In this document: in pieces, positions 1 through 64,000 of the stretch | How the letters are laid out: each line of letters begins with the position of its first letter | How positions within the stretch are numbered: the first letter of the stretch is position 1 | DNA from: Heliocidaris erythrogramma | Lineage: Eukaryota; Echinodermata; Echinoidea; Camarodonta; Echinometridae | DNA: 64,000 nt | Assembly: GCA_025617745.1 (NCBI GenBank) | Contig: CM046858.1 | Span: forward strand, 30,828,534 to 30,892,533 | Reading direction: 5' to 3' | The notes under the pieces: model-generated | Database searches by the model: none | What the model was told of the DNA's origin: nothing | The model's input: the letters and a program-made list of their open reading frames with translations, nothing else | Translations under genes and position numbers: made by a program

Positions 1-970
1 AAATCATTACGTGGCTGTTAGGCGAATTTTAGTAAAGCGCATGGTTTTACAGTCCATAGCACTTGTCCACACATACTCGTTACCAGGATTTTTATACAAA
101 ATTCGTGCTGTGCGTATGAGAACCACTTCACGCTATACCGGTATTAATATACTTAGTATGAAACTGCCCGTACAAGACTATAATTTCATTTGCGAGATTT
201 TTTTCCGCCACTAGGTTAATGCACACGAAAGTATGATAATGCCTTCAACACATAACATGTCACAGAAAAAACCCGGAAATGGTTTCTTAAATTTTTAAAA
301 ATCCGGAATTCCAGAAAAATCCGGACGTCTTACATCCCTGATACATTTACTAATTACACTTAATAGTGGGTTAACTTTCAAACTACCTGCATTAGAGTGG
401 TTTCAAATTCAGCATTCATTTTTTCCCCAGCATTTTTCTACTCTGCTTATAATTGGCTTTCAAGATGTTTAAGATAATTTCTTTACAACATCATGCTCCT
501 TCTTTGTCATATTCTTCTTGTGACAACAAATGGTTGCTTCTTAAATAATGTATGTTAGAGACATTTAATTAGGAATCAAGCAATATCAAGTACAAATCCA
601 AATAAAATAACCATTGTAGCCTAAAAGCTGACTTACAGAATGTCTTAACACTGAGGGTTTATACTACATGTATATTAAGAAATTATTTTAAAAAACAGAG
701 ATGGAATCATAAATACAAACAATGTATTGATTTACATGTTTTCATGTAGCTTTTCTTCTTCTTCCTTTCAAACAGAGTGGAAAATTGTTGAACATGTACA
801 ATTAGTCATAATTCATTATTAAACTCTCTGCAAAAGTGAAAAGAAGATAATGTATTCTTTTTATTCTGTCATGTTCCTTTTCTCTCTCTCTCTCTCTTCT
901 CTTCTCTTCTTACATGTTCAACATCTATGATTGTTTCTTGGAGAATGTACCCTTCCTATTTCTCTTCCTG
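1..970. other. AT-rich stretch without a recognised gene
   Basis: No reading frame here resembles a known protein and no repeat family from elsewhere in the window recurs. A short CT-rich run lies near 881-912. I see nothing else. Confidence 0.6.
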
Positions 971-977
971 AAGTTCC

Positions 978-1045
978 CTATATCCCCTGTTCTTAAAGTG
1001 CGGCCCATGGACCACTTGCGGCCCGAAAGACGATTTCATGCGGCT
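978..1045 (-). repeat. hAT-like terminal sequence
   Basis: The stretch reads CCTGTTCTTAAAGTGCGGCC and then repeats a GCGGCCC motif twice around a short spacer. This resembles the ends of animal hAT elements, which often open with CAGGGGT...GCGGCCC. No matching opposite end or 8-bp target duplication was found, so the assignment rests on resemblance only. Confidence 0.25.
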
Positions 1046-1783
1046 GCCACAAATATCTAGTAAGAAAAAAAAAATTGTTTTAAGTACTATGTTGACGCAT
1101 ACTATAATATCACTCAAACTATTGGTATGAATAAAAGTATCAAATTTTTGCTCACTTGCTTTGTTCCACAATGTATATAGTTTGTTTCCTTAGAGGAGCC
1201 ATTAGGGTATATATGCATAATATCAAAATTTTCCTGCATTCGGGCACCGCCAACTCATTTCTGGGCAGTGAAATGGTCTCTTTGTAATTTTTTATATCCT
1301 TAATGATCTAAAGTAGATCTAAAAATAATAACTGAATCCATGCCCTATATGTTGTACCATGGACCTACTAGAGATGGTTAGTACGAAGATGAGCATATTC
1401 ATGATTTCATTTTTTTCCCCTACTTTCACACCCCTTTGGTCAAGATTTGCAAAAATTTCATGATTCAAAATATTAGAATAGATGAAAATATAAAATATTT
1501 GCAATTCACAAAGGTTTCTTGTCATGAAAATGGCCATCACTAACAATTTGTGAAAGTTTAATGTCACAAAATTATCTACCGGTAGTCTATTAAAACAAGA
1601 ACAGCCTCCATACCATGCCTCATTTTGATGCTCCGTGAAACTGGTGTGCAGTGCATCTTCTAATTACCAATCCAGATAATGAAAAGCTCTTGACTAACTA
1701 CACATCAGTATAATCCTTGAGGCAAAGAAGTAGTCAAAGCATCTCACTACAAAGACTAGAAATATCACTGAAGATGATGATTA
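1046..1783. other. Gene-free AT-rich DNA
   Basis: Short frames only, with no recognisable domain. Nothing repeated from elsewhere in the window. Confidence 0.5.
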
Positions 1784-3187
1784 ATACCCCCGCCCCGTGA
1801 CAACAGCCTTTCTTGACTTTTGGTCGAAAACTGAGGAAGTAGTTCGATCCGCAAGGCGTTTCCTTGATTTTCTGCCATAAATATGCCGTTACCATGGCAA
1901 CGCAGATTCCGACTCATCCGAAAAATATGTCTTGCACATCTTCCCACCAAGACCAATGTGTGTACCAAATTTCATGACTTTCAGTCAAAAACTGAGGAAG
2001 TAGTTTGATCCGCAATGTGTTTCCTTGATTTTCTGCCGTAAATATGCCGTTACCATGGCAACGCAGATTCCGACTCATCCGAAAAATATGTCTTGCACAT
2101 CTTCCCATCAAGACCAATGTGTATACCAAATTTAATGACTTTCGGTCAAAAACTGAGGAAGTAGTTTGATCCGCAATGTGTTTCCTTGATTTTCTGCCGT
2201 AAATATGCCGTTACCATGGCAACGCAGATTCCGACTCATCCGAAAAATATGTCTTGCACATCTTCCCATCAAGACCAATGTGTATACCAAATTTAATGAC
2301 TTTCGGTCAAAAACTGAGGAAGTAGTTTGATCCGCAAGCTGTTTTCTTGATTTTCTGCGATAAATATGCCGTTACCATGGCAACGCAGATTCCGCACATC
2401 TTCCCACCAAGACCAATGTGTGTACCAAATTTCATGACTTTCAGTCAAAAACTGAGGAAGTAGTTTGATCCGCAATGTGTTTCCTTGATTTTCTGCCGTA
2501 AATATGCCGTTACCATGGCAACGCAGATTCCGACTCATCCGAAAAATATGTCTTGCACATCTTCCCACCAAGACCAATGTGTGTACCAAATTTCATGACT
2601 TTCAGTCAAAAACTGAGGAAGTAGTTTGATCCGCAATGTGTTTCCTTGATTTTCTGCCGTAAATATGCCGTTACCATGGCAACGCAGATTCCGACTCATC
2701 CGAAAAATATGTCTTGCACATCTTCCCATCAAGACCAATGTGTATACCAAATTTAATGACTTTCGGTCAAAAACTGAGGAAGTAGTTTGATCCGCAAGCT
2801 GTTTTCTTGATTTTCTGCGATAAATATGCCGTTACCATGGCAACGCAGATTCCGCACATCTTCCCACCAAGACCAATGTGTGTACCAAATTTCATGACTT
2901 TCAGTCAAAAACTGAGGAAGTAGTTTGATCCGCAATGTGTTTCCTTGATTTTCTGCCGTAAATATGCCGTTACCATGGCAACGCAGATTCCGACTCATCC
3001 GAAAAATATGTCTTGCACATCTTCCCATCAAGACCAATGTGTGTACCAAATTTCATGACTTTCGGTCGAAAACTGAGGAAGTAGTTCGATCCGCAAGATT
3101 TGCAACGGACCGACCGACCGCCCGACCGACCGCCCAACCATCGACTGATTCCTATATACCCCCTTCAAACTTCGTTTGGCGGGGGTA
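1784..3187 (+). mobile_element. Element E: non-autonomous repeat with inner array of about 155-bp units
   Basis: The left end reads ATACCCCCGCC and the right end its complement GGCGGGGGTAT, so the ends form a short terminal inverted repeat. Between them lie about eight to nine head-to-tail units of roughly 155 bp, some shortened. Each unit contains TTACCATGGCAACGCAGATT and ACCAAATTTCATGACTTT blocks. A run of GACC tetranucleotides (about 3108-3140) sits just inside the right end, the same place where families C and F carry GGAC runs. The unit reads open on the minus strand for about 70-98 codons, but this is a by-product of a repeated stop-free frame and not evidence of a protein. Confidence 0.7.
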
Positions 3188-4730
3188 TAAATATTGGAGG
3201 TAGGAGATAAGATAAGCTACAGGTACATGTAGCGTAAAGGAAAATCCAGTGAGAACCATTTTGATTCAGCCGCACTGAAAAACAATTCATTTTCAATGGA
3301 AGGATATTAATAAATCAACTAGCGGGACCCGTGGAAATCCACAGGTTCACTTTTTACATTGCACTCTCAACATTTTCACAATCGATGTGTACATTCTTGT
3401 GAGTTTATTTATTTTTATGTGTTTTTTTAATGAAATTATTACGCATACGTGCTCATGATCACAATTACTTAGTCAAACATACCCACATACTCAGTTAAAA
3501 ATATTGTATAATATTATGTAATGTACAGAATATATTTTAATTCTATCTTAGATATCATTATGACATAAGGGGGAGGGAGAGAGAAATAGAGAGAGGGAGA
3601 GAGAAATAGAGAGAGGGGGAGGGACACAGAGTAAGAGAGAGTGTTGGTAGACAGATAAGAGAGAGAAATTGATGTAGAGAATATAAACATAACAGAAAGA
3701 GAAAGAGTGGAATAGAGATAAAAGACTTTCTTTTGATGTTAGTGTTTCCATTTAGCATATTGTTTTATTATATGAGAACTTAAATATAGTTGTAAAATTA
3801 ATTGGCAGGTTAATGGCCTAGTTATGTATATTTTGTGTATAGAATATTGTTGTCATCGTAGAGGTCGCTCATTACTTAGTCTATAGCAAGAAATACAATT
3901 TTAGTTAGAAATCGGTAGTAGTTGCCTATTTTCTATAAGTAATCGAGCGAAAATTCACCTACACATATCTCAAATTCAGTGAGACACATGTATGAGCAAT
4001 AAATGTGTTCAATAACATCCTACAATAAACATTAAAAGTATTTTTTTTAAATAGACAAAAAAAAATGGACATGGTGGATGGTGAAGGCAGGCCCTATCAT
4101 GCCCCTGCCCTCACTCTACTCCATCTGGTGGCATAGAAAGGTCCCAAATACAATGAAAATAAAAATGATTGATGCATTCACATAATCCTGCGTCACCCAT
4201 CCCATCTTTAACCCCTGCTAGTGCTATCTACACTGAGTGTATTCTTCTACAATAAAAAAAAATGTAATATGCATTCACATATCCCCAACCCCCTGCCCGC
4301 TATATATCTACGCCAATGACTTTAATGGATTAACGCTCCTCTAGCATAATGCTTGCCCCTCAAACTGAGAATATTCATGGAACACTTTTTTCTTTTTTAA
4401 AGAAACAAAATAGATGTAGAATATACTCAAATAAGATGAATTTACCATCGAATAAAAAATGAATGCAGGTGTATTTGGCCTAATCTGTTTCCAATCTTGA
4501 TATAAGAAACCCAGTGAGGCATTTACTGCAGTGCGAGCTTTAAAATTCAAGTACCGGTAATGTATAGAATCTGCTCTGACACATATGCGCGTACCAAGGG
4601 GGTGTTTTGGGTGTTTTAGGTGTTTTGGGTGTTTCAGGTGTTCAAATACCCCCATTTGGTGTTATTTGAAGTTAAAACACCCTCCTTTAGAATTCCTGAT
4701 AACTTTTTTTTTTTTGCTTGCCAGAGATTT
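3188..4730. other. Gene-free DNA with GA-rich and GGTGTTTT simple repeats
   Basis: A purine-rich (GA)n tract runs from about 3570 to 3720. A short GGTGTTTT repeat lies at about 4603-4640. No coding similarity is seen. Confidence 0.6.
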
Positions 4731-4733
4731 TTT

Positions 4734-4806
4734 TAGTAAATTCAATTCAATTCAATTCAAGACTTTATTCCAGACTCGGCTGCAAAAGCAGAGGTCCATA
4801 TAACAC
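4734..4806 (-). mobile_element. LINE 3' tail fragment
   Basis: Read on the minus strand this is GGACCTCTGCTTTTGCAG, then an AATAAA signal, then several ATTGA pentamers. Many CR1/L2-type LINEs end in such short tandem repeats. Only the tail is seen, consistent with heavy 5' truncation. The class is inferred from the tail. Confidence 0.45.
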
Positions 4807-5262
4807 ATTTAAAAACCACCCCCTTTAAAAAATCCTGGGTACGCCACATGCTCTGACATACGGTAGGATAAATTCATCGCCAAATGTTAACTGCAGTTTT
4901 AAAAAAATTGGTAAGTAGGCCTATACCTATTTTCAATCTTGAAAATAAGCAGCGCTCAGTAAGGTATTTACTGCTGGACATTTCGAACCAGCCAAGCCGT
5001 ACTATACTACAGCTCAGTGGCAGAATGTCGACTGTACGTGGACGCTGCCGTGACAGATTACCAGCGTTGTAAAGAAGAATGTAATCAGTTTGTTTTTTTT
5101 ACTAAATACAGATCGAATAGGGAAAAACAGAGCCCACAAATACTATACTCAAACATTTTTTGTTCTCAACAACGTCACTCACTTCCAAAGTTATCTCATG
5201 TTGAGTGCTGTGCATGCAGTGTATTGTTGTATCGTAAGCTATAAGGGTTAAGCCCGCCTAGC

Positions 5263-5376
5263 AATTAGTATATGGCACGAAAAAGAGACATGATAATGTC
5301 AAAAAGCTTCGTTATCATGTCTCTTTTTCGTGCCATATTGAAATTTTGTAGTACCAAGAAATTAATTAGTATATGG
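5263..5376. mobile_element. Foldback element with perfect 26-bp arms
   Basis: Arms 5271-5296 and 5312-5337 are perfect reverse complements, separated by a 15-bp loop. The 13-bp word AATTAGTATATGG occurs at 5263-5275 and again at 5364-5376, so the hairpin lies inside a direct duplication. It could be a tiny foldback transposon or a template-switch product. Confidence 0.5.
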
Positions 5377-5577
5377 TTGTACATGTACATAATATGCAAT
5401 CGCGTCGCATGCATTGAGCTTGCATTGAGATTGCACCGAAGTCTGGTGGGTGCTGCTCCTACATGGTATAGTAATCATAAAGCGGACTATGATACAAATC
5501 GTACGTACGTATCACGGACCTCTATTGAACATACCCATGGCATAATTATTTTCTTACGTGGGTTCCCCCGGTAAGAG

Positions 5578-5801
5578 CTACAGAGTCTGCACTACGTACC
5601 GTTCGCCGGACGCACGCGCAATCGTCGTCTGATTCGGTCGACGGTGAGGCAAAGCACATTCAGGAGATCGCTCACCTGCTGCCAAAGTGACGTCATCGTG
5701 CAACGCGAAGGCGACGTTGCACATGCGGGCGGCCAGGCCGACCGGTCGGGACGGAAGGCGGCTCGCGGCGGGCAGCGGGAAAAACATTTTATAGAGTCCA
5801 T
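5578..5801 (-). CDS. GC-rich exon-like segment, function unknown
   Basis: This short CpG-rich island stands out from its AT-rich surroundings. On the minus strand one frame stays open from 5801 to 5592. Its last third, from an internal methionine, reads MTSLWQQVSDLLNVLC and continues with a basic stretch. Shortly after comes GGTACGTAG, a plausible splice donor. That would suit a first coding exon with its CpG-rich promoter to the right. A second frame over the same bases is also open, so the frame is not proven. I do not recognise the protein. Confidence 0.25.
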
Positions 5802-5870
5802 CAGACCCCCTTCTGCAGCGCGTGCAAAGTCAATCGGGGCGGGCGCGGGACCCCCCGCGTCGCGTTAGCG

Positions 5871-7190
5871 AATTAATTATATTAGATGATTGTTTTGTTG
5901 GCATTGGCCACAAGATATAGATAGCCATGAAAATTTCTTATTAAATCCATGTGATGCAAATTTTTATTGTTCTGTCAATCTCTAAATGAATCATGTAATG
6001 AAATTTAGAATGTTATTTATACTTACCAGACACACTGATAGTACTACGGTATAATACCATTCATGAGTAAACTGTTTTGACAGTTTTGAGACAAAAAATT
6101 GCTGGTGTGATGCATGCCAAGTACTTGTATTAACTTAAAACTTTCAAAATATATTCACCATAGGCTATTGGCCAAAGAGTCAAGTTTGGTCAAATTTGAG
6201 ATGAAAGAAAGCAAGTTGAAGGCTATTATGATTGTTTCTAAATTTTATAATCCAAATCATATATTACTTTAAAGGATACTGCATGCTAAGTGCTATTAAA
6301 CTGACCACAGTATGAATGTGAATAGTGTACATAGAATACCAGCAATTTCGTTAATTTTGTTGGCTACACTCCAACTCAAGTCCTTACTTTTCTGTGGCTG
6401 TTCTGTTACAAAAATATCCCTTTATTTTTGTTTCTTTGTTACAAGTGATAACAAAACAGTTTTATCCCATCACCTGATCATACATGTAGGAAAACTTGTC
6501 ATAATGTGAGCTGCACCAACCACCTAAATACTTTCTTTTTGTTGATCATTAAATTCTTATTAACCTGCTTATCAAATTCTTCTTTCATATACGGTAAGCC
6601 ATTTTTCTTTAAAAAAATTGTCCCAAATGGATGGGAATTTCACTGTAACATTACATAAACTTTTAATTAGTAATACTACATTATGAACTGAATTGAATTG
6701 AAGAATTTGTATGGCAGTGGGTCAAGCTATGCAACGTGCAATACTAGCATGACTTGCTAACCTGTTCAGAAGACTAAGAAAGTCATCGAGGTTGGCCAAA
6801 AATTTATAAATTTCTATTTAGAATTTCTTGTCACAATATCATTAATTAGAGTGAAATTCACATAATCAGGGTGAGTGAGACGTCAAATTGAGATTTTCAT
6901 TAATTTCTAAAGGCACACCGTTAATTTGGTCAATTATAACTTTACACAAGCATTGCAGACCTGCCAACCCTGAAACCCAAGAAATAGGGACGAATGACAA
7001 GGCAGAGGCTGAAAATAGGGACATTTCTGAGTTTCCTATACATTACTACAGACAGATTTTTGCAAAAATAGGGACACAGTGGTAGAATTGGCTCTTTCTT
7101 TTACCCAAAATCGGGATTGTCCCTGTTAAATAAAGACAGTTGGCAGGTATGGCATTGATACTGCCTTGAAATTTTTTGACATTTGCCATC
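5871..7190. other. Gene-free AT-rich DNA
   Basis: No recognisable coding sequence, RNA gene or repeat shared with the rest of the window. Confidence 0.5.
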
Positions 7191-7383
7191 AAGAATTCTA
7201 TATTGGAATATGGTACATAGAATGAAGGCAAACAACAGAAAGTGGAAAAAAATGTTGAATTAGATCACTTTCAGCCTTTGAAAACAATTTACGTAGCTCA
7301 TGGTTCCCCCCCCCCCCCATACATGTACAAAACATAGTCATACATGTAATGCTGATCTTGATCAAATATATGAAGAATGCCAA

Positions 7384-7485
7384 ACCTTCATAATCTACTT
7401 TCTCTTCACCTTCTGACCAACGGACAGAATCTGAGTTCATTCCACCGGAAGCCGCTGAATCCATACTGCCAGAGCTACAATCCAT
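7384..7485 (-). CDS. Possible first coding exon, unknown protein
   Basis: From the ATG at 7485 the minus strand reads MDCSSGSMDSAASGG followed by a short acidic stretch ending near VDYEG. The composition (Ser, Gly and acidic residues, no low-complexity DNA underneath) looks like the start of a protein rather than chance. After about 34 codons the frame turns hydrophobic and AT-rich, and a weak donor GAAG/GTTTGG lies at the change. I read it as a candidate initiating exon whose downstream exons would lie at lower coordinates. None could be identified. A non-coding origin is possible. Confidence 0.3.
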
Positions 7486-8262
7486 TATGCTTCACTGATA
7501 AACAGAACAGTCATGACGATTCCAACAGAAAATTTTTCCCTTTTCCCCACTAGGGAGTTAATTTATGAAAAATAAGGAATATCAAGGAAAACACACGTAG
7601 ATCAGCACAGGCAAAGTAACATCAAAAATTGTCACAAGCAAAGTGGTTAAAAATAACTTTCAGCGATATGAACAAAAATCAACAGATGATGATACTCTGT
7701 TTACACTATGACGAGTTGTCCTACTACAGTAAAAAAAAAAATTGGCACCTCAAAAGCCCCACAAAACGAACATGGTAGAGTTGTGCAGATCATATAGGAA
7801 GCCAATGGCTAAGCTCGCTCAACCTGTTTGCCTACCCAGCATGCATTGCACTTACGTGTCCTGTGATTGAATAAGAGGCAGAGGGGAAATCAGACATTAC
7901 GCGCAGTGATGTTGTCTAGCGCCTTGAAACACTGCTCCCAGTAGTTACATAGTCTGTGAAAACAGACCTTCAGATTTTTGAGAAAAATGCTGAAGACTTG
8001 TACTTCTAACATGATCCAGAATTCATCAGTAAAATTTTTACAGCTTCAATCAAGGCAAGAGTACCCTCAAAGAAGTCTCTTATAAATATATTATTTTTAC
8101 AGTCCTACATGGATGTAGATTTATAATTACCAAAAAATACCATGCATGCCTACAGGCTAAAGCAGATCAAAATATTGTCTGTTATCTCTTACTTTATATG
8201 GATATTGAGGATCAAAGGATAAAATGAAAATTTCACTTGCTTTTACATTACAAAAAGAACTG
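7486..8262. other. Gene-free DNA upstream of the candidate minus-strand exon
   Basis: AT-rich, with a poly-A run near 7730 and no recognisable motif. If the exon ending at 7485 is real, its promoter would be here. Confidence 0.4.
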
Positions 8263-8755
8263 GATGAATCTCTGACCGCGCGCGGTAGAACTAGACGAAT
8301 CTCCGACCTCGCGCGGTAGAACTAGATGGATCTCCGACCTCGCGCGGTAGAACTAGATGGATCTCCGACCTCGCGCGGTAGAACTAGATGGATCTCCGAC
8401 CTCGCGCGGTAGAACTAGATGGATCTCCGACCTCGCGCGGTAGAACTAGATGGATCTCCGACCTCGCGCGGTAGAACTAGATGGATCTCCGACCTCGCGC
8501 GGTAGAACTAGATGGATCTCCGACCTCGCGCGGGAGAACTAGATGGATCTCCGACCTCGCGCGGTAGAACTAGATGGATCTCCGACCTCGCGCGGGAGAA
8601 CTAGATGAATCTCCGACCTCGCGCGGTAGAACTAGATGAATCTCCGACCTCGCGCGGTAGAACTAGATGAATCTCCGACCTCGCGCGGTAGAACTAGATG
8701 AATCTCCGACCTCGCGCGGTAGAACTAGATGAATCTCCGACCTCGCGCGGTCGGA
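8263..8755. repeat. 31-bp minisatellite, about 16 copies
   Basis: The unit contains ATCTCCGACCTCGCGCGG and GTAGAACTAGATGG. Successive copies differ at one or two bases, with TGG versus TGA variants grouped by position. It is CpG-rich and directly abuts the left end of element C1 at 8757, so it may have grown from C1's flank. Confidence 0.9.
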
Positions 8756-8756
8756 A

Positions 8757-9186
8757 TTTATGCCTCCGCCATCACCAGATTGGCAATGTATGGCATACAT
8801 GTACACTTTAAAAAGGATTGGTCCATCAATCATTTCATTTCATTTTCAAACAAAAAACTTAATTACCATTGATGACTTACAATCATCAAATACACCAAGG
8901 AAATGTAGTTTTTATAGCAAATAGACCAAGCTGATACAAGCTGATCTGCCAAACGGTTCCTAAGTTATCACAAGAACGAACCATTTTTACGTATATAATG
9001 ACCTCTATGACCTTTGACCTTGAGACCCCAAAATCTAATCAGTTCATCATCCCTCCCATATGCATACATGGGCCAAGTTACAAGCCGATCCGCCAAACGG
9101 TTTTGAAGTTATCGCGAGAACGACAAGGGGACGGACGGACGGACGGACGGACGGACGGCACCACCTACGGTGGGCGGAGGCATAAA
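8757..9186 (+). mobile_element. Element C1: short ATGCCTCCGCC-ended non-autonomous element
   Basis: The ends TTTATGCCTCCGCC and GGCGGAGGCATAAA are exact reverse complements. Inside are one or two units with a TGACCTTTGACC word, then a GGAC tetranucleotide run at about 9128-9158 close to the right end. Copies C2 and C3 share the termini and the inner unit. No protein is encoded. Confidence 0.75.
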
Positions 9187-9403
9187 AATTAAAGGTACAT
9201 ATGGAATCTGTTTAAAGACTCTACAGAGCGACTTGTACTGTGGAGTAAGCAAGCAGATATATTTCTTTGTCATTCAGGGGTTAGCATGTATATAAACATA
9301 AAGGCTCAATCAAATATGAAGCAGCAAACCGCCAAAACTATAGGGTCATGCATACTGCGCTTCACATTTCTCTATCTTATAACACTCAGGTGAGTATGCA
9401 TAA

Positions 9404-9816
9404 AGCCCAGCGCACACTATACGATCCGACTGCGACCCGATTTTCGAACAAATTGCAGTTTGCATTAAATGTTTAAAAAAGTGAAATTATCTCATTTGAA
9501 GTTCGGAACAATGATACGAATACTAATATCGAAATTTTGGTTAACTGCAATTCTTCTGGTTAGAGTAAAGGCCAAATCGGCTTCAAATCTTAGTCGATCG
9601 CAAGATTGGTATGACGTCACTACGATTTGGAATTGAATTCGCTTTTATTCCTACACGGGGGCTCGCAGTAGCCTGGAATTTCAATTTTAGTATTCATACT
9701 ACTATTCAGAACTTTGATCACGAAGATTTTACATGTTTGAAGGCTCATATCAAATGTTATTTAACAACTTTTCCCAAAATCGCATCGTAGTCAGCTTGTG
9801 CAGTGTGCGCCGGGCT
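9404..9816 (+). mobile_element. PIF/Harbinger-type MITE
   Basis: Imperfect inverted ends of about 40 bp start AGCCCAGCGCACACT and finish AGTGTGCGCCGGGCT. They are flanked by TAA at 9401-9403 and 9817-9819. A 3-bp TWA target duplication is the hallmark of PIF/Harbinger. It is 413 bp long and non-coding. Confidence 0.75.
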
Positions 9817-9829
9817 TAAGACCTGTGTT

Positions 9830-10898
9830 GCATTAAGCATCCCCATTTGCCATATTACATTTAATACACAAAAATGCAACTTTTTTTTTTTGACGGTTTA
9901 CAGCGGCATATGTGAATGAGCCTTAAATGGTTACTTCTGAGGATAGCAGATGATGACCAAATATTTAAAGCTATAGTACAAATGTAGCTTGCCAAGTTCT
10001 GTAAACATACATGTAGCCACCCAAGGTCTGTGAAGGCAGACTAGTCGAACCTTCGGAAGTTCTTACTCACTGCTGCTTCTCCTCTCATAGGAACTGGCAA
10101 ATTTTGATGAATCTTTGGCAAGGATTACTTTTCATTTCCCCCAATTTAATTACTCTTCTTGGGTATATACACACATGCACACAGCTATTGTGTGAAAGGG
10201 TGGGTTGTATACAGAAAATGTGAGGGAAATGTAAAAGACGAGTAAAGGGTTGCCGGGTCAGTGTGATAACACAAAAGGAGGGAAGGGGATAGGATAAAGG
10301 GATAGAAGGGATAGAAGGAAGATGATACCATTAAAGATTTACAAAGATGTAACCTTAAATGTAATTTAATCCATTTTAAAAAAGGGTAATAAAAGAGTCC
10401 GCATTAACTTGATTAACACTATGATTCAGGCTTGAAACATTCAATGAAAGTACTGATGAAAGTCTCAGGGGGGTCATTCACCACATTATGTGCTACCCAC
10501 GCTCGTCCACAAAAAACGTCGAAAAGGGTCTGTTTTCAGGCTTAAGGCGTCGTCGACGTCTTCCTTAAAAAAGGGGTGTTTTTCAAATTCAATTGCCGTT
10601 TAGAGTACCATTTCACACATTTCAAATTCGACATTTAGGGTACAAAATGAATTGTTGTGATAATCAGTAGATACTGCTTTGTATCTGTTTCTACGAAGGT
10701 TAATTCTAATTTTACTTCCTACAATTTTCATCCGTGAAGAATATACGGGATCAGATATTCACCCCCTGCGCGAAATCGAAAGCGCCAGTCATGGGGCTCC
10801 CGCCCGAAAAAGAATAAGGAAAAAACAACAACTCTCGAACCATGCGTACTTGAAGTTGGAGATATTATACTAGACGTACGCGTAGCTAGTATATAATT
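9830..10898. other. Gene-free DNA
   Basis: No recognised gene or repeat. It contains small purine-rich runs (about 10240-10320). Confidence 0.5.
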
Positions 10899-11262
10899 AT
10901 TACGGAGCCCGGGAAGGGACATGGGGAAAATCTTTTTTTTTGGAGATATTATCTCGTTCCCTCCGATAATATCTCGTTCCCTCGAGATAATATCTCCGTT
11001 CCCACGGGATATTATCTCGTTCCCTCGGGATATTATCTCGTTCCCTCGAGATATTATCTCGTTCCCTCGGGATATTATCTCGTTCCCTCGACATATCTTG
11101 TTCCCTCGAGATAATTATCTCGTTCCCTCGAGATATTATCTCGTTCCCTCGAGATATTATCTCGTTCCCTCCCAGATATTATCTCGTTCCCTCCAGATAT
11201 TATCTCGTTCCCTCCAGATATTATCTCGTTCCCTCCAGATAATATCTCGTTCCCTCGAGATA
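10899..11262 (+). repeat. Repeat R1: unique leader plus 21-bp near-palindromic array
   Basis: A leader TACGGAGCCCGGGAAGGGAC is followed by a T-run and then about 15 units of roughly 21 bp built on GATATTATCTCGTTCCCTC. The AGATAATATCT-type core is almost self-complementary, so both strands read similarly. An inverted, much shorter copy of the same leader and array lies at 26888-26980. Confidence 0.85.
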
Positions 11263-12690
11263 GCAATGGATGCCCAGCAAGCTGTTGATCTGTTTATCCA
11301 TCTACCCCCGGAGAGAGATCGTGATGTTATTATGAGACACAAAAATAACCATAAATGTTAACTGGTCCACTCTTGTTTAGATAGACATGTGTATAGCACA
11401 TTTTGCTCGTGTTGTTTTCTCGTAAAAACAAAAAACAATTCGATGACTGAACAAGTTACAGGCAATCAAATTAGATGGTCATTGAGAGTGAAACATTAGC
11501 CTAAATATTATAGTAAAAGCATTGCACACCTGGGTTTATTTAGTCCGAAACCTAAACGGTGTGAACATACCTTGTCTATGTTTTATCATTAAAAATTGTT
11601 TTCAAATCCAATGTTCCATATTGTACATATTTAAAGAAAGGGTCAAGAAATTAAATGACCTTATTGGATGCAAGCACAGCAATTGTTTAAGCAGCGATTG
11701 GATATCCATTTGGGAAATAAAATTGAACGTTTTCCTGGTATTCTGTTATGTAAAATTTAACCCAAAAAATCCCCTACAGCCTTTATTTTATACACGATTG
11801 TAAACAATTTCGTCTATGTTCTACCTAACTAGTTAAACCGGACGTTTAGTTGTATTTTTTTAGTTAAAGTGTCAGGGGAGGGGAGGCATATTGTTCTATA
11901 TACACGCGCGACCACAGGTTTACACCCAATTTTCGTGTGCTTTCTTGAAAATTTTAACCCCTTAAACAAGTGTAACCCCTAAAATATACCCCTAAACCAT
12001 GCAATTCTAGGCTCTGGGGAAAAGATACCATAAACGCGTAATGACAAACTCCACAAAGATCCCCCTTTTTCCGATTTTTTGGCAAATTTGACATCCGCGC
12101 CTTAACCGACAAAACCCACCCTTTTCACTTTATTGGTTGTTGCGCGTGTGTAAAGCGACAATGGTTGAGTGCCCCCCCCCCCCCCTCCGAGCCCCGGGGG
12201 ATGGGTCTTGTTAAGCTCTACTTAAGCCCATCGTCGGGTTTAACTTGTTTAATTATATATTATTGTCCTAAACATAACTTTAAATTCCGCCATTAAACAT
12301 TTCCTATTGTGGGCGGGCTGTTCGACTGAATCCCCCCACCCTCCAGTGATAAGGGTAATATATTTGATATAACTTAATTTACAGCTTCTGTTTAAGAGAT
12401 CAGCCAACTGTTAATTTAATTTAAAAAGTTCGTATATAGATTTATTTGCTTATCATTTAATATAATCTAACGACAATCATGTTGCATTTAAAACATTGGG
12501 AAACTTTGGGTAATTCCATGTTTAGTTCATTACAGCTTCTCGATTGTTTTATTGTTGGTATTGCTACAACACGATTAGCATAACAGAAAGTATGTTACAT
12601 TGTTCTTATATACCATTATTACAAGAAAAATAGGTGGCCCCAGGTAAACACACCTCGTATTGTCCCATTCAAAGGAACCATCACCCATAA
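11263..12690. other. Gene-free DNA
   Basis: No recognised gene. A poly-C run lies at about 12171-12186. Confidence 0.5.
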
Positions 12691-12708
12691 TGTACGGTGC
12701 CAGGTAAA

Positions 12709-12895
12709 AATGCCAGAGGAAAAAATGCCAGAGGTAAAAATGCCAGAGGTAAAAATGCCAGAGGTAAAAATGCCAGAGGAAAAAATGCCAGAGGTAAAAA
12801 TGCCAGAGGTAAAAATGCCAGAGGTAAAAATGCCAGAGGAAAAAATGCCAGAGGAAAAAATGCCAGAGGAAAAAAATGCCAGAGGTAAAATGGCA
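12709..12895 (+). repeat. 15-bp minisatellite, left arm of the MULE locus
   Basis: About 12 copies of ATGCCAGAGGTAAAA, with T or A variants in the tail. The same unit recurs in reverse orientation at 14441-14631. Because 15 is a multiple of three, all frames over the array stay open. They are not genes. Confidence 0.9.
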
Positions 12896-13641
12896 GAGAT
12901 AAACACGCGATGGGTGATGTCAGGAACAAAAAATAAAGAGGCAAAATATGCCACCTGCATACTAGGAGAATATAGGTGAAAAATCATGCACATTCAGTTT
13001 ATATAAACAAAATATTCAAATTGAATTAAAAGTGAAAAAAGGAATATAATATTGAAGTGTTTAACCAAAAGGGTCGCCAACTGAAAGTGAGTGGCAAACA
13101 ATACATACATGCTATATCCGGGTTGGGGGGGGGGGGATACTCATAACAAATTCGGGGACAGAAAACTCATTAAAAAAAAAAAACAAGTATCCTTTGTCCA
13201 CATCATAAAAAGTAGGAAACTAAATAGACCTATATGACTGCATTTTGTTTAAGAAGACCTACGGTGATTATATTTGAGGCCAACTTGCGTAAATATGTTT
13301 AGACGATGTGTCCAGTTCTTTATTCAATGTTTTCTCGCTTTCGTTATTATTTGGGGACACATCAAGGAGAGTGTAATCGGGGGAATCTATTGAAACTACA
13401 TGATCCTTGAGTAAGTCCACTCTGCAGCTAATAAAGCGAGTAAATAGGCCTACAGAAAATAGAATTGAAGTTGCGTATAGGTTAAGCCATTGGCGGATCC
13501 GGGGGCACTTCCGGCCCGTGCCCCTTTTTTGTTTGCTTGTCAGAGAATAATGGAGGGAAAGTGGACCCCCATACCCCCTCCCCCCGAGCAAATTTTGGAG
13601 GTCTGGCGAAAAAAAAAATTTCAAGGTAGAACAACAATAAT

Positions 13642-14161
13642 AGGGAACTGTATATTAATCGCACTCGTGGGTGCAAAGGCACGATAAAGACTGATCTGAA
13701 TAGGGCACAACCGCGTTTAGGAAACCCTCACAACCATGAGCTAGACCATTTGGCATCTGAAATAGCGAAGGCTAGGCAGGAGATGAAGGCGCGGGCTTCT
13801 GCAACCAATGATTCACCAAAACAGATATACAGATACTATAAGAAATCTTCCGAGGAAGGCACAGGCACGCCTTCCAAGCATGCAGGGCTGTCATCACTCG
13901 TAAACCAACGAAGGGGCCCGGCAGAACCGGCAACACTGAGGGAGCTACATGGACCAGGACAACACCCTCACAGAAGGTCCACAACCAACCCAATTTCTGT
14001 TGTATGACAACGGGCCTGAGGCCGAGAAAATTGCCTTTGCCACAGAGGAATGTCTTAGGCACTTTGCAAACGCAGAAAGGTGCTTCATGGATGGCAATTT
14101 TGCTCAGGCCCCCAAACTCTTCAAACAACTCTACATAGTGCGAGTACGGAAATTGAGATAA
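13642..14161 (+). pseudogene. FLYWCH plus MULE transposase fragment
   Basis: In the first frame (13642-14007) the sequence gives TRGCKG, then NPHNHELDHLA: the end of a FLYWCH zinc finger with its paired cysteine and HNH residues. A linker follows. In another frame (13949-14161) it gives FLLYDNG, FATEECLRHFANA and FMDGNFAQAPKLFKQLY. This is the start of the MULE transposase domain, with the DG(T/N)F motif that carries the first catalytic aspartate. At least one frameshift lies between about 13930 and 13990, and the FLYWCH tryptophan position reads Arg. The protein stops shortly after the DGNF motif, so the remaining catalytic residues are missing. It is a dead remnant of a Mutator-like DNA transposon. 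Confidence 0.8.
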
Positions 14162-14440
14162 ATGGGATGGTACAATGTCAACAAATTTGGGAACGCTTCG
14201 GTTCTGTGAATAGAAAAAAAAAATCACATTTTCTACGTTATGCCTCCCGTCCTCCACAATTAATAGTTTCGAGGAGGGGCAAACATATTTTAACATTTTG
14301 CTTCCCAAAGCTTAGAAAGGACACGCCCCCGTCCTCAGGATTTCCACCCCGTGGCCTATGTACAAGAATAAAAAATCACACAATTTACTCAATCTTAGCT
14401 CAAATTTCCTCAGATTTTCTTTTCTGACAACTTTTCCCTT

Positions 14441-14631
14441 TTACATTTACCACTAGCATTTTTACCTCTGGCATTTTTACCTCTGGCATTTTTACCTCTG
14501 GCATTTTTTCCTCTGGCATTTTTACCACTGGCATTTTTTCCTCTTGCATTTTTACCACTGGCATTTTTACCTCTGGCATTTTTACCACTGGCAATTTTAC
14601 CTCTGGCATTTTTACCTCTGGCATTTTTACA
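14441..14631 (-). repeat. 15-bp minisatellite, right arm of the MULE locus
   Basis: About 12 copies of the unit seen at 12709-12895, in reverse orientation (TTTTTACCTCTGGCA). Just outside, the sequence TTTTTACACCGAACC partly mirrors ACGGTGCCAGGTAAAAA at the outer edge of the left array. The pair thus looks like minisatellite-bearing terminal inverted repeats. Confidence 0.9.
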
Positions 14632-14856
14632 CCGAACCTAATGTACATGTAAGTGTAGATATCTTGAAAGGTTAATTTCATTACTATCTGTTGATCTAAA
14701 AGATGCCCCACCAACGAGAGAGGTTAATCAATCAAGATATTTTAAGCATATTGTATATAATATACACAGGTATATATATACATACAAAACTATGGTTATC
14801 GGGACCTATAACAATGCGATTTATTCCGTCAGAGTGAAAACGCGGACATCGAGCAA

Positions 14857-14907
14857 GGTTATGGGGACATTGGGATGACGTATAACAATGCGAATGTCCC
14901 CATAACC
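14857..14907. repeat. Short inverted repeat
   Basis: Arms GGTTATGGGGACATT at 14857-14871 and its complement at 14893-14907, with a 21-bp loop. The word TATAACAATGCGA occurs in the loop and again near 14806. Confidence 0.7.
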
Positions 14908-14954
14908 ATATATATATATATGTAGAAAGAAAACTGCTGAAAGCGTTTGTAATG

Positions 14955-15030
14955 CATTGTGGCCAATTTCATTTTTACACTCGAATTTTCGCCGCTCCCT
15001 GGCGTCTTCTTCAGGAGAACAATAAATGTT
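14955..15030 (-). other. CTGAAGA...GGCGAAA motif, Penelope-end-like
   Basis: On the minus strand CTGAAGAAGACGCC is followed, after a short loop, by GCGGCGAAAATTCGAG. CTGANGA, then a short stem, then GAAA is the core order of hammerhead ribozymes. Such motifs occur in the terminal parts of Penelope-like elements. Stems I and III could not be completed by eye, so this is only a lead. Confidence 0.2.
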
Positions 15031-15068
15031 AAGGTATCATACAAATAATTGAAATAGTTATAGTTCTA

Positions 15069-15143
15069 GCGCGCGCATCCTCAGTCAGATATAGGTTGCT
15101 TAGAAACCGCCTCTGTGAGAGATCTGACTGAGGATGCGCGCGC
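15069..15143. repeat. Inverted repeat with perfect 22-bp arms
   Basis: Arms GCGCGCGCATCCTCAGTCAGAT (15069-15090, quoted here only as its outline GCGCGC...CAGAT) and the complement at 15122-15143, with a 31-bp loop. Probably a miniature foldback element. Confidence 0.75.
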
Positions 15144-15691
15144 TTTACAAAAAAATGATGGATATAATTATGTACATGAGAAAAGAGTAATGTGCGCATA
15201 ATCTATGTAATTTACGTAATAATACACAATATCCCAAGTGGTATTAGCGGCAAAGATTCAAAATAATAGTATTGAAACAAAGGAGAATTGATACCAAATC
15301 ATTAATAAAGAACATGTGACTGAAAAGATACAAAAACTTAGCAAAAATATGTAAATCCATTGAGAAAGTAAAGATCTCTATTAAGACCTTTTCCTTCAAA
15401 ACTTCTGCTCTTAAAGGCGGTCAGTCGCCGGTTTCAGTGGGGAAAAATCTGTGTTTGCTGATGCTGCAAAATAGTTCTTGCGCATACGAAATTAGGTCTA
15501 GTCGAAAGTATATTGAGGATCAGCGAAATGTCTTTCTCCTCGGCAAAAAATCCGCATATATCGCTGTGATATTGTAAGTTGTACTGAATAGCGAACGAAT
15601 ACATGTTTTGCGCTATGTGTGTCCTGCAATCTGCTGTCTGACGCCGTACCATTATATTTATACTATAGAACAAAGCAATTTCATCTTTATT

Positions 15692-17134
15692 ATGGATGAC
15701 ACTTTCAGTATTTCGGAGTTAGCGACAGATATCTCAATTCTAAACGTGGAGGGAGATTTGGAGCCGACTGCCTGTAAATGTTCAGGAAGCTAGCTGCTGC
15801 AGTGCTGATACAAAACGGGCAGACGGATGTGCCCTTGCAAGAGTGAAGGCCATCCCTGCACACTGCGGTGTTCCTGCGGGAAACGTCGCCCGTGCATCAA
15901 CCGGGAACCCGATGGCGATGACGATGAATCAACTTCAAATGTGAGTACGGTAGATCATTATCTCAGCCTATTTATCCGAACCATGGTCTATGCAACAAAT
16001 TCGATCATTTTTCTTGCGATTTGTCACTGTGTAATAACTAAATTCAGACTCAAGAGAAATATAATTTAATTATAGTGTGAATGTGAGATGTCACAGCCAG
16101 GGCCTAGGTCTGAGATAGTGTGTTTGTAAGAATCTTCATTCATTCAAAATGAAACTAAAGAAGGAAGAATGAGAAGAAGAAGGAATCTATTTATAAATGA
16201 AGGTATGCCAAGATGTAATTAGAATCAACACCAGACATGTCAATTGGTGATTGGCGAACTGGCTTCACCTGTGTGAGCAGTGACGAAGTACCTCCCCCCC
16301 CCCCCCTGTAAAATACCAACAGAAATTGATTTGAAGGGGGGAAGTCTAGTACAGGCTTTTGCAAGTCAGAGTCACAGTAATGTTTGAATGTATACACACA
16401 TGTTTGTATGTATATCTTATTGTGACTCCAAAGATTCAAATACACCTAGTGGTACCAAATATATCAATACAATGGAACCTATTAATATTTTCCCCTACAA
16501 ATTTAATAATTTTATGATTTTTTCACCAAAACAGTATTTCCATACTTGAACTTTGAACAGGGTGGAATGTGCACTTTACATTATTTACATTTATTTTTTC
16601 CTTACTTTATTCACTGCTGTTTTTCTTTTTTCTTACTCAATGTAGAAATTTGTGATGGATCAAGAGAGAGCTGATCTAGAACGCGTCACCATCCAGTTCC
16701 TCTGCAGATTCACAGATGTTTACTTGGATGCCATAGCAGCTGTAGAGCCTACCCAACCTGCTGAAGAAAGGCCTGGACCGAGCAGCCGGCCTGCATCATG
16801 GTGTTATATGTGGTGGAAGATATGTGCCCATGCCAAAGGAGGTAGAGAATGTGTGTGTTGCCATGTCCGCACCTGCGTCGTGACTGCTCAATACTTCACT
16901 GATGCATTTCTAAATGGCAATGTCTTGGTTGCATGCATGGCAGCTAGCAAGCAACAATGAATTTTCAAGGGACATTCCGAGGTTGAATGAATCGTACCGG
17001 CATTATGCCTACAAACAATTCACGTATATATATTCACTAGGTCTAATATTCACCATGGGTACTTGGGAGCAGGAAACAGGAGAGTTGTTCCATCATGTGC
17101 TACACTGCGGATAAGGTATGCCTATCTATTCCCC
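15692..17134 (+). pseudogene. P2X7 C-terminal-domain-like gene, two exons, frame-broken
   Basis: Exon 1 (ATG 15692 to 15940) encodes a Cys-rich block ending CPCKSEGHPCTLRCSCGKR. A GTGAGT donor at 15941 and a pyrimidine-rich TAG acceptor ending at 16645 define a 705-bp phase-0 intron. Exon 2 opens KFVMDQERADLERV and then matches the P2X7 intracellular (P2RX7 C-terminal) domain piece by piece: VPMPKEVENVC, then CCHVRTCV, then SYRHYAYKQFTY, then GYLGAGNRRVVPSC, ending RIRYAYLFP near 17134. This domain binds zinc through conserved cysteines and, outside P2X7 itself, occurs in many stand-alone invertebrate proteins of unknown role. The pieces sit in two alternating frames. One break lies in exon 1 (about 15775-15830) and about four in exon 2. 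It is either a decayed family member or a gene hit by base-calling errors. The clean splice sites favour a once-working host gene. Confidence 0.65.
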
Positions 17135-18818
17135 ACGAGGGCTTACAAGGGCTTCGTCAATGGAGTACAAGATTGAAATCCATCTAACATCAATACTGGT
17201 GTTGATCTTTTTTATGTCTCCTTTTATTGTTGAAATTTAGATCTGCTGGACATAGAACTGTTATCCTTCTTTAAAAAAATTGTTTATTATAGTTCCTGTT
17301 TATATTCACATTTTTCTTGGTGATTGTAGTATGTATGTACAAAAGAAAGCATTTTCTGTGCGTAATCATTTAACATAATATTTACGTTAACATTTATCAG
17401 AGAGGAAATATATTCATGTCATTTGAAACAAACCAAAAATCTTATCTGATGAAGGGTTTCCGTTATGACATTGTATAAACTTCATTTAATTTATTTTTCC
17501 CTGTGTATTTCAACGCATTCCATGACCATGTATATGCATGTCTTCTGTGATGTTTTTCTATTTATGGTGAATATTTAGTCTGATTTGTCATGCTGTTTTT
17601 AGCTGAACTAGCAGTCCATTGGGTTTGCTACATGATGTACATTGTGTGAAGTGAGATGCACATGAATTACCTAAACTTCAATAAGAGTTTGCCATTTGGT
17701 GATCAGAAGAAGTGGTTGATCAAAACGATTGTAATATATTGTATCAATGCATGTAATTACAACCAAACAATACCACTTGCCAGCGTATAAGTGATTGTGT
17801 GTGACGTACATTTAACAACATATCTTTTGTACCTACATGTATCTGTGTTCCTGACTGTAATCATTTTATTTAGGTATTTATGGTATTATAAACTGCAATA
17901 TGTCAATGTTGCAATATTCAATGAAAATATCCTTGCCAGCATATTCCTGTGTGAATGTCCATAATATAATGCAATATGAAAACTATACATACATGTATAC
18001 TGTCCAAAATAAATCTGCCAGTGAACGTTGCCATTTTCAGTTGAATGTTGGGTAGCCTTTGATAATGTGATCACACTAAATAGTGAAGTTGTTTTCCTTC
18101 CAAGATTTACTTTTATTGTGATCTGTATACACTGTTTGTATTAGAATTTGCTTATGCAATATGCATAGATCCACAGACCTTTCCTGAAGTATGCCTACAT
18201 GTATACTGTTGAAAGTATAGTTTTACACTTCTCAGCTCATTTTTGTATTTTATTTATTACAATTTGATATACATGTATTCTAGATCCACAAACTTGCCTT
18301 GAAACATGCACATTTAGTGTTGAAATAATAGTTTTGCAATATGAAGTTGATTTCTGCTCATACTAGTTGTATAGATTTATCAGCAGTTATATAATTTTTC
18401 AGAAACGTATGTATTATGAATACAGGGACATTTCTGTTAATTTTTTTATATGCCATTTGCTATTCCATATGGTATGCCTATATACTGTTGAAAGTATAGT
18501 TTTATACTACCGAGCTGATTTTTGTATATATTTTAGTGTTGACAATATAGTTTGAATGTTCAGTTGATTTTTACTCTCACTTGGGTAGTTTTATTACAAG
18601 TTATACGTGTATTATTTTAAAGAAACTTAAAAGTATTACATACAGGAACACCTTTTCTACTTTTCTTTTTCCTTGTTATTTGCCATTTGCAATGGCACTG
18701 CATGTAATATGTAAGGAAGTAAAGGAAGACAGCATGAAAAAGTACTCTTCATTGTGTGTACGTGTCACAAGTTTTGAAGTATTGTAATCTACATACCTTT
18801 TATTTCATTTTATTTTTG
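17135..18818. other. Gene-free DNA with degenerate repeats
   Basis: A word like ACTGTTGAAAGTATAGTTTT recurs at about 18207 and 18485 within loosely repeated blocks of nearly 280 bp. The region could include the 3' UTR of the preceding locus. No further exon is recognised. Confidence 0.5.
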
Positions 18819-18820
18819 TA

Positions 18821-18992
18821 CAGTGGAGCATCATTGATGAACTTCTTGGAACCAAGGAAATTCCCTCTTTATATCAAAACCTTGCTATACCAGGGCTAAA
18901 ATACAATAGAATACAAAAAAGTGGGGACTGGCAAAAATACTGTCTTATAATGAGTTTGTTATACTATTGTTCTTTATAAGGAGGTTCCACTG
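18821..18992 (+). mobile_element. Pogo/mariner-like MITE
   Basis: It opens CAGTGGAGCATC and closes GAGGTTCCACTG. TA lies directly outside both ends (18819-18820, 18993-18994). CAGTGGAACCTC is a common end of pogo/Tigger-type elements in the Tc1/mariner superfamily. It is 172 bp and non-coding. Confidence 0.6.
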
Positions 18993-19019
18993 TACAATGT
19001 ATATACGTGGAGGAAGGCA

Positions 19020-19490
19020 TATGGAGTGAGATAGGAGAGAAGAGAAACAGGAGGGAAATAGAGAACAAGGGAGAAAAATTATCAAGGTCATGAGAGAAAG
19101 AGAGAGTGAAAGATAAGATAGAGAAACGGAACGAGCTAGAATCAGGGCTGTCAAGTAAAGTTTTCCTCCTCAAGTTTATCAATACAAAATTAAGATTAAT
19201 CTATAATTTTATTATCAGGCCCCCTTTTTTTTTCTTATTTTAAAAATAATTCCTGTCAACTCTTTGCACGATGGCCATTCACTTAGTGTCCAGTTTTTAA
19301 AGAATGATTCCCCTCTTTCGAAATCAGCCAGAGAAGAGAAAGAGAAGAGAAAGAGGAGGGAGAGAGGGAGACAGAGAGAGAACAAGGGAGATAAATTATC
19401 AAGGTCAAGAGAGAGAGAGAGAGAGAGAGAGTGAAAGATGAGATAGAGAAACGGAACGTAAGTGAGAATAAAAGAGAGAGTGGAAGGGAA
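19020..19490. repeat. GA-rich simple repeat, duplicated block
   Basis: Two GA-rich blocks share ACAAGGGAGA, ATTATCAAGGTCA and GATAGAGAAACGGAACG (about 19067-19136 and 19382-19458). It is a duplicated purine tract. Open frames here on the minus strand are low-complexity. Confidence 0.75.
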
Positions 19491-19751
19491 TATTAGTGGG
19501 TGTAAGGCCATCGCCAGGGTTCACCTCCGGGGTTCACCTCCGGGGCGCACCCGGCGCTGGCGACCGTAGCCCGTGGAGGTACACTGTACGATTTGCAAAT
19601 GGTGTGCAGCTCAAGCAGATACAACACAAACTTTTTATTCAAAATTTATTTCTTTGTGTTCAATCCACAAATTGTACGCGCCGTGGATACGTAATCTCGT
19701 CTCTACTCTCGACCTCCATTTCGTTCGAAAACCGCTATTATTTTCGTGCCT

Positions 19752-20072
19752 CTAGCCTAGGCATAGACCATAGCATGGAGTATCCCCGAAACTGAAACAT
19801 AGCGTATTGCTGGCAAGCTCAGCTCTCGCCCCTGCGCTGGCAGGCTGTTTACAAATTGTCCGAGCGATTCCGGAAATCTCCGAACTTGCCTTAGGTGGGA
19901 CAGCATAGAAATACACGGGCACCGACGACTGACCGCCTTTAACAATTGCCCGTAATTCATCAATTTTCCTATCGTCGGCTGACTTGTAGCCTCCACCGAA
20001 AAGGCAAACCTTGACATCCATCAACAAAAGACGGAATGATCTCCCTGGAGCTAAACTCTTCAGCCTTCCCAA
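19752..20072 (-). CDS. Exon-like open frame, unknown protein
   Basis: The minus strand stays open for 106 codons. From the methionine at about 20021 it reads MDVKVCLFGGGYKS, then a charged stretch, then VPVYFYAVPPKASSEISG. Composition is protein-like and the DNA is richer in GC than its surroundings, which suits a coding exon. The first 14 or so codons are also present as an inverted copy at 20084-20126, where they again read VKVCLFG. I do not recognise the family. No convincing splice donor was found near the 3' side, so the extent is uncertain. Confidence 0.3.
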   Translation of the reverse strand: MGRLKSLAPGRSFRLLLMDVKVCLFGGGYKSADDRKIDELRAIVKGGQSSVPVYFYAVPPKASSEISGIARTICKQPASAGARAELASNTLCFSFGDTPCYGLCLG

Positions 20073-20126
20073 TCACTCAGTTGTGGATGTCAAGGTTTGC
20101 CTTTTCGGTGCTAGGCTACAAGTCAG
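19979..20126. repeat. Inverted repeat with 43-bp arms
   Basis: Arms 19979-20021 and 20084-20126 are nearly perfect complements around a 62-bp spacer. The left arm is the start of the minus-strand open frame. The right arm borders the inverted Penelope piece, so the structure may have formed during that insertion. Confidence 0.8.
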
Positions 20127-20146
20127 TCATCAATTGTTAAGTGTCA

Positions 20147-21625
20147 GGATCAGTTCCAGCAGACCGATAAGTTGGTCTGTAGGTAGGTTAGGGTCACCCC
20201 TACACACACACACAAAGTTAAATCTACCATCCAAGATCTAGATATAGATGAAAATCTAAAAAAACTGCTCATCCCAAAAGATCCCAAAAGCCCTAACTTA
20301 TACTTTCTCCCAAAGATTCACAAAAAGAATAACCCTGGACGCCCAATAGTTTCCGCCTGCGCATGCCCCACAGTTTTTATATCTTGTTTCGTAGATCACC
20401 ATCTAAGATCCCTCGTCGCAGCCCTCCCATCATGCATCAAAGACACAACTGACTTCCTGAATCATATCCAAAGAATAAATATGACCCACTCCCCTCTCCC
20501 ATCCAGAACCACCCTCGTTACAGCAGACGTTACATCACTCTACACAAACATCCCCCACACAGATGGAATACAAGCTAGCAAGGACACCCTCAATAGGTGC
20601 AGTGACCCTAACCCACCTACAGACCAACTTATCCGTCTGCTGGAACTGAAATCCTTAAAGAACACAATGCAGTACTCCCCCAATCGTGGAAAAGGTATAT
20701 TGACGACATAACTTTTATTTGGGTTGGGTCCCCACGCACACTTTCTCGATTCGAACAAACGATGAATTCAATCCACCCCAAAATCAAATTCACCTTCGAA
20801 AATTCAGACAATAGTGTTCATTTTCTAGATCTGAACATCAAACTGGAACAAAATACCCTTCAAACTAACCTATAGAGCAAAGAAACGGATTCCCACACAT
20901 TTCTCTGAACGAATCCCTTTAGTAACAACGTATGGCCCCGACACACATAACATCCGTAAAATCCTGTCTCATCACCATCAAACTCTACACCAATCAGAAG
21001 ATCTCAAGAAAGTTTTTCCCGACCCCCCAATAGTAGCATACAGACGTGCATGCACACTCCGTGACATCTTAGTCTTCTCCGGAGACCCCAAATAAAAAAA
21101 AAGTCATGAAAACACAGAACAGACCGGCTTTTATAAATGCCCTGCAAAAAGATGTATTCTTCACACACATGTAATAGAGGGAAGGAAGTTTTTGAGCTCA
21201 GTAACTGGCGAAGAATTCCCAGTAACCACATGACTAGACTGTAAATCATCATGGGTAATTTATCTAATCACATGCAGAAAAAGCAAACAACAATATGTGG
21301 GCAAGACAGAAACCTCCCTCTATACTAGATTTAGCAACACCCGCTCAGAAATCCGTAACTTCAACTCATCCAACTACAAGGTCCTCCCATACACAATCCA
21401 TTTCAACCAACCAAATCACTCCATCAACGACGTACTCATAATGGGCATTGAATCTATTCACAACAAATCCCGTCAAACCATCCTCCATAGAGAATCCTTT
21501 TGGATCGGAAAGTTACACACTCTCAACCCGGAAGGCATTAATGTTGACCAATAACCCTTCACCCCGTATTACACACTCCCCACCCGGAAGGCATTAATGC
21601 TGACCAATAACCTTTCACCCTCAAA
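20147..21625 (+). mobile_element. Penelope-like element (RT plus GIY-YIG), broken
   Basis: The reverse transcriptase part shows LPKIHKKNNPGRPIVSA near 20310, then LVTADVTSLYTNIPHTDG (motif A, about 20513-20570), then a YIDDI box near 20700 and HFLDLNI. A PLE-typical PPIVAYRRACTLRDILV follows near 21020 and a Cys-rich linker FYKCPAKRC near 21130. The GIY-YIG endonuclease domain runs from about 21253 to 21553: QQYVGKTETSLYTRF, HSINDV, ESFWIGKLHTLNPEG. This order, RT then GIY-YIG, defines Penelope-like elements. The coding region is spread over several frames with a number of breaks. A 45-bp inverted copy of the RT segment at 20600-20645 lies at 20147-20195. The last codons of the GIY-YIG part are duplicated in tandem (about 21530-21560 and 21580-21612). 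Confidence 0.85.
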
Positions 21626-23150
21626 CCCATTCACTCAATCCATACACTCAGCATGACGCCACATTCCCACACAAGCATGACAAGTTTACAGGTGTAACAC
21701 TCTAAATATTAGTTCTGTTGCGTGGTAATAACAAACACAGGTTGAGTCCAATGTTATAGCGAAGTGCATATAAGTATTTATTTTGCCATCCACGCACACA
21801 TAAATATGGGTGACAGTCACAGAGTCACAGAGTTATAAAATGGGAAAGCAATGGAATCGCGGCCGAAGAACTTTCTACACTCCTTTTTCTACTGTCCACA
21901 CACAGTGGCAGGAGTATATTGCTAGATCCAGAAACTGGAATTATTGCCAAGAGCACAAGGCTCCGTCCTCTTTTATATGAGGCATTAGAGAGAGCAAAGA
22001 ATGGGTATAAAACATGTATGCTCTTTAAACTATCAACACTGAATGATACAGCGAGGATAAGGATAACTACCGTATTCTCCTTGAGACAATCATGGAGGTC
22101 TTGGAATAGAGAAAGGGTCAATAAACATATTATGAATAAGTTATATTCCAGGCTAGGGACCAGGGTTACCACAAAATAGGGTGATATGTAATTAATATGG
22201 ATACACTATATTTTGGATTATACTCCTGCTATTTCCTATCTTACACAGGTATTATTTTGTACTATTTCTTTGCTCTATTTTCTTATATGTATCGATCATT
22301 ATCTGCTGTATGTGTCCTTATTATATTGTCCTGATTTGTTTTGAGTTGTAACAACTCAGAACTCAGAAACGAACAACTGATACTGATATAGTTTATATAC
22401 ATAAGAAGTTCACGTACATTCGTATATAACCCACGCAACGTACGTACCATATGCTTTACCACATTATATTTATGGTATACTTTACCAGTATTGAATTGTA
22501 TATATATATATTTTTTTTTTTTTCATTATACATAATTATGTTTTATGACATACTATAATGATTATAAATCGATGTGATAGTATACTAAACGTATATCATA
22601 GACCTTTTTCTGATGTCCTATACTCTACACACATTGATTTAATTCAGAACATGCACTTACCTAACTTAAATGTTATCTATAATAACATACATATATATCA
22701 TATAATTTATTTAAACACAATTTGTGAATAATTCTCTATAGATTCATGGAAAACCTGTTGATTTCATCAAAGACGGGATGAAGTTCTTAGTACTCTGAAC
22801 CTCTATACATGGTAAATTTTTGTTCTCATTGTCTATACTTATTACTCTATATTCTCAGTTTGAACACATATACATTTATAAATGAATTGTTATCACACTT
22901 TTATGCTGATTTTAAATATGTAATAAGCAATTATGGTGCTAATAGTTATTATAAAGATATATTTGGAATAAAGATCAGATACGTGCCGGGTAGTAGCAGT
23001 TTAACTAGAATAATGTGTTTAGCAGTAGAGAACGAGAAGTAGTTCATCACGATTTAATTTTAACATTAATGATAACCAAATTATAAGTAATCAAGAGTTA
23101 AACTTTATTTTTTTATTTCAGCCATCATATTGTACTTATGTATTTTGTTT
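21626..23150. other. AT-rich DNA, possibly the 3' part of the Penelope-like element
   Basis: An 86-codon frame at 21919-22179 starts MLDPETGIIAKSTRLRP but matches nothing I know. The rest is AT-rich and without recognised features. Confidence 0.4.
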
Positions 23151-23157
23151 ACACAGT

Positions 23158-23200
23158 CATCCTGATGAAGATCTTTAGATCGAAAGCTTGATTGAATAAA
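23158..23200 (+). other. CTGATGA...GAAA motif, Penelope-end-like
   Basis: CCTGATGAAGATC, a 4-base loop, GATCGAAAGCTTG. The core CTGATGA and GAAA flank a 4-bp stem as in a hammerhead ribozyme, with one unpaired extra A. It lies 1.5 kb downstream of the GIY-YIG domain. Cleavage-site stems were not convincing. Confidence 0.25.
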
Positions 23201-24096
23201 AGAGAAGTATAGAAGCTACGGCCATTTCATAGTCCATTTCTTTCGCTATATATATATATATAAAAACAGAGAATGATGGAACACACATCCACACCTCTCT
23301 CGCTATATATGTATAAATATATATAATAAGGTCTCTCAGCATTACATAGACGTCATTTTCTTGATAACGTAGGCCTAGGCATATTAACATAAGTAGTTAT
23401 GATATATTGTACTCGGTTCGGATTGTATAGGTAATAAAAATAACATTTGACACTTTTGATTGATAAACTCAAAAGTTCTAACCCCTGTCAAGCCCAAATT
23501 GTAAACTTAATTGGGGGACAACTCTCCAATCTGTTGTGCACTATTTAACATCATTAAGTTTCCGTTCTTTCCTAAGCCTTGGGGCTGTTCTCAAATATAT
23601 TATGGATAACATGCTGCTACATGTCCCCCAATAAAGAAAATATCCTACTTACATGTAGTGACAACATTAAACAAGAGTATTGTAGAATTATTGTTTCATT
23701 ATTTCAAGACTCTTCAATCATGTCAATGCAGTGGCCATTTTCGGGAGAAGGAAGTGTGTTTGAGCATAACAAATTATTGGAGAGAAAGAGGTGCACGAGC
23801 AGTAGTGGACTAAAGAAAAATATCCATTAAGAAAGAGAATGGAAACATAAAAATAAATTTAACGTATATAGCGCCAAATCCACTCTGTGGAGTGCCAATG
23901 GCGTATGTAGAAATTAATTAAGAATTAAACAGAAATGTTTTACATGATTTTTAAAAGATTCAGATGTTATACATTTTCAGGAAGGCTATTCCATAATTTA
24001 ATACATGCGTGGGCAAAATGATCTTTGCGACTTTAGGGATTACAAGAGAACTGGAAGTGGATGAGCGCAAAGACCTCGCGGGGTGTAATTTTCAAT
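23201..24096. other. AT-rich DNA with a LINE/SINE-like 3' tail
   Basis: At about 23860-23905 the minus strand reads TTTGGCGCTATATACG and then a T/A-rich tail. Many L2/CR1-related tails contain GGCGCTATATAAATAAA. The remaining DNA shows TA microsatellite runs near 23250 and no genes. Confidence 0.3.
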
Positions 24097-24100
24097 TTAA

Positions 24101-26667
24101 AGGAGAATTAATCTCAAAAAATAAAGATGATAGTGTTCAAAGGTGTTATTTATTCCTACTTGTTAGATTATATGGCTTCGCGTCAAAATAAACGAATCAA
24201 GATTTTCTGAGCAAAATTTATCATCTGCTAGCACTATGTATCGTCTGCTAGCAGTACATGGGGGCTGCCATTTTTTTATGTGTATATGAAGATTTTCTTA
24301 ATCCAAATGCCCAATTACCTTTTTTCAAAATTAAAAACCTATTTGAGATCAAAAATATAGAATGGATATGTCAATTTATTTTTAAACTGAAGATTTCCTT
24401 ATATATTTCTGTTGAAAATCGATATTTGCTTAATAGAAATCTATTTTCTCGATACTGTGACGTATGGGACTAAGCAAATTAATTCAAATTTTATGGATGC
24501 TTCTTCCCTGAGCATCTACAGCGGCAAACTATGCATTCACCTGCTTTCGGATAATGGACTTGAAAAGTCAGAATGCATGCTGCATATATTATGTTCTGCT
24601 CTGTTTGGCAAACCCAAGAAAATAGATTTTTCTTAAGCAAAACCAGACAATTTAAAAATATCATTATAAAGATTTACAGTTAACAACAAAATTATTCATA
24701 CCCCTTGGAAAATTCTAGTTTTTTGCATTTTTCCTAAAAATGAATGGTTAAATGAAGTTACTTGTACTTCACTTGAATACATTTAGTTATCATCTGTAAA
24801 TGAATTCCGTTTCCGGTTTCACCTCATTTGCATAACAATAGAAAAGGTGAGTTATCCAAACTGGGCGATGTTCAAAATTATTCATACCCTTGGCGATTTA
24901 TTAACTTTGTCAATCAGTTTGAATCCGATCCTTGTGATTAATGCTTGTAATTCACTTTATTTTAATACACCGTCACAAGGCTTCCGGGGAGGGGTCTCTG
25001 CTGGGATATCAGGCCAGTACCTGTTCTCAAATGGCTCAATCTCCTTGAGGATGTTGTCCACACATGCCTTCACCAGACCTTCAGGGAGTTCATTAGATTT
25101 CGTGTCCTACAGGTGATGCAGTTATCGACTTCATGATGAGAGGACTATGATATTGAAATTTTCGGTCATTTATTCCATGCATTTTAATGAAAATTTTGTA
25201 TCTACTTATGAAGCAAAGCACCATTCCTGAAGAGCCCTTCCATTTTGCACTGCCTGTGGGAGGGTTCACCTTTATTCATTGGCCCCATTCTTAATCAGAG
25301 TGCTCAGGAAGGCCATGTTGGTGATATTAAAGTCATTGCATGACTCTAACTTCAGGTCACCATGAATAACAGTATGCAACCTTTGAGTATCATACACATC
25401 CCACATTGACTGTTACTGTATATCATTCTTCATATGGTATATTCTTTGTATCTTTGGTATGAAAGCTACAATCCTTGATATCAAAATGAATGTAAACCAA
25501 ATTTATACCATACGCCCTCCATGTTACCAGCTGCAGTGCACAAAATGCTACCACTTTGACAGTGCACTGGAACATAAAGATCAGTATTTTAAGCTTCACT
25601 AGAGTACCCACTTGCAGGTGTCCATATCAGAAATGTGTCAATCAGTGTAACTGAATAAACTGATAAAATTGGCACCATCCAACCTTTAGACAATTACCAT
25701 GGCCTCCCTAAACATTCTTAATAATAATGGAACAAAAGTATCAGGAAATATCTTCCCTTGACAGTGCAACAGTGAAGGCCTCTAGGGAAGTCCCTCCAGG
25801 AAGAGTGCTTTGTTTCAACTTAGAAATACAGAATTGTCATTAAAATGTAAGGAATATTAACGAAATATCAATATCATAGTTCTATCCTCATGACGTCTAA
25901 AACTACACCACCTGCAAACACAAAATCTGCTTTAAATCCACCAAATCCCCTGAAGACCAGGTGATGGCATGTGTGGACAACATCCTCAAGGAGATTGGGC
26001 CTTTGGAGGCCAGGTATTGGCCTGATATCTCAGTAGAGACCTCCAGAAGCATTGTGACAGTGTGAAGAAAGTGTTACGAGCATTAATCACAAGGACTGGA
26101 TTCATACTGATTGACAAAGTCAATAGATCACCAAGGGTATGAATAATTTTGAACATCACCCAGTTTGGATAATTCACCTTTTCTATTGTTATGCAAATGA
26201 GGTGAAACCAGAAACAGCATTCATTTGCAGATGATAACTAAATGTATTCAAGTGATGTGTAATTAAATTCAGTTAACCATTCATTTTTAGGAAAAAGGCA
26301 AAAAACTAGAATTTTCCAAGGGGTATGAATAATTTTGTTGTTAACTGTAACTTTTATAATAAACGTAAACACCCACTTTATATTTTTTCGTCACATATGG
26401 GATTTTAGGTAATGAAGAAAAGCAATTTAGGTCTTGAATTCAAAATATCTTCTTGACTGGAACATTTCTCAATGGTTCATGTACAACTCCAAATCAGCAA
26501 GAAAATGGCAGCCCCCATGTAAATGAGTAGGAGACGATACCGGGTGTTGGAATATCTTTATTTATACCCTTTTCTGATATCTTATTAGAAAATGATTTAG
26601 GCCAATAAGTAGGAATATATTACACCTTCCAATATAAGCAAATTTGTAAGTAGGGGTTAATTCTCCT
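24101..26667 (+). mobile_element. TTAA-flanked element H, split by a Tc1-type element
   Basis: Ends AGGAGAATTAATC and its complement are bordered by TTAA on both sides (24097-24100 and 26668-26671). The inverted similarity continues inward: GGGGGCTGCCATTTT near 24261 is mirrored as AAAATGGCAGCCCCC near 26503. TTAA duplications are typical of Kolobok and piggyBac. Without the nested element about 0.9 kb remains. No transposase is seen. Confidence 0.6.
24677..26347 (+). mobile_element. Tc1/mariner-type element with long inverted ends
   Basis: It begins CAGTTAACAACAAAATTATT and ends with the exact complement, with TA on both sides (24675-24676, 26348-26349). Inverted similarity extends for about 390 bp, to near 25070 and from near 25955. 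CAGT termini and TA targets are those of Tc1/mariner. No transposase frame survives in the 0.9 kb core. A minus-strand stretch around 25330 reads HTVIHGDLKLESCNDF, too short to interpret. Confidence 0.8.
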
Positions 26668-26671
26668 TTAA

Positions 26672-26887
26672 AGAGGTATTGTATTGGGGAGCAGAGCCGT
26701 GAACGCAGTGAAACGTAAGCAACAAAATTTTGAAAATAATGCGATGTTTAACAGGGAGCCAGTGCAGCGACTTGCAAAACAGGAGATAGGCCTATGGGTA
26801 CGCTTCGTGGACAGAGAAACAATGCAAACCCCAGGATTTTGAAAGCTTCTGGAGCTAGGACAACATTTAGGGGTAAATTGAACAAAA
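26672..26887. other. Continuation of the DNA split by element H
   Basis: This appears to continue the sequence left of 24096. No gene recognised. Confidence 0.35.
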
Positions 26888-26980
26888 TAATATCTCGAGG
26901 GAACAAGATAACATCTCGAGGGAGCGAGATAATATCTCCAAAAAAAGATTTTCCCCATGTCCCTTCCCGGGCTCCGTAAT
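26888..26980 (-). repeat. Repeat R2: inverted short copy of R1
   Basis: It contains about three units of the GAGATAATATCTCG type, then the T-run, and ends GTCCCTTCCCGGGCTCCGTA, the complement of the R1 leader. Array length differs greatly from R1 (about three against fifteen units) while the leader is conserved. Confidence 0.85.
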
Positions 26981-27039
26981 ACATAGATCTACTGTACTAT
27001 AATTTCATTTATATTTTTGGATGGAGTGATGAGCGTGTT

Positions 27040-27610
27040 GACGCCATTTAGGGTATGTTTTTCTGATGTGATGCCGTATAGAGGTGCAAATTAGACCTCA
27101 TGATCATATTTTGTCTGGTATTCTGTGGCTTCTTTGCTTGACAGCGCATGCGCACTGTGGCTTGAATGTTTCCTTCGAGGTGTACGATAAAGTACGAATT
27201 ATTTTTAACTTTTGAATATCATTTCACTCCAATTTCATTGACCCTTACAGAATTGTTTGAAAATAGAAAATACCATCACTTTACGGTAAATTTGTGTCGT
27301 AAGTGTCTCTTGTGTGATATTATTTGTTTTTTGGGGGAGTCCTTGTGATCCTATTTTGTCTTGGAGTTTGTGGCTTTTTTTCCCTGTTTTGTTTGCGCAT
27401 GTGTGTTGTTACTCCATTGTTTTGACGTTTAATATGAAATTAATCTTCAACTTTAATATTTTATATTTAATGATTTTCTACTCCCCTAAATTCATTGCTA
27501 AACCAAGTACGGTACATCACCGTACGGTAACCATGTCTAGTAATTGTCGGTTTGATATTTATTTTGTTGTTTTGATAATCAGTTTGATACTATTTCGTCT
27601 TGCGTTTGGA
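27040..27610. repeat. Diverged direct repeats of about 250 bp
   Basis: GATCATATTTTGTCTGGTATT near 27100 and GATCCTATTTTGTCTTGGAG near 27350 head two similar blocks. Each contains GTGGCTT and then GCGCATG. The first holds a perfect GCGCATGCGC palindrome (27144-27153), an NRF1-type site. Confidence 0.4.
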
Positions 27611-27626
27611 AAAAACTTGACTAGAC

Positions 27627-27835
27627 TAGAGTGAGCGTTGCTGCCGTCAACCGGAAGTTGAGTTTCACGTAATAATTTCCACTTCCCGACATTTCTTGGG
27701 CATTTTCCAGAGCTATGAATATTCACCTTAGTATCATTCTCAACAATTAAGAAGAAATCAACATTATGTTTATTAGATTTCAAAATTTCTTTAAGGTCAA
27801 GAATTATCGTGACAAAAATCTGCAGCATCTAAATT
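27627..27835 (-). pseudogene. Coding-like fragment, duplicated inside element A1
   Basis: On the minus strand the frame reads VDFFLIVENDTKVNIHSSG and then KCPRNVGKWKLLRETQLP. The DNA is repeated at 30686-30860 with the peptide VENDTKVN(I/V)HSSGKCP retained. I do not recognise the family. Either copy could be the source. Confidence 0.4.
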
Positions 27836-28107
27836 TGAACATAGGGTGGCATATTGCTCGCAGGGGTACCGTCGTGTGAGCCACTGCGGACAGGTAACTG
27901 TCATGCTCACGTACGATAGATGTTGAAACTAGGTATTCAAAATATTCAAATTATTCGAATACGTGTTTGCTCGAATATTCGAATAGTAAAAATGGTATTC
28001 GTCCCAGGCCTAGTTGCCACTATATAGTGAAATCATACCCTTCCGAGGTCCTTTTCCAAGAAATTAAGTTGAAGGAAAAAGAAAATTTGTCAATGCATTA
28101 TGTTATA
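27836..28107. other. Short spacer with TATTCGAA-rich sequence
   Basis: Around 27930-28013 repeated ATTCGAATA words lie between CTAGGTATTC and GTCCCAGGCCTAG. This outline recalls hAT MITE ends but is incomplete. Confidence 0.3.
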
Positions 28108-28300
28108 ACTAGAAATGTCCATTGCTGCGCAATGCGAATGTATCCCCCAACACTGGCAGCGATTTGAAGGAAGGACAAAGAACCTCCCCCTCCCCTCCCT
28201 CAAACAAAAGGATGGCGTAGAGATTGCCGCCAATGGTGCAGACTACTGTCAACACTAGGAGCTGCATCACCAAAACAATATGTGTAGATTAGAGTATAAT

Positions 28301-28573
28301 CACTATGAACATGGCGAACAAAGAAGCTGACAAAATATACAGCTCCTCATTGTACCTTCCACCTTCCACACTTGCTCTGGTAGACAATAGAACATCCCTT
28401 CATTGCTATTATGTAAAAATATGTAGAACAGGTGTCACATGCATATTCACCTGTTATACTTATTTTACATAATAGCAATGAAGGGTTGTTCTTTTGTCTA
28501 CCAGAACAATTGTGGTGGGTACAATGAGGAGCTGTATATTTTGTCCGCTTTCTTTGTCATCGTGTTCATAGTG
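28301..28573 (+). mobile_element. CACTA-type MITE nested in A1
   Basis: Ends CACTATGAACA...TGTTCATAGTG; the two halves are inverted over roughly 115 bp each. AAT lies on both sides (28298-28300, 28574-28576). The uninterrupted sequence GAGTATAATGCAT in sister copy A2 (near 45980) confirms a 3-bp target duplication. CACTA ends with 3-bp duplications fit the EnSpm/CACTA superfamily. Confidence 0.8.
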
Positions 28574-30685
28574 AATGCATCTCTATAGAAAATTTGAAAA
28601 AAATCTGTCAGGAAATGTGCCTCAGAGCGCACCCAAGATATCCACTAAAATATGACCTTTGACCCTATGAAAGACTGAACAATGGGGGCAGTATCAGCAA
28701 ACACTATAAAGGTCTAGAGTAATCTAAGACACACCTCCACATAAAATTTCAAAAAAATCCATCTAGAAATGTGGAAGTTAGAGCACACAAAAGACATATG
28801 ACCTTTGACCCTATAAAGGACGGAACAATGAGGGCAGCATTATCAAAAGTATAAATTTGTAGATTGTACCAAGATACATCTCCATACAAAATTTGTCAAG
28901 AAATGCAGAAGAGTGCAAGAAATGGACAAATGAGCTCTGACCTATAAAGGATGGAAGAACGAGGGCAGCATCACCAAAAAAGTAAAGATGTGTAGATTAT
29001 ACCGAGTTACATCTCCATGCAAGGTTTGAAAGAATTCAATTCATCCAGAAATGTGGCCTGCAGAGTGCACTCACGCCATCCCTCCGAAGTATGACCTTTG
29101 ACCCTATAAAAGACAGAACACTGGTGGCAGCATCACCAAAAACTATACGTGCGTAGACTTTACCAAGATACACTTCAATACAAAATTTGAACGAAATCTG
29201 TCAAGTAATGCTTTGACCCTATAAAGGACGGAACAATGAGGGCAGCATCACCATAAAGTAAAGATGTGTACATCTCCATGCAAAATTTGAAAGAAATCCA
29301 TGAAGAAATGTGGCCTGCAGAGTGCACTCACGCCATTCTCCAAAGTATGGCCTTTGACCCTATAAAAGACGGGACACTGGTGGCAGCATCACCAAAAGTA
29401 TAGGTTTTTAGATTACACCAAGAGACACCTTCGTGCAAAATTTGAACGAAATCAGTCAAGAAATGCAGAAGAGTGCACATATGGATAAATGACCTTTGAC
29501 CCTATAAAGGACGGAACAATGAGGGCAGCATCACCAAAAATAAAGATATGTAGATTATACCAAGATACATCTCCATACAAAATTTGTCAAGAAATGCAGA
29601 AGAGTGCAAGAAATGGACAAATGACCTCTGACCTATAAAGGATGGAAGAACGAGGGCAGCATCACCAAAAAAGTAAAGATGTGTAGATTATACCGAGTTA
29701 CATCTCCATGCAAGGTTTGAAAGAATTCAATTCATCCAGAAATGTGGCCTGCAGAGTGCACTCACGCCATCCCTCCGAAGTATGACCTTTGACCCTATAA
29801 AAGACGGAACACTGGTGGCAGCATCACCAAAAACTATACGTGCGTAGACTTCACCAAGATACACTTCAATACAAAATTTGAACGAAATCTGTCAAGTAAT
29901 GCTTTGACCCTATAAAGGACGGAACAATGAGGGCAGCATCACCATAAAGTAAAGATGTGTACATCTCCATGCAAAATTTGAAAGAAATCCATGAAGAAAT
30001 GTGGCCTGCAGAGTGCACTCACGCCATTCTCCAAAGTATGACCTTTGACCCTATAAAAGACGGGACAATGAGGGCAGCATCACCAAAAATAAAGATATGT
30101 AGATTATACCAAGACACATGTCCATACAAAATTTGAAAGAAATCCATCCAGAAATATGGCCTGCAGAGTGCACTCACGCCATCCCTCGAATCATGACATT
30201 TGACCCTATAAAAGACGGGACACTGGTGGCAGCATCACCAAAAACTATAGGTTTTTAGATTACACCAAGAGACACCTTCGTGCAAAATTTGAACGAAATC
30301 CGTCAAGAAATGCAGAAGAGTGCACATATGGATAAATGACCTTTGACCCTATAAAGGACGGAACAATGAGGGCAGCATCACCAAAAATAAAGATATGTAG
30401 ATTATACCAAGACACATGTCCATACAAAATTTGAAAGAAATCCATCCAGAAATATGGCCTGCAGAGTGCACTCACGCCATCCCTCGAATCATGACATTTG
30501 ACCCTATAAAAGACGGGACACTGGTGGCAGCATCACCAAAAACTATAGGTTTTTAGATTACACCAAGAGACACCTTCGTGCAAAATTTGAACGAAATCCG
30601 TCAAGAAATGCAGAAGAGTGCACAAAATGGATAAATGTCCTTTGACCCTATAAAGGACGGAACGAAAGGACCTCCGTACAAAGGC

Positions 30686-30860
30686 TAGAGTGAGCGTTGC
30701 TGCCGTCAACCGGAAGTTGAGTTTGACATAATACTTTCCACTTCTTGGGCATTTTCCAGAGCTATGAACATTCACCTTAGTGTCATTCTCAACAATTAAG
30801 AAGAAATCCACATTATGTTTATTATTCGAACATGGGGTGGCATATTGCTAGATTGTGTCC
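30686..30860 (-). pseudogene. Coding-like fragment inside A1
   Basis: This matches 27627-27835 (GAGTGAGCGTTGCTGCCGTC, then GAGCTATGAA, then CATTATGTTTATT). It is bounded on both sides by ordinary A-family sequence. A short internal deletion removes part of the NVGKWK region. It is absent from the same place in A2 and A3. Confidence 0.6.
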
Positions 30861-31105
30861 GCTAGAGCGCACACAAACTATCAAAAAAAATATGGCCTTT
30901 TACCCTATAAAAGACGGAACACTGGGGGCAGCATCACCAGAAATTAAAGTTGTCCAGATTTTACCAAGATACACCTCCATACAAAGTTTGAAAGAAATGC
31001 GTTGAGAAATGTGACCCCTAATGCGCACACAAGAATGTGACGCCGTTGCGGCGGCGGCGACGATGGAACGCTGCTGAATCCAAATTATCCTGCTGGGGGA
31101 TACAA

Positions 31106-31494
31106 TTATTAAACATGCATAATTAAGTAATTTGAATGTCACTTACGAGACCCCAAAACATGAGAGGTTTATGCTATTTGAAAAATACAATGTGGATAAT
31201 CTATATTTTTTGTGTCATAAGCTAACTTGTGTGTGTCCTAACTATGTCACACGTGACCTAAATGCAAATGGTCAAAAGCATATGTACTGGGCAAGTCATG
31301 TGTACAGTCTTTTTCATCTATTATTGTTGAGTTTCTTGATCTAATAATTCTCTTTTCACTCTTTGTATTGCTCTCGTTTAATCCTCTGAATTGATTGCAT
31401 AACCCTATTCGATCAAATTCTAATTAGCTATCGTATATTTATAATGTAATTGGCCAATGGAAATGTGCTTCTAAAAATAGTTTAGAACAAGATG
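31106..31494. other. Gene-free AT-rich spacer
   Basis: A 70-codon plus-strand frame starts here but has no recognisable features. Confidence 0.4.
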
Positions 31495-32203
31495 AATGCC
31501 TCCGCCTATTAAAATTCAGTTGATGGCTCAAACTGTTCTTGAAATATTGTGATAAGCAGAATAAAAAGAATCTAATTACATGTTAATTGACCTCTTTGAC
31601 ATTTGACCTTACACCTTATAAACCCAAATGTCTGATCACTTTATCTCCTCCTATTCATGAATACAAAATAGTTGAGACATGGTGGTAAAAAAACATTAAT
31701 TTCACATACACCTGTATAATGACCTCTACGACCTGTCACTTTTGACCTCCGTGAACAAAAATTTGATCAGTTCATCTCACTATGGTAATGCATACTAGTT
31801 AAGTTTGAAGTTAAAGGGTCACTAAAATAAAAAAATAATTGGCCATTTTTCGTAGGAAGGTGTCATCAGGAGCCAAAAAATATCTATCACACAATTTTTT
31901 ATGCATTCAGTCATATTTTATAATCATTTGAAAAGTACATTTTTGCTGATTTACAGTCATAAGCCCGCCCCTAAAAAAACCCATCGAAGCGACATGGTGA
32001 TCACGTGATCTGTGACGCATGAAAAGTAAGGGAAAATATTCCACTAACCTATACTGTGCGCGCCCGGAGGCCCCCGGCAGGCCCCCGGCAGGCCCAACCC
32101 GGTGCCGAGCATGATATTCACCGCATCGACCATTTGCATTGCGTATTTTCGTGTGTTTAATTCCTCACAATAAATTTGATTTTGGGACACAGTTTCATCA
32201 ATA

Positions 32204-32575
32204 ATGCCTTATCGGTGTATAGTTGCGGGCTGTAGCAAGACCCCTAAAGATGGTGTAAGCCTACATCATTTTCCTAAAGATGTAAATCTACGGAAATTGT
32301 GGGTCACAAATGCAAAGCTCACGCGGGCAGAGTGGCAAGGGCCGGCCAAGTGAGTGGAGTACAATCTGCAGCGATCACTTTGCCGAAGATGATTTTGAGG
32401 ATCCTGGCCTGTATTCCAAATATGGCATGAAGAGAAGGATAAGCTAGCTAAAATAAAAGATTCAGCTATTCCAAAGATCAGACTTGGAGTCAAGTCTTCC
32501 AATCTGTTTTTCAACGACAGCAGCTGCAGCAGCTTCACCCGTAGACCGAAAATTCTGTCTCTCGTTCGTTAGCTA
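32204..32575 (+). pseudogene. THAP-domain coding remnant
   Basis: From ATG 32204: MPYRCIVAGCSKTPKDG, with the paired N-terminal cysteines, then LHHFPKD and a tryptophan. Next, in a second frame, come EWSTICSDHFAEDDF (the CxxH pair) and GLYSKYGMKR. In a third frame KDSAIPKI corresponds to the AVPTIF-like box that closes a THAP domain. All zinc ligands (C2CH) are present. Two frameshifts (about 32345 and 32430) break it, the first creating a TGA at 32351. THAP domains bind DNA and serve either in transposases or in host factors. The surrounding TTAA element argues for transposase origin. Confidence 0.8.
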
Positions 32576-32672
32576 AGAAGACCTAACGATCGAGAGACAG
32601 CATTTTCAGTCTACTTCACCCGTAACTCCAGGGAGCTCCAACGCGTTGGAGCTCCCTGGAGTTACTTCACCC
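32535..32672. repeat. Two back-to-back palindromes separated by TTCACCC
   Basis: Palindrome 1 has 32-bp arms (32542-32573 and 32584-32615) with three mismatches. Palindrome 2 (32623-32665) has 19-bp perfect arms around CGCG. TTCACCC occurs before, between and after them (32535-32541, 32616-32622, 32666-32672). The pattern looks like two hairpin insertions at one site with a 7-8-bp duplication, interrupting the end of the THAP exon. Confidence 0.75.
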
Positions 32673-33995
32673 ACGGCCCTTCACCGTATTCTGCGAGCTA
32701 GGTGTTCAAACATATAATATGGTCGAATTTCCCCTTGCCACTCGAGCTTCTTTGCCTTCGGTGTCTGATAAATCATCTGATAAATCAGAGTACGTATCTG
32801 CATGGCTCAGAAAAGTCCTCCAACTCGGAATCGCAGGCACTTTTCCTCTCTCTATATAAGTTACTCGAATTCAGCCAAAATTTAAGTCAGTACTAACGTA
32901 CTTTGTAAAGCGAAGTAAAAAAAAAAAGCCGTAAGTGAAATAAACAAAACAAAAGCGTTCACCAGTCGTTATGTACGAGGGGAACATAGTCTCTGCCGTA
33001 CTTTGTGTAGGACATAGTACATAAAGACGCATAAAACGGCTGTGCACGTGTTTATGACCAATGCAAAATTTTTGTTCGGCAAGCTCAGATGGATGAGAAC
33101 ATTGTTCAAAAGAAAAGCTAAACAAAACAAGAGCTGTATATTTGGGCAAAAGCGTTTTCTGATCTTGTAGAAAATATATTGCTAATGATTATTCACTCCT
33201 AAGATTATATTGATTAATTTCCTTTTTTCATAAATTGTCCGTTGAACAGACTGGTCAAATACCGCATTCTGTGTACAATATTATATGCTGCAGCCTGCAG
33301 ATCTTGTGCCTCTTACTTTTCATACGTCACTTGGGGTTAGCCAATCAGCTCGCGAGTTTTAAGGAACGGTCCCAAAACCTCTACTTTTCCCCCTTTTTCG
33401 CCAAAACGAGACATAATTTGGACAATCGATTGGCAGCTTCGTGATTAGAAGGCCAAACTACATGGAAAGAGCACCCATTTTCTCTCTAATTTAGTCAACC
33501 TTTAATGGATCAAATGGTTCTTGAGATATCACGTTAGCAAGGCTAAAACCTGCAATTTCAGAAATCGACCTGTGACCTTTGGCCTTTGACCTACATACCC
33601 CAATATCTAATAAAATCGTCAAGCTATGGTGATACATACTAGCACTAAGTTTAAAGTTCATACCTCAAATGGTTCTTGAGTTATCGCGAGAACGAGGCCA
33701 ACACCTGCAATTTCAGATATTGACCTTTGTGACCTTTGACCCCAAAATCTAATCAGATTGTCTTCCTATGGTGATACATACTAGCACTAAGTTTAAAGTT
33801 CATACCTCAAATGGTTCTTGAGTTATTGCGAGAACAAGGCTAACACCTGCTATTTCAGAAATTGACCTGTGACCTACTGTACTGACCTCAAAATCTAATC
33901 GTCTTCCTATGGTGATACATACTACCTCATGTGGTTCTTGAGTTTTCCCGAGAACAAGAAAGCGGGACGGATGGACGGACATCCCGAAAACATAA

Positions 33996-34345
33996 TGGCC
34001 CGAATTCACAAAGGAGGTTTAAACCATGGGTATTTTGATATTTACTATCGTCATTATTATTAATATTCAGACCAAATAATCAAAGGAAACAAATCAAAAG
34101 TTTAATGCTGATATATATTCATCTTCAGCTTGTTTTTATGCCTTTGCCCATCGAAGGTGGTGCCGGAGGCATTGGCCCGAATTCACAAAGAAGGTTTGGT
34201 TTATACCATTGTTTAAATCCCCTCCTGGGTTTTTTTAGCATACATGAGCACGGAATCCGATCCAATCATATTTTCTTTAAGCGCGCACATGGGCAATGTG
34301 CGCTTACTTACGCTTAATTGAGTATGTTTACAAAGGTTTAAACCA
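33996..34345. mobile_element. D-type MITE pieces and an inverted C3 tail
   Basis: GGCCCGAATTCACAAAG occurs at about 33998 and 34172 in the same direction, each followed by AGGTTT. Between them lies the C-family end in reverse orientation (GGTGGTGCCGGAGGCAT at about 34156-34172). AGGTTTAAACCATGGG appears at about 34012 and 34333. The arrangement is best explained by an inversion in or near a MITE. Confidence 0.45.
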
Positions 34346-35590
34346 TGGGTCATACTCCAGCTTGAAATCCTCCGCAAGAGAAATACCCTCGGAGGAACCC
34401 TGCTGCCTGAACCAACGCGAAGTCGAACCCTGCGCGCGGGCTGACTGAAATTCAGGGAGATATTTAGACAACAAAGCAATCGCTTCTACCCCACAAAGGG
34501 AGAGCGACTGAGGCTCTGCCTGCCCAAACGATTCGGAAACCAAAGCTTGAGAGGCTGCCTCTAAATCTGGTTCCGCCTGAATTGATTGGGACAAAGGACT
34601 GCAAACAAAGGACGAAACAGGCGGACCCTCCCATGGACCACCATAAGTCTCCTCGCCCGGCGGAGCCCTGAGGGCTGCGGGAATAGGAGGCGCATGGGAT
34701 CCTGTCTCAGACAATGAAGAATCAACCATAAAAGGCTGATTAGTCTCAATGTCAGACCCTAGAATAGGGACAGAAGCAGGGGTTGTGGTGCCCGGTACAA
34801 GGGACCAACCCTGACTCTGGGCAAAAGCCTGCATCATGCCGAGCATCTCAGATTGAGAGGACCCAGGCGGGTTAGCCAAGCCAGACAGGCATGAGGCAGG
34901 CAAAGCCTTGCCTCTTCTAGCCCCTTAGCTTCTTTTTGGCTGGCTCAACAAGAGTCGAAGCCGAGACCCGCTTTTTAGAGCGTTTATTCGGTTTCGTTCG
35001 GTTACGTTCGTTCGGATCCCCGAGGCCGCTTCGGAAACACGAACCGAACTCTCCACGGAGGGACGCTCACCTCCCTCTATGGGAGAAGTGCGGTGTGGGT
35101 ATGAACCCAAAGTCGCGCACAAATTACCCATACTGGCTGAGCAAGAAGATGCAACAACCATGGGCCGGGGCGCTCAAGGCACCCAGTGCGAGGGCGGACC
35201 GGGAAGTCCCGGTATTTGCCCACCGACTACTAAAGGCATGTGAACTCGCTATTGTACCACTAGAGAGCGGCAATAGGAGAGCACTAGTAGTCGCGCACTC
35301 AGGCGAGTCTCCCCATCAGCTGGCAATAAAGACAGCCCGGGTAGTACTCGTTCCCCCACTTGGCATCGCCCGGGGGCTAGGGTTTGAGAACCTAGACCAA
35401 CATGGGCGGTGCCCATGAGCTGCCCTGCAGTAGTGGCACGCGTCTCCCCTAACGGATTTAAGCGAGTCATCGCTACCGCGCGGGAAACAGACGTCCCCCC
35501 TTCTGGTCTGAACGACCGGGGGATTGGATTCGTGATATCCAAACCACTAGAACCTGACGCCACCCACCCCAAAGCCGTGGGCTTCGGAGT
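34346..35590 (-). mobile_element. Gag-like fossil fragment, possibly DIRS-related
   Basis: A GC-rich block with minus-strand frames rich in Ser, Pro, Gly and Gln (for example 34346-34903) and a basic upstream part. Composition and neighbourhood suggest the first gene of a retroelement. It may belong to the same family as the DIRS-type copy at 51.1-52.8 kb. It is incomplete and broken, with no reverse transcriptase here. Age cannot be judged. Confidence 0.35.
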
Positions 35591-35598
35591 TAACGTCA

Positions 35599-35735
35599 TT
35601 GTATCATCACCACAATCATCATCACCATAATCATCACCATCAACCATCATTACCATTATCATCATCGTCACAACCACCATTACCATCATCACCATCATCA
35701 CCATCATCATCATCAATGTCATCACACCATTATCA
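35599..35735. repeat. (CAT/ATC)n microsatellite
   Basis: Imperfect trinucleotide repeat of CAT/CAC/ATC. His-rich and Met-rich frames over it are artefacts. Confidence 0.95.
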
Positions 35736-36585
35736 TCATTCTTTGTCTTTTGTTCTTTGTTTTCATGATTCTATCATCTCCTAATTTCACGGTATGCATT
35801 ATTTTCTCCCATCTTATATCATGTTTTACCATGTATATTTACCCGTCAACTTCTCAAAATAGAAGATGCAGACGACATTGCATGCACATCGTTCTGATAC
35901 GATTGCAGTTTTAAATGTCATGATCATCATTGTTGTCAACATTATGATTATCTTGAACAAATATTATCACATCTTTCTACAGGGTGTCACGTGAGTGACT
36001 TTTTTTTTTTTTTTTAACTGCTACTTGACACAGAATAAACTGGAATGGAAACAAATTGTACAGAGTTATATTTCCAATTTAATGTTTAGTTTTCTTTTGC
36101 TTTCAGTGTTGGATTTCCATTGTGTATATAAACATAATCAAACAAATTGCAAGTTATACATATTAAACAAACTTATCTTAAAGTGATTGGGTAACTTTGA
36201 GGAGGATTGATAAAATCTGAGCTGTCTGGCTTTACATGTTATCAGTGTATGTAATATGGTGTAAAAATGAAGCCCATGTGGAAAAAAGCACTTCAAAATC
36301 ATCATGTGCTTCACAAAAGTAAACATATGCAAGTGACCGGAAAATGCCAGACTCATTTTCCCCGTTGACTCAGTGTTAGACTAAAGCGTATGGCCATACG
36401 CTTTCGTAAATGGGAGTATTCAGTCGCAGATATCTTAATAATAGCATTATATATTTGAAAACCTTTCTATGTCTGGCTATTTATTTATCATTCTGAACAT
36501 CATTATACAAGACAGATATCAAAATTCAACAATTTATTAAATCAAGCCTCCACAAAGTTACCCAGTGCCTTTAAATATAATGAAC
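35736..36585. other. Gene-free AT-rich DNA
   Basis: No recognised gene or repeat family. A T-run lies at about 36000. Confidence 0.5.
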
Positions 36586-36589
36586 GATT

Positions 36590-36920
36590 GGGCTTAGTGC
36601 AAACTCGTGGGTGTCGGCTGCCCTTGCCGTTGACGTCAGCTCGCACGGGTCACTTGGCTGCTCTCTGGTTCACGCTGACTCGGCCACTCAGCCAGACGCT
36701 GCCCTACCGGCGGTCCTTTCAGCTCCTCCGCCTCTACCAACAGCGTCGTTCCCAACCAGAGTCCCTCCTTGACCAGCGATGTCGCTTCAGCCGACGGCGA
36801 AACTAGCAGGACGAGATCAAGCCCCCATTCGATGAGATGAAGACTATCGGATGGCAGCTGAAGCTTGCATCTCGTCGCGACGTGGATAACCCCCAGAGTA
36901 AACGTTTGCTGCCTTGACCG
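36590..36920 (+). pseudogene. GC-rich coding-like block, unknown protein
   Basis: This GC-rich stretch lies in AT-rich DNA. One frame reads VSAALAVDVSSHGSLGCSLV and then an Ala/Pro-rich part. A different frame near its end reads KPPFDEMKTIGWQLKLASRR and stops at CTGCCTTGA (about 36917). The two together look like coding DNA with a shift. I do not recognise the product. A decayed retroposed or transposon gene is possible. Confidence 0.25.
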
Positions 36921-37506
36921 AGATCAATAGTTTCTGACTGGCTTTAAGTGTTCTCTCTGATTCTCTAAAATCAATCCCTACTTATACCCTTCTGAGAAAT
37001 TTCTATTAATGCAAAAAATGTTACAGCGGATGTTTCAGTAAATGAAAATGTGAACATCTGCAGAAACGAATAAATTATTCAATTTAATACTCAACAAGAA
37101 TGTTAAGCCAGAGGAATGTTACAAATATTTCAAAAACTTGGCTGAACTAATATATACATGAACCTTACTGAAATAAATAACTGCATTTTAATGACCTATA
37201 AGTCATTACCCTTTGGATTTTTCCTTAAAAAATACATCTGGCCAAATAAATTTCTTTCCTGACACAGGGACAACCACCTAATTCGTCTTCAGTGACGAAT
37301 TCAATGTCTAGTTTAACTTTAATCCTGATATTTTATAAAAGCCCTCAAAAATATGTTCTATTTCCTTAACTGAATTCGTATCTTTGATGAAGAGTGTTAG
37401 TCATCTGCATACAACACCTGCTTCATTTCTACATTTCGAAAACAAATTCCTTTTACCAAGTGATTATTTCTAATCATATGAGCTACAATTTCATTGCATA
37501 ATATAA
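36921..37506. other. Gene-free AT-rich DNA
   Basis: Nothing recognised. Confidence 0.5.
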
Positions 37507-37560
37507 ACTAGAAATGTCCATTGCCGCGCAATGCAAATGTATCCCTGGCACTGGCGGGGT
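37507..37560 (+). mobile_element. Element A4: 5' end only
   Basis: ACTAGAAATGTCCATTGC and the following GCGCAATGCAAATGTATCC match the A-family left end. The match stops after about 50 bp where the ATTCATAA satellite begins. Confidence 0.7.
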
Positions 37561-37564
37561 CCGC

Positions 37565-37825
37565 TCGCTAGTCATAAAGACCGCTATTCATAAAAAAAAA
37601 TATTCATAAGGACCGCTATTCATAATAAGACAAAAGGGTTCCTATTCATAAGGGTAATTATTCATAAGGACCGCCATTCATAATAAGACATAAGAATCGC
37701 TATTCATAATACCAAATCAGGGTCGTTAATCATTAGGGTCCCTATTCATAATACGAAAATAGGGTCGCTATTCATAAAGGTCGATATTCATAAAGGTCGC
37801 TATTCATAAAGGTCAATATTCATAA
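37565..37825 (+). repeat. ATTCATAA satellite, left block
   Basis: Irregular units of about 17-30 bp built on GTCGCTATTCATAA, with GACCGCTATTCATAA and AATACGAAAATAGG variants. They continue on the far side of the 289-bp array at 39696. Confidence 0.85.
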
Positions 37826-37884
37826 ATCCCAGTGTTAAAGATCGTATGCTCGATCTGTAATGAAAAACACAAGTCAGAAAAAAT

Positions 37885-37958
37885 TGGAACCAGCGGGATT
37901 CGAACCTGTCATCTACTGCTTGCCGGGCAGCGACTTAACCACCAGGCTATTCTGGTTC
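37885..37958 (-). tRNA. tRNA-like sequence, array copy 1
   Basis: GAACCAG at the start pairs fully with CTGGTTC at the end (7 bp). A GCTGC/GCAGT stem with loop CCGGCAA would give GGC, but position 33 is C rather than U. The D and T stems are poor. Most likely a tRNA-derived pseudogene or SINE head. Confidence 0.4.
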
Positions 37959-38173
37959 ACGGCCAAGTCACGACGAACTAGAATCAAATACCCAAGATCC
38001 TCTTCTTTCTGACTCATTAATATTCAAACGGTCCGCCGTGGACAATGGTTAGTAAACGAAGAAGCTTGACTGGGGAGGAATTTTTAATTTGTAAGCAAAT
38101 CTTTCGGCATATTACTCCCAGTGTTAAAGATCGTATGCTCGATCTGTAATGAAAAACACAAGTCAGAAAAAAT

Positions 38174-38247
38174 TGGAACCAGCGGGATTCGAACCTGTCA
38201 TCTACTGCTTGCCGGGCAGCGACTTAACCACCAGGCTATTCTGGTTC
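38174..38247 (-). tRNA. tRNA-like sequence, array copy 2
   Basis: Identical in outline to copy 1 and exactly 289 bp from it. The last minus-strand copy before the inversion point. Confidence 0.4.
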
Positions 38248-38634
38248 ACGGCCAAGTCACGACGAACTAGAATCAAATACCCAAGATCCTCTTCTTTCTG
38301 ACTCATTAATATTCAAACAGTCCGCCGTGGACAATGGTTAGTAAACGAAGAAGCTTGACTGGGGAGGAATTTTTAATTTGTAAGCAAATCTTTCTGGGGC
38401 TTGACTGGGGAGGAATTTTTAATTTTTAATTTGTAAGCAAATCTTTCGGCATATTACTCCCAGTGTTAACACTGGGAGTAATATGCCGAAAGATTTGCTT
38501 ACAAATTAAAAATTCCTCCCCAGTCAAGCTTCTTCGTTTACTAACCATTGTCCATGGCGGACCGTTTGAATATTAATGAGTCAGAAAGAAGAGGATCTTG
38601 GGTATTTGATTCTAGTTCGTCGTGACTTGGCCGT

Positions 38635-38708
38635 GAACCAGAATAGCCTGGTGGTTAAGTCGCTGCCCGGCAAGCAGTAGATGACAGGTTCGAATCCCGC
38701 TGGTTCCA
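38635..38708 (+). tRNA. tRNA-like sequence, array copy 3
   Basis: The B box GGTTCGAATCC matches the Pol III consensus and the A-box region reads TAGCCTGGTGG. Six T's at 38710-38715 directly after CCA would serve as a Pol III terminator. First plus-strand copy. Confidence 0.45.
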
Positions 38709-38923
38709 ATTTTTTCTGACTTTTGTTTTTCATTACAGATCGAGCATACGATCTTTAACACTGGGAGTAATATGCCGAAAGATTTGCTTACAAATTAAAA
38801 ATTCCTCCCCAGTCAAGCTTCTTCGTTTACTAACCATTGTCCACGGCGGACCGTTTGAATATTAATGAGTCAGAAAGAAGAGGATCTTGGGTATTTGATT
38901 CTAGTTCGTCGTGACTTGGCCGT

Positions 38924-38997
38924 GAACCAGAATAGCCTGGTGGTTAAGTCGCTGCCCGGCAAGCAGTAGATGACAGGTTCGAATCCCGCTGGTTCCA
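38924..38997 (+). tRNA. tRNA-like sequence, array copy 4
   Basis: Same sequence as copy 3, with the T6 run kept. Confidence 0.4.
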
Positions 38998-39212
38998 ATT
39001 TTTTCTGACTTGTGTTTTTCATTACAGATCGAGCATACGATCTTTAACACTGGGAGTAATATGCCGAAAGATTTGCTTACAAATTAAAAATTCCTCCCCA
39101 GTCAAGCTTCTTCGTTTACTAACCATTGTCCACGGCGGACCGTTTGAATATTAATGAGTCAGAAAGAAGAGGATCTTGGGTATTTGATTCTAGTTCGTCG
39201 TGACTTGGCCGT

Positions 39213-39286
39213 GAACCAGAATAGCCTGGTGGTTAAGTCGCTGCCCGGCAAGCAGTAGATGACAGGTTCGAATCCCGCTGGTTCCA
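39213..39286 (+). tRNA. tRNA-like sequence, array copy 5
   Basis: Same sequence as copy 3, with the T6 run kept. Confidence 0.4.
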
Positions 39287-39501
39287 ATTTTTTCTGACTT
39301 GTGTTTTTCATTACAGATCGAGCATACGATCTTTAACACTGGGAGTAATATGCCGAAAGATTTGCTTACAAATTAAAAATTCCTCCCCAGTCAAGCTTCT
39401 TCGTTTACTATCCATTGTCCACGACGGACCGTTTGAATATTAATGAGTCAGAAAGAAGAGGATCTTGGGTATTTGATTCTAGTTCGTCGTGACTTGGCCG
39501 T

Positions 39502-39575
39502 GAACCAGAATAGCCTGGTGGTTAAGTCGCTGCCCGGCAAGCAGTAGATGACAGGTTCGAATCCCGCTGGTTCCA
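39502..39575 (+). tRNA. tRNA-like sequence, array copy 6
   Basis: Same sequence as copy 3. The unit upstream of it has slight changes (TATCCATTGTCCACGACGG), showing that drift has begun outside the tRNA-like part. Confidence 0.4.
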
Positions 39576-39695
39576 ATTTTTTCTGACTTGTGTTTTTCAT
39601 TACAGATCGAGCATACGATCTTTAACACTGGGAGTAATATGCCGAAAGATTTGCTTACAAATTAAAAATTCCTCCCCAGTCAAGCTTCTTCGTTT

Positions 39696-40060
39696 AATAT
39701 TCATAAAGGTCGCTATTCATAAAGGTCAATATTCATAAGGGTCGCTATTCATAATCGGAGAAGAGGGTCGCTATTCATAATCAAAGAAGAGGGTCGCTAT
39801 TCATAATCGGAGAAGAGGGTCGCTATTCATAATCAGAGAAGAGGGTCGCTATTCATAATCAGAGAAGAGGGTCGCTATTCATAATCGAAGAAGAGGGTCG
39901 CTATTCATAATCAAAGATGAGGGTCGCTATTCATAATCGGAGAAGAGGGTCGCTATTCATAATCAAAGAAGAGGGTCGCTATTCATAATCGGAGAAAAGG
40001 GTCGCTATCCATATTCGAACAAAAGGGTCGCTATTCATAATAGAAGAAGAGGGTAGGGTT
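39696..40060 (+). repeat. ATTCATAA satellite, right block
   Basis: About a dozen units, most of them 26 bp: GGGTCGCTATTCATAA plus TCGGAGAAGA or TCAAAGAAGA. The first copies repeat AAGGTCAATATTCATAA seen at the end of the left block, so the 289-bp array seems to have been inserted into, or expanded within, this satellite. Confidence 0.9.
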
Positions 40061-40179
40061 AGGATTGTCTGTAAGATATGATTTTCATTGTTCAATGAAC
40101 ACTCAAATATGAAAGAATTAATTTAGCAAACAAAATGATAATATTGGATGGGAGACACCCAACGGCTGTGTCGAAGCAA

Positions 40180-40950
40180 CACGGGGAGGGGCGATGAAGC
40201 AAATACACCCCTGGCCTAGCCAGGCGGGCAAAGGGGGGCGGCATGCCCCCACCTTTTCAGCCCCTTAAGAAAAGGCGAGAGCGAAAAGGCGAGCGCGAAA
40301 AAGCAGAGGAAGTGGAGGAAGTGGAGGAAGTGGAGGATGAGAAAGAAAAAAGCCTAAAAAGGCGCTACGAAATTTACTAAAACGTCAAAGTTTCCTCGCC
40401 TCCCGCGGGAAGGGGAAAGTAACTCCCCATTCATGCATCCACCCCTGATACATACAGTGCAGCATTGCGTCCAATAATTGAAAGCAGTCCGGGTGTCGAA
40501 CTAACTTTCCGCCTAAAAGAAGGTGCTACATGTACTTATTCTTAAATTTGCTATAAATCGTCATAGGTTTCGCGTTTCGCGTGGGAAGGGGACAAATTGT
40601 AAAGCAGTCTGGGTGTCGAACTATGCCTATAACTTTCCGCCTAAAAAGAATTGTTTGCTACGAGCCTTTATCCCCCCCCCCCCTCCATGCACCCACCTGT
40701 TACATACAGTGCAGTATTGTGACGAGCCATTATCTTTATCTCAGATTTGCTATAAAACATCAGAGCTTTCGCACTTCGCGCAGGAGGGGGAAAACCATAG
40801 AGTTGCATACCCCTAACAACTCTATATGTATTATGCAATCAACAATATACAATATAATTGACAACACAACTTAGTGCAGAAACTTTTTGATCATTACAAG
40901 CAAAATAAAGTGCATTAAAGTTTGAGTTGTAAGAAAAACAAGGCATTAGC
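40180..40950. repeat. Degenerate tandem duplication of about 150-200 bp
   Basis: GATACATACAGTGCAG, TTTCCGCCTAAAA and TTTGCTATAAA words recur in the same order at about 40450-40570 and 40620-40770, and partly near 40370. Short frames over it are not protein-like. Upstream a GTGGAGGAA triplet repeat lies near 40312-40340. Confidence 0.6.
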
Positions 40951-40954
40951 GATA

Positions 40955-41790
40955 ACTAGAAATATCGTGATCTCTATTGCCATGGAACAGGTCCCCAAGT
41001 GCATAAATCTGCATAAGTTATGCTTGCATATATCTACATTACTAATGTTTGGAAAGTGACGTTTACAAAGTTATGTCATAAGAGAGTCTTGCGGGTAAAC
41101 TATAATGTTTGACCTGAAATGACCTTTGACCTTTGACCTTACCATGTGACCTCTGATGGCAGCATAACATGCAGGTCCCCCAAGTGCTTCTAAAACCCAA
41201 GTTTGGTTGAAAAGTGAGTGATGGTTGCAAAGTTATCTGTCATAAGAGAGTCTTGCAGGTAAACTTTAACGTATGACCTCAAATGATCTTTGACCCTATG
41301 TGACCTCCAACGGCACCATAACATGCAGGTCTCCTCAGTGCATCTACAACCCAAGTTTGGTTGAAAAGTGAGTGATGGTTGCAAAGTTATGTCATAAGAG
41401 AGTCTTGCAGGTAAACTTTAACGTATGACCTTTGACCTTATCATGTGACCTCCAACGGCACCATAACATGTAGGTCCCCTCAGTGCATCTACAACCCAAG
41501 TTTGGTTGAAAAGTGAGTTATGGTTGAAAAGTGAGTTATGGTTGCAAAGTTATCTGTCATAAGAGAGTCTTGCAGGTAAACTTTAACGTATGACCTCAAA
41601 TGACCTTTAACCCTATCATGTGACCTCCAACGGCACCATAACATGCAGGTCCCCTCAGTGCATCTACAACCCAAGTTTGGTTGAAAATGAGTGACGGTTG
41701 CAAAGTTATCTGTCATAACGTTTGTGACGGACGGACGCCATTTGGATCCCTTTGTCGCGCCTTCACCTCCGGTGGGCGAGACAAAAATTA
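40955..41790 (+). mobile_element. Element F: repeat family related in plan to A and C
   Basis: Starts ACTAGAAATATCG and ends ACCTCCGGTGGGCGAGACAA. It holds four to five units of about 150 bp with GTCATAAGAGAGTCTTGC, TGACCTTTGACC and CCCAAGTTTGGTTGAAAAG, then GACGGACGGACG near 41727. The start shares ACTAGAAAT with A but the rest differs. Target duplication not determined. Confidence 0.65.
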
Positions 41791-41869
41791 ACAGTAGTAA
41801 AGAATACATTAGATTAATTTTATGAAAATGAGAATGAAAACAGAGACCAGCATAGAAACAGAGCTTGTA

Positions 41870-43046
41870 GAAGCGCTGGTCCCTGGCAAAAAAAATCATA
41901 TCAGACCTATTGAAAGTTGCTAATGCCTTATCATACACGGAACGCCTATCTCGCCTAAATATGGCCCCTTTGTATAACAGACTTGAGTACTTATCTATGT
42001 CTTTTGTTATTAAATGCCTACACAGATTTTATGACATGCCCAGGTATGTTACCCATCCCAAGTCACAGAAGAATTCATATACTGTTTTTCAGTCATGAAT
42101 TAGCAAGATCCAATTGTTTGAGATTTTCATGTTTCTATGTTTTCCCCAGGTTTTGGGAGCACCTCTCAGAGGAAGACAGGGATTTGTGTCTATTTTTTCC
42201 TCTTCTAAATGTAGTCTGAAATTTCCTGTTTGAATTGCCTCCCCTTGTAGAAGCATACTAGTTTGTTTTCATATTGTCTTTGTCTTTAACAGAATAACTC
42301 ACATTTTGATATGTATCCATGATTTTTCATGGTGTAATATTATTGTGCAAGTTCATATAAATATTTTCAACCACGCAGCAATTTCCTTACCGATTACCCC
42401 CTCCATTTCTTCAGTTTAATTTATGTATTATTTACCTGATGTTACCATTGCCAATGATATTTCCTTCAAATCTTTGATTCCTATTTTTGTAATTTTCCTA
42501 GGAATCAGTAATATTCCATAATTTCGAACTTTCGAACTTTCAAAATCTCAAAATGATACCTGATTCTCTGTAATTGTTCCAAAGTACCGTATACACAGAA
42601 AATTTGCTGCCTGTGTCATAATATATCTCTATTTAAGTTTGAACGATTTTACTTTTCAGGTTTTTATTAATGTATTACATCTGAATGTATTACGTTTTGA
42701 ACGAAAAGCAGATGCTTTTACCAGAGGCGTCGATTCGTCCAGTATGGATAGGGCATTCAGATGGAGGGGCAGGCATGGTTTGTGAACAATGCTCTCCATG
42801 CCCCTCCGGTGCTTTGCCTATTTCGAGCGAATCGACGCCTCTGGCTTTTACCATGGTTTGCTACACATGTATTTCCTTAACTGCATCCCTGTTACAGTAT
42901 TTATATCATCTCTGTCTCTCTCTCTCTCTCTCCCTATCTTTTACTAACTGTGATTCTGTTCTGTTATCTTTTGTGAAATTCTCTATGTACATATATTTGT
43001 TATTATCTTGCCTGGAAATTAAATAAATAAATAAATAAATAAAAGA
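41870..43046 (+). mobile_element. LINE A: 5'-truncated, 3' end of ORF2 plus tail
   Basis: The frames give ERLSRLNMAPLYNRLEYLSM and later FYVFPRFWEHLSEEDRDLC, matching the C-terminal region after the reverse transcriptase in CR1/Jockey-like LINEs (leucine-rich stretch, then F...P..W..L). One frameshift lies between them. The 3' UTR holds a nested hAT MITE and ends in GCCTGGAAATTAAATAAATA with further AAAT repeats. The RT core is absent. Confidence 0.65.
42722..42843 (+). mobile_element. hAT-type MITE in the LINE A tail
   Basis: CAGAGGCGTCGATTCG at the left and its complement at the right. GCTTTTAC lies on both sides (42714-42721 and 42844-42851), a perfect 8-bp duplication. It is 122 bp and nearly all hairpin. 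Confidence 0.9.
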
Positions 43047-43817
43047 TAAATCATGTATATAGTACATAAAAAACTAGACTGGGCAACTATGCATAAAATG
43101 CCCAATAAAAGGGGAAAAGAAGAAGACAGATACATGGCCATGGAAGCAAACAAATCATAGACATAACACACTTTCCATCGAAGAGAAAGCATTGAAAAAT
43201 AATTTAAACACAAAAAGCTGGGAATAGTAACAATGGAAAGGAGTAAACTTTACTAAAGACAGAACAAGAAAGAAGGACAAAGTGACACGGGGTGAGGGGC
43301 AGGATCTGGAAGGTTTCATTTCGTCTATAGATTTTGCTATACAGGTAAACAAGAATCATCATTGAGGGATCAACGTTCATAAAAAGCAATAAGTGATTTT
43401 CTCAATTTACGTTTGAGTGTACTCAAACTTATAATGTCTCGTATATTTAAAGGGAGGGAATCCCAAAATTTAGGATCTGTAAATGAAAAAGTATTCTGGG
43501 TTAATGCTGTACAAGCTCTTGGCAAGTGATATAGATCGATTTGTCTGGTGGGGTAATGATGGATCCCATTATTTGCTGTAAATATATTATTGAAGACAGT
43601 GGGCAATTCATGATTATGATACTGAAACATAAGTACAGCAAGATTGAGGCGGTAAATATAAAGTTTTAGTACATTATTAGAGTGAAAAAGACCATCAGTG
43701 TGGTGGCGATAATTAACATTACTTATAATTCGCATAGCCTTTTTCTGTAATAAAAAAACTCTGTCTAACAGGCATGCCGCACTGTTTCCCCAGGCTAATA
43801 TTCCATAATTTATATAT

Positions 43818-44623
43818 GATGACATAAATGGTACCCTGGGGTACCAAATAAAAATCGGCCATTTTTTTTAATTATTTAATTTTTTTTTAGGGCTGTACCC
43901 TGGGTTACCAAAAAGTGGGAAATTATTTTGGTGTGATTTTTTCAACATTCAATTGTGTCCCATGTTCTTGTAAAACATCCGATAAGTCATGTATTTTTCT
44001 CAAATTCATTGTTATTGTGAGTAATTATTCTATTATTGATTTCTATTTCTTCGATTTGAGAGAGGGATTGGGCCAGCAGTGTCATAATAACACCATCAGC
44101 CTGCTCCTTGTCTCCCCCGTTACTCGCCTTCCTAAAAACCGCTACCATGTACACAGATCAGAGGCCTGCTCGTCCCCCAACTTCTGTATTGCACGATATC
44201 GTGCTCTTTCAACTTTCTCGGTCCTTGGAATCTTCCGTCTTTTACGTCCTTTCCCTTACAGTAAATTTCCGTATCTAAGTTTGCAAGTTTGACAGCTAAA
44301 ATACAGTAACGATGAAGTGATGTTTTTTAGGAAGAAGTGAAATAAAATCAAGTTCTAAAGCCGCGGGAGCTATAAACGCTATATATAGCCACTGCGCTTG
44401 TGAGGGCTGCTAGCAGCTAGCGCGCGAGCAGCAGTACAGTGCATGCACACCATGCATAATAACACTGCACTCATAACATGCATTGTGACTACGTACACGC
44501 ACTGCATTCATAACTCTGGGGTTGTACTCAGGTGGACGTGAGATGGCGCTACACAACGTGGTACCCCGGGGTACAACGCTACCCCGGGGTACAACGCTAC
44601 CCCGGGGTACCGCGTGATGCATC
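43818..44623. mobile_element. Element J1: 806-bp element with 4-bp target duplication
   Basis: It runs from GATGACATAAATGG to GTGATGCATC. ATAT flanks it (43814-43817 and 44624-44627). Subterminal GGTACCC(T/C)GGGGTACC palindromes occur at both ends. On the minus strand, at about 44053-44143, DKEQADGVIMTLLAQ is conserved in J2 with mostly mild changes, suggesting a former coding exon. Superfamily not assigned. Confidence 0.85.
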
Positions 44624-44759
44624 ATATGGTAAAACTAGTTTGGAATATAGTGATAGAAGTATATTTGGTGGAAAAGACCATTTGAGTTTATTATTCATAC
44701 CTATGTTTCTGGATATCAATTTGCATGCATTATGAATATGATGCTTCCATAAAAGCTTA

Positions 44760-44848
44760 TTATCACAGTGCCTAGAAATTTTTTTTTAATTACCTTCTGT
44801 ATTTGTATATCATCTATGAGAATCGGATGAGGTAGTTCGTTAAAAGTA
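44760..44848. other. LINE B inter-frame segment
   Basis: LINE-derived sequence in which the frame between the YADD box and the next conserved piece is lost. Confidence 0.4.
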
Positions 44849-45194
44849 TTACTTAATAACATGTAATTTGTTTTTTTCTAGATTTAGTGATAACTTGTTA
44901 GCCTTAATCCTTTTTGCAACTGAATCCAGTTCAGAATTAATCACATTACATATAGTTTCTAGGCTTTTATGCGAAAAAAATAGATTAGTGTCATCTGCAT
45001 ACATAATTAAAGTCAATAAATTTGACGATCTATGAAAGTCATTTATATACAAGATTTTTAAAAGCTGTTGGTCCTATGGTTGTTTACATACAACCAATAT
45101 GTTTTACAGTATAAAAAAATAGAATAAATTTTATAGAATTGAATTAAGTTCAAAACAAACATAAAAAATCCATGATGCACAGGCCCTTGTTATG

Positions 45195-45215
45195 GGGGGG
45201 GGGGGGGGGGGGGGC
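45195..45215. repeat. Poly-G run
   Basis: About 19 consecutive G, typical of a region where read errors cluster. Confidence 0.9.
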
Positions 45216-45312
45216 TGGCGAGCAGGTCTGCTTGAACAAAATAAAATGAAAACAAAACAAAAAAGGGGTTCCATTAAGGTCTTATTTTCTCTTCCTTTTC
45301 CTTTGCCCCAAC

Positions 45313-45658
45313 TAGGGGTGGGAGTTTCGGGTATTTTTTCAATTCGGGAACCCGACGATTTTTCGGGCGGGTTCCCAGTTACCCGAAAATCATAAACACA
45401 AATTACAAGCTTATAATTACCCTTAAGAAGCTATTAACACTGGGAAAAACTCGAAAGTGCATCACTGCAGTGGGGCGCTACATGGATATTTACATGTAGA
45501 TATTGAATGGCTGGTCGACGTTATCTACCGCCTTGTCATGTTACATACATGAGTAATCATTAAATACTTATTTTCGGGAAACGGGCATGTAATATTTTGA
45601 CCCGGGACCCGAGGCTCTCGGGCGGGACCCGGGTACCCGGTTTTTAGTCCCAGCACTA
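45313..45658 (+). mobile_element. hAT-type MITE
   Basis: Ends TAGGGGTGGGA and TCCCAGCACTA (9 of 11 paired). Flanks GCCCCAAC (45305-45312) and GCCCAAAC (45659-45666) form an 8-bp duplication with one change. The inside is rich in CGGGTACCCG-type words. Confidence 0.65.
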
Positions 45659-45785
45659 GCCCAAACTTTTTCTCTTTTCTCCTCTTTCATTATTTTCCCA
45701 TTTGATTTGCAGGGCACGTGCCGCATACTTTGTACTAGTCACGCCCCTGTTTTTGTTTTGTTTTTCAATATTTTGCCCCATTATA

Positions 45786-47505
45786 ACTAGAAATGTGCAT
45801 TGCTGGTGCCGCGCAATGCGAAATGTATCCCCCGGCACTGGCAGCGATTTGAAGGAGGGACAAAGACCCTCCCCCATCCCCTCCCTCAAACAAAAGAATG
45901 GTGTAGAAATTGCCGCCAGTGGCCCGGAATATTGTCAACACTAGGAGCAGCATTACCAAAACGATTTGTGCAGATTAGAGTATAATGCATTTTTATAGAA
46001 AATTCAGAAGAAATGTGACCTCAGAGCGCACATAAGCCATCCACTAAAATATGACCTTTGATCCTATGAAAGACGGAACACTAGAGGCAGCATCACCAAA
46101 CAGTAAAGATGTGTAGATTATACCAAGATACATCTCCATACAAAATTTGAAAGAAATCCATCAAGAAATGTGGCCTGCAGAGTGCACTCACGCCATGCCC
46201 TGAAGTATGACCTTTGACCCTATAAAAGACGGAACACTGGTGGCAGCATCACCAAAAACTATAGGTTTTTAGATTACACCAAGAGACACCTTCATGCAAA
46301 ATTTGAACGAAATCTGTCAAGAAATACAGAAGTATGAGTGCAAGAAATGGAAAAATGACCTTTGACCCTATAAAGGACGGAACAATGAGGGCAGCATCAC
46401 CAAAAATTAAATATGTGTAGATTATACCAAGATACATCTCCATACAAAATTTGAATGAAATCCGTCAAGAAATGCAGAAGAGTGCACAAAAGGGACAAAT
46501 GAGCTTTGACCCTATAAAGGACGGAACAATGAGGGTAGCATCACCAAACAGTAAAGATGTGTAGATTATACCAAGATACATCTCCATACAAAATTTGAAA
46601 GAAATCCATCAAGAAATGTGGCCTGCAGAGTGCACTCACGCCATCCCTTGAAGTATGACCTTTGACCCTATAAAAGACGGGACACTGGTGGCAGCATCAC
46701 CAAAAAGTACAGGTTTTTAGATTACACCAAGGGACACCTTCATGCAAAATTTGAACGAAATCCGTCGAGAAATGCAGAAGAGTGCAAGAAATGGAAAAAT
46801 GACATTTGACCCTATAAAGGACGGAACAATGAGGGCAGCATCACCAAAAATTAAACATGTGTAGATTATACCAATATACATCTCCATACAAAATTTGAAC
46901 AAAATCCGTTGAGAAATGTGGCCTGCAGAGTGCACTCACGCCATGCCCTGAAGTATGACCTTTGACCCTATAAAAGACGGAACACTGGTGGCAGCATCAC
47001 CAAACACTATAGGTTTTTAAATTACACCAAGAGACACCTTCATGCAAAATTTGAACGAAATCCGTTGAGAAATGTGACCGCCAGAGCGCACACAAGAGTA
47101 CACACAAGACATCTATCAAAATATGACCTTTGACCCTATAAAAGACGGAACACTGGGGGCAGCATCACCAAAATCTAGAGGGTTCCAGATTTTACCAAGA
47201 GACACCTTCATACAAAATTTGAACAAAATCCGTTGAGAAATGTGACCGCTAGAGCGCACACAAACTATCCCAAAAAATATGGCCTTTTACCCTATGAAAG
47301 ATGGAACACTGGGGGCAGCATCACCAGAACTATAGGGTTCCAGATTTTACCAAGATACACGTCCACAGGAAGTCTGAAAGAAATTCGTCGAGAAATGTGA
47401 CCGCTAGAGCGCACACAAGAATGTGACGTGACGTGACGCGGCAGCGGCGGCGGCGAAACGCTGCTGAATCCAAAGTATCCTCCGGCATACTGCCGGGGGA
47501 TACAA
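45786..47505 (+). mobile_element. Element A2
   Basis: Starts ACTAGAAATGTGCATTGC and ends TGCCGGGGGATACAA. TTATA lies on both sides (45781-45785, 47506-47510), a perfect 5-bp duplication. Array of about 150-bp units alternating two unit types (GCAGAGTGCACTCACGCC and GAGTGCAAGAAATGG). Near the end is a GGCAGCGGCGGCGGCG run. It lacks both insertions found in A1. Confidence 0.9.
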
Positions 47506-47510
47506 TTATA

Positions 47511-49778
47511 TTAAAGCATATAAAATCGCATTTTCAAATGTTCTGCATAAATTATTTTGAAAGAAATATCAACTTTCGGTGGCCTTCCTAAATTTCCTTG
47601 ATTATTTCTCACTTGTTCCGTCAGTGTTGTGCCCCTATTTGAGAAAGAAGTGAGAAAAGGGACTTTTATCAATCTTCAATATTTGGGTCTTGGCCTAGAT
47701 CGCACTGGTCTTTTGCGAATTTTCCTTGGTACATCGAATAAGAATTGACGTTATTGCAGCTTAAAAATACAAAAAAAAATCACTTTGCTCCCTCGCTCAG
47801 GGGGAGGGGGGGTAGGGGCAACATCGTTGTTTGTCCCGATGTAGGAGGAGAATAATGTTCGCCGGTGGGTCGCCACTGAATATTTTTGTTCTGCCCACAG
47901 CACCCCCACTCAAAAAAGGGGGAAATCATTCCTATGCATGTGGCTGAGCGAGATACTGTTCAAGATGCTATTCCATGTATTTGGTACGGTGCATCACGTG
48001 GACCACGTTAGCTTTTCTTAATGTCTGATACACATGTCAAACCAAACTATTAAAGGTGAAAATTGTGTTATTTCTACGTTTAAAAATATACCCCTTTCAC
48101 GCCTTAGACTCCTTCGTCGCTTCACTCCCTAAGAAAGGTCCACTAATTTTTAGTTTGAATCCCCCTCATCCCAGTTACTGGCCCGATACATTGTATACAG
48201 GTTCACACACGAATTGATAAATGTTAAATTAGGCTAGGCCGACTTTAAATAGCCGAACCAAATTTTAAAAACTACAATGAAGTGTAGTGAACAACAAAAA
48301 AAGAGGAGTAAGTCTGACGTGAATTTTCATGAATCAATATAGATATTACAGAAGAAATACATCATTACATAATCAATTGCCCCCTCCGAGCTCCCCTCCC
48401 TCGCCTACTAATATTGAGTAACAACTCTGACATTAACATGTCAGATATTTTATTTATTTTCTGGGGGGAGGTTGAGGTGCTTTGTAGTCTAGTCTTATCT
48501 TCAGGGGTGACTGAGTGCCTTCCAAAATGGGGGAGGGGCGCCAAGAAAACAGGGCACTTACAAGAGATTATAATGGGCACTTACGAGAATGGAAAATGGA
48601 CACTGTCTTATTTCAAAGGAAATTGGGAACTTGTCGACTGAAAATGGACACGTGACAAAATGAACAAGGCGCTTATCAGAGATCAAAAGGGGAAGGGGCA
48701 CTTTTAAATTCACTTCAATGTCATGCTTTCTTCTTTCTTCTTCTTTAGCGAGTTCTTCTTTCTGTATGATTTTATCTTTTTCTCCTCCTTCTTTTGAAGG
48801 GACTTAAGTCCATTTTGGACTTTTCTTCATTTTGGGGGGCTAAATATCACCCTAAATTCAGATAATTACATGTACCGGTATGTACAGAGAACTTAATTAT
48901 ACTCCTATGTTTAAAAAAAAACAAACAAAAACAATCGTTATATGCCATGATTTATCATTGTGCAAAAAACATATTCACTTTGTATATACAGCCTTATAAC
49001 TGGAATTGACACACCACAACATTTACTATGCATGCTTTGATTCCTAATTTTAAATTATTTAACCCACTTTTCTATCTGCAGCTTGGTGGTACACTGATTT
49101 ACAATTTATACGATTAATGCAACTTGGTATTATACTTTCATGTTTATGCTTCTCAGCCTTCCGCTATGCATGTAGCCTGTATCTAGTTTAATTTTAAATC
49201 ATTTTGTTTACTTGCATTGCAGTTTTTGAAATCAATGTGCATCTAAGAGTTATGTTACATGTAATAATTTTCTTCACAATGTACAAATATGATTTAACCT
49301 TTGGAACTATGTACAGTGCGTCCCAGCAAAAAAGTTTACAGTTCGAAAAAGTCTCCCCATATAAAGGTTTCACAATATTTTAAGGAGATTGTCATACCTG
49401 TGGACAGCTTAGGATCTCTTCTATCAAATGACACCTAAATATCTAGATTAATATTCTACGCTCGAGTGCGCAAAAGCCAAGTTTGTCAAAGGGTGCAAAA
49501 TCCAGACTTGACAAGAATTGATATTGCATCTGTCAGGTATCAGCCAAGCTGAGTCATGAATAGGCTTATAAATTTCCATTTTCTGATCAATAAAAGACAA
49601 TTTATGAGATAAGAAGCTTTGTTCTATTTATATCCTTACACATTCCATCAACATATTATATATTTTGAGTGAGCAATTAACTACTTTGTTGAGTGGTTCA
49701 AAGTGTTACTTTGGGTGAGTCTTTTAATTTCACCTGCTTACTCACTCAACCATACGGTTTTGATGGGATATATCACAT
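47511..49778. other. Gene-free DNA
   Basis: Two short frames overlap at 48365-48641 on opposite strands, with no recognisable features. TACAGTGCGTCCCAGCAAAA at about 49312 looks like the start of a DNA transposon end, but no partner end was found. Confidence 0.45.
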
Positions 49779-49782
49779 ACAC

Positions 49783-49971
49783 AGGCCCGTAGCCAGAGGG
49801 GGGTCGGAGGGGTCGGACGACCCCCCTTTCTTGGGCTGAGGTCCGCTTTTTCATGAAAAAAAAAACACACACACACCTTTAATCTTTGTTACCAGATTGA
49901 CACAACCCCTAAATGCAGAAAGCATCTAGATTTTAACATTTTCCGGGGGGAGCATGCCCCCGGACCCCTAG
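49783..49971. repeat. CAGGCCCGTAGCCAG repeat end
   Basis: CAGGCCCGTAGCCAGAGGGG at about 49783, and CCGGGGGGAGCATGCCCCCG near 49944, form the outline of a widespread animal DNA-transposon end with a palindromic G/C block. No target duplication found. Confidence 0.35.
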
Positions 49972-50815
49972 CAAGCTTTATGTTATTTCATTCCTGATAT
50001 TCTAAAGAGTAAGTCTGAAAAAAAATCATCAAAATTCGAGCAAGAACAATGCCATTTTTACAAGAAACGGTGATCATGTCATTTCAACATTGAAAAAACA
50101 ATGGTGCCTATGCATGTCTGCGCACAAATTCATTTTATGGCTAGAGTGCCCAAGTCTGCGCAGTGCCCATGTCTGCGCACACGCGTAACTGCGCGATTCT
50201 AATAAGACAAAACACACAAAGAACACAAACTTTTCATCTTTATCAAAGCGATGGATATTCATGCAAAAAAACGAGTCAAAATATTGAAAAAAGGTCTTAT
50301 TTCACGCATTTTATTCACAAGCCTCAAAATTCCTGAACTGCGTGTAAAATGAATGAGTGCGCAGACATGGGCACCATACTTTTTTCAATGTTGAAATGAC
50401 ACGGCCGCCGTTTCTTGCCGTAAATGGCATTGTTCTTGCTCTAATTTTGATGAGAATTTTTGCAAACTTACTCTTTAGAATATCAGGAATAATATAAAAT
50501 TAAGCTTTAGAGGAATATTACAGAAATTTGTGTGAATTTCAGGTCAAAACTTATAAGTGCGCAGACATAGGGCTCCCCATCATACACGCAGTTCGGGAAT
50601 TTTGACGTGAAAAACAACATTTTGAGGCTTGTGAATAAAATGTCTGAAATAGGACCGGTCGTTTTTTCCATTTTGACTCGTCTTTTGCATGAATACCTAT
50701 CGCTATGATAAAGATGAAATTAAAAGTTTGTGTTCGTTGCGTGTTTTGTTTTATTACAAATATTAGAATCGCGCAGTAGTTACGCGTGTGCGCAGACATG
50801 GGCACTGCGGCATAC
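49972..50815. mobile_element. Element B1: compound palindrome X'-Y-X-Y'
   Basis: Segment X (about 50365-50512, with GGCATTGTTCTTGCTC) has an inverted copy at 49972-50120. Segment Y (about 50160-50365, with GCGCACACGCGTAACTGCGC) has an inverted copy at 50557-50812. GCGCAGACATGGG words mark the joints. No coding function. Confidence 0.75.
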
Positions 50816-51110
50816 TAGACAAATTAAAACTTATAGACGGAAAGGTAGCACCCGCGGATTGCCTCATTTGCATATAAGCTGTAGCGTCACCATGCGTCAC
50901 CATTCTAAAGCGTATTCCCCATTTGGTAACATTTCATTTTCCCGAAGCCCCCGATACCCCTAAAATATCGAAAAGTATCGAGAAACACCTTATGCATTCT
51001 TCATTTTTGTTTTGCATACTCCGATTTATCTAACTTTGATTGGACCGGACCTTATGAATATGAATGTTCTTCAAAAGGAACGATTTGACCTCTTTTCGTC
51101 ACTTCCCCTG
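50816..51110. other. Spacer between B1 and the DIRS-type fossil
   Basis: Nothing recognised. Confidence 0.4.
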
Positions 51111-51116
51111 TGAATT

Positions 51117-52850
51117 TCACGTCACCTGCACAAAGTAAAAAAGTTGTGGAAAGTTCAGAGGTGAGTAATCAATCACCTGGTCCGAACAATGGCCGCCCCA
51201 CCCCAGCAGGGAGGCATCCGTCGAGATGGTGACTGACGGAAGGGGCGTGCGGAGAGACTTGCCCTGAAGAAGGAACGACTCTTTCGACCAGGGGATAAGC
51301 AGGCGTTTGATTTCCTCGGTGAGAGGAATCCACACCTTGAGCGAGTCTACACTGGGCTTGAAAAACTTCAGAAGATGAAGTTGGAAAGGCCTCATATGAA
51401 GCCGACAGTCTTTGAGGACATCCACAAGGCTCGATAAGTGGCCCAAGAACTGGAGCCATCGGCCTGCCCGAACTCGACGTAAGAGACGAAGAGATCGAGC
51501 TAGTAAGACAATTGCCTGAACTCTCTCCCGACTGGGGCCGCCAAGTTGGTTCACGATGTCTATTTCCGCACCCAGGTAAATGGGTCTGCGGGTAGGAGTC
51601 AACTCCGACTTGTCCCAGTTGACTATGAATCCTACTTCTTGTGTAGTACGGAGAAGTAGGTCCATGTGTGACTGAAGGACGGACACAGAGTTCGCCACCA
51701 TGAGCCAGTCGTCCAGGTAAGTGAAAAGTCTCAGACCGCGATAGAGGAAAGCGGCTAGGGCAGAGACTACTCGAGTAAAAACTTGAGGAGCCGGTTTCAG
51801 GCCGAAAGGTAAGGCCTTGAACCGGAAGGTTTCGCCTTGAAAGGAGAAACCTAGAAGGTCCCTTGAAGAAGGGTGTATCGGTATGTGAAAGTAAGCATCT
51901 TTCAAGTCTACCGAAATGGCCACATCTGACGATCTGATCGCCGGAAGAATCGAGGCCAAGGTTTCCATGCGGAAACGCTCTCTTGGTATGAAGGTATTTA
52001 TGACCTTCATATTCAAGATCATTCTGAGCTTCCCCGAGCGTTTGGGAATTATAAAGATAGGGGAGAGACACAGATGGGGGTGGTCTCTTACCCTTTCGAT
52101 TGCGCCCTTTTCCAGCAGCTCTTGAATCTCGGTGGAGATGTGCTCTAAAAAGGGGGGCGATAGTGTAGGAGGGTTGCGGCGGATGGCTCTGTGTGGGAGG
52201 GGCTCTGCGAGTCTTATGCAGAAGCCTCCTCGCACGATGGAGAGCACGAATTTGTCGTCGGTAATTTCTTCCCAGGCGGGAAGAAAGTACTGAAGACGGT
52301 CGCCAACCCTCTCCTCCAACGCTTGGGGCGCACCCTCAAACTCGCCGCGAATCGCGGGCCGAACCACGTCCCCGACCGCGACTTCGATGCCTTCTCCTAC
52401 CTCGAGGAGAAGGCTCAGCCCTGGCCCCCTGTGTGCGTGGGGCACTGGGCTGGACTTGCGGTGCACGAGTGGCTTGATAGCTGGAAGTGCCACCGCGCCT
52501 AGGAGGTGGAAAATTAGCCTGGGCCTGCGGCTTAGGAGCCGAGGCGTTTCAGAAGTTCCGTCGCCTGCTTGCGTGAATCAACCTCAAGTTGAATCACATC
52601 AGACACCTTACCTCCAAAGAGGTGTTGGCCGGAGTGCGGAACACTGGCCAGGAGGGCAGGTATGTCCGCCTCCGCAATGCCCAGAGAGGAAAGTGCAAGT
52701 TTCGTCCTGGCATTGGTGGCTAATGCTGTCGTCACAGACAGTTCCGACCACAACGAGCCTGTCAAGGACAAGAGGGCTTCGTCTAGCAACAGGATGTCCG
52801 AGTCGGCTCCTAGCGCATCATTAGAATGGCGGAAGAGGAGTTTTAAAGTT
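51117..52850 (-). mobile_element. DIRS-type retrotransposon fossil (RT, RNase H start, end of first gene)
   Basis: The minus strand carries reverse transcriptase motifs: LSPIFIIPKRSGKLRMILN, VDLKDAYFHIPIH, FGLKPAPQVFTRV and the catalytic box FTYLDDWLMV. They are followed by the RNase H opening VTISTDASLLGWGG. This set is typical of the DIRS group of tyrosine-recombinase retrotransposons. A gag-like piece precedes it on the same strand (about 52532-52789). No recombinase gene and no terminal repeats are seen. The copy is incomplete and broken, with one long open part. That long part suggests moderate rather than great age. Confidence 0.85.
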
Positions 52851-53083
52851 CTTCAATTATATCTTAACCATCTTACCCACCCCCTCCCCATTTCAAATGC
52901 TGCAGTCACATGCAGCCATTTTGTGTAGTAGCTTGTTATTGTGAGGAGGTCTTCCTGTTCTATGTGGCCTAGTGACATTACATGGCCCAGTGACATTACA
53001 TGGCCCCTGATGAAATAAAGATAAGCACTGCCAGAGCCACTTGGCCTCTCCTTTATTAAATGTTCTCACCATGTATAACAAAT
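52851..53083. other. Spacer with a short GTGACATTACATGGCCC duplication
   Basis: About two and a half copies of an 18-bp word at about 52965-53010. No gene. Confidence 0.6.
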
Positions 53084-53088
53084 TAATA

Positions 53089-54653
53089 ACTAGAAATGTG
53101 CATTGCTGGGGCCGCGCAATGCTAAATGTATCCCCCGGCACTGGCAGCGATTTGAAGGAGGGACAAAGACCCTCCCCCATCCCCTCCCTCAAACAAAAGG
53201 ATGGTGTAGAAATTAGATGTGTAGGTTTCACTAAGACACATCTTCATATAAAATTTGAAAGAAATGTGTTGAGAGATATACCAAGATACATCTCCATACA
53301 AAATTTGAAAGAAATCCGTTGAGAAATGTGGCCTGCAGAGTGCACTCACGCCATGCCCTGAAGTATGACCTTTGACCCTATAAAAGACGGAACACTGGTG
53401 GCAGCATCACCAAAAACTATAGGTTTTTAGATTACACCAAGAGACACCTTCATGCAAAATTTGAACGAAATCTGTCAAGAAATGCAGAAGTATGAGTGCA
53501 AGAAATGGAAAAATGACCTTTGACCCTATAAAGGACGGAACAATGAGGGCAGCATCACCAAAAATTAAATATGTGTAGATTATACCAAGAGACACCTTCA
53601 TGCAAAATTTGAACGAAATCCGTCAAGAAATGCAGAAGAGTGCAAGAAATGGAAAAATGACCTTTGACCCTATAAAGGACGGAACAATGAGGGCAGCATC
53701 ACCAAACAGTAAAGATGTGTAGATTATACCAAGATACATCTCCATACAGAATTTGAAAGAAATCCATCAAGAAATGTGGCCTGCAGAGTGCACTCACGCC
53801 ATTCCCTGAAATATGACCTTTGACCCTATAAAAGACGGAACACTGGTGGCAGCATCACCAAAAACTATAGGTTTTTAGAATACACCAAGAAACACCTTCA
53901 TGCGAAATTTGAACGAAATCCGTCAAGAAATGCAGAAGTAAGAGTGCAAGAAATGGAAAAATGACCTTTGACCCTATAAAGGACGGAACAATGAGGGCAG
54001 CATCACCAAAAATTAAATGTGTACATTATACCAAGATACATCTCCATACAAAATTTGAACAAAATCCGTTGAGAAATGTGGCCTGCAGAGTGCACTCACG
54101 CCATGCCCTGAAGTATGACCTTTGACCCTATAAAAGACGGAACACTGGTGGCAGCATCACCAAACACTATAGGTTTTTAAATTACACCAAGAGACACCTT
54201 CATGCAAAATTTGAACGAAATCCGTTGAGAAATGTGACCGCCAGAGCGCACACAAGAGTACACACAAGACATCTATCAAAATATGACCTTTGACCCTATA
54301 AAAGACGGAACACTGGGGGCAGCATCACCAAAATCTAGAGGGTTCCAGATTTTACCAAGAGACACCTTCATACAAAATTTGAACAAAATCCGTTGAGAAA
54401 TGTGACCGCTAGAGCGCACACAAACTATCCCCAAAAATATGGCCTTTTACCCTATAAAAGACGGAACACTGGGGGCAGCATCACCAGAAACTATAGGGGT
54501 CCAGATTTTACCAAGATACACGTCCACAGGAAGTCTGAAAAAAATTCGTCGAGAAATGTGACCGCTAGAGCGCACACAAGAATGTGACGCGGCGGCGGCG
54601 GCGAAACGCTGCTGAATCCAAAGTATCCTCCGGCATACTGCCGGGGGATACAA
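53089..54653 (+). mobile_element. Element A3
   Basis: Same termini as A2. TAATA lies on both sides (53084-53088 and 54654-54658), a perfect 5-bp duplication with a different target. Its array follows the same unit order as A2 over most of its length, and the last 600 bp are nearly identical to A2. Confidence 0.9.
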
Positions 54654-54658
54654 TAATA

Positions 54659-55465
54659 ATTAACTGATTCTATGAATTTGTGCTAATTGAATTATTATTC
54701 TATTATTGATCTACAGAGAAAATCCATACTATTCAACACTTTATTTCAGGGATGCCAGTTTTCAGACAAAAGTAGGAATTCCTACCTTTTCAACATAATT
54801 TTAGCCATATAAAACCACTTTTTATGCACACAAGGGCCCATTCTAGATCATTTTTCCCACTTTTTTATCACGTCTAATTGGCATCTCTGTTATTTAGATT
54901 AAAACTATAGAGTAGATCTCTGTGTGTGTTTCTCCCCCCTTTTTTTAGTTACACTTTTAATACTATTAATATGCAATAAACATGTACCAACTAAAAGGAA
55001 GATGAATCATATAATTTATATTTCTTAGAACTGTCAAAAAGACTCACATTATCTTTGTTTTTCAAGAGTGACATGGTGTGCGTATTGAACATGGAAATTA
55101 GATGGTCATTTATTTCTTTTAATTATTATTTCTTCTTTTGTAGGGTGTAGTGGTAAAAAAGTTAATAGTATCAATTTCTCCGGTGTAAATTCAAATAATT
55201 TACCTCTTGAATAGGGATTGAAATTAATAATGTATGATTCATTTAGATTGAAATTCATTTTTTTAATGCATGTACATATTTGTACTACTGTCAAGAAGAC
55301 AATGATATTATTTGACCTTGACAAGTCAGCTGTAATGGAACTCTTGAAAGAGTATGACTACAGATAAATTATGGGGGGTTTTTTTAAGGAAAAAGAATTA
55401 AACGTATATTTAAGAAGTAAGACAATGTCTAAACATCTCTAAAGACTGTTCTCATTTCTGCATGT
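54659..55465. other. Gene-free AT-rich DNA
   Basis: Nothing recognised. Confidence 0.5.
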
Positions 55466-56282
55466 GATGACATAAATCGACCATTTTGTTGAATTATTTA
55501 ATTTTTTTTTTAGGGCTGTACCCTGGGTTACCAAAAAGTGGGAAATTCTTTTGGTGTGATTTTTTCAACATTAAATTTTGTCCCATGTTCTTGTAAAAAA
55601 TCCTATAAGTCATGTATTTTTGAGAATTTTTGAGTAATTATTCCATTATTATTGTCTATTTCTTCGATTTGAGAGAGGGCTTGGGCCAGCAGGGTCATAA
55701 TAACACCATCAGCCTGCTCCTTGTCTTCCCCGTCACTCGCCTTCCTAAAAACCGCTAGCATCATGACCATGTACCAGCGGCTTGCTCGTCCCCCAACTTC
55801 TGTATTGCACGATATCGTGCTCTTTCAACTTTCTCGGTCCTTGAAATCTTCCGTCTTTTACGTCCTTTCCCTTACAGTAAATTTCCGTATCCACCATCAC
55901 CTTCCACCATTGTCAGCTATAAGTTTGACAGCTAAAATACAGTAACGATGAGGTGATGTTTTTTTTAGGAAGAAGTGAAACAAAATCAAGTTCTAAAGCC
56001 GCGGGAGCTAGCACTATAGCCACTGCCCTTGTGATGGCTAGCCATATAGAGATACATCTATGGGGCTAGCTAGCTACATGTAACTAGCTATACGAGCGCG
56101 AGCAGCAGTGCATGCACACCATGCATAATAACACTGCACTGTTAACATGCATTGGGAATGACTACGTACACGCGCGCACTGCATACATAACTGTGGGGTT
56201 GTACTCGAGTGGACGTGAGATGGCGCTACACAACGTGGTACACCGGGGTACAACGCTACCCCGGGGTACCGTGTGGTGCATC
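55466..56282. mobile_element. Element J2
   Basis: Second copy of J1, flanked by ATGT (55462-55465 and 56283-56286). It lacks the left GGTACCCTGGGGTACC palindrome and one of the right palindromic copies, so these subterminal repeats vary in number. The minus strand keeps EDKEQADGVIMTLLAQALSQ at about 55668-55742. Confidence 0.85.
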
Positions 56283-56469
56283 ATGTTGGAAAATATTCAT
56301 TAAAAAGTGAGAAAATCTAACTGTATTTCCGAATCGATGTGTGCAAATAATTGCACCTTAAATCTTTGATTGTAAGAAAGATAAATGTAATTGAAAATTT
56401 GCATGTGAACATGATAAAGGTCCTTTCACGTTACATCAATGACATGAACCATACGGGGGACGGGGGAAG

Positions 56470-56695
56470 GGGGGGTGAAATGAACCAGGACGTGAGAGAG
56501 AGAGAGATAAAAAAGCGAGTGGGAAGAAAAAAAGATGAAAATGGGGGGGGGGGTGAAATGAACCAGGACGTGAGAGAGAGAGAGATAAAAAAGAGAGAGG
56601 GAAGAAAAAAAGATGAGAAAAGGTGAAAGAGAAGATTTGATGAAAATGGGGGGGGGTGAAATGAACCAGGAGGTGAGAGAGAAATAACAAGATGA
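56470..56695. repeat. GA-rich tandem repeat, unit of about 85 bp
   Basis: Two to three copies of a unit with GAAATGAACCAGGACGTGAG, a GA run, AAGAAAAAAAGATGA and a G-run. Frames over it are low-complexity. Confidence 0.85.
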
Positions 56696-56720
56696 ATGCG
56701 ACTGCGTCTCCTATATAAAC

Positions 56721-57553
56721 ATGCCTCCGCCTAGATTCAGTTGATGGCTCAAACTGTTCTAGAAATATTTGATAACGAGGCTAAAAACCAGTAATTTCAT
56801 GTAATTTCATGTAAATTGACCTCTGTGACCTCTGTCCTTTGACCTACTTACCCCAAAATCTAATCAGTTCATCTTTCTATGGGGATGCATACTGGTACCA
56901 AGTTTGAAGTTCTCACCTCAGATAGTTCTTGAGATATCACGGTAACGGTGCTAAAAACCAAGAATTTCATGTAATTTCATGTAAATTGACCTCTGTGACC
57001 TCTGACCTCCTTACCCCAAAATCTAATCAGTTCATCTTCGTATAGGGAAACATACTAGTACCAAGTTTGAAGTTCTTATACCTCAAACAGTTCTTGAGAT
57101 ATCGCGGTAACGGTGCTAAAAACCAAAAAATTCATGTAATTTCATGTAAATTGACCTGTGACCTCTGACCTTTGACCTACTTACATGTACGCCAAAATCT
57201 AATCAGTTCATCTTCGTATAGGGAAACATAGTAGTACCAAGTTTGAAGTTCTTACCTCAAACAGTTCTTGAGATATTGCGGTAACGGTGCTAAAAACCAA
57301 GAATTTCATGTAATTTTATGTAAATTGACCTCGGTGACCTCTGACCTTTGACCTACTTACCCCAAAATCTAATCAGTTCATCTTCGTATGTGGATACATA
57401 CTAGTACCAAGTTTGGGGTTCCTACCTCAAATGATTCTTCAGATATCGCGGTAACGAGAAGTGGGACGGACGGACGCACGCACGCACGCACGCACGCACG
57501 GACAACCCGAAAACATAATGCCTCCGGCACCCACCTTCAGTGGGCGGAGGCAT
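56721..57553 (+). mobile_element. Element C2
   Basis: Starts ATGCCTCCGCC and ends GGCGGAGGCAT. It holds four to five units of about 150 bp with CCAAAATCTAATCAGTTCAT and AGTTCTTGAGATATCGCGG, then GGACGGACGCACGCACGC and CCGAAAACATAATGCCTCC before the right end. It is the only full, uninterrupted multi-unit copy of family C here. Confidence 0.85.
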
Positions 57554-58310
57554 AAAAAAAGGAAGCGAAGAAAAAAAGATGAGAAAATGGGGATTTGTTT
57601 TTTTTGCTAGCCCTCCGAGAATTTTTTTCTCTCCTCCAAAATTCGCTCGGGGGGGGGGGGGGGGGGGGGGGGAGGCGGGGGTTACCAGATTTGATGAGGT
57701 CCAGTTTTCCTCCGTAATTCTGACAAGCAAAAAAGAATTTCAAAAAAGGTTATACGTTCTAAAAGAAAGGGGTGGCACACTTTAGGCTTATACTTGTCTT
57801 TCAAAAGCTATTATGGGGCAGTCTGTCCCCTTGCCTCTCCCTCGGTATGCTAGTGGGGGGGGGGGGGTTGAGAAAGAGAGAAAGAAAGTAAAGAATAAAA
57901 ATGTAATAGTTTTCGGGTCAACAAAAATGGCCGAATTTTCAAGGTTCATAATTCTCTTTGAAAGGTACATGTACAATTATTAGATTCACAAGAAAATCAA
58001 AGGATACCTCTTCCTCTCCTCCTCTACACCTGATATTTTATTCTTACCTTGCCTTCGATTATTATACACCCCCTTTTTTTATAACATTATCCTACTGGTC
58101 AAAGATAGTAAATTTATTAATTTCTTTGAAAAATTACTTATTATGAATGTAAAAGTTTTTTTATCTTAATTCATGAGATGTGATAAATGTGAACAACATA
58201 TATTTATCTTCTTAATAACTACGGTATACAACTTGTTGAACTCGACCACGTAATGTTATTGGAGTGGAACGACGTTAACCCTTTTGTGCTGACGATCCTA
58301 TCAATTAGCA
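57554..58310. other. Gene-free DNA with homopolymer G runs
   Basis: G-runs lie at about 57650-57671 and 57855-57867. No gene. Confidence 0.5.
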
Positions 58311-58313
58311 ATA

Positions 58314-58530
58314 GACCTGTTTACTAAGTGATTCAAATTTATGGATGTTTCTTTCCTGGGGACCTAGTAACCAGGTATTCCATTAACCCGTTATTAATGA
58401 ATGAACTACAATACTTGGAATCCAGTTTGCATACATTACTTGTTGCTATGTCTGGCAAGCTTTCAGGTTGTCAAGAACAACCTTTGTTTCAAAAGTATGC
58501 ATAAAATTTGAATCACTTAGTAAACAGGTC
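58314..58530 (+). mobile_element. TA-flanked MITE
   Basis: GACCTGTTTACTAAGTGATT at the left and the perfect complement at the right (about 25 bp). TA lies on both sides (58312-58313, 58531-58532). 217 bp, non-coding, Tc1/mariner-like by its target. Confidence 0.75.
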
Positions 58531-59105
58531 TATTAATCACATGTTGGGACCTAATTATAAAGATTTAATGACACCAGATGAATGACGCCCAATCGTCAAT
58601 TATCGATGCGCCGTCATTAGCCAAGTGATGAATACATTAGCATACATGAATAGATTAAGCGGATTTGACCTTTCTTAATGCGCATGCGTGACACTGAGCC
58701 ACATTTATATTTTACTTGCTTGTAAAGCATATACAAGGTAGGGAAGCATCGTACAAAATGAATAATGCATAGGGGCTTCGAGCGCGTTCAAATCGTGCCC
58801 AAATGTTACAGCGTAATGGCGGCCGCTTTAGGGGCTTGCACTGCGCAGACTTAGTGGGCACTCTAGCCATATTACTATGGCTAGAGTGCCCAAGTCTGCG
58901 CACACGCGTAACTGCACCATTCTAATAAAACATAATACGCAATGAATACAAACTTTTCTTCTTTATCATGGCGATGGGTATTCATGCAAAAAAACGAGTC
59001 AAAATACTGAAAAAAGGTCTTATTTCATGCATTTTATTCGCAAGCCTCAAAATGTTGTTGTTCACGTCAAAACTCCAGAACTGCGTGTAAAATGAATGAG
59101 TGCGC

Positions 59106-60475
59106 TGGTCTGAGCCAAAAGTCCTGTCAACGCGACGGGACGGAATTCAATAGGATTTTTTCTCCTTACAAGAAAATAAGAAATGCTACCTGCTGCATAC
59201 CTTTACTTATGTAATAAGTTTACACTGAAGAACAATTCCACTACAAACACAAGAATGATCGTAATTCCGTTTCCATGGTAACAACATTTTTTGTTAGCGC
59301 GACGGGACGGAACGATAGAATGGTGAAATTTTGTAAGACAGATTCAAAGTAAAATTCTATTGAAGTTAAAACTGAAGACTAGCTACGTATCCTGATTTTT
59401 TATTAGTATGATAGAGCACATGACATTCAACCATGAAGCTAAGATTTTGGCCCAATCAATTTTTTTAAATTTGAAAATTGATGAATGGGTGTCGCGCGAC
59501 GGGACGGAAACTTTTGCACCATGTACAAAATGAATGGGGATTTCAAATTTTTTTAAAAATATTGTCCAACTGTACTTTTTTCTTTTAAACTATGGTAGAA
59601 CTACAATGTTAAGGCACAGGGATGTGGCAAGATTTATTGTTAATTCAAATTAAAGAGATAAAATCACTAGAGAGGATGGACACTTTTGCACCATGTACAA
59701 AACAAATGGGGATTTTGAAAAGAAATTTTGTTCATATCATGAAATAGTTCTTTTCTCTAAAAAAATGTGGTAGAACTACATCGTTCGAGTAAGAAAACTT
59801 TTATTCTCTATTGTTTATTCAAATTAAATGAATAAAAACTTGCTCGGGTTAAAAAAGTATACTTACATCAAATGACATACATGGGACTGTACTTTCCATG
59901 CAAAATTCCGTCCCGTCGCGCCTAAAATCCCTTAAATACCCACTAAATGCGACGGGACGGAAAAAAAAAGAACACATCACAATTCTTCTCGAAATATAAG
60001 GGAATCAATTTTAATGGTACAGAAGTGATGGTACGATAGTTCATTGATACTTTATAAGACCTCAGTCTATAAACTCTACTTTATCCTACAAAAAAATAAA
60101 AAGGGGGTGTCAAAGTGCCCCAAAATACAATTTTGCACCAAAAAGTTGAAATTTTAACCCAATTATAACGGAATATTGCCAGAACTGGCATTGGGCATTG
60201 AATAGTATTGCATATAGTATTCCAACTCCAAACTTTTTTCAAATGCCCTTTCACTTTTTTTTAAATTGCTTTTTCTAGTAATTCCGTCCCGTCGCGCTAT
60301 GAGGGCGCTCTTTTCCATTTTAAAGGTTATTTTTAAAAAAACGGAACGCAATCATGAAGAGACATGTACATTTTCATAAACTACAGATTCTCAGCTTTCA
60401 TGTGATATACAAGGGCAGACACAAATCTTAAATTGAAAATTTAGGGTTTATGTTGACTACTTTTGGCTCAGACCC
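59106..60475 (+). mobile_element. Element G with repeated GCGACGGGACGGA motifs
   Basis: Ends TGGTCTGAGCCAAAAGT and ACTTTTGGCTCAGACCC are inverted. GCGC lies on both sides (59102-59105, 60476-60479). CGCGACGGGACGGAA occurs at 59131, 59298 and 59495 (+), and at 59906 and 60282 (-). A near copy without the first C is at 59949 (+). A block starting ACTTTTGCACCATGTACAAA is duplicated at about 59509 and 59682. No coding frame. Superfamily unknown. Confidence 0.8.
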
Positions 60476-60622
60476 GCGCAGACATGGGCACCATTGTTGA
60501 AATGACACGGCTGCCGTTACTTGCCGTAATGGCAGTGTTCTTGCTCTAATTTTGATGAGAATTTTTGCAAACTTACTCGTTAGAATATCAGGAATATAAA
60601 ATTAAGCTTTAGAGGAATATTA

Positions 60623-61457
60623 TGATGGGGTGACCATATTTCACACACATTTTCATTTTCTCAGAGATTCCAAGACAATAAGATGACTAAATAGCATGTT
60701 CTATACCTCAAAATAACGAGAATTTCCTATGTACGGTAATCATATTTTATGATTTAGAAAGTGGACTACACATCAAAATTCAATATAATTTCGATAAATT
60801 CGCAAGGCTTACCGAACCCGACGTCTCTCTCAATGTGTGACCTTACTTCACGCAGCATATTTGCTGCCCTTTTGTGGTCGGTATCTTGTGTCAAAACATT
60901 TGAAAGGCACCTCATATTTGTCAACATAACCAGACAAATACGATGGTACCTCGAAATAGTTAATACCGATTATTTTGAAATGAAGTTTGCATTTAAAGAA
61001 TATGCTTGCCCAATATCATGTTTTTTTTCTTTCATATTGGGTACTGTGTTATCAGTTTCTCTTCCATTCCATTGTTTTCTTTCCCTCTCTCTTCCACTTT
61101 CCCTTTTTTACTTTGCTTAGCTACGGAAACGGTAAGACTCATTGAAATACACGGAATGAGTCGCCGACGAAACCCAGCCCTGAATTTGTGTAAGAATTTG
61201 CGATTTTATAGTATTTTTTGGAAGTTATTTCGTCTAATAATGTCATTTTCAGTAAAAAAATAGAAATTTTAATTCATAAAAATTCAATATTTTGTAGCAT
61301 ACTTACATTTTTTTGACGCATTTTTGGCATTTAGATGATTAGACCTTGTTCGAAGATTACGGTGTCTCAGTCCCATATACATCGCGTACCGTTCCCCTGT
61401 TGAAGCGTATTAAGTGTTGGTGCGCGAAGACACGCTCGAAATAAGGTCACACCAGCA
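60623..61457 (+). mobile_element. Element K: TA-flanked non-autonomous element
   Basis: TGATGGGGTGACC at the left and GGTCACACCAGCA at the right, with TA on both sides (60621-60622, 61458-61459). The empty site GGAATATTACAGAAA is seen in B1 near 50513. 835 bp. A 119-codon frame (60761-61120) is AT-driven and not recognised. Confidence 0.75.
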
Positions 61458-61520
61458 TACAGAAATTTGTGTGAATTTCAGGTCAAAACTTTAGGTGCGC
61501 AGACATAGGGCTCCCCATCA

Positions 61521-61831
61521 TCACTCATAGGCCCTTGCCTATGTGGGACTGTGTCCAACATTCACTGTTGGAGTGTTGCAGCAGTCAAAAGCAGACAACA
61601 AAATTGCTCTAGGCCTAAACAAGATTTAATTTTCTTAAATTTGCTAGATTACCTGATTCAGACGATTTCAGGGACTCTTCAACTCTTACCTTGCCACAAA
61701 TGTAGGGATTCAGACTTGAAATTGAAATTTTAAATAATTATTTTCCTCCCCTGTATTTCTAGCCTGGAAAAGGGCCTGCTGATTCACACAAAAGCTATTG
61801 AAGCCTTTTCACCCAAATTGTAAAAGCTAGT
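61521..61831. other. Spacer without recognised features
   Basis: Nothing recognised. Confidence 0.4.
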
Positions 61832-62004
61832 CTGGGCAGCATTTCATCAAACGGTCATACATCATAACTGACATAAGTAGGCCTAGGCCTACAGGCTACA
61901 AGTTTGTCGACATCCCATTGAAACACGTGTATTAAAATTAAAATGCATTTCAATGGGATGTCGGCGAACTTGTACTTATGACGCTTTGATGAAACGCTGC
62001 CCAG
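61832..62004. mobile_element. Foldback MITE
   Basis: CTGGGCAGCATTTCATCAAA at the left mirrors the right end, and the inner part CGACATCCCATTGAAA is mirrored as TTTCAATGGGATGTCG. The left arm carries extra bases around AGGCCTAGGCCT. The target duplication is unclear. Confidence 0.7.
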
Positions 62005-62083
62005 GAGTAGGCCTACAACTACAAGGTTATCTTCACTATGCTTGGTAGGTACTGTATTGTACTTTGCAGTAGGCCTTACTGCG

Positions 62084-62112
62084 GCAGCCCGAACACGTAG
62101 TGTTCGGGCTGC
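62084..62112. repeat. Perfect hairpin, 13-bp arms
   Basis: GCAGCCCGAACAC, a 3-base loop, then the complement. Shorter pairing continues outside it (CTGCG/CGCAG). Confidence 0.8.
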
Positions 62113-62329
62113 GCTTCGCAGTCCTTTGATCGCATGGATGTCACATAATTACAAGGTCGTTTGTCAAAATGATAGCCATGAAACATGAAATCAGTTGATT
62201 TTAGGCTATTTTAGGTACTTACAATACTTTACGATTGACTGTCGTCTTTCTTTTCAATGAGGATGATACAAAAAAGGCATATTTATTTCCAAGAGCCTGT
62301 AGTAAAAACTTCCGAAGGTCGGTGTTTTG

Positions 62330-62700
62330 CTTGCAATGCGCATGCGTCAGCAGCTCCAATTATAATACAGACAAGAAGGGAGGATTATGAATATTCATTA
62401 ACGAGCTTGAGCGAGATCGAGAGCTAGCGCTAGATCTATACGCTAGCGATCGGCGGATTACAGTGGGTATATGAATATTCATTATTCCATTGACGAAAAC
62501 TATGCCGTCATTGTAATAAACATTCATAGGCGCATGCGCAAGTGCCTATTTTCAATTTGGCTTTAACAACATGGCGAATGGGACTGGTTTCGAAAATTGA
62601 GAGTAAAAAGTGACATTCATCGATTCTACACATTTTTTAGGAAAAGCTGATTTGCGTAAAGTCTGTTTAGGTAAGTGGCATCGTATATATGATACATTAA
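62330..62700 (+). promoter_or_regulatory. Candidate promoter and 5' exon
   Basis: Two NRF1-type sites lie close together: ATGCGCATGCGTC at about 62337 and GGCGCATGCGCAAG at about 62530. About 45 bp downstream AACATGGCGAATGGG (ATG at 62571) has a strong Kozak context and a YY1-like core. Its frame stops after nine codons, so the AUG would be a short upstream frame or a broken start. A consensus donor TTTAG/GTAAGTGG follows at 62671/62672. NRF1 plus ATGGCG plus donor is a common layout of TATA-less metazoan promoters. The downstream gene was not found for certain. Confidence 0.45.
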
Positions 62701-62791
62701 TTAAAAAATAATAATTACATGGCCATTTTTTAAATGGTCATTTGAACATTGGTAGATTGTGAGACCCACCGAATCGTACTGGTTTCACTCA

Positions 62792-62818
62792 GGACGCTGC
62801 CACTTCGTGGCAGCGTCC
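62792..62818. repeat. Perfect hairpin, 12-bp arms with TTC loop
   Basis: GGACGCTGCCAC, TTC, and the complement. Next to it is a run of AGGCCTAG words (about 62830-62866). Confidence 0.8.
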
Positions 62819-63320
62819 CGGGGCTACAGTAGGCCTAGCCCTAGGCCTAGTAGGCCTAGGCCTACTAAGTGAGCGATTACTAGCCTACGTCGTTAGGCAA
62901 TTACACGCAATAAACTGCATCATTGTGCATGTATGGTCGGGGGTCCTAAAGCTACGCACCATACAAATCACATACACGCGCAATGCAACGCGTTCAAATC
63001 AGGCTAAAACACACACGCGATACACACAGTCAATTTCAATATCAATTTGCATTCATTTATTGCATGTGCGTAGCTTTAGTTTAGGACCCCTTCATTTTTA
63101 ACTTTTAATTTTAAGAACAAAATTTGACATCGGCATTGATATCGACCTGAAAACGTGCGTTATTTAATATTGACAGTCACCCATCGTAATTTTCTCCACA
63201 AATCAACTTAATATCCAGAATCAGGATATGGAATGAAATTGGTGACAAGCTAGGTATGTGAAATGCCCGTGCGCTTGCATCGCGAAAGTGGTTCCAAAAC
63301 TGTGTTTCCGTTTTCTACCA

Positions 63321-63470
63321 GCTTTCGTGTTATGCTGTGAGGGGTACCCTGACAAAAGCTTTCGCTGTGCCCACGAACTAGTGTGTGAAAAAAAAATTTG
63401 TCAAAAGGATTTCCAGACGTTGTTTCACATGGGCCTGAACTACCGCGATAATTTTGAGTCATCATAATCA
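63321..63470 (+). CDS. Exon-like Cys-rich frame, unknown
   Basis: A pyrimidine-rich stretch ending CTACCAG at 63320 would be a good acceptor. The frame then reads FVLCCEGYPDKSFRCAHELV and continues CEKKICQKDFQTLFHMGLN to a TAA at 63468-63470. A strong donor AAG/GTAAG lies at about 63487. Five cysteines in about 28 residues are notable. If real it could be a late exon of the gene driven from 62.3-62.6 kb. I do not recognise it. Confidence 0.25.
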
Positions 63471-63487
63471 TCATTATTTTTCATGAA

Positions 63488-64000
63488 GGTAAGAAATTTA
63501 ATTGATTTCAATTATTTACAAATTCATTTTCATTCATATTTAACACATTAAAGAAGTTTAATGAAAATTTATCGTTGCGAAATAATTTTTTTACTTTGCG
63601 AAATTTTCCATGTCAGAACTATGTATACACGTTAGCTCACTCCACCGCGAAGCAGCGTCGGCTTCCGCCGGCAGCGGCGGCGGAGATCCGTGGGTTATCC
63701 CGTTGGCGTTAGCATGTGAATTTTGACGATGGATATACAAAAGTGATGAGATTTCGATGCTAAATTTCATTAATATACAATTGTTTTTCTTCATCAAAAT
63801 ATTATGGCAATATCCCATATTAAGGTAATTATCAGAAATATGAAGTGTGTTAGTGAAATGCTGTTCTGTTTTTGTTGACAAATTCATGTTCTAATAAGCT
63901 GACCAGGGGTACCAAACTTTTCAGGATCGGATGAAGTTAGGTAATTTTTAAGGTCGTTTGGGATGTATATTGGTCACAACATTTTTTTTTGCCGTATTGA
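63488..64000. other. Gene-free AT-rich DNA
   Basis: A small G/C-rich spot lies at about 63655-63690. Nothing recognised. Confidence 0.45.

What the first reader, a model, noticed from the sequence alone, without database searches (positions are those of the whole stretch)
37826..39695. Head-to-head array of 289-bp units, each with a tRNA-like sequence and Pol III signals
Six near-identical tRNA-like sequences recur every 289 bp, two on one strand and four on the other, around a perfect palindrome. Each has a fully paired acceptor-like end, a consensus B box and a T6 run right after it. The cloverleaf is imperfect and position 33 of the loop is C, so ordinary translation use is doubtful. Near-identity of the copies implies recent spread or homogenisation. 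It could be a tRNA-derived satellite, a tandem SINE, or a cluster making an unusual small RNA.
Basis: partly seen in the sequence, partly recalled or inferred. Interest (0 to 1): 0.75.

Follow-up and report, generated by a model that had tools for sequence, protein, structure and literature searches.

The report
tRNA-headed, Penelope-type hitchhiking retroposon family
The repeated tRNA-like units are one copy of a young, very abundant parasitic DNA family that seems to be copied from RNA by Penelope-type retrotransposon enzymes, a combination of parts we did not find described.

Summary
In detail: six tRNA-like copies, 289-bp spacing, two minus and four plus, around a perfect 94-bp palindrome. 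It is not a local satellite: an exact 28-mer of the unit occurs 6,083 times in the 1.06-Gb eukaryotic genome. I mapped 108 clusters in 99 loci. 67 of 101 tested have clear target-site duplications, modally 12 bp (permuted flanks 0.000). 69 of 108 are head-to-head. In 59 of these 69 one outer end lies at site A (median s3) and the other at site B (median s257), about 35 nt apart; none is A/A. This matches the 'tail' and the two adjacent reverse-transcription starts published for Penelope-like elements (PMC3846280, PMC11167929). GIY-YIG Penelope-type frames abound in the genome. The layout resembles animal retrozymes, but no hammerhead was found. The tRNA-like part varies least among propagating copies. 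Best reading: a non-autonomous, tRNA-headed, Penelope-mobilised retroposon. Open: the partner element, and whether the template RNA is circular or multimeric. The window copy's own left end is atypical.

The parts
37827..39695 (.). whole insertion: two head-to-head arms of 289-bp units
37815..37826 (.). left copy of 12-bp target-site duplication AATATTCATAAA (inside a TATTCATAA minisatellite, so ambiguous here)
   Evidence: sequence
39696..39707 (.). right copy of the 12-bp duplication
   Evidence: sequence
37827..38394 (-). minus arm, 1.97 units, outer end at unit position s228 (atypical end)
38399..38469 (-). short minus piece s217-280 with a 7-bp insertion, beside the joint; read here as a template jump (inference)
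38466..39694 (+). plus arm, 4.25 units, from s217 to the A-end (s289, CTTCTTCGTT)
38421..38514 (.). perfect palindrome 2 x 47 bp at the head-to-head joint
37887..37958 (-). tRNA-like copy (s97-168)
   Evidence: B box complement at 37896; coordinates derived from the unit map
38176..38247 (-). tRNA-like copy
   Evidence: B box complement at 38185; coordinates derived
38635..38706 (+). tRNA-like copy
   Evidence: B box at 38687; coordinates derived
38924..38995 (+). tRNA-like copy
39213..39284 (+). tRNA-like copy
39502..39573 (+). tRNA-like copy
38999..39004 (+). T6 run (s172-177) after a tRNA-like copy, one of six; pairs with AAAGAA (s47-52) in the predicted rod
   Evidence: sequence; folds; letters checked
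20187..21551 (+). decayed Penelope-like element in several frames: reverse-transcriptase-like pieces (20187-20711, 20612-20872), linker pieces, GIY-YIG piece 21234-21551. Not shown to be the partner; listed as local evidence of the machinery
   Evidence: GIY-YIG by Pfam, 27.7 bits over cut-off 22.6. The RT piece has no Pfam or PDB match; its name rests on recalled motifs and on sharing open frames with the GIY-YIG hits elsewhere in the genome

Best explanation
The 289-bp unit is the monomer of a young non-autonomous retroposon carrying a tRNA-like domain. An RNA of the tRNA-sense strand is reverse-transcribed by a Penelope-like (PLE) enzyme. Both strands of an AT-rich target are cut about 12 bp apart; one cut end starts copying at site A (s285-289/1-6) and the other at site B (mostly s249-266), about 35 nt upstream. 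Each copy runs 5'-ward for about 30 bp to many units, often pausing at s213-236, and the two copies are joined head-to-head, giving inverted tandem arms between direct repeats. Shown: the A/B rule, the 12-bp duplications, inversion, abundance, near-clonality within insertions, and many PLE-type frames in the genome. Inferred: PLE as the enzyme, a circular (or multimeric) RNA as template, and a function for the conserved tRNA-like part (promoter, stability or protein docking).
For: A/B ends: 59 of 69 multi-arm clusters have one A and one B, 0 A/A, 2 B/B, 8 with another end; shuffled mean 30.9, 0 of 20,000 shuffles as high; chromosome-1 set 38 of 41, no A/A or B/B. After trimming duplications A has median s3 (n 60) and B median s257 (n 53), 35 nt apart, within the 30-40 bp PLE 'tail' and like the two adjacent internal RT starts, both strands cut and extended at AT-rich DNA, of PMC11167929, and the optional 31-bp tail with inverted pLTR of PMC3846280. 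Duplications: 67 of 101 score >=9, 0.000 in 10 permutations; 35 exactly 12 bp, 17 at 13; 60 of 11-14 bp are 81.7% AT, flanks 63.5%. PLE frames: RT-piece 150 scored hits of 1,320 candidates and GIY-YIG piece 150 of 1,551; several share one open frame of 1058-1091 aa, and some lie in tandem or opposed, e.g. C20:8851729-8861878. Clonality: common variants shared by opposite arms 80 of 97 comparisons, same arm 133 of 189, different insertions 5,213 of 85,434 (one insertion, L084, gives 24 of the 97). Pause: 42 of 138 inner ends at s213-236, 11.5 expected, after 0, 1, 2 or 4 passes. Polarity: sense unit folds at z -3.66, antisense 0.10. Conservation: variants seen in >=2 insertions number 1 in the 52 positions s97-148 and 18 in the 40 positions s211-250.
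Against: The A/B region, which a PLE should recognise, is among the more variable parts. The window copy has an A-end, but its left end is at s228, neither A nor B. 34 of 101 clusters lack a duplication scoring >=9: 22 of the 34 single-arm and 12 of the 67 multi-arm clusters tested; other transposons inserted at s~217 explain some. A single circular template does not explain variants present in some but not all units (18 of 75 variant classes in 12 long arms) or the period-2 and period-4 patterns in L015 and L035, which suggest multimeric templates or DNA-level duplication. The rotifer PLE duplications that I read of are 8-9 bp, not 12. The RT piece is named from recalled motifs only. No expression data. 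No covariation supports the rod or the cloverleaf.
Confidence: 0.77

Rival explanations
1. Sub-reading: an animal retrozyme proper, with an unrecognised or minimal hammerhead (or another self-cleaving ribozyme) that makes 289-nt circles copied by rolling reverse transcription.
For: Tandem ~300-bp units, low GC (0.433), direct repeats, thousands of copies and proposed PLE mobilisation are as described for animal retrozymes (PMC7229834). Rfam also misses the small hammerhead-like cores visible in L109 and L110, so Rfam silence is weak. Arms of several passes are natural on a circle.
Against: No CTGANGA core with <=1 mismatch followed within about 45 nt by GAAA on either strand of the unit. 0 of 253 segments (158 distinct, a few not of the unit) that begin at CGATCTTT (s209) hold CTGANGA...GAAA. 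No ribozyme among Rfam matches up to E 10.
Confidence: 0.3
2. Sub-reading: linear multimer model. Transcripts of existing arrays are copied by PLE enzyme with internal initiation; no circle is needed, and arrays also expand by unequal exchange.
For: PLE reverse transcription starts internally on RNA in vitro (PMC11167929). L015 and L035 show period-2 and period-4 blocks, L039 and L106 show a variant in only part of the array.
Against: Median bp per cluster in the chromosome-1 set is only 352, so long source arrays would be needed to keep producing arms of 4 to more than 22 units.
Confidence: 0.4
3. Classical tRNA-derived SINE moved by a LINE, made tandem and inverted by twin priming and unequal exchange.
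For: tRNA-like domain with an exact B box; direct repeats; dispersed young copies.
Against: T6 stop inside the unit; no poly-A or simple-repeat tail seen at the ends printed; both arms copy overlapping parts of the unit, which twin priming on one linear monomer would not give; two fixed ends A and B.
Confidence: 0.1
4. Plain satellite or assembly artefact.
For: Tandem, near-identical units.
Against: Dispersed bounded insertions with duplications; same inversions at independent loci.
Confidence: 0.02
5. Miniature LTR retrotransposon (TRIM) with the tRNA-like part as primer-binding site.
For: My first reading: ~99-bp direct repeats TGACT...AGTCA beside TGGAACCAGCGGG in the antisense reading (note, sequence).
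Against: Real insertion ends are not at those LTR-like ends; duplications are modally 12 bp, longer than the 4-6 bp usual for LTR elements (recalled).
Confidence: 0.01

Closest known systems
Animal non-LTR retrozymes (Cervera and de la Pena 2020, PMC7229834; part 1 of 6 of the text, passages and the discussion read)
   Same: ~300-bp tandem units from dimers to many-mers, low GC, direct repeats longer than 4 bp, thousands of dispersed copies, PLE proposed as the mobiliser, highly self-paired RNA
   Different: no hammerhead found here; a conserved tRNA-like domain; a two-end rule and a modal 12-bp duplication, not mentioned in what I read
Penelope-like elements (PMC3846280 passages; PMC11167929 parts 1-2 of 4 read)
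   Same: inverted head-to-head ends, optional ~31-bp (30-40 bp) tail at one end, two adjacent internal RT start sites, both target strands cut and extended, AT-rich targets, partial tandems
   Different: no coding sequence; 12-bp rather than the 8-9-bp duplications that I read of; no shared sequence shown
tRNA-derived SINEs (recalled; start of the PMC7245038 abstract seen in a listing)
   Same: tRNA-like domain, non-autonomous, high copy number, young
   Different: tandem units, no simple-repeat tail, internal T6, PLE-like ends instead of LINE-like ends
Schistosoma SMalpha elements (PMC8490949 passages; a Pol III promoter in them is recalled)
   Same: SINE-like repeat of similar length (335 bp) among satellite-like repeats
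   Different: carries a hammerhead; no A/B end rule in the passages read

Membership tests
Animal retrozyme | tandem units of ~170-400 bp, dispersed | tested here: met
Animal retrozyme | target-site duplications longer than 4 bp | tested here: met
   modal 12 bp; 67 of 101 with score >=9
Animal retrozyme | type I hammerhead ribozyme | tested here: not met
   small variants escape Rfam but would have to lack the CTGANGA core as searched
Animal retrozyme | expressed circular RNA | not testable with these tools
   no RNA data
PLE-mobilised element | two RT start sites 30-40 nt apart, seen as a tail at one end | tested here: met
   59 of 69 A/B, 0 A/A; medians 35 nt apart
PLE-mobilised element | head-to-head inverted copies | tested here: met
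   69 of 108 clusters
PLE-mobilised element | AT-rich target | tested here: met
   81.7% against 63.5% AT
PLE-mobilised element | active PLE in the same genome | tested here: inconclusive
   many PLE-type frames, RT-like and GIY-YIG hits within one open frame of 1058-1091 aa; activity not testable
PLE-mobilised element | terminal sequence shared with a PLE | tested here: inconclusive
   3 PLE stretches of 751 bp only, no significant match
tRNA-derived SINE | Pol III A and B boxes | tested here: inconclusive
   B box exact; A box with G at position 14 and two extra bases before it (by eye; consensus recalled)
tRNA-derived SINE | 3' tail of A or simple repeats | tested here: not met
   ends printed
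tRNA-derived SINE | Pol III transcript reaching the 3' end | tested here: inconclusive
   T6 at s172-177 lies upstream of A and B (sequence); leaky termination is not excluded and no RNA was seen
Functional tRNA gene | tRNA covariance score over cut-off | tested here: not met
TRIM / LTR element | insertion bounded by LTR ends | tested here: not met

The most novel reading that the evidence does not exclude
A viroid-like 289-nt circular RNA with a tRNA-like domain but no known ribozyme, formed by a host or novel processing activity, that has become a mobile genomic parasite by seizing Penelope enzymes: in effect the SINE of the third class of retroelements.
Probability: 0.3. Interest if true: 0.82.

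Novelty: new variant of a known kind. Interest (0 to 1): 0.62.

Why it matters
SINEs are known as riders of LINEs, and animal retrozymes as likely riders of Penelope elements through hammerhead-made circles. A tRNA-headed rider without a detectable hammerhead, with thousands of mostly young copies, separates these features and gives a large natural record of how Penelope enzymes may start, pause, jump and join. It makes two open questions directly testable: what the PLE template looks like in vivo (circle or multimer), and how a PLE recognises its RNA.

Tried and rejected
The LTR/TRIM reading (note) was dropped when the true insertion ends were mapped. The idea that copies with a gap at s~217 are a longer autonomous form was dropped: the inserts in L048, L061 and L103 do not match each other, two of the three recur in other loci, and they sit at a TTAA. 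A direct search for the tRNA part in the genome returned nothing, which I put down to masking of common words, so I used an exact pattern. Rfam did not report the small hammerhead-like cores in PLE stretches. Covariation in rod or cloverleaf: none, too little variation. Viral contigs: 0 exact matches. Checks of the RT-like piece against Pfam and PDB sequences: 0 matches. Searches for a printed description of a tRNA-bearing, PLE-mobilised element listed none that I recognised; that library lacks most subscription papers. The organism was not identified.

Caveats on counts: the 38 sites fetched are the best-scoring ones and so favour whole units. The 60 chromosome-1 regions cover, with L042, all 62 clusters into which I grouped by eye the hits listed; they need an exact match at s149-176 in at least one unit, and so favour copies intact there. 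The duplication test left out 7 of 108 clusters, too short or too near a locus end. Six of the 15 long-arm or single-arm oddities were not examined one by one. L035 and one L033 cluster are cut by the end of the fetched stretch. Single-arm 5' ends near s215 are partly due to inserted transposons.

Full report
Observation. The array is as described. TRF reports period 289 at 37827-38394 and 38466-39696 with 99% matches; six B boxes lie at the expected places, two minus and four plus, and the joint is a perfect 94-bp palindrome at 38421-38514. The tRNA-like part fails as a tRNA gene: ARAGORN 0, Rfam none at cut-off, tRNA-Sec 19.4 bits, E 0.61, at lax settings.

Genome-wide. The window is C6:30828534-30892533 of a 1.064-Gb genome in 26 contigs. 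A 290-bp query brought 159 matches from 39 scored of 505 candidates on many chromosomes, the near-full-length ones 98-100% identical. An exact 28-mer (s149-176) occurs 2927+3156 times, with 0+0 for the reversed control. The hits listed reach C1:20.14 Mb and fall into 62 clusters, as I grouped them by eye; by extrapolation about 3,000-4,000 loci in the genome.

Anatomy. I fetched 38 sites and 60 chromosome-1 regions and mapped arms against a sense unit S (s1 = TACTAACC, s289 = ...CTTCTTCGTT, tRNA-like s97-168). Result, window included: 108 clusters in 99 loci, 39 single-arm, 66 two-arm, 3 three-arm. Outer ends cluster at A and B; after trimming duplications of 10-14 bp, A lies at s285-289/1-6 (n 60, median s3) and the rest mostly at s249-266 (n 53, median s257), with strays at s32, s228, s234, s241, s243 and s271. 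In 59 of 69 multi-arm clusters one end is A and the other B, none A/A, 2 B/B and 8 with another end; shuffled mean 30.9, 0 of 20,000 as high; chromosome-1 set alone 38 of 41 (classes A s280-15, B s240-270). Duplications: 67 of 101 tested clusters score >=9 against 0.000 in 10 permutations of the flanks; exact length 12 in 35 and 13 in 17. 55 of 67 multi-arm and 12 of 34 single-arm clusters pass; in the chromosome-1 set 39 of 63. Sixty duplications of 11-14 bp are 81.7% AT, flanks 63.5%. Inner ends: 42 of 138 at s213-236, 11.5 expected. Of 180 arms over 30 bp, 88 exceed one unit and 28 exceed two; the longest is 6,596 bp and is cut by the end of the fetched stretch.

Template. Variants common in the family are concordant within an insertion: opposite arms 80 of 97 comparisons (24 clusters, L084 alone 24 comparisons), same arm 133 of 189, different insertions 5,213 of 85,434. 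Rare variants shared per kb: same arm 0.593, opposite arms 1.429, different insertions 0.029; only 5 of 38 insertions contribute opposite-arm sharing, and L084 gives 15 of the 26. In L053 the A-run at s258 differs from unit to unit while 12+T is shared by the units that cover it, as expected of slippage in repeated passes, though DNA slippage could do it. Against one circle per insertion: among 75 variant classes in 12 arms of three or more units, 11 are in all units, 46 in one and 18 in some; in L015 two variants alternate, and in L035 several pairs of units four apart share variants. I therefore leave circle versus multimer open.

RNA strand. The sense unit folds at -85.6 kcal/mol, z -3.66, 0 of 200 shuffles as good; the antisense z is 0.10. 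In the predicted long hairpin the T6 run (s172-177) pairs with AAAGAA (s47-52). Neither the rod nor the cloverleaf has covariation. Variants seen in at least two of the chromosome-1 clusters number 10 in s1-30, 6 in s31-96, 1 in s97-148, 3 in s149-176, 7 in s177-210, 18 in s211-250 and 15 in s251-289; singletons run at 7.0 per 1000 covered sites in s97-148 and 9.1-19.5 in the other parts outside s149-176. Per-insertion rates are lower in s97-148 than in s31-96 plus s177-210 in 40 of 52 insertions, higher in 4, equal in 8. Insertions share ancestry, so these are not independent points, and two variants in the compared parts (s75, s81) are widespread. s149-176 was fixed by the choice of loci.

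Mobiliser. The A/B rule is what PLE papers call the tail: an optional 31-bp extension at one of the inverted pLTRs (PMC3846280, passages), explained by two adjacent internal RT starts, with both target strands cut and extended at AT-rich DNA (PMC11167929, parts 1-2 of 4). The window has a decayed PLE-type copy at 20187-21551: the last piece is GIY-YIG by Pfam (27.7 bits, cut-off 22.6), while the RT-like piece has no Pfam or PDB match and is named from recalled motifs. Both pieces have many relatives in the genome, 150 scored of 1,320 and of 1,551 candidates. Several pairs lie in one open frame, for example 1091 aa at C20:8851729-8853429 and 1058 aa at C12:45097831-45099546, and some stand in tandem or opposed, for example GIY-YIG hits at C20:8851729 -, 8855862 -, 8860012 - and 8861561 +. 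Three 751-bp stretches upstream of RT-like hits show no real similarity to the unit, so the partner is not named.

Comparison. Animal retrozymes share size, tandem layout, GC, direct repeats and the proposed mobiliser (PMC7229834) but are defined by a hammerhead, which I tested and did not find: no core on either strand of the unit, 0 of 253 segments, no ribozyme among Rfam matches to E 10. So it works like a retrozyme without meeting the definition.

The window copy. It ends in A on the right; its left end is at s228 and an extra piece (s217-280) lies at the joint. It is thus one of the 8 of 69 multi-arm clusters with an end of another kind. It carries C at s249, where 105 of 108 clusters show T in at least one unit.

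Noticed in passing
window 20187-21551: decayed Penelope-type copy in several reading frames, with a GIY-YIG piece, in the same window as the array
   Followed up: partly
C12:18858807-18889677 of the window's genome: array of tRNA genes, most scoring 74.2 bits, successive listed genes often ~280-310 bp apart, similar in spacing to the retroposon unit
   Followed up: no
L109 305-328 and L110 47-72: small hammerhead-like cores (CTGATGA...GAAA and CTGAAGA...GAAA) in stretches upstream of Penelope RT-like hits, not reported by Rfam
   Followed up: partly
C20:8851729-8861878 and C12:45090003-45099546 of the window's genome: Penelope-type frames in tandem (~4.0-4.15 kb apart) and opposed, the same layout as the short unit
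   Followed up: no
L048, L061, L103 at unit position s~217: unrelated transposons inserted in the TTAA of the unit in three copies
   Followed up: partly
window 37566-37826 and 39698-40054; L029 left flank: TATTCATAA minisatellite around this array and, with similar following sequence, beside another copy on C5
   Followed up: no
window 30038-30663, 46008-47420, 53365-54581: related ~150/300-bp tandem repeats with ATGACCTTTGACCCTATAAA
   Followed up: no
L107 1058-1205: inverted repeat with a sub-threshold miRNA-family match, 81.6 bits against a cut-off of 139.7
   Followed up: no
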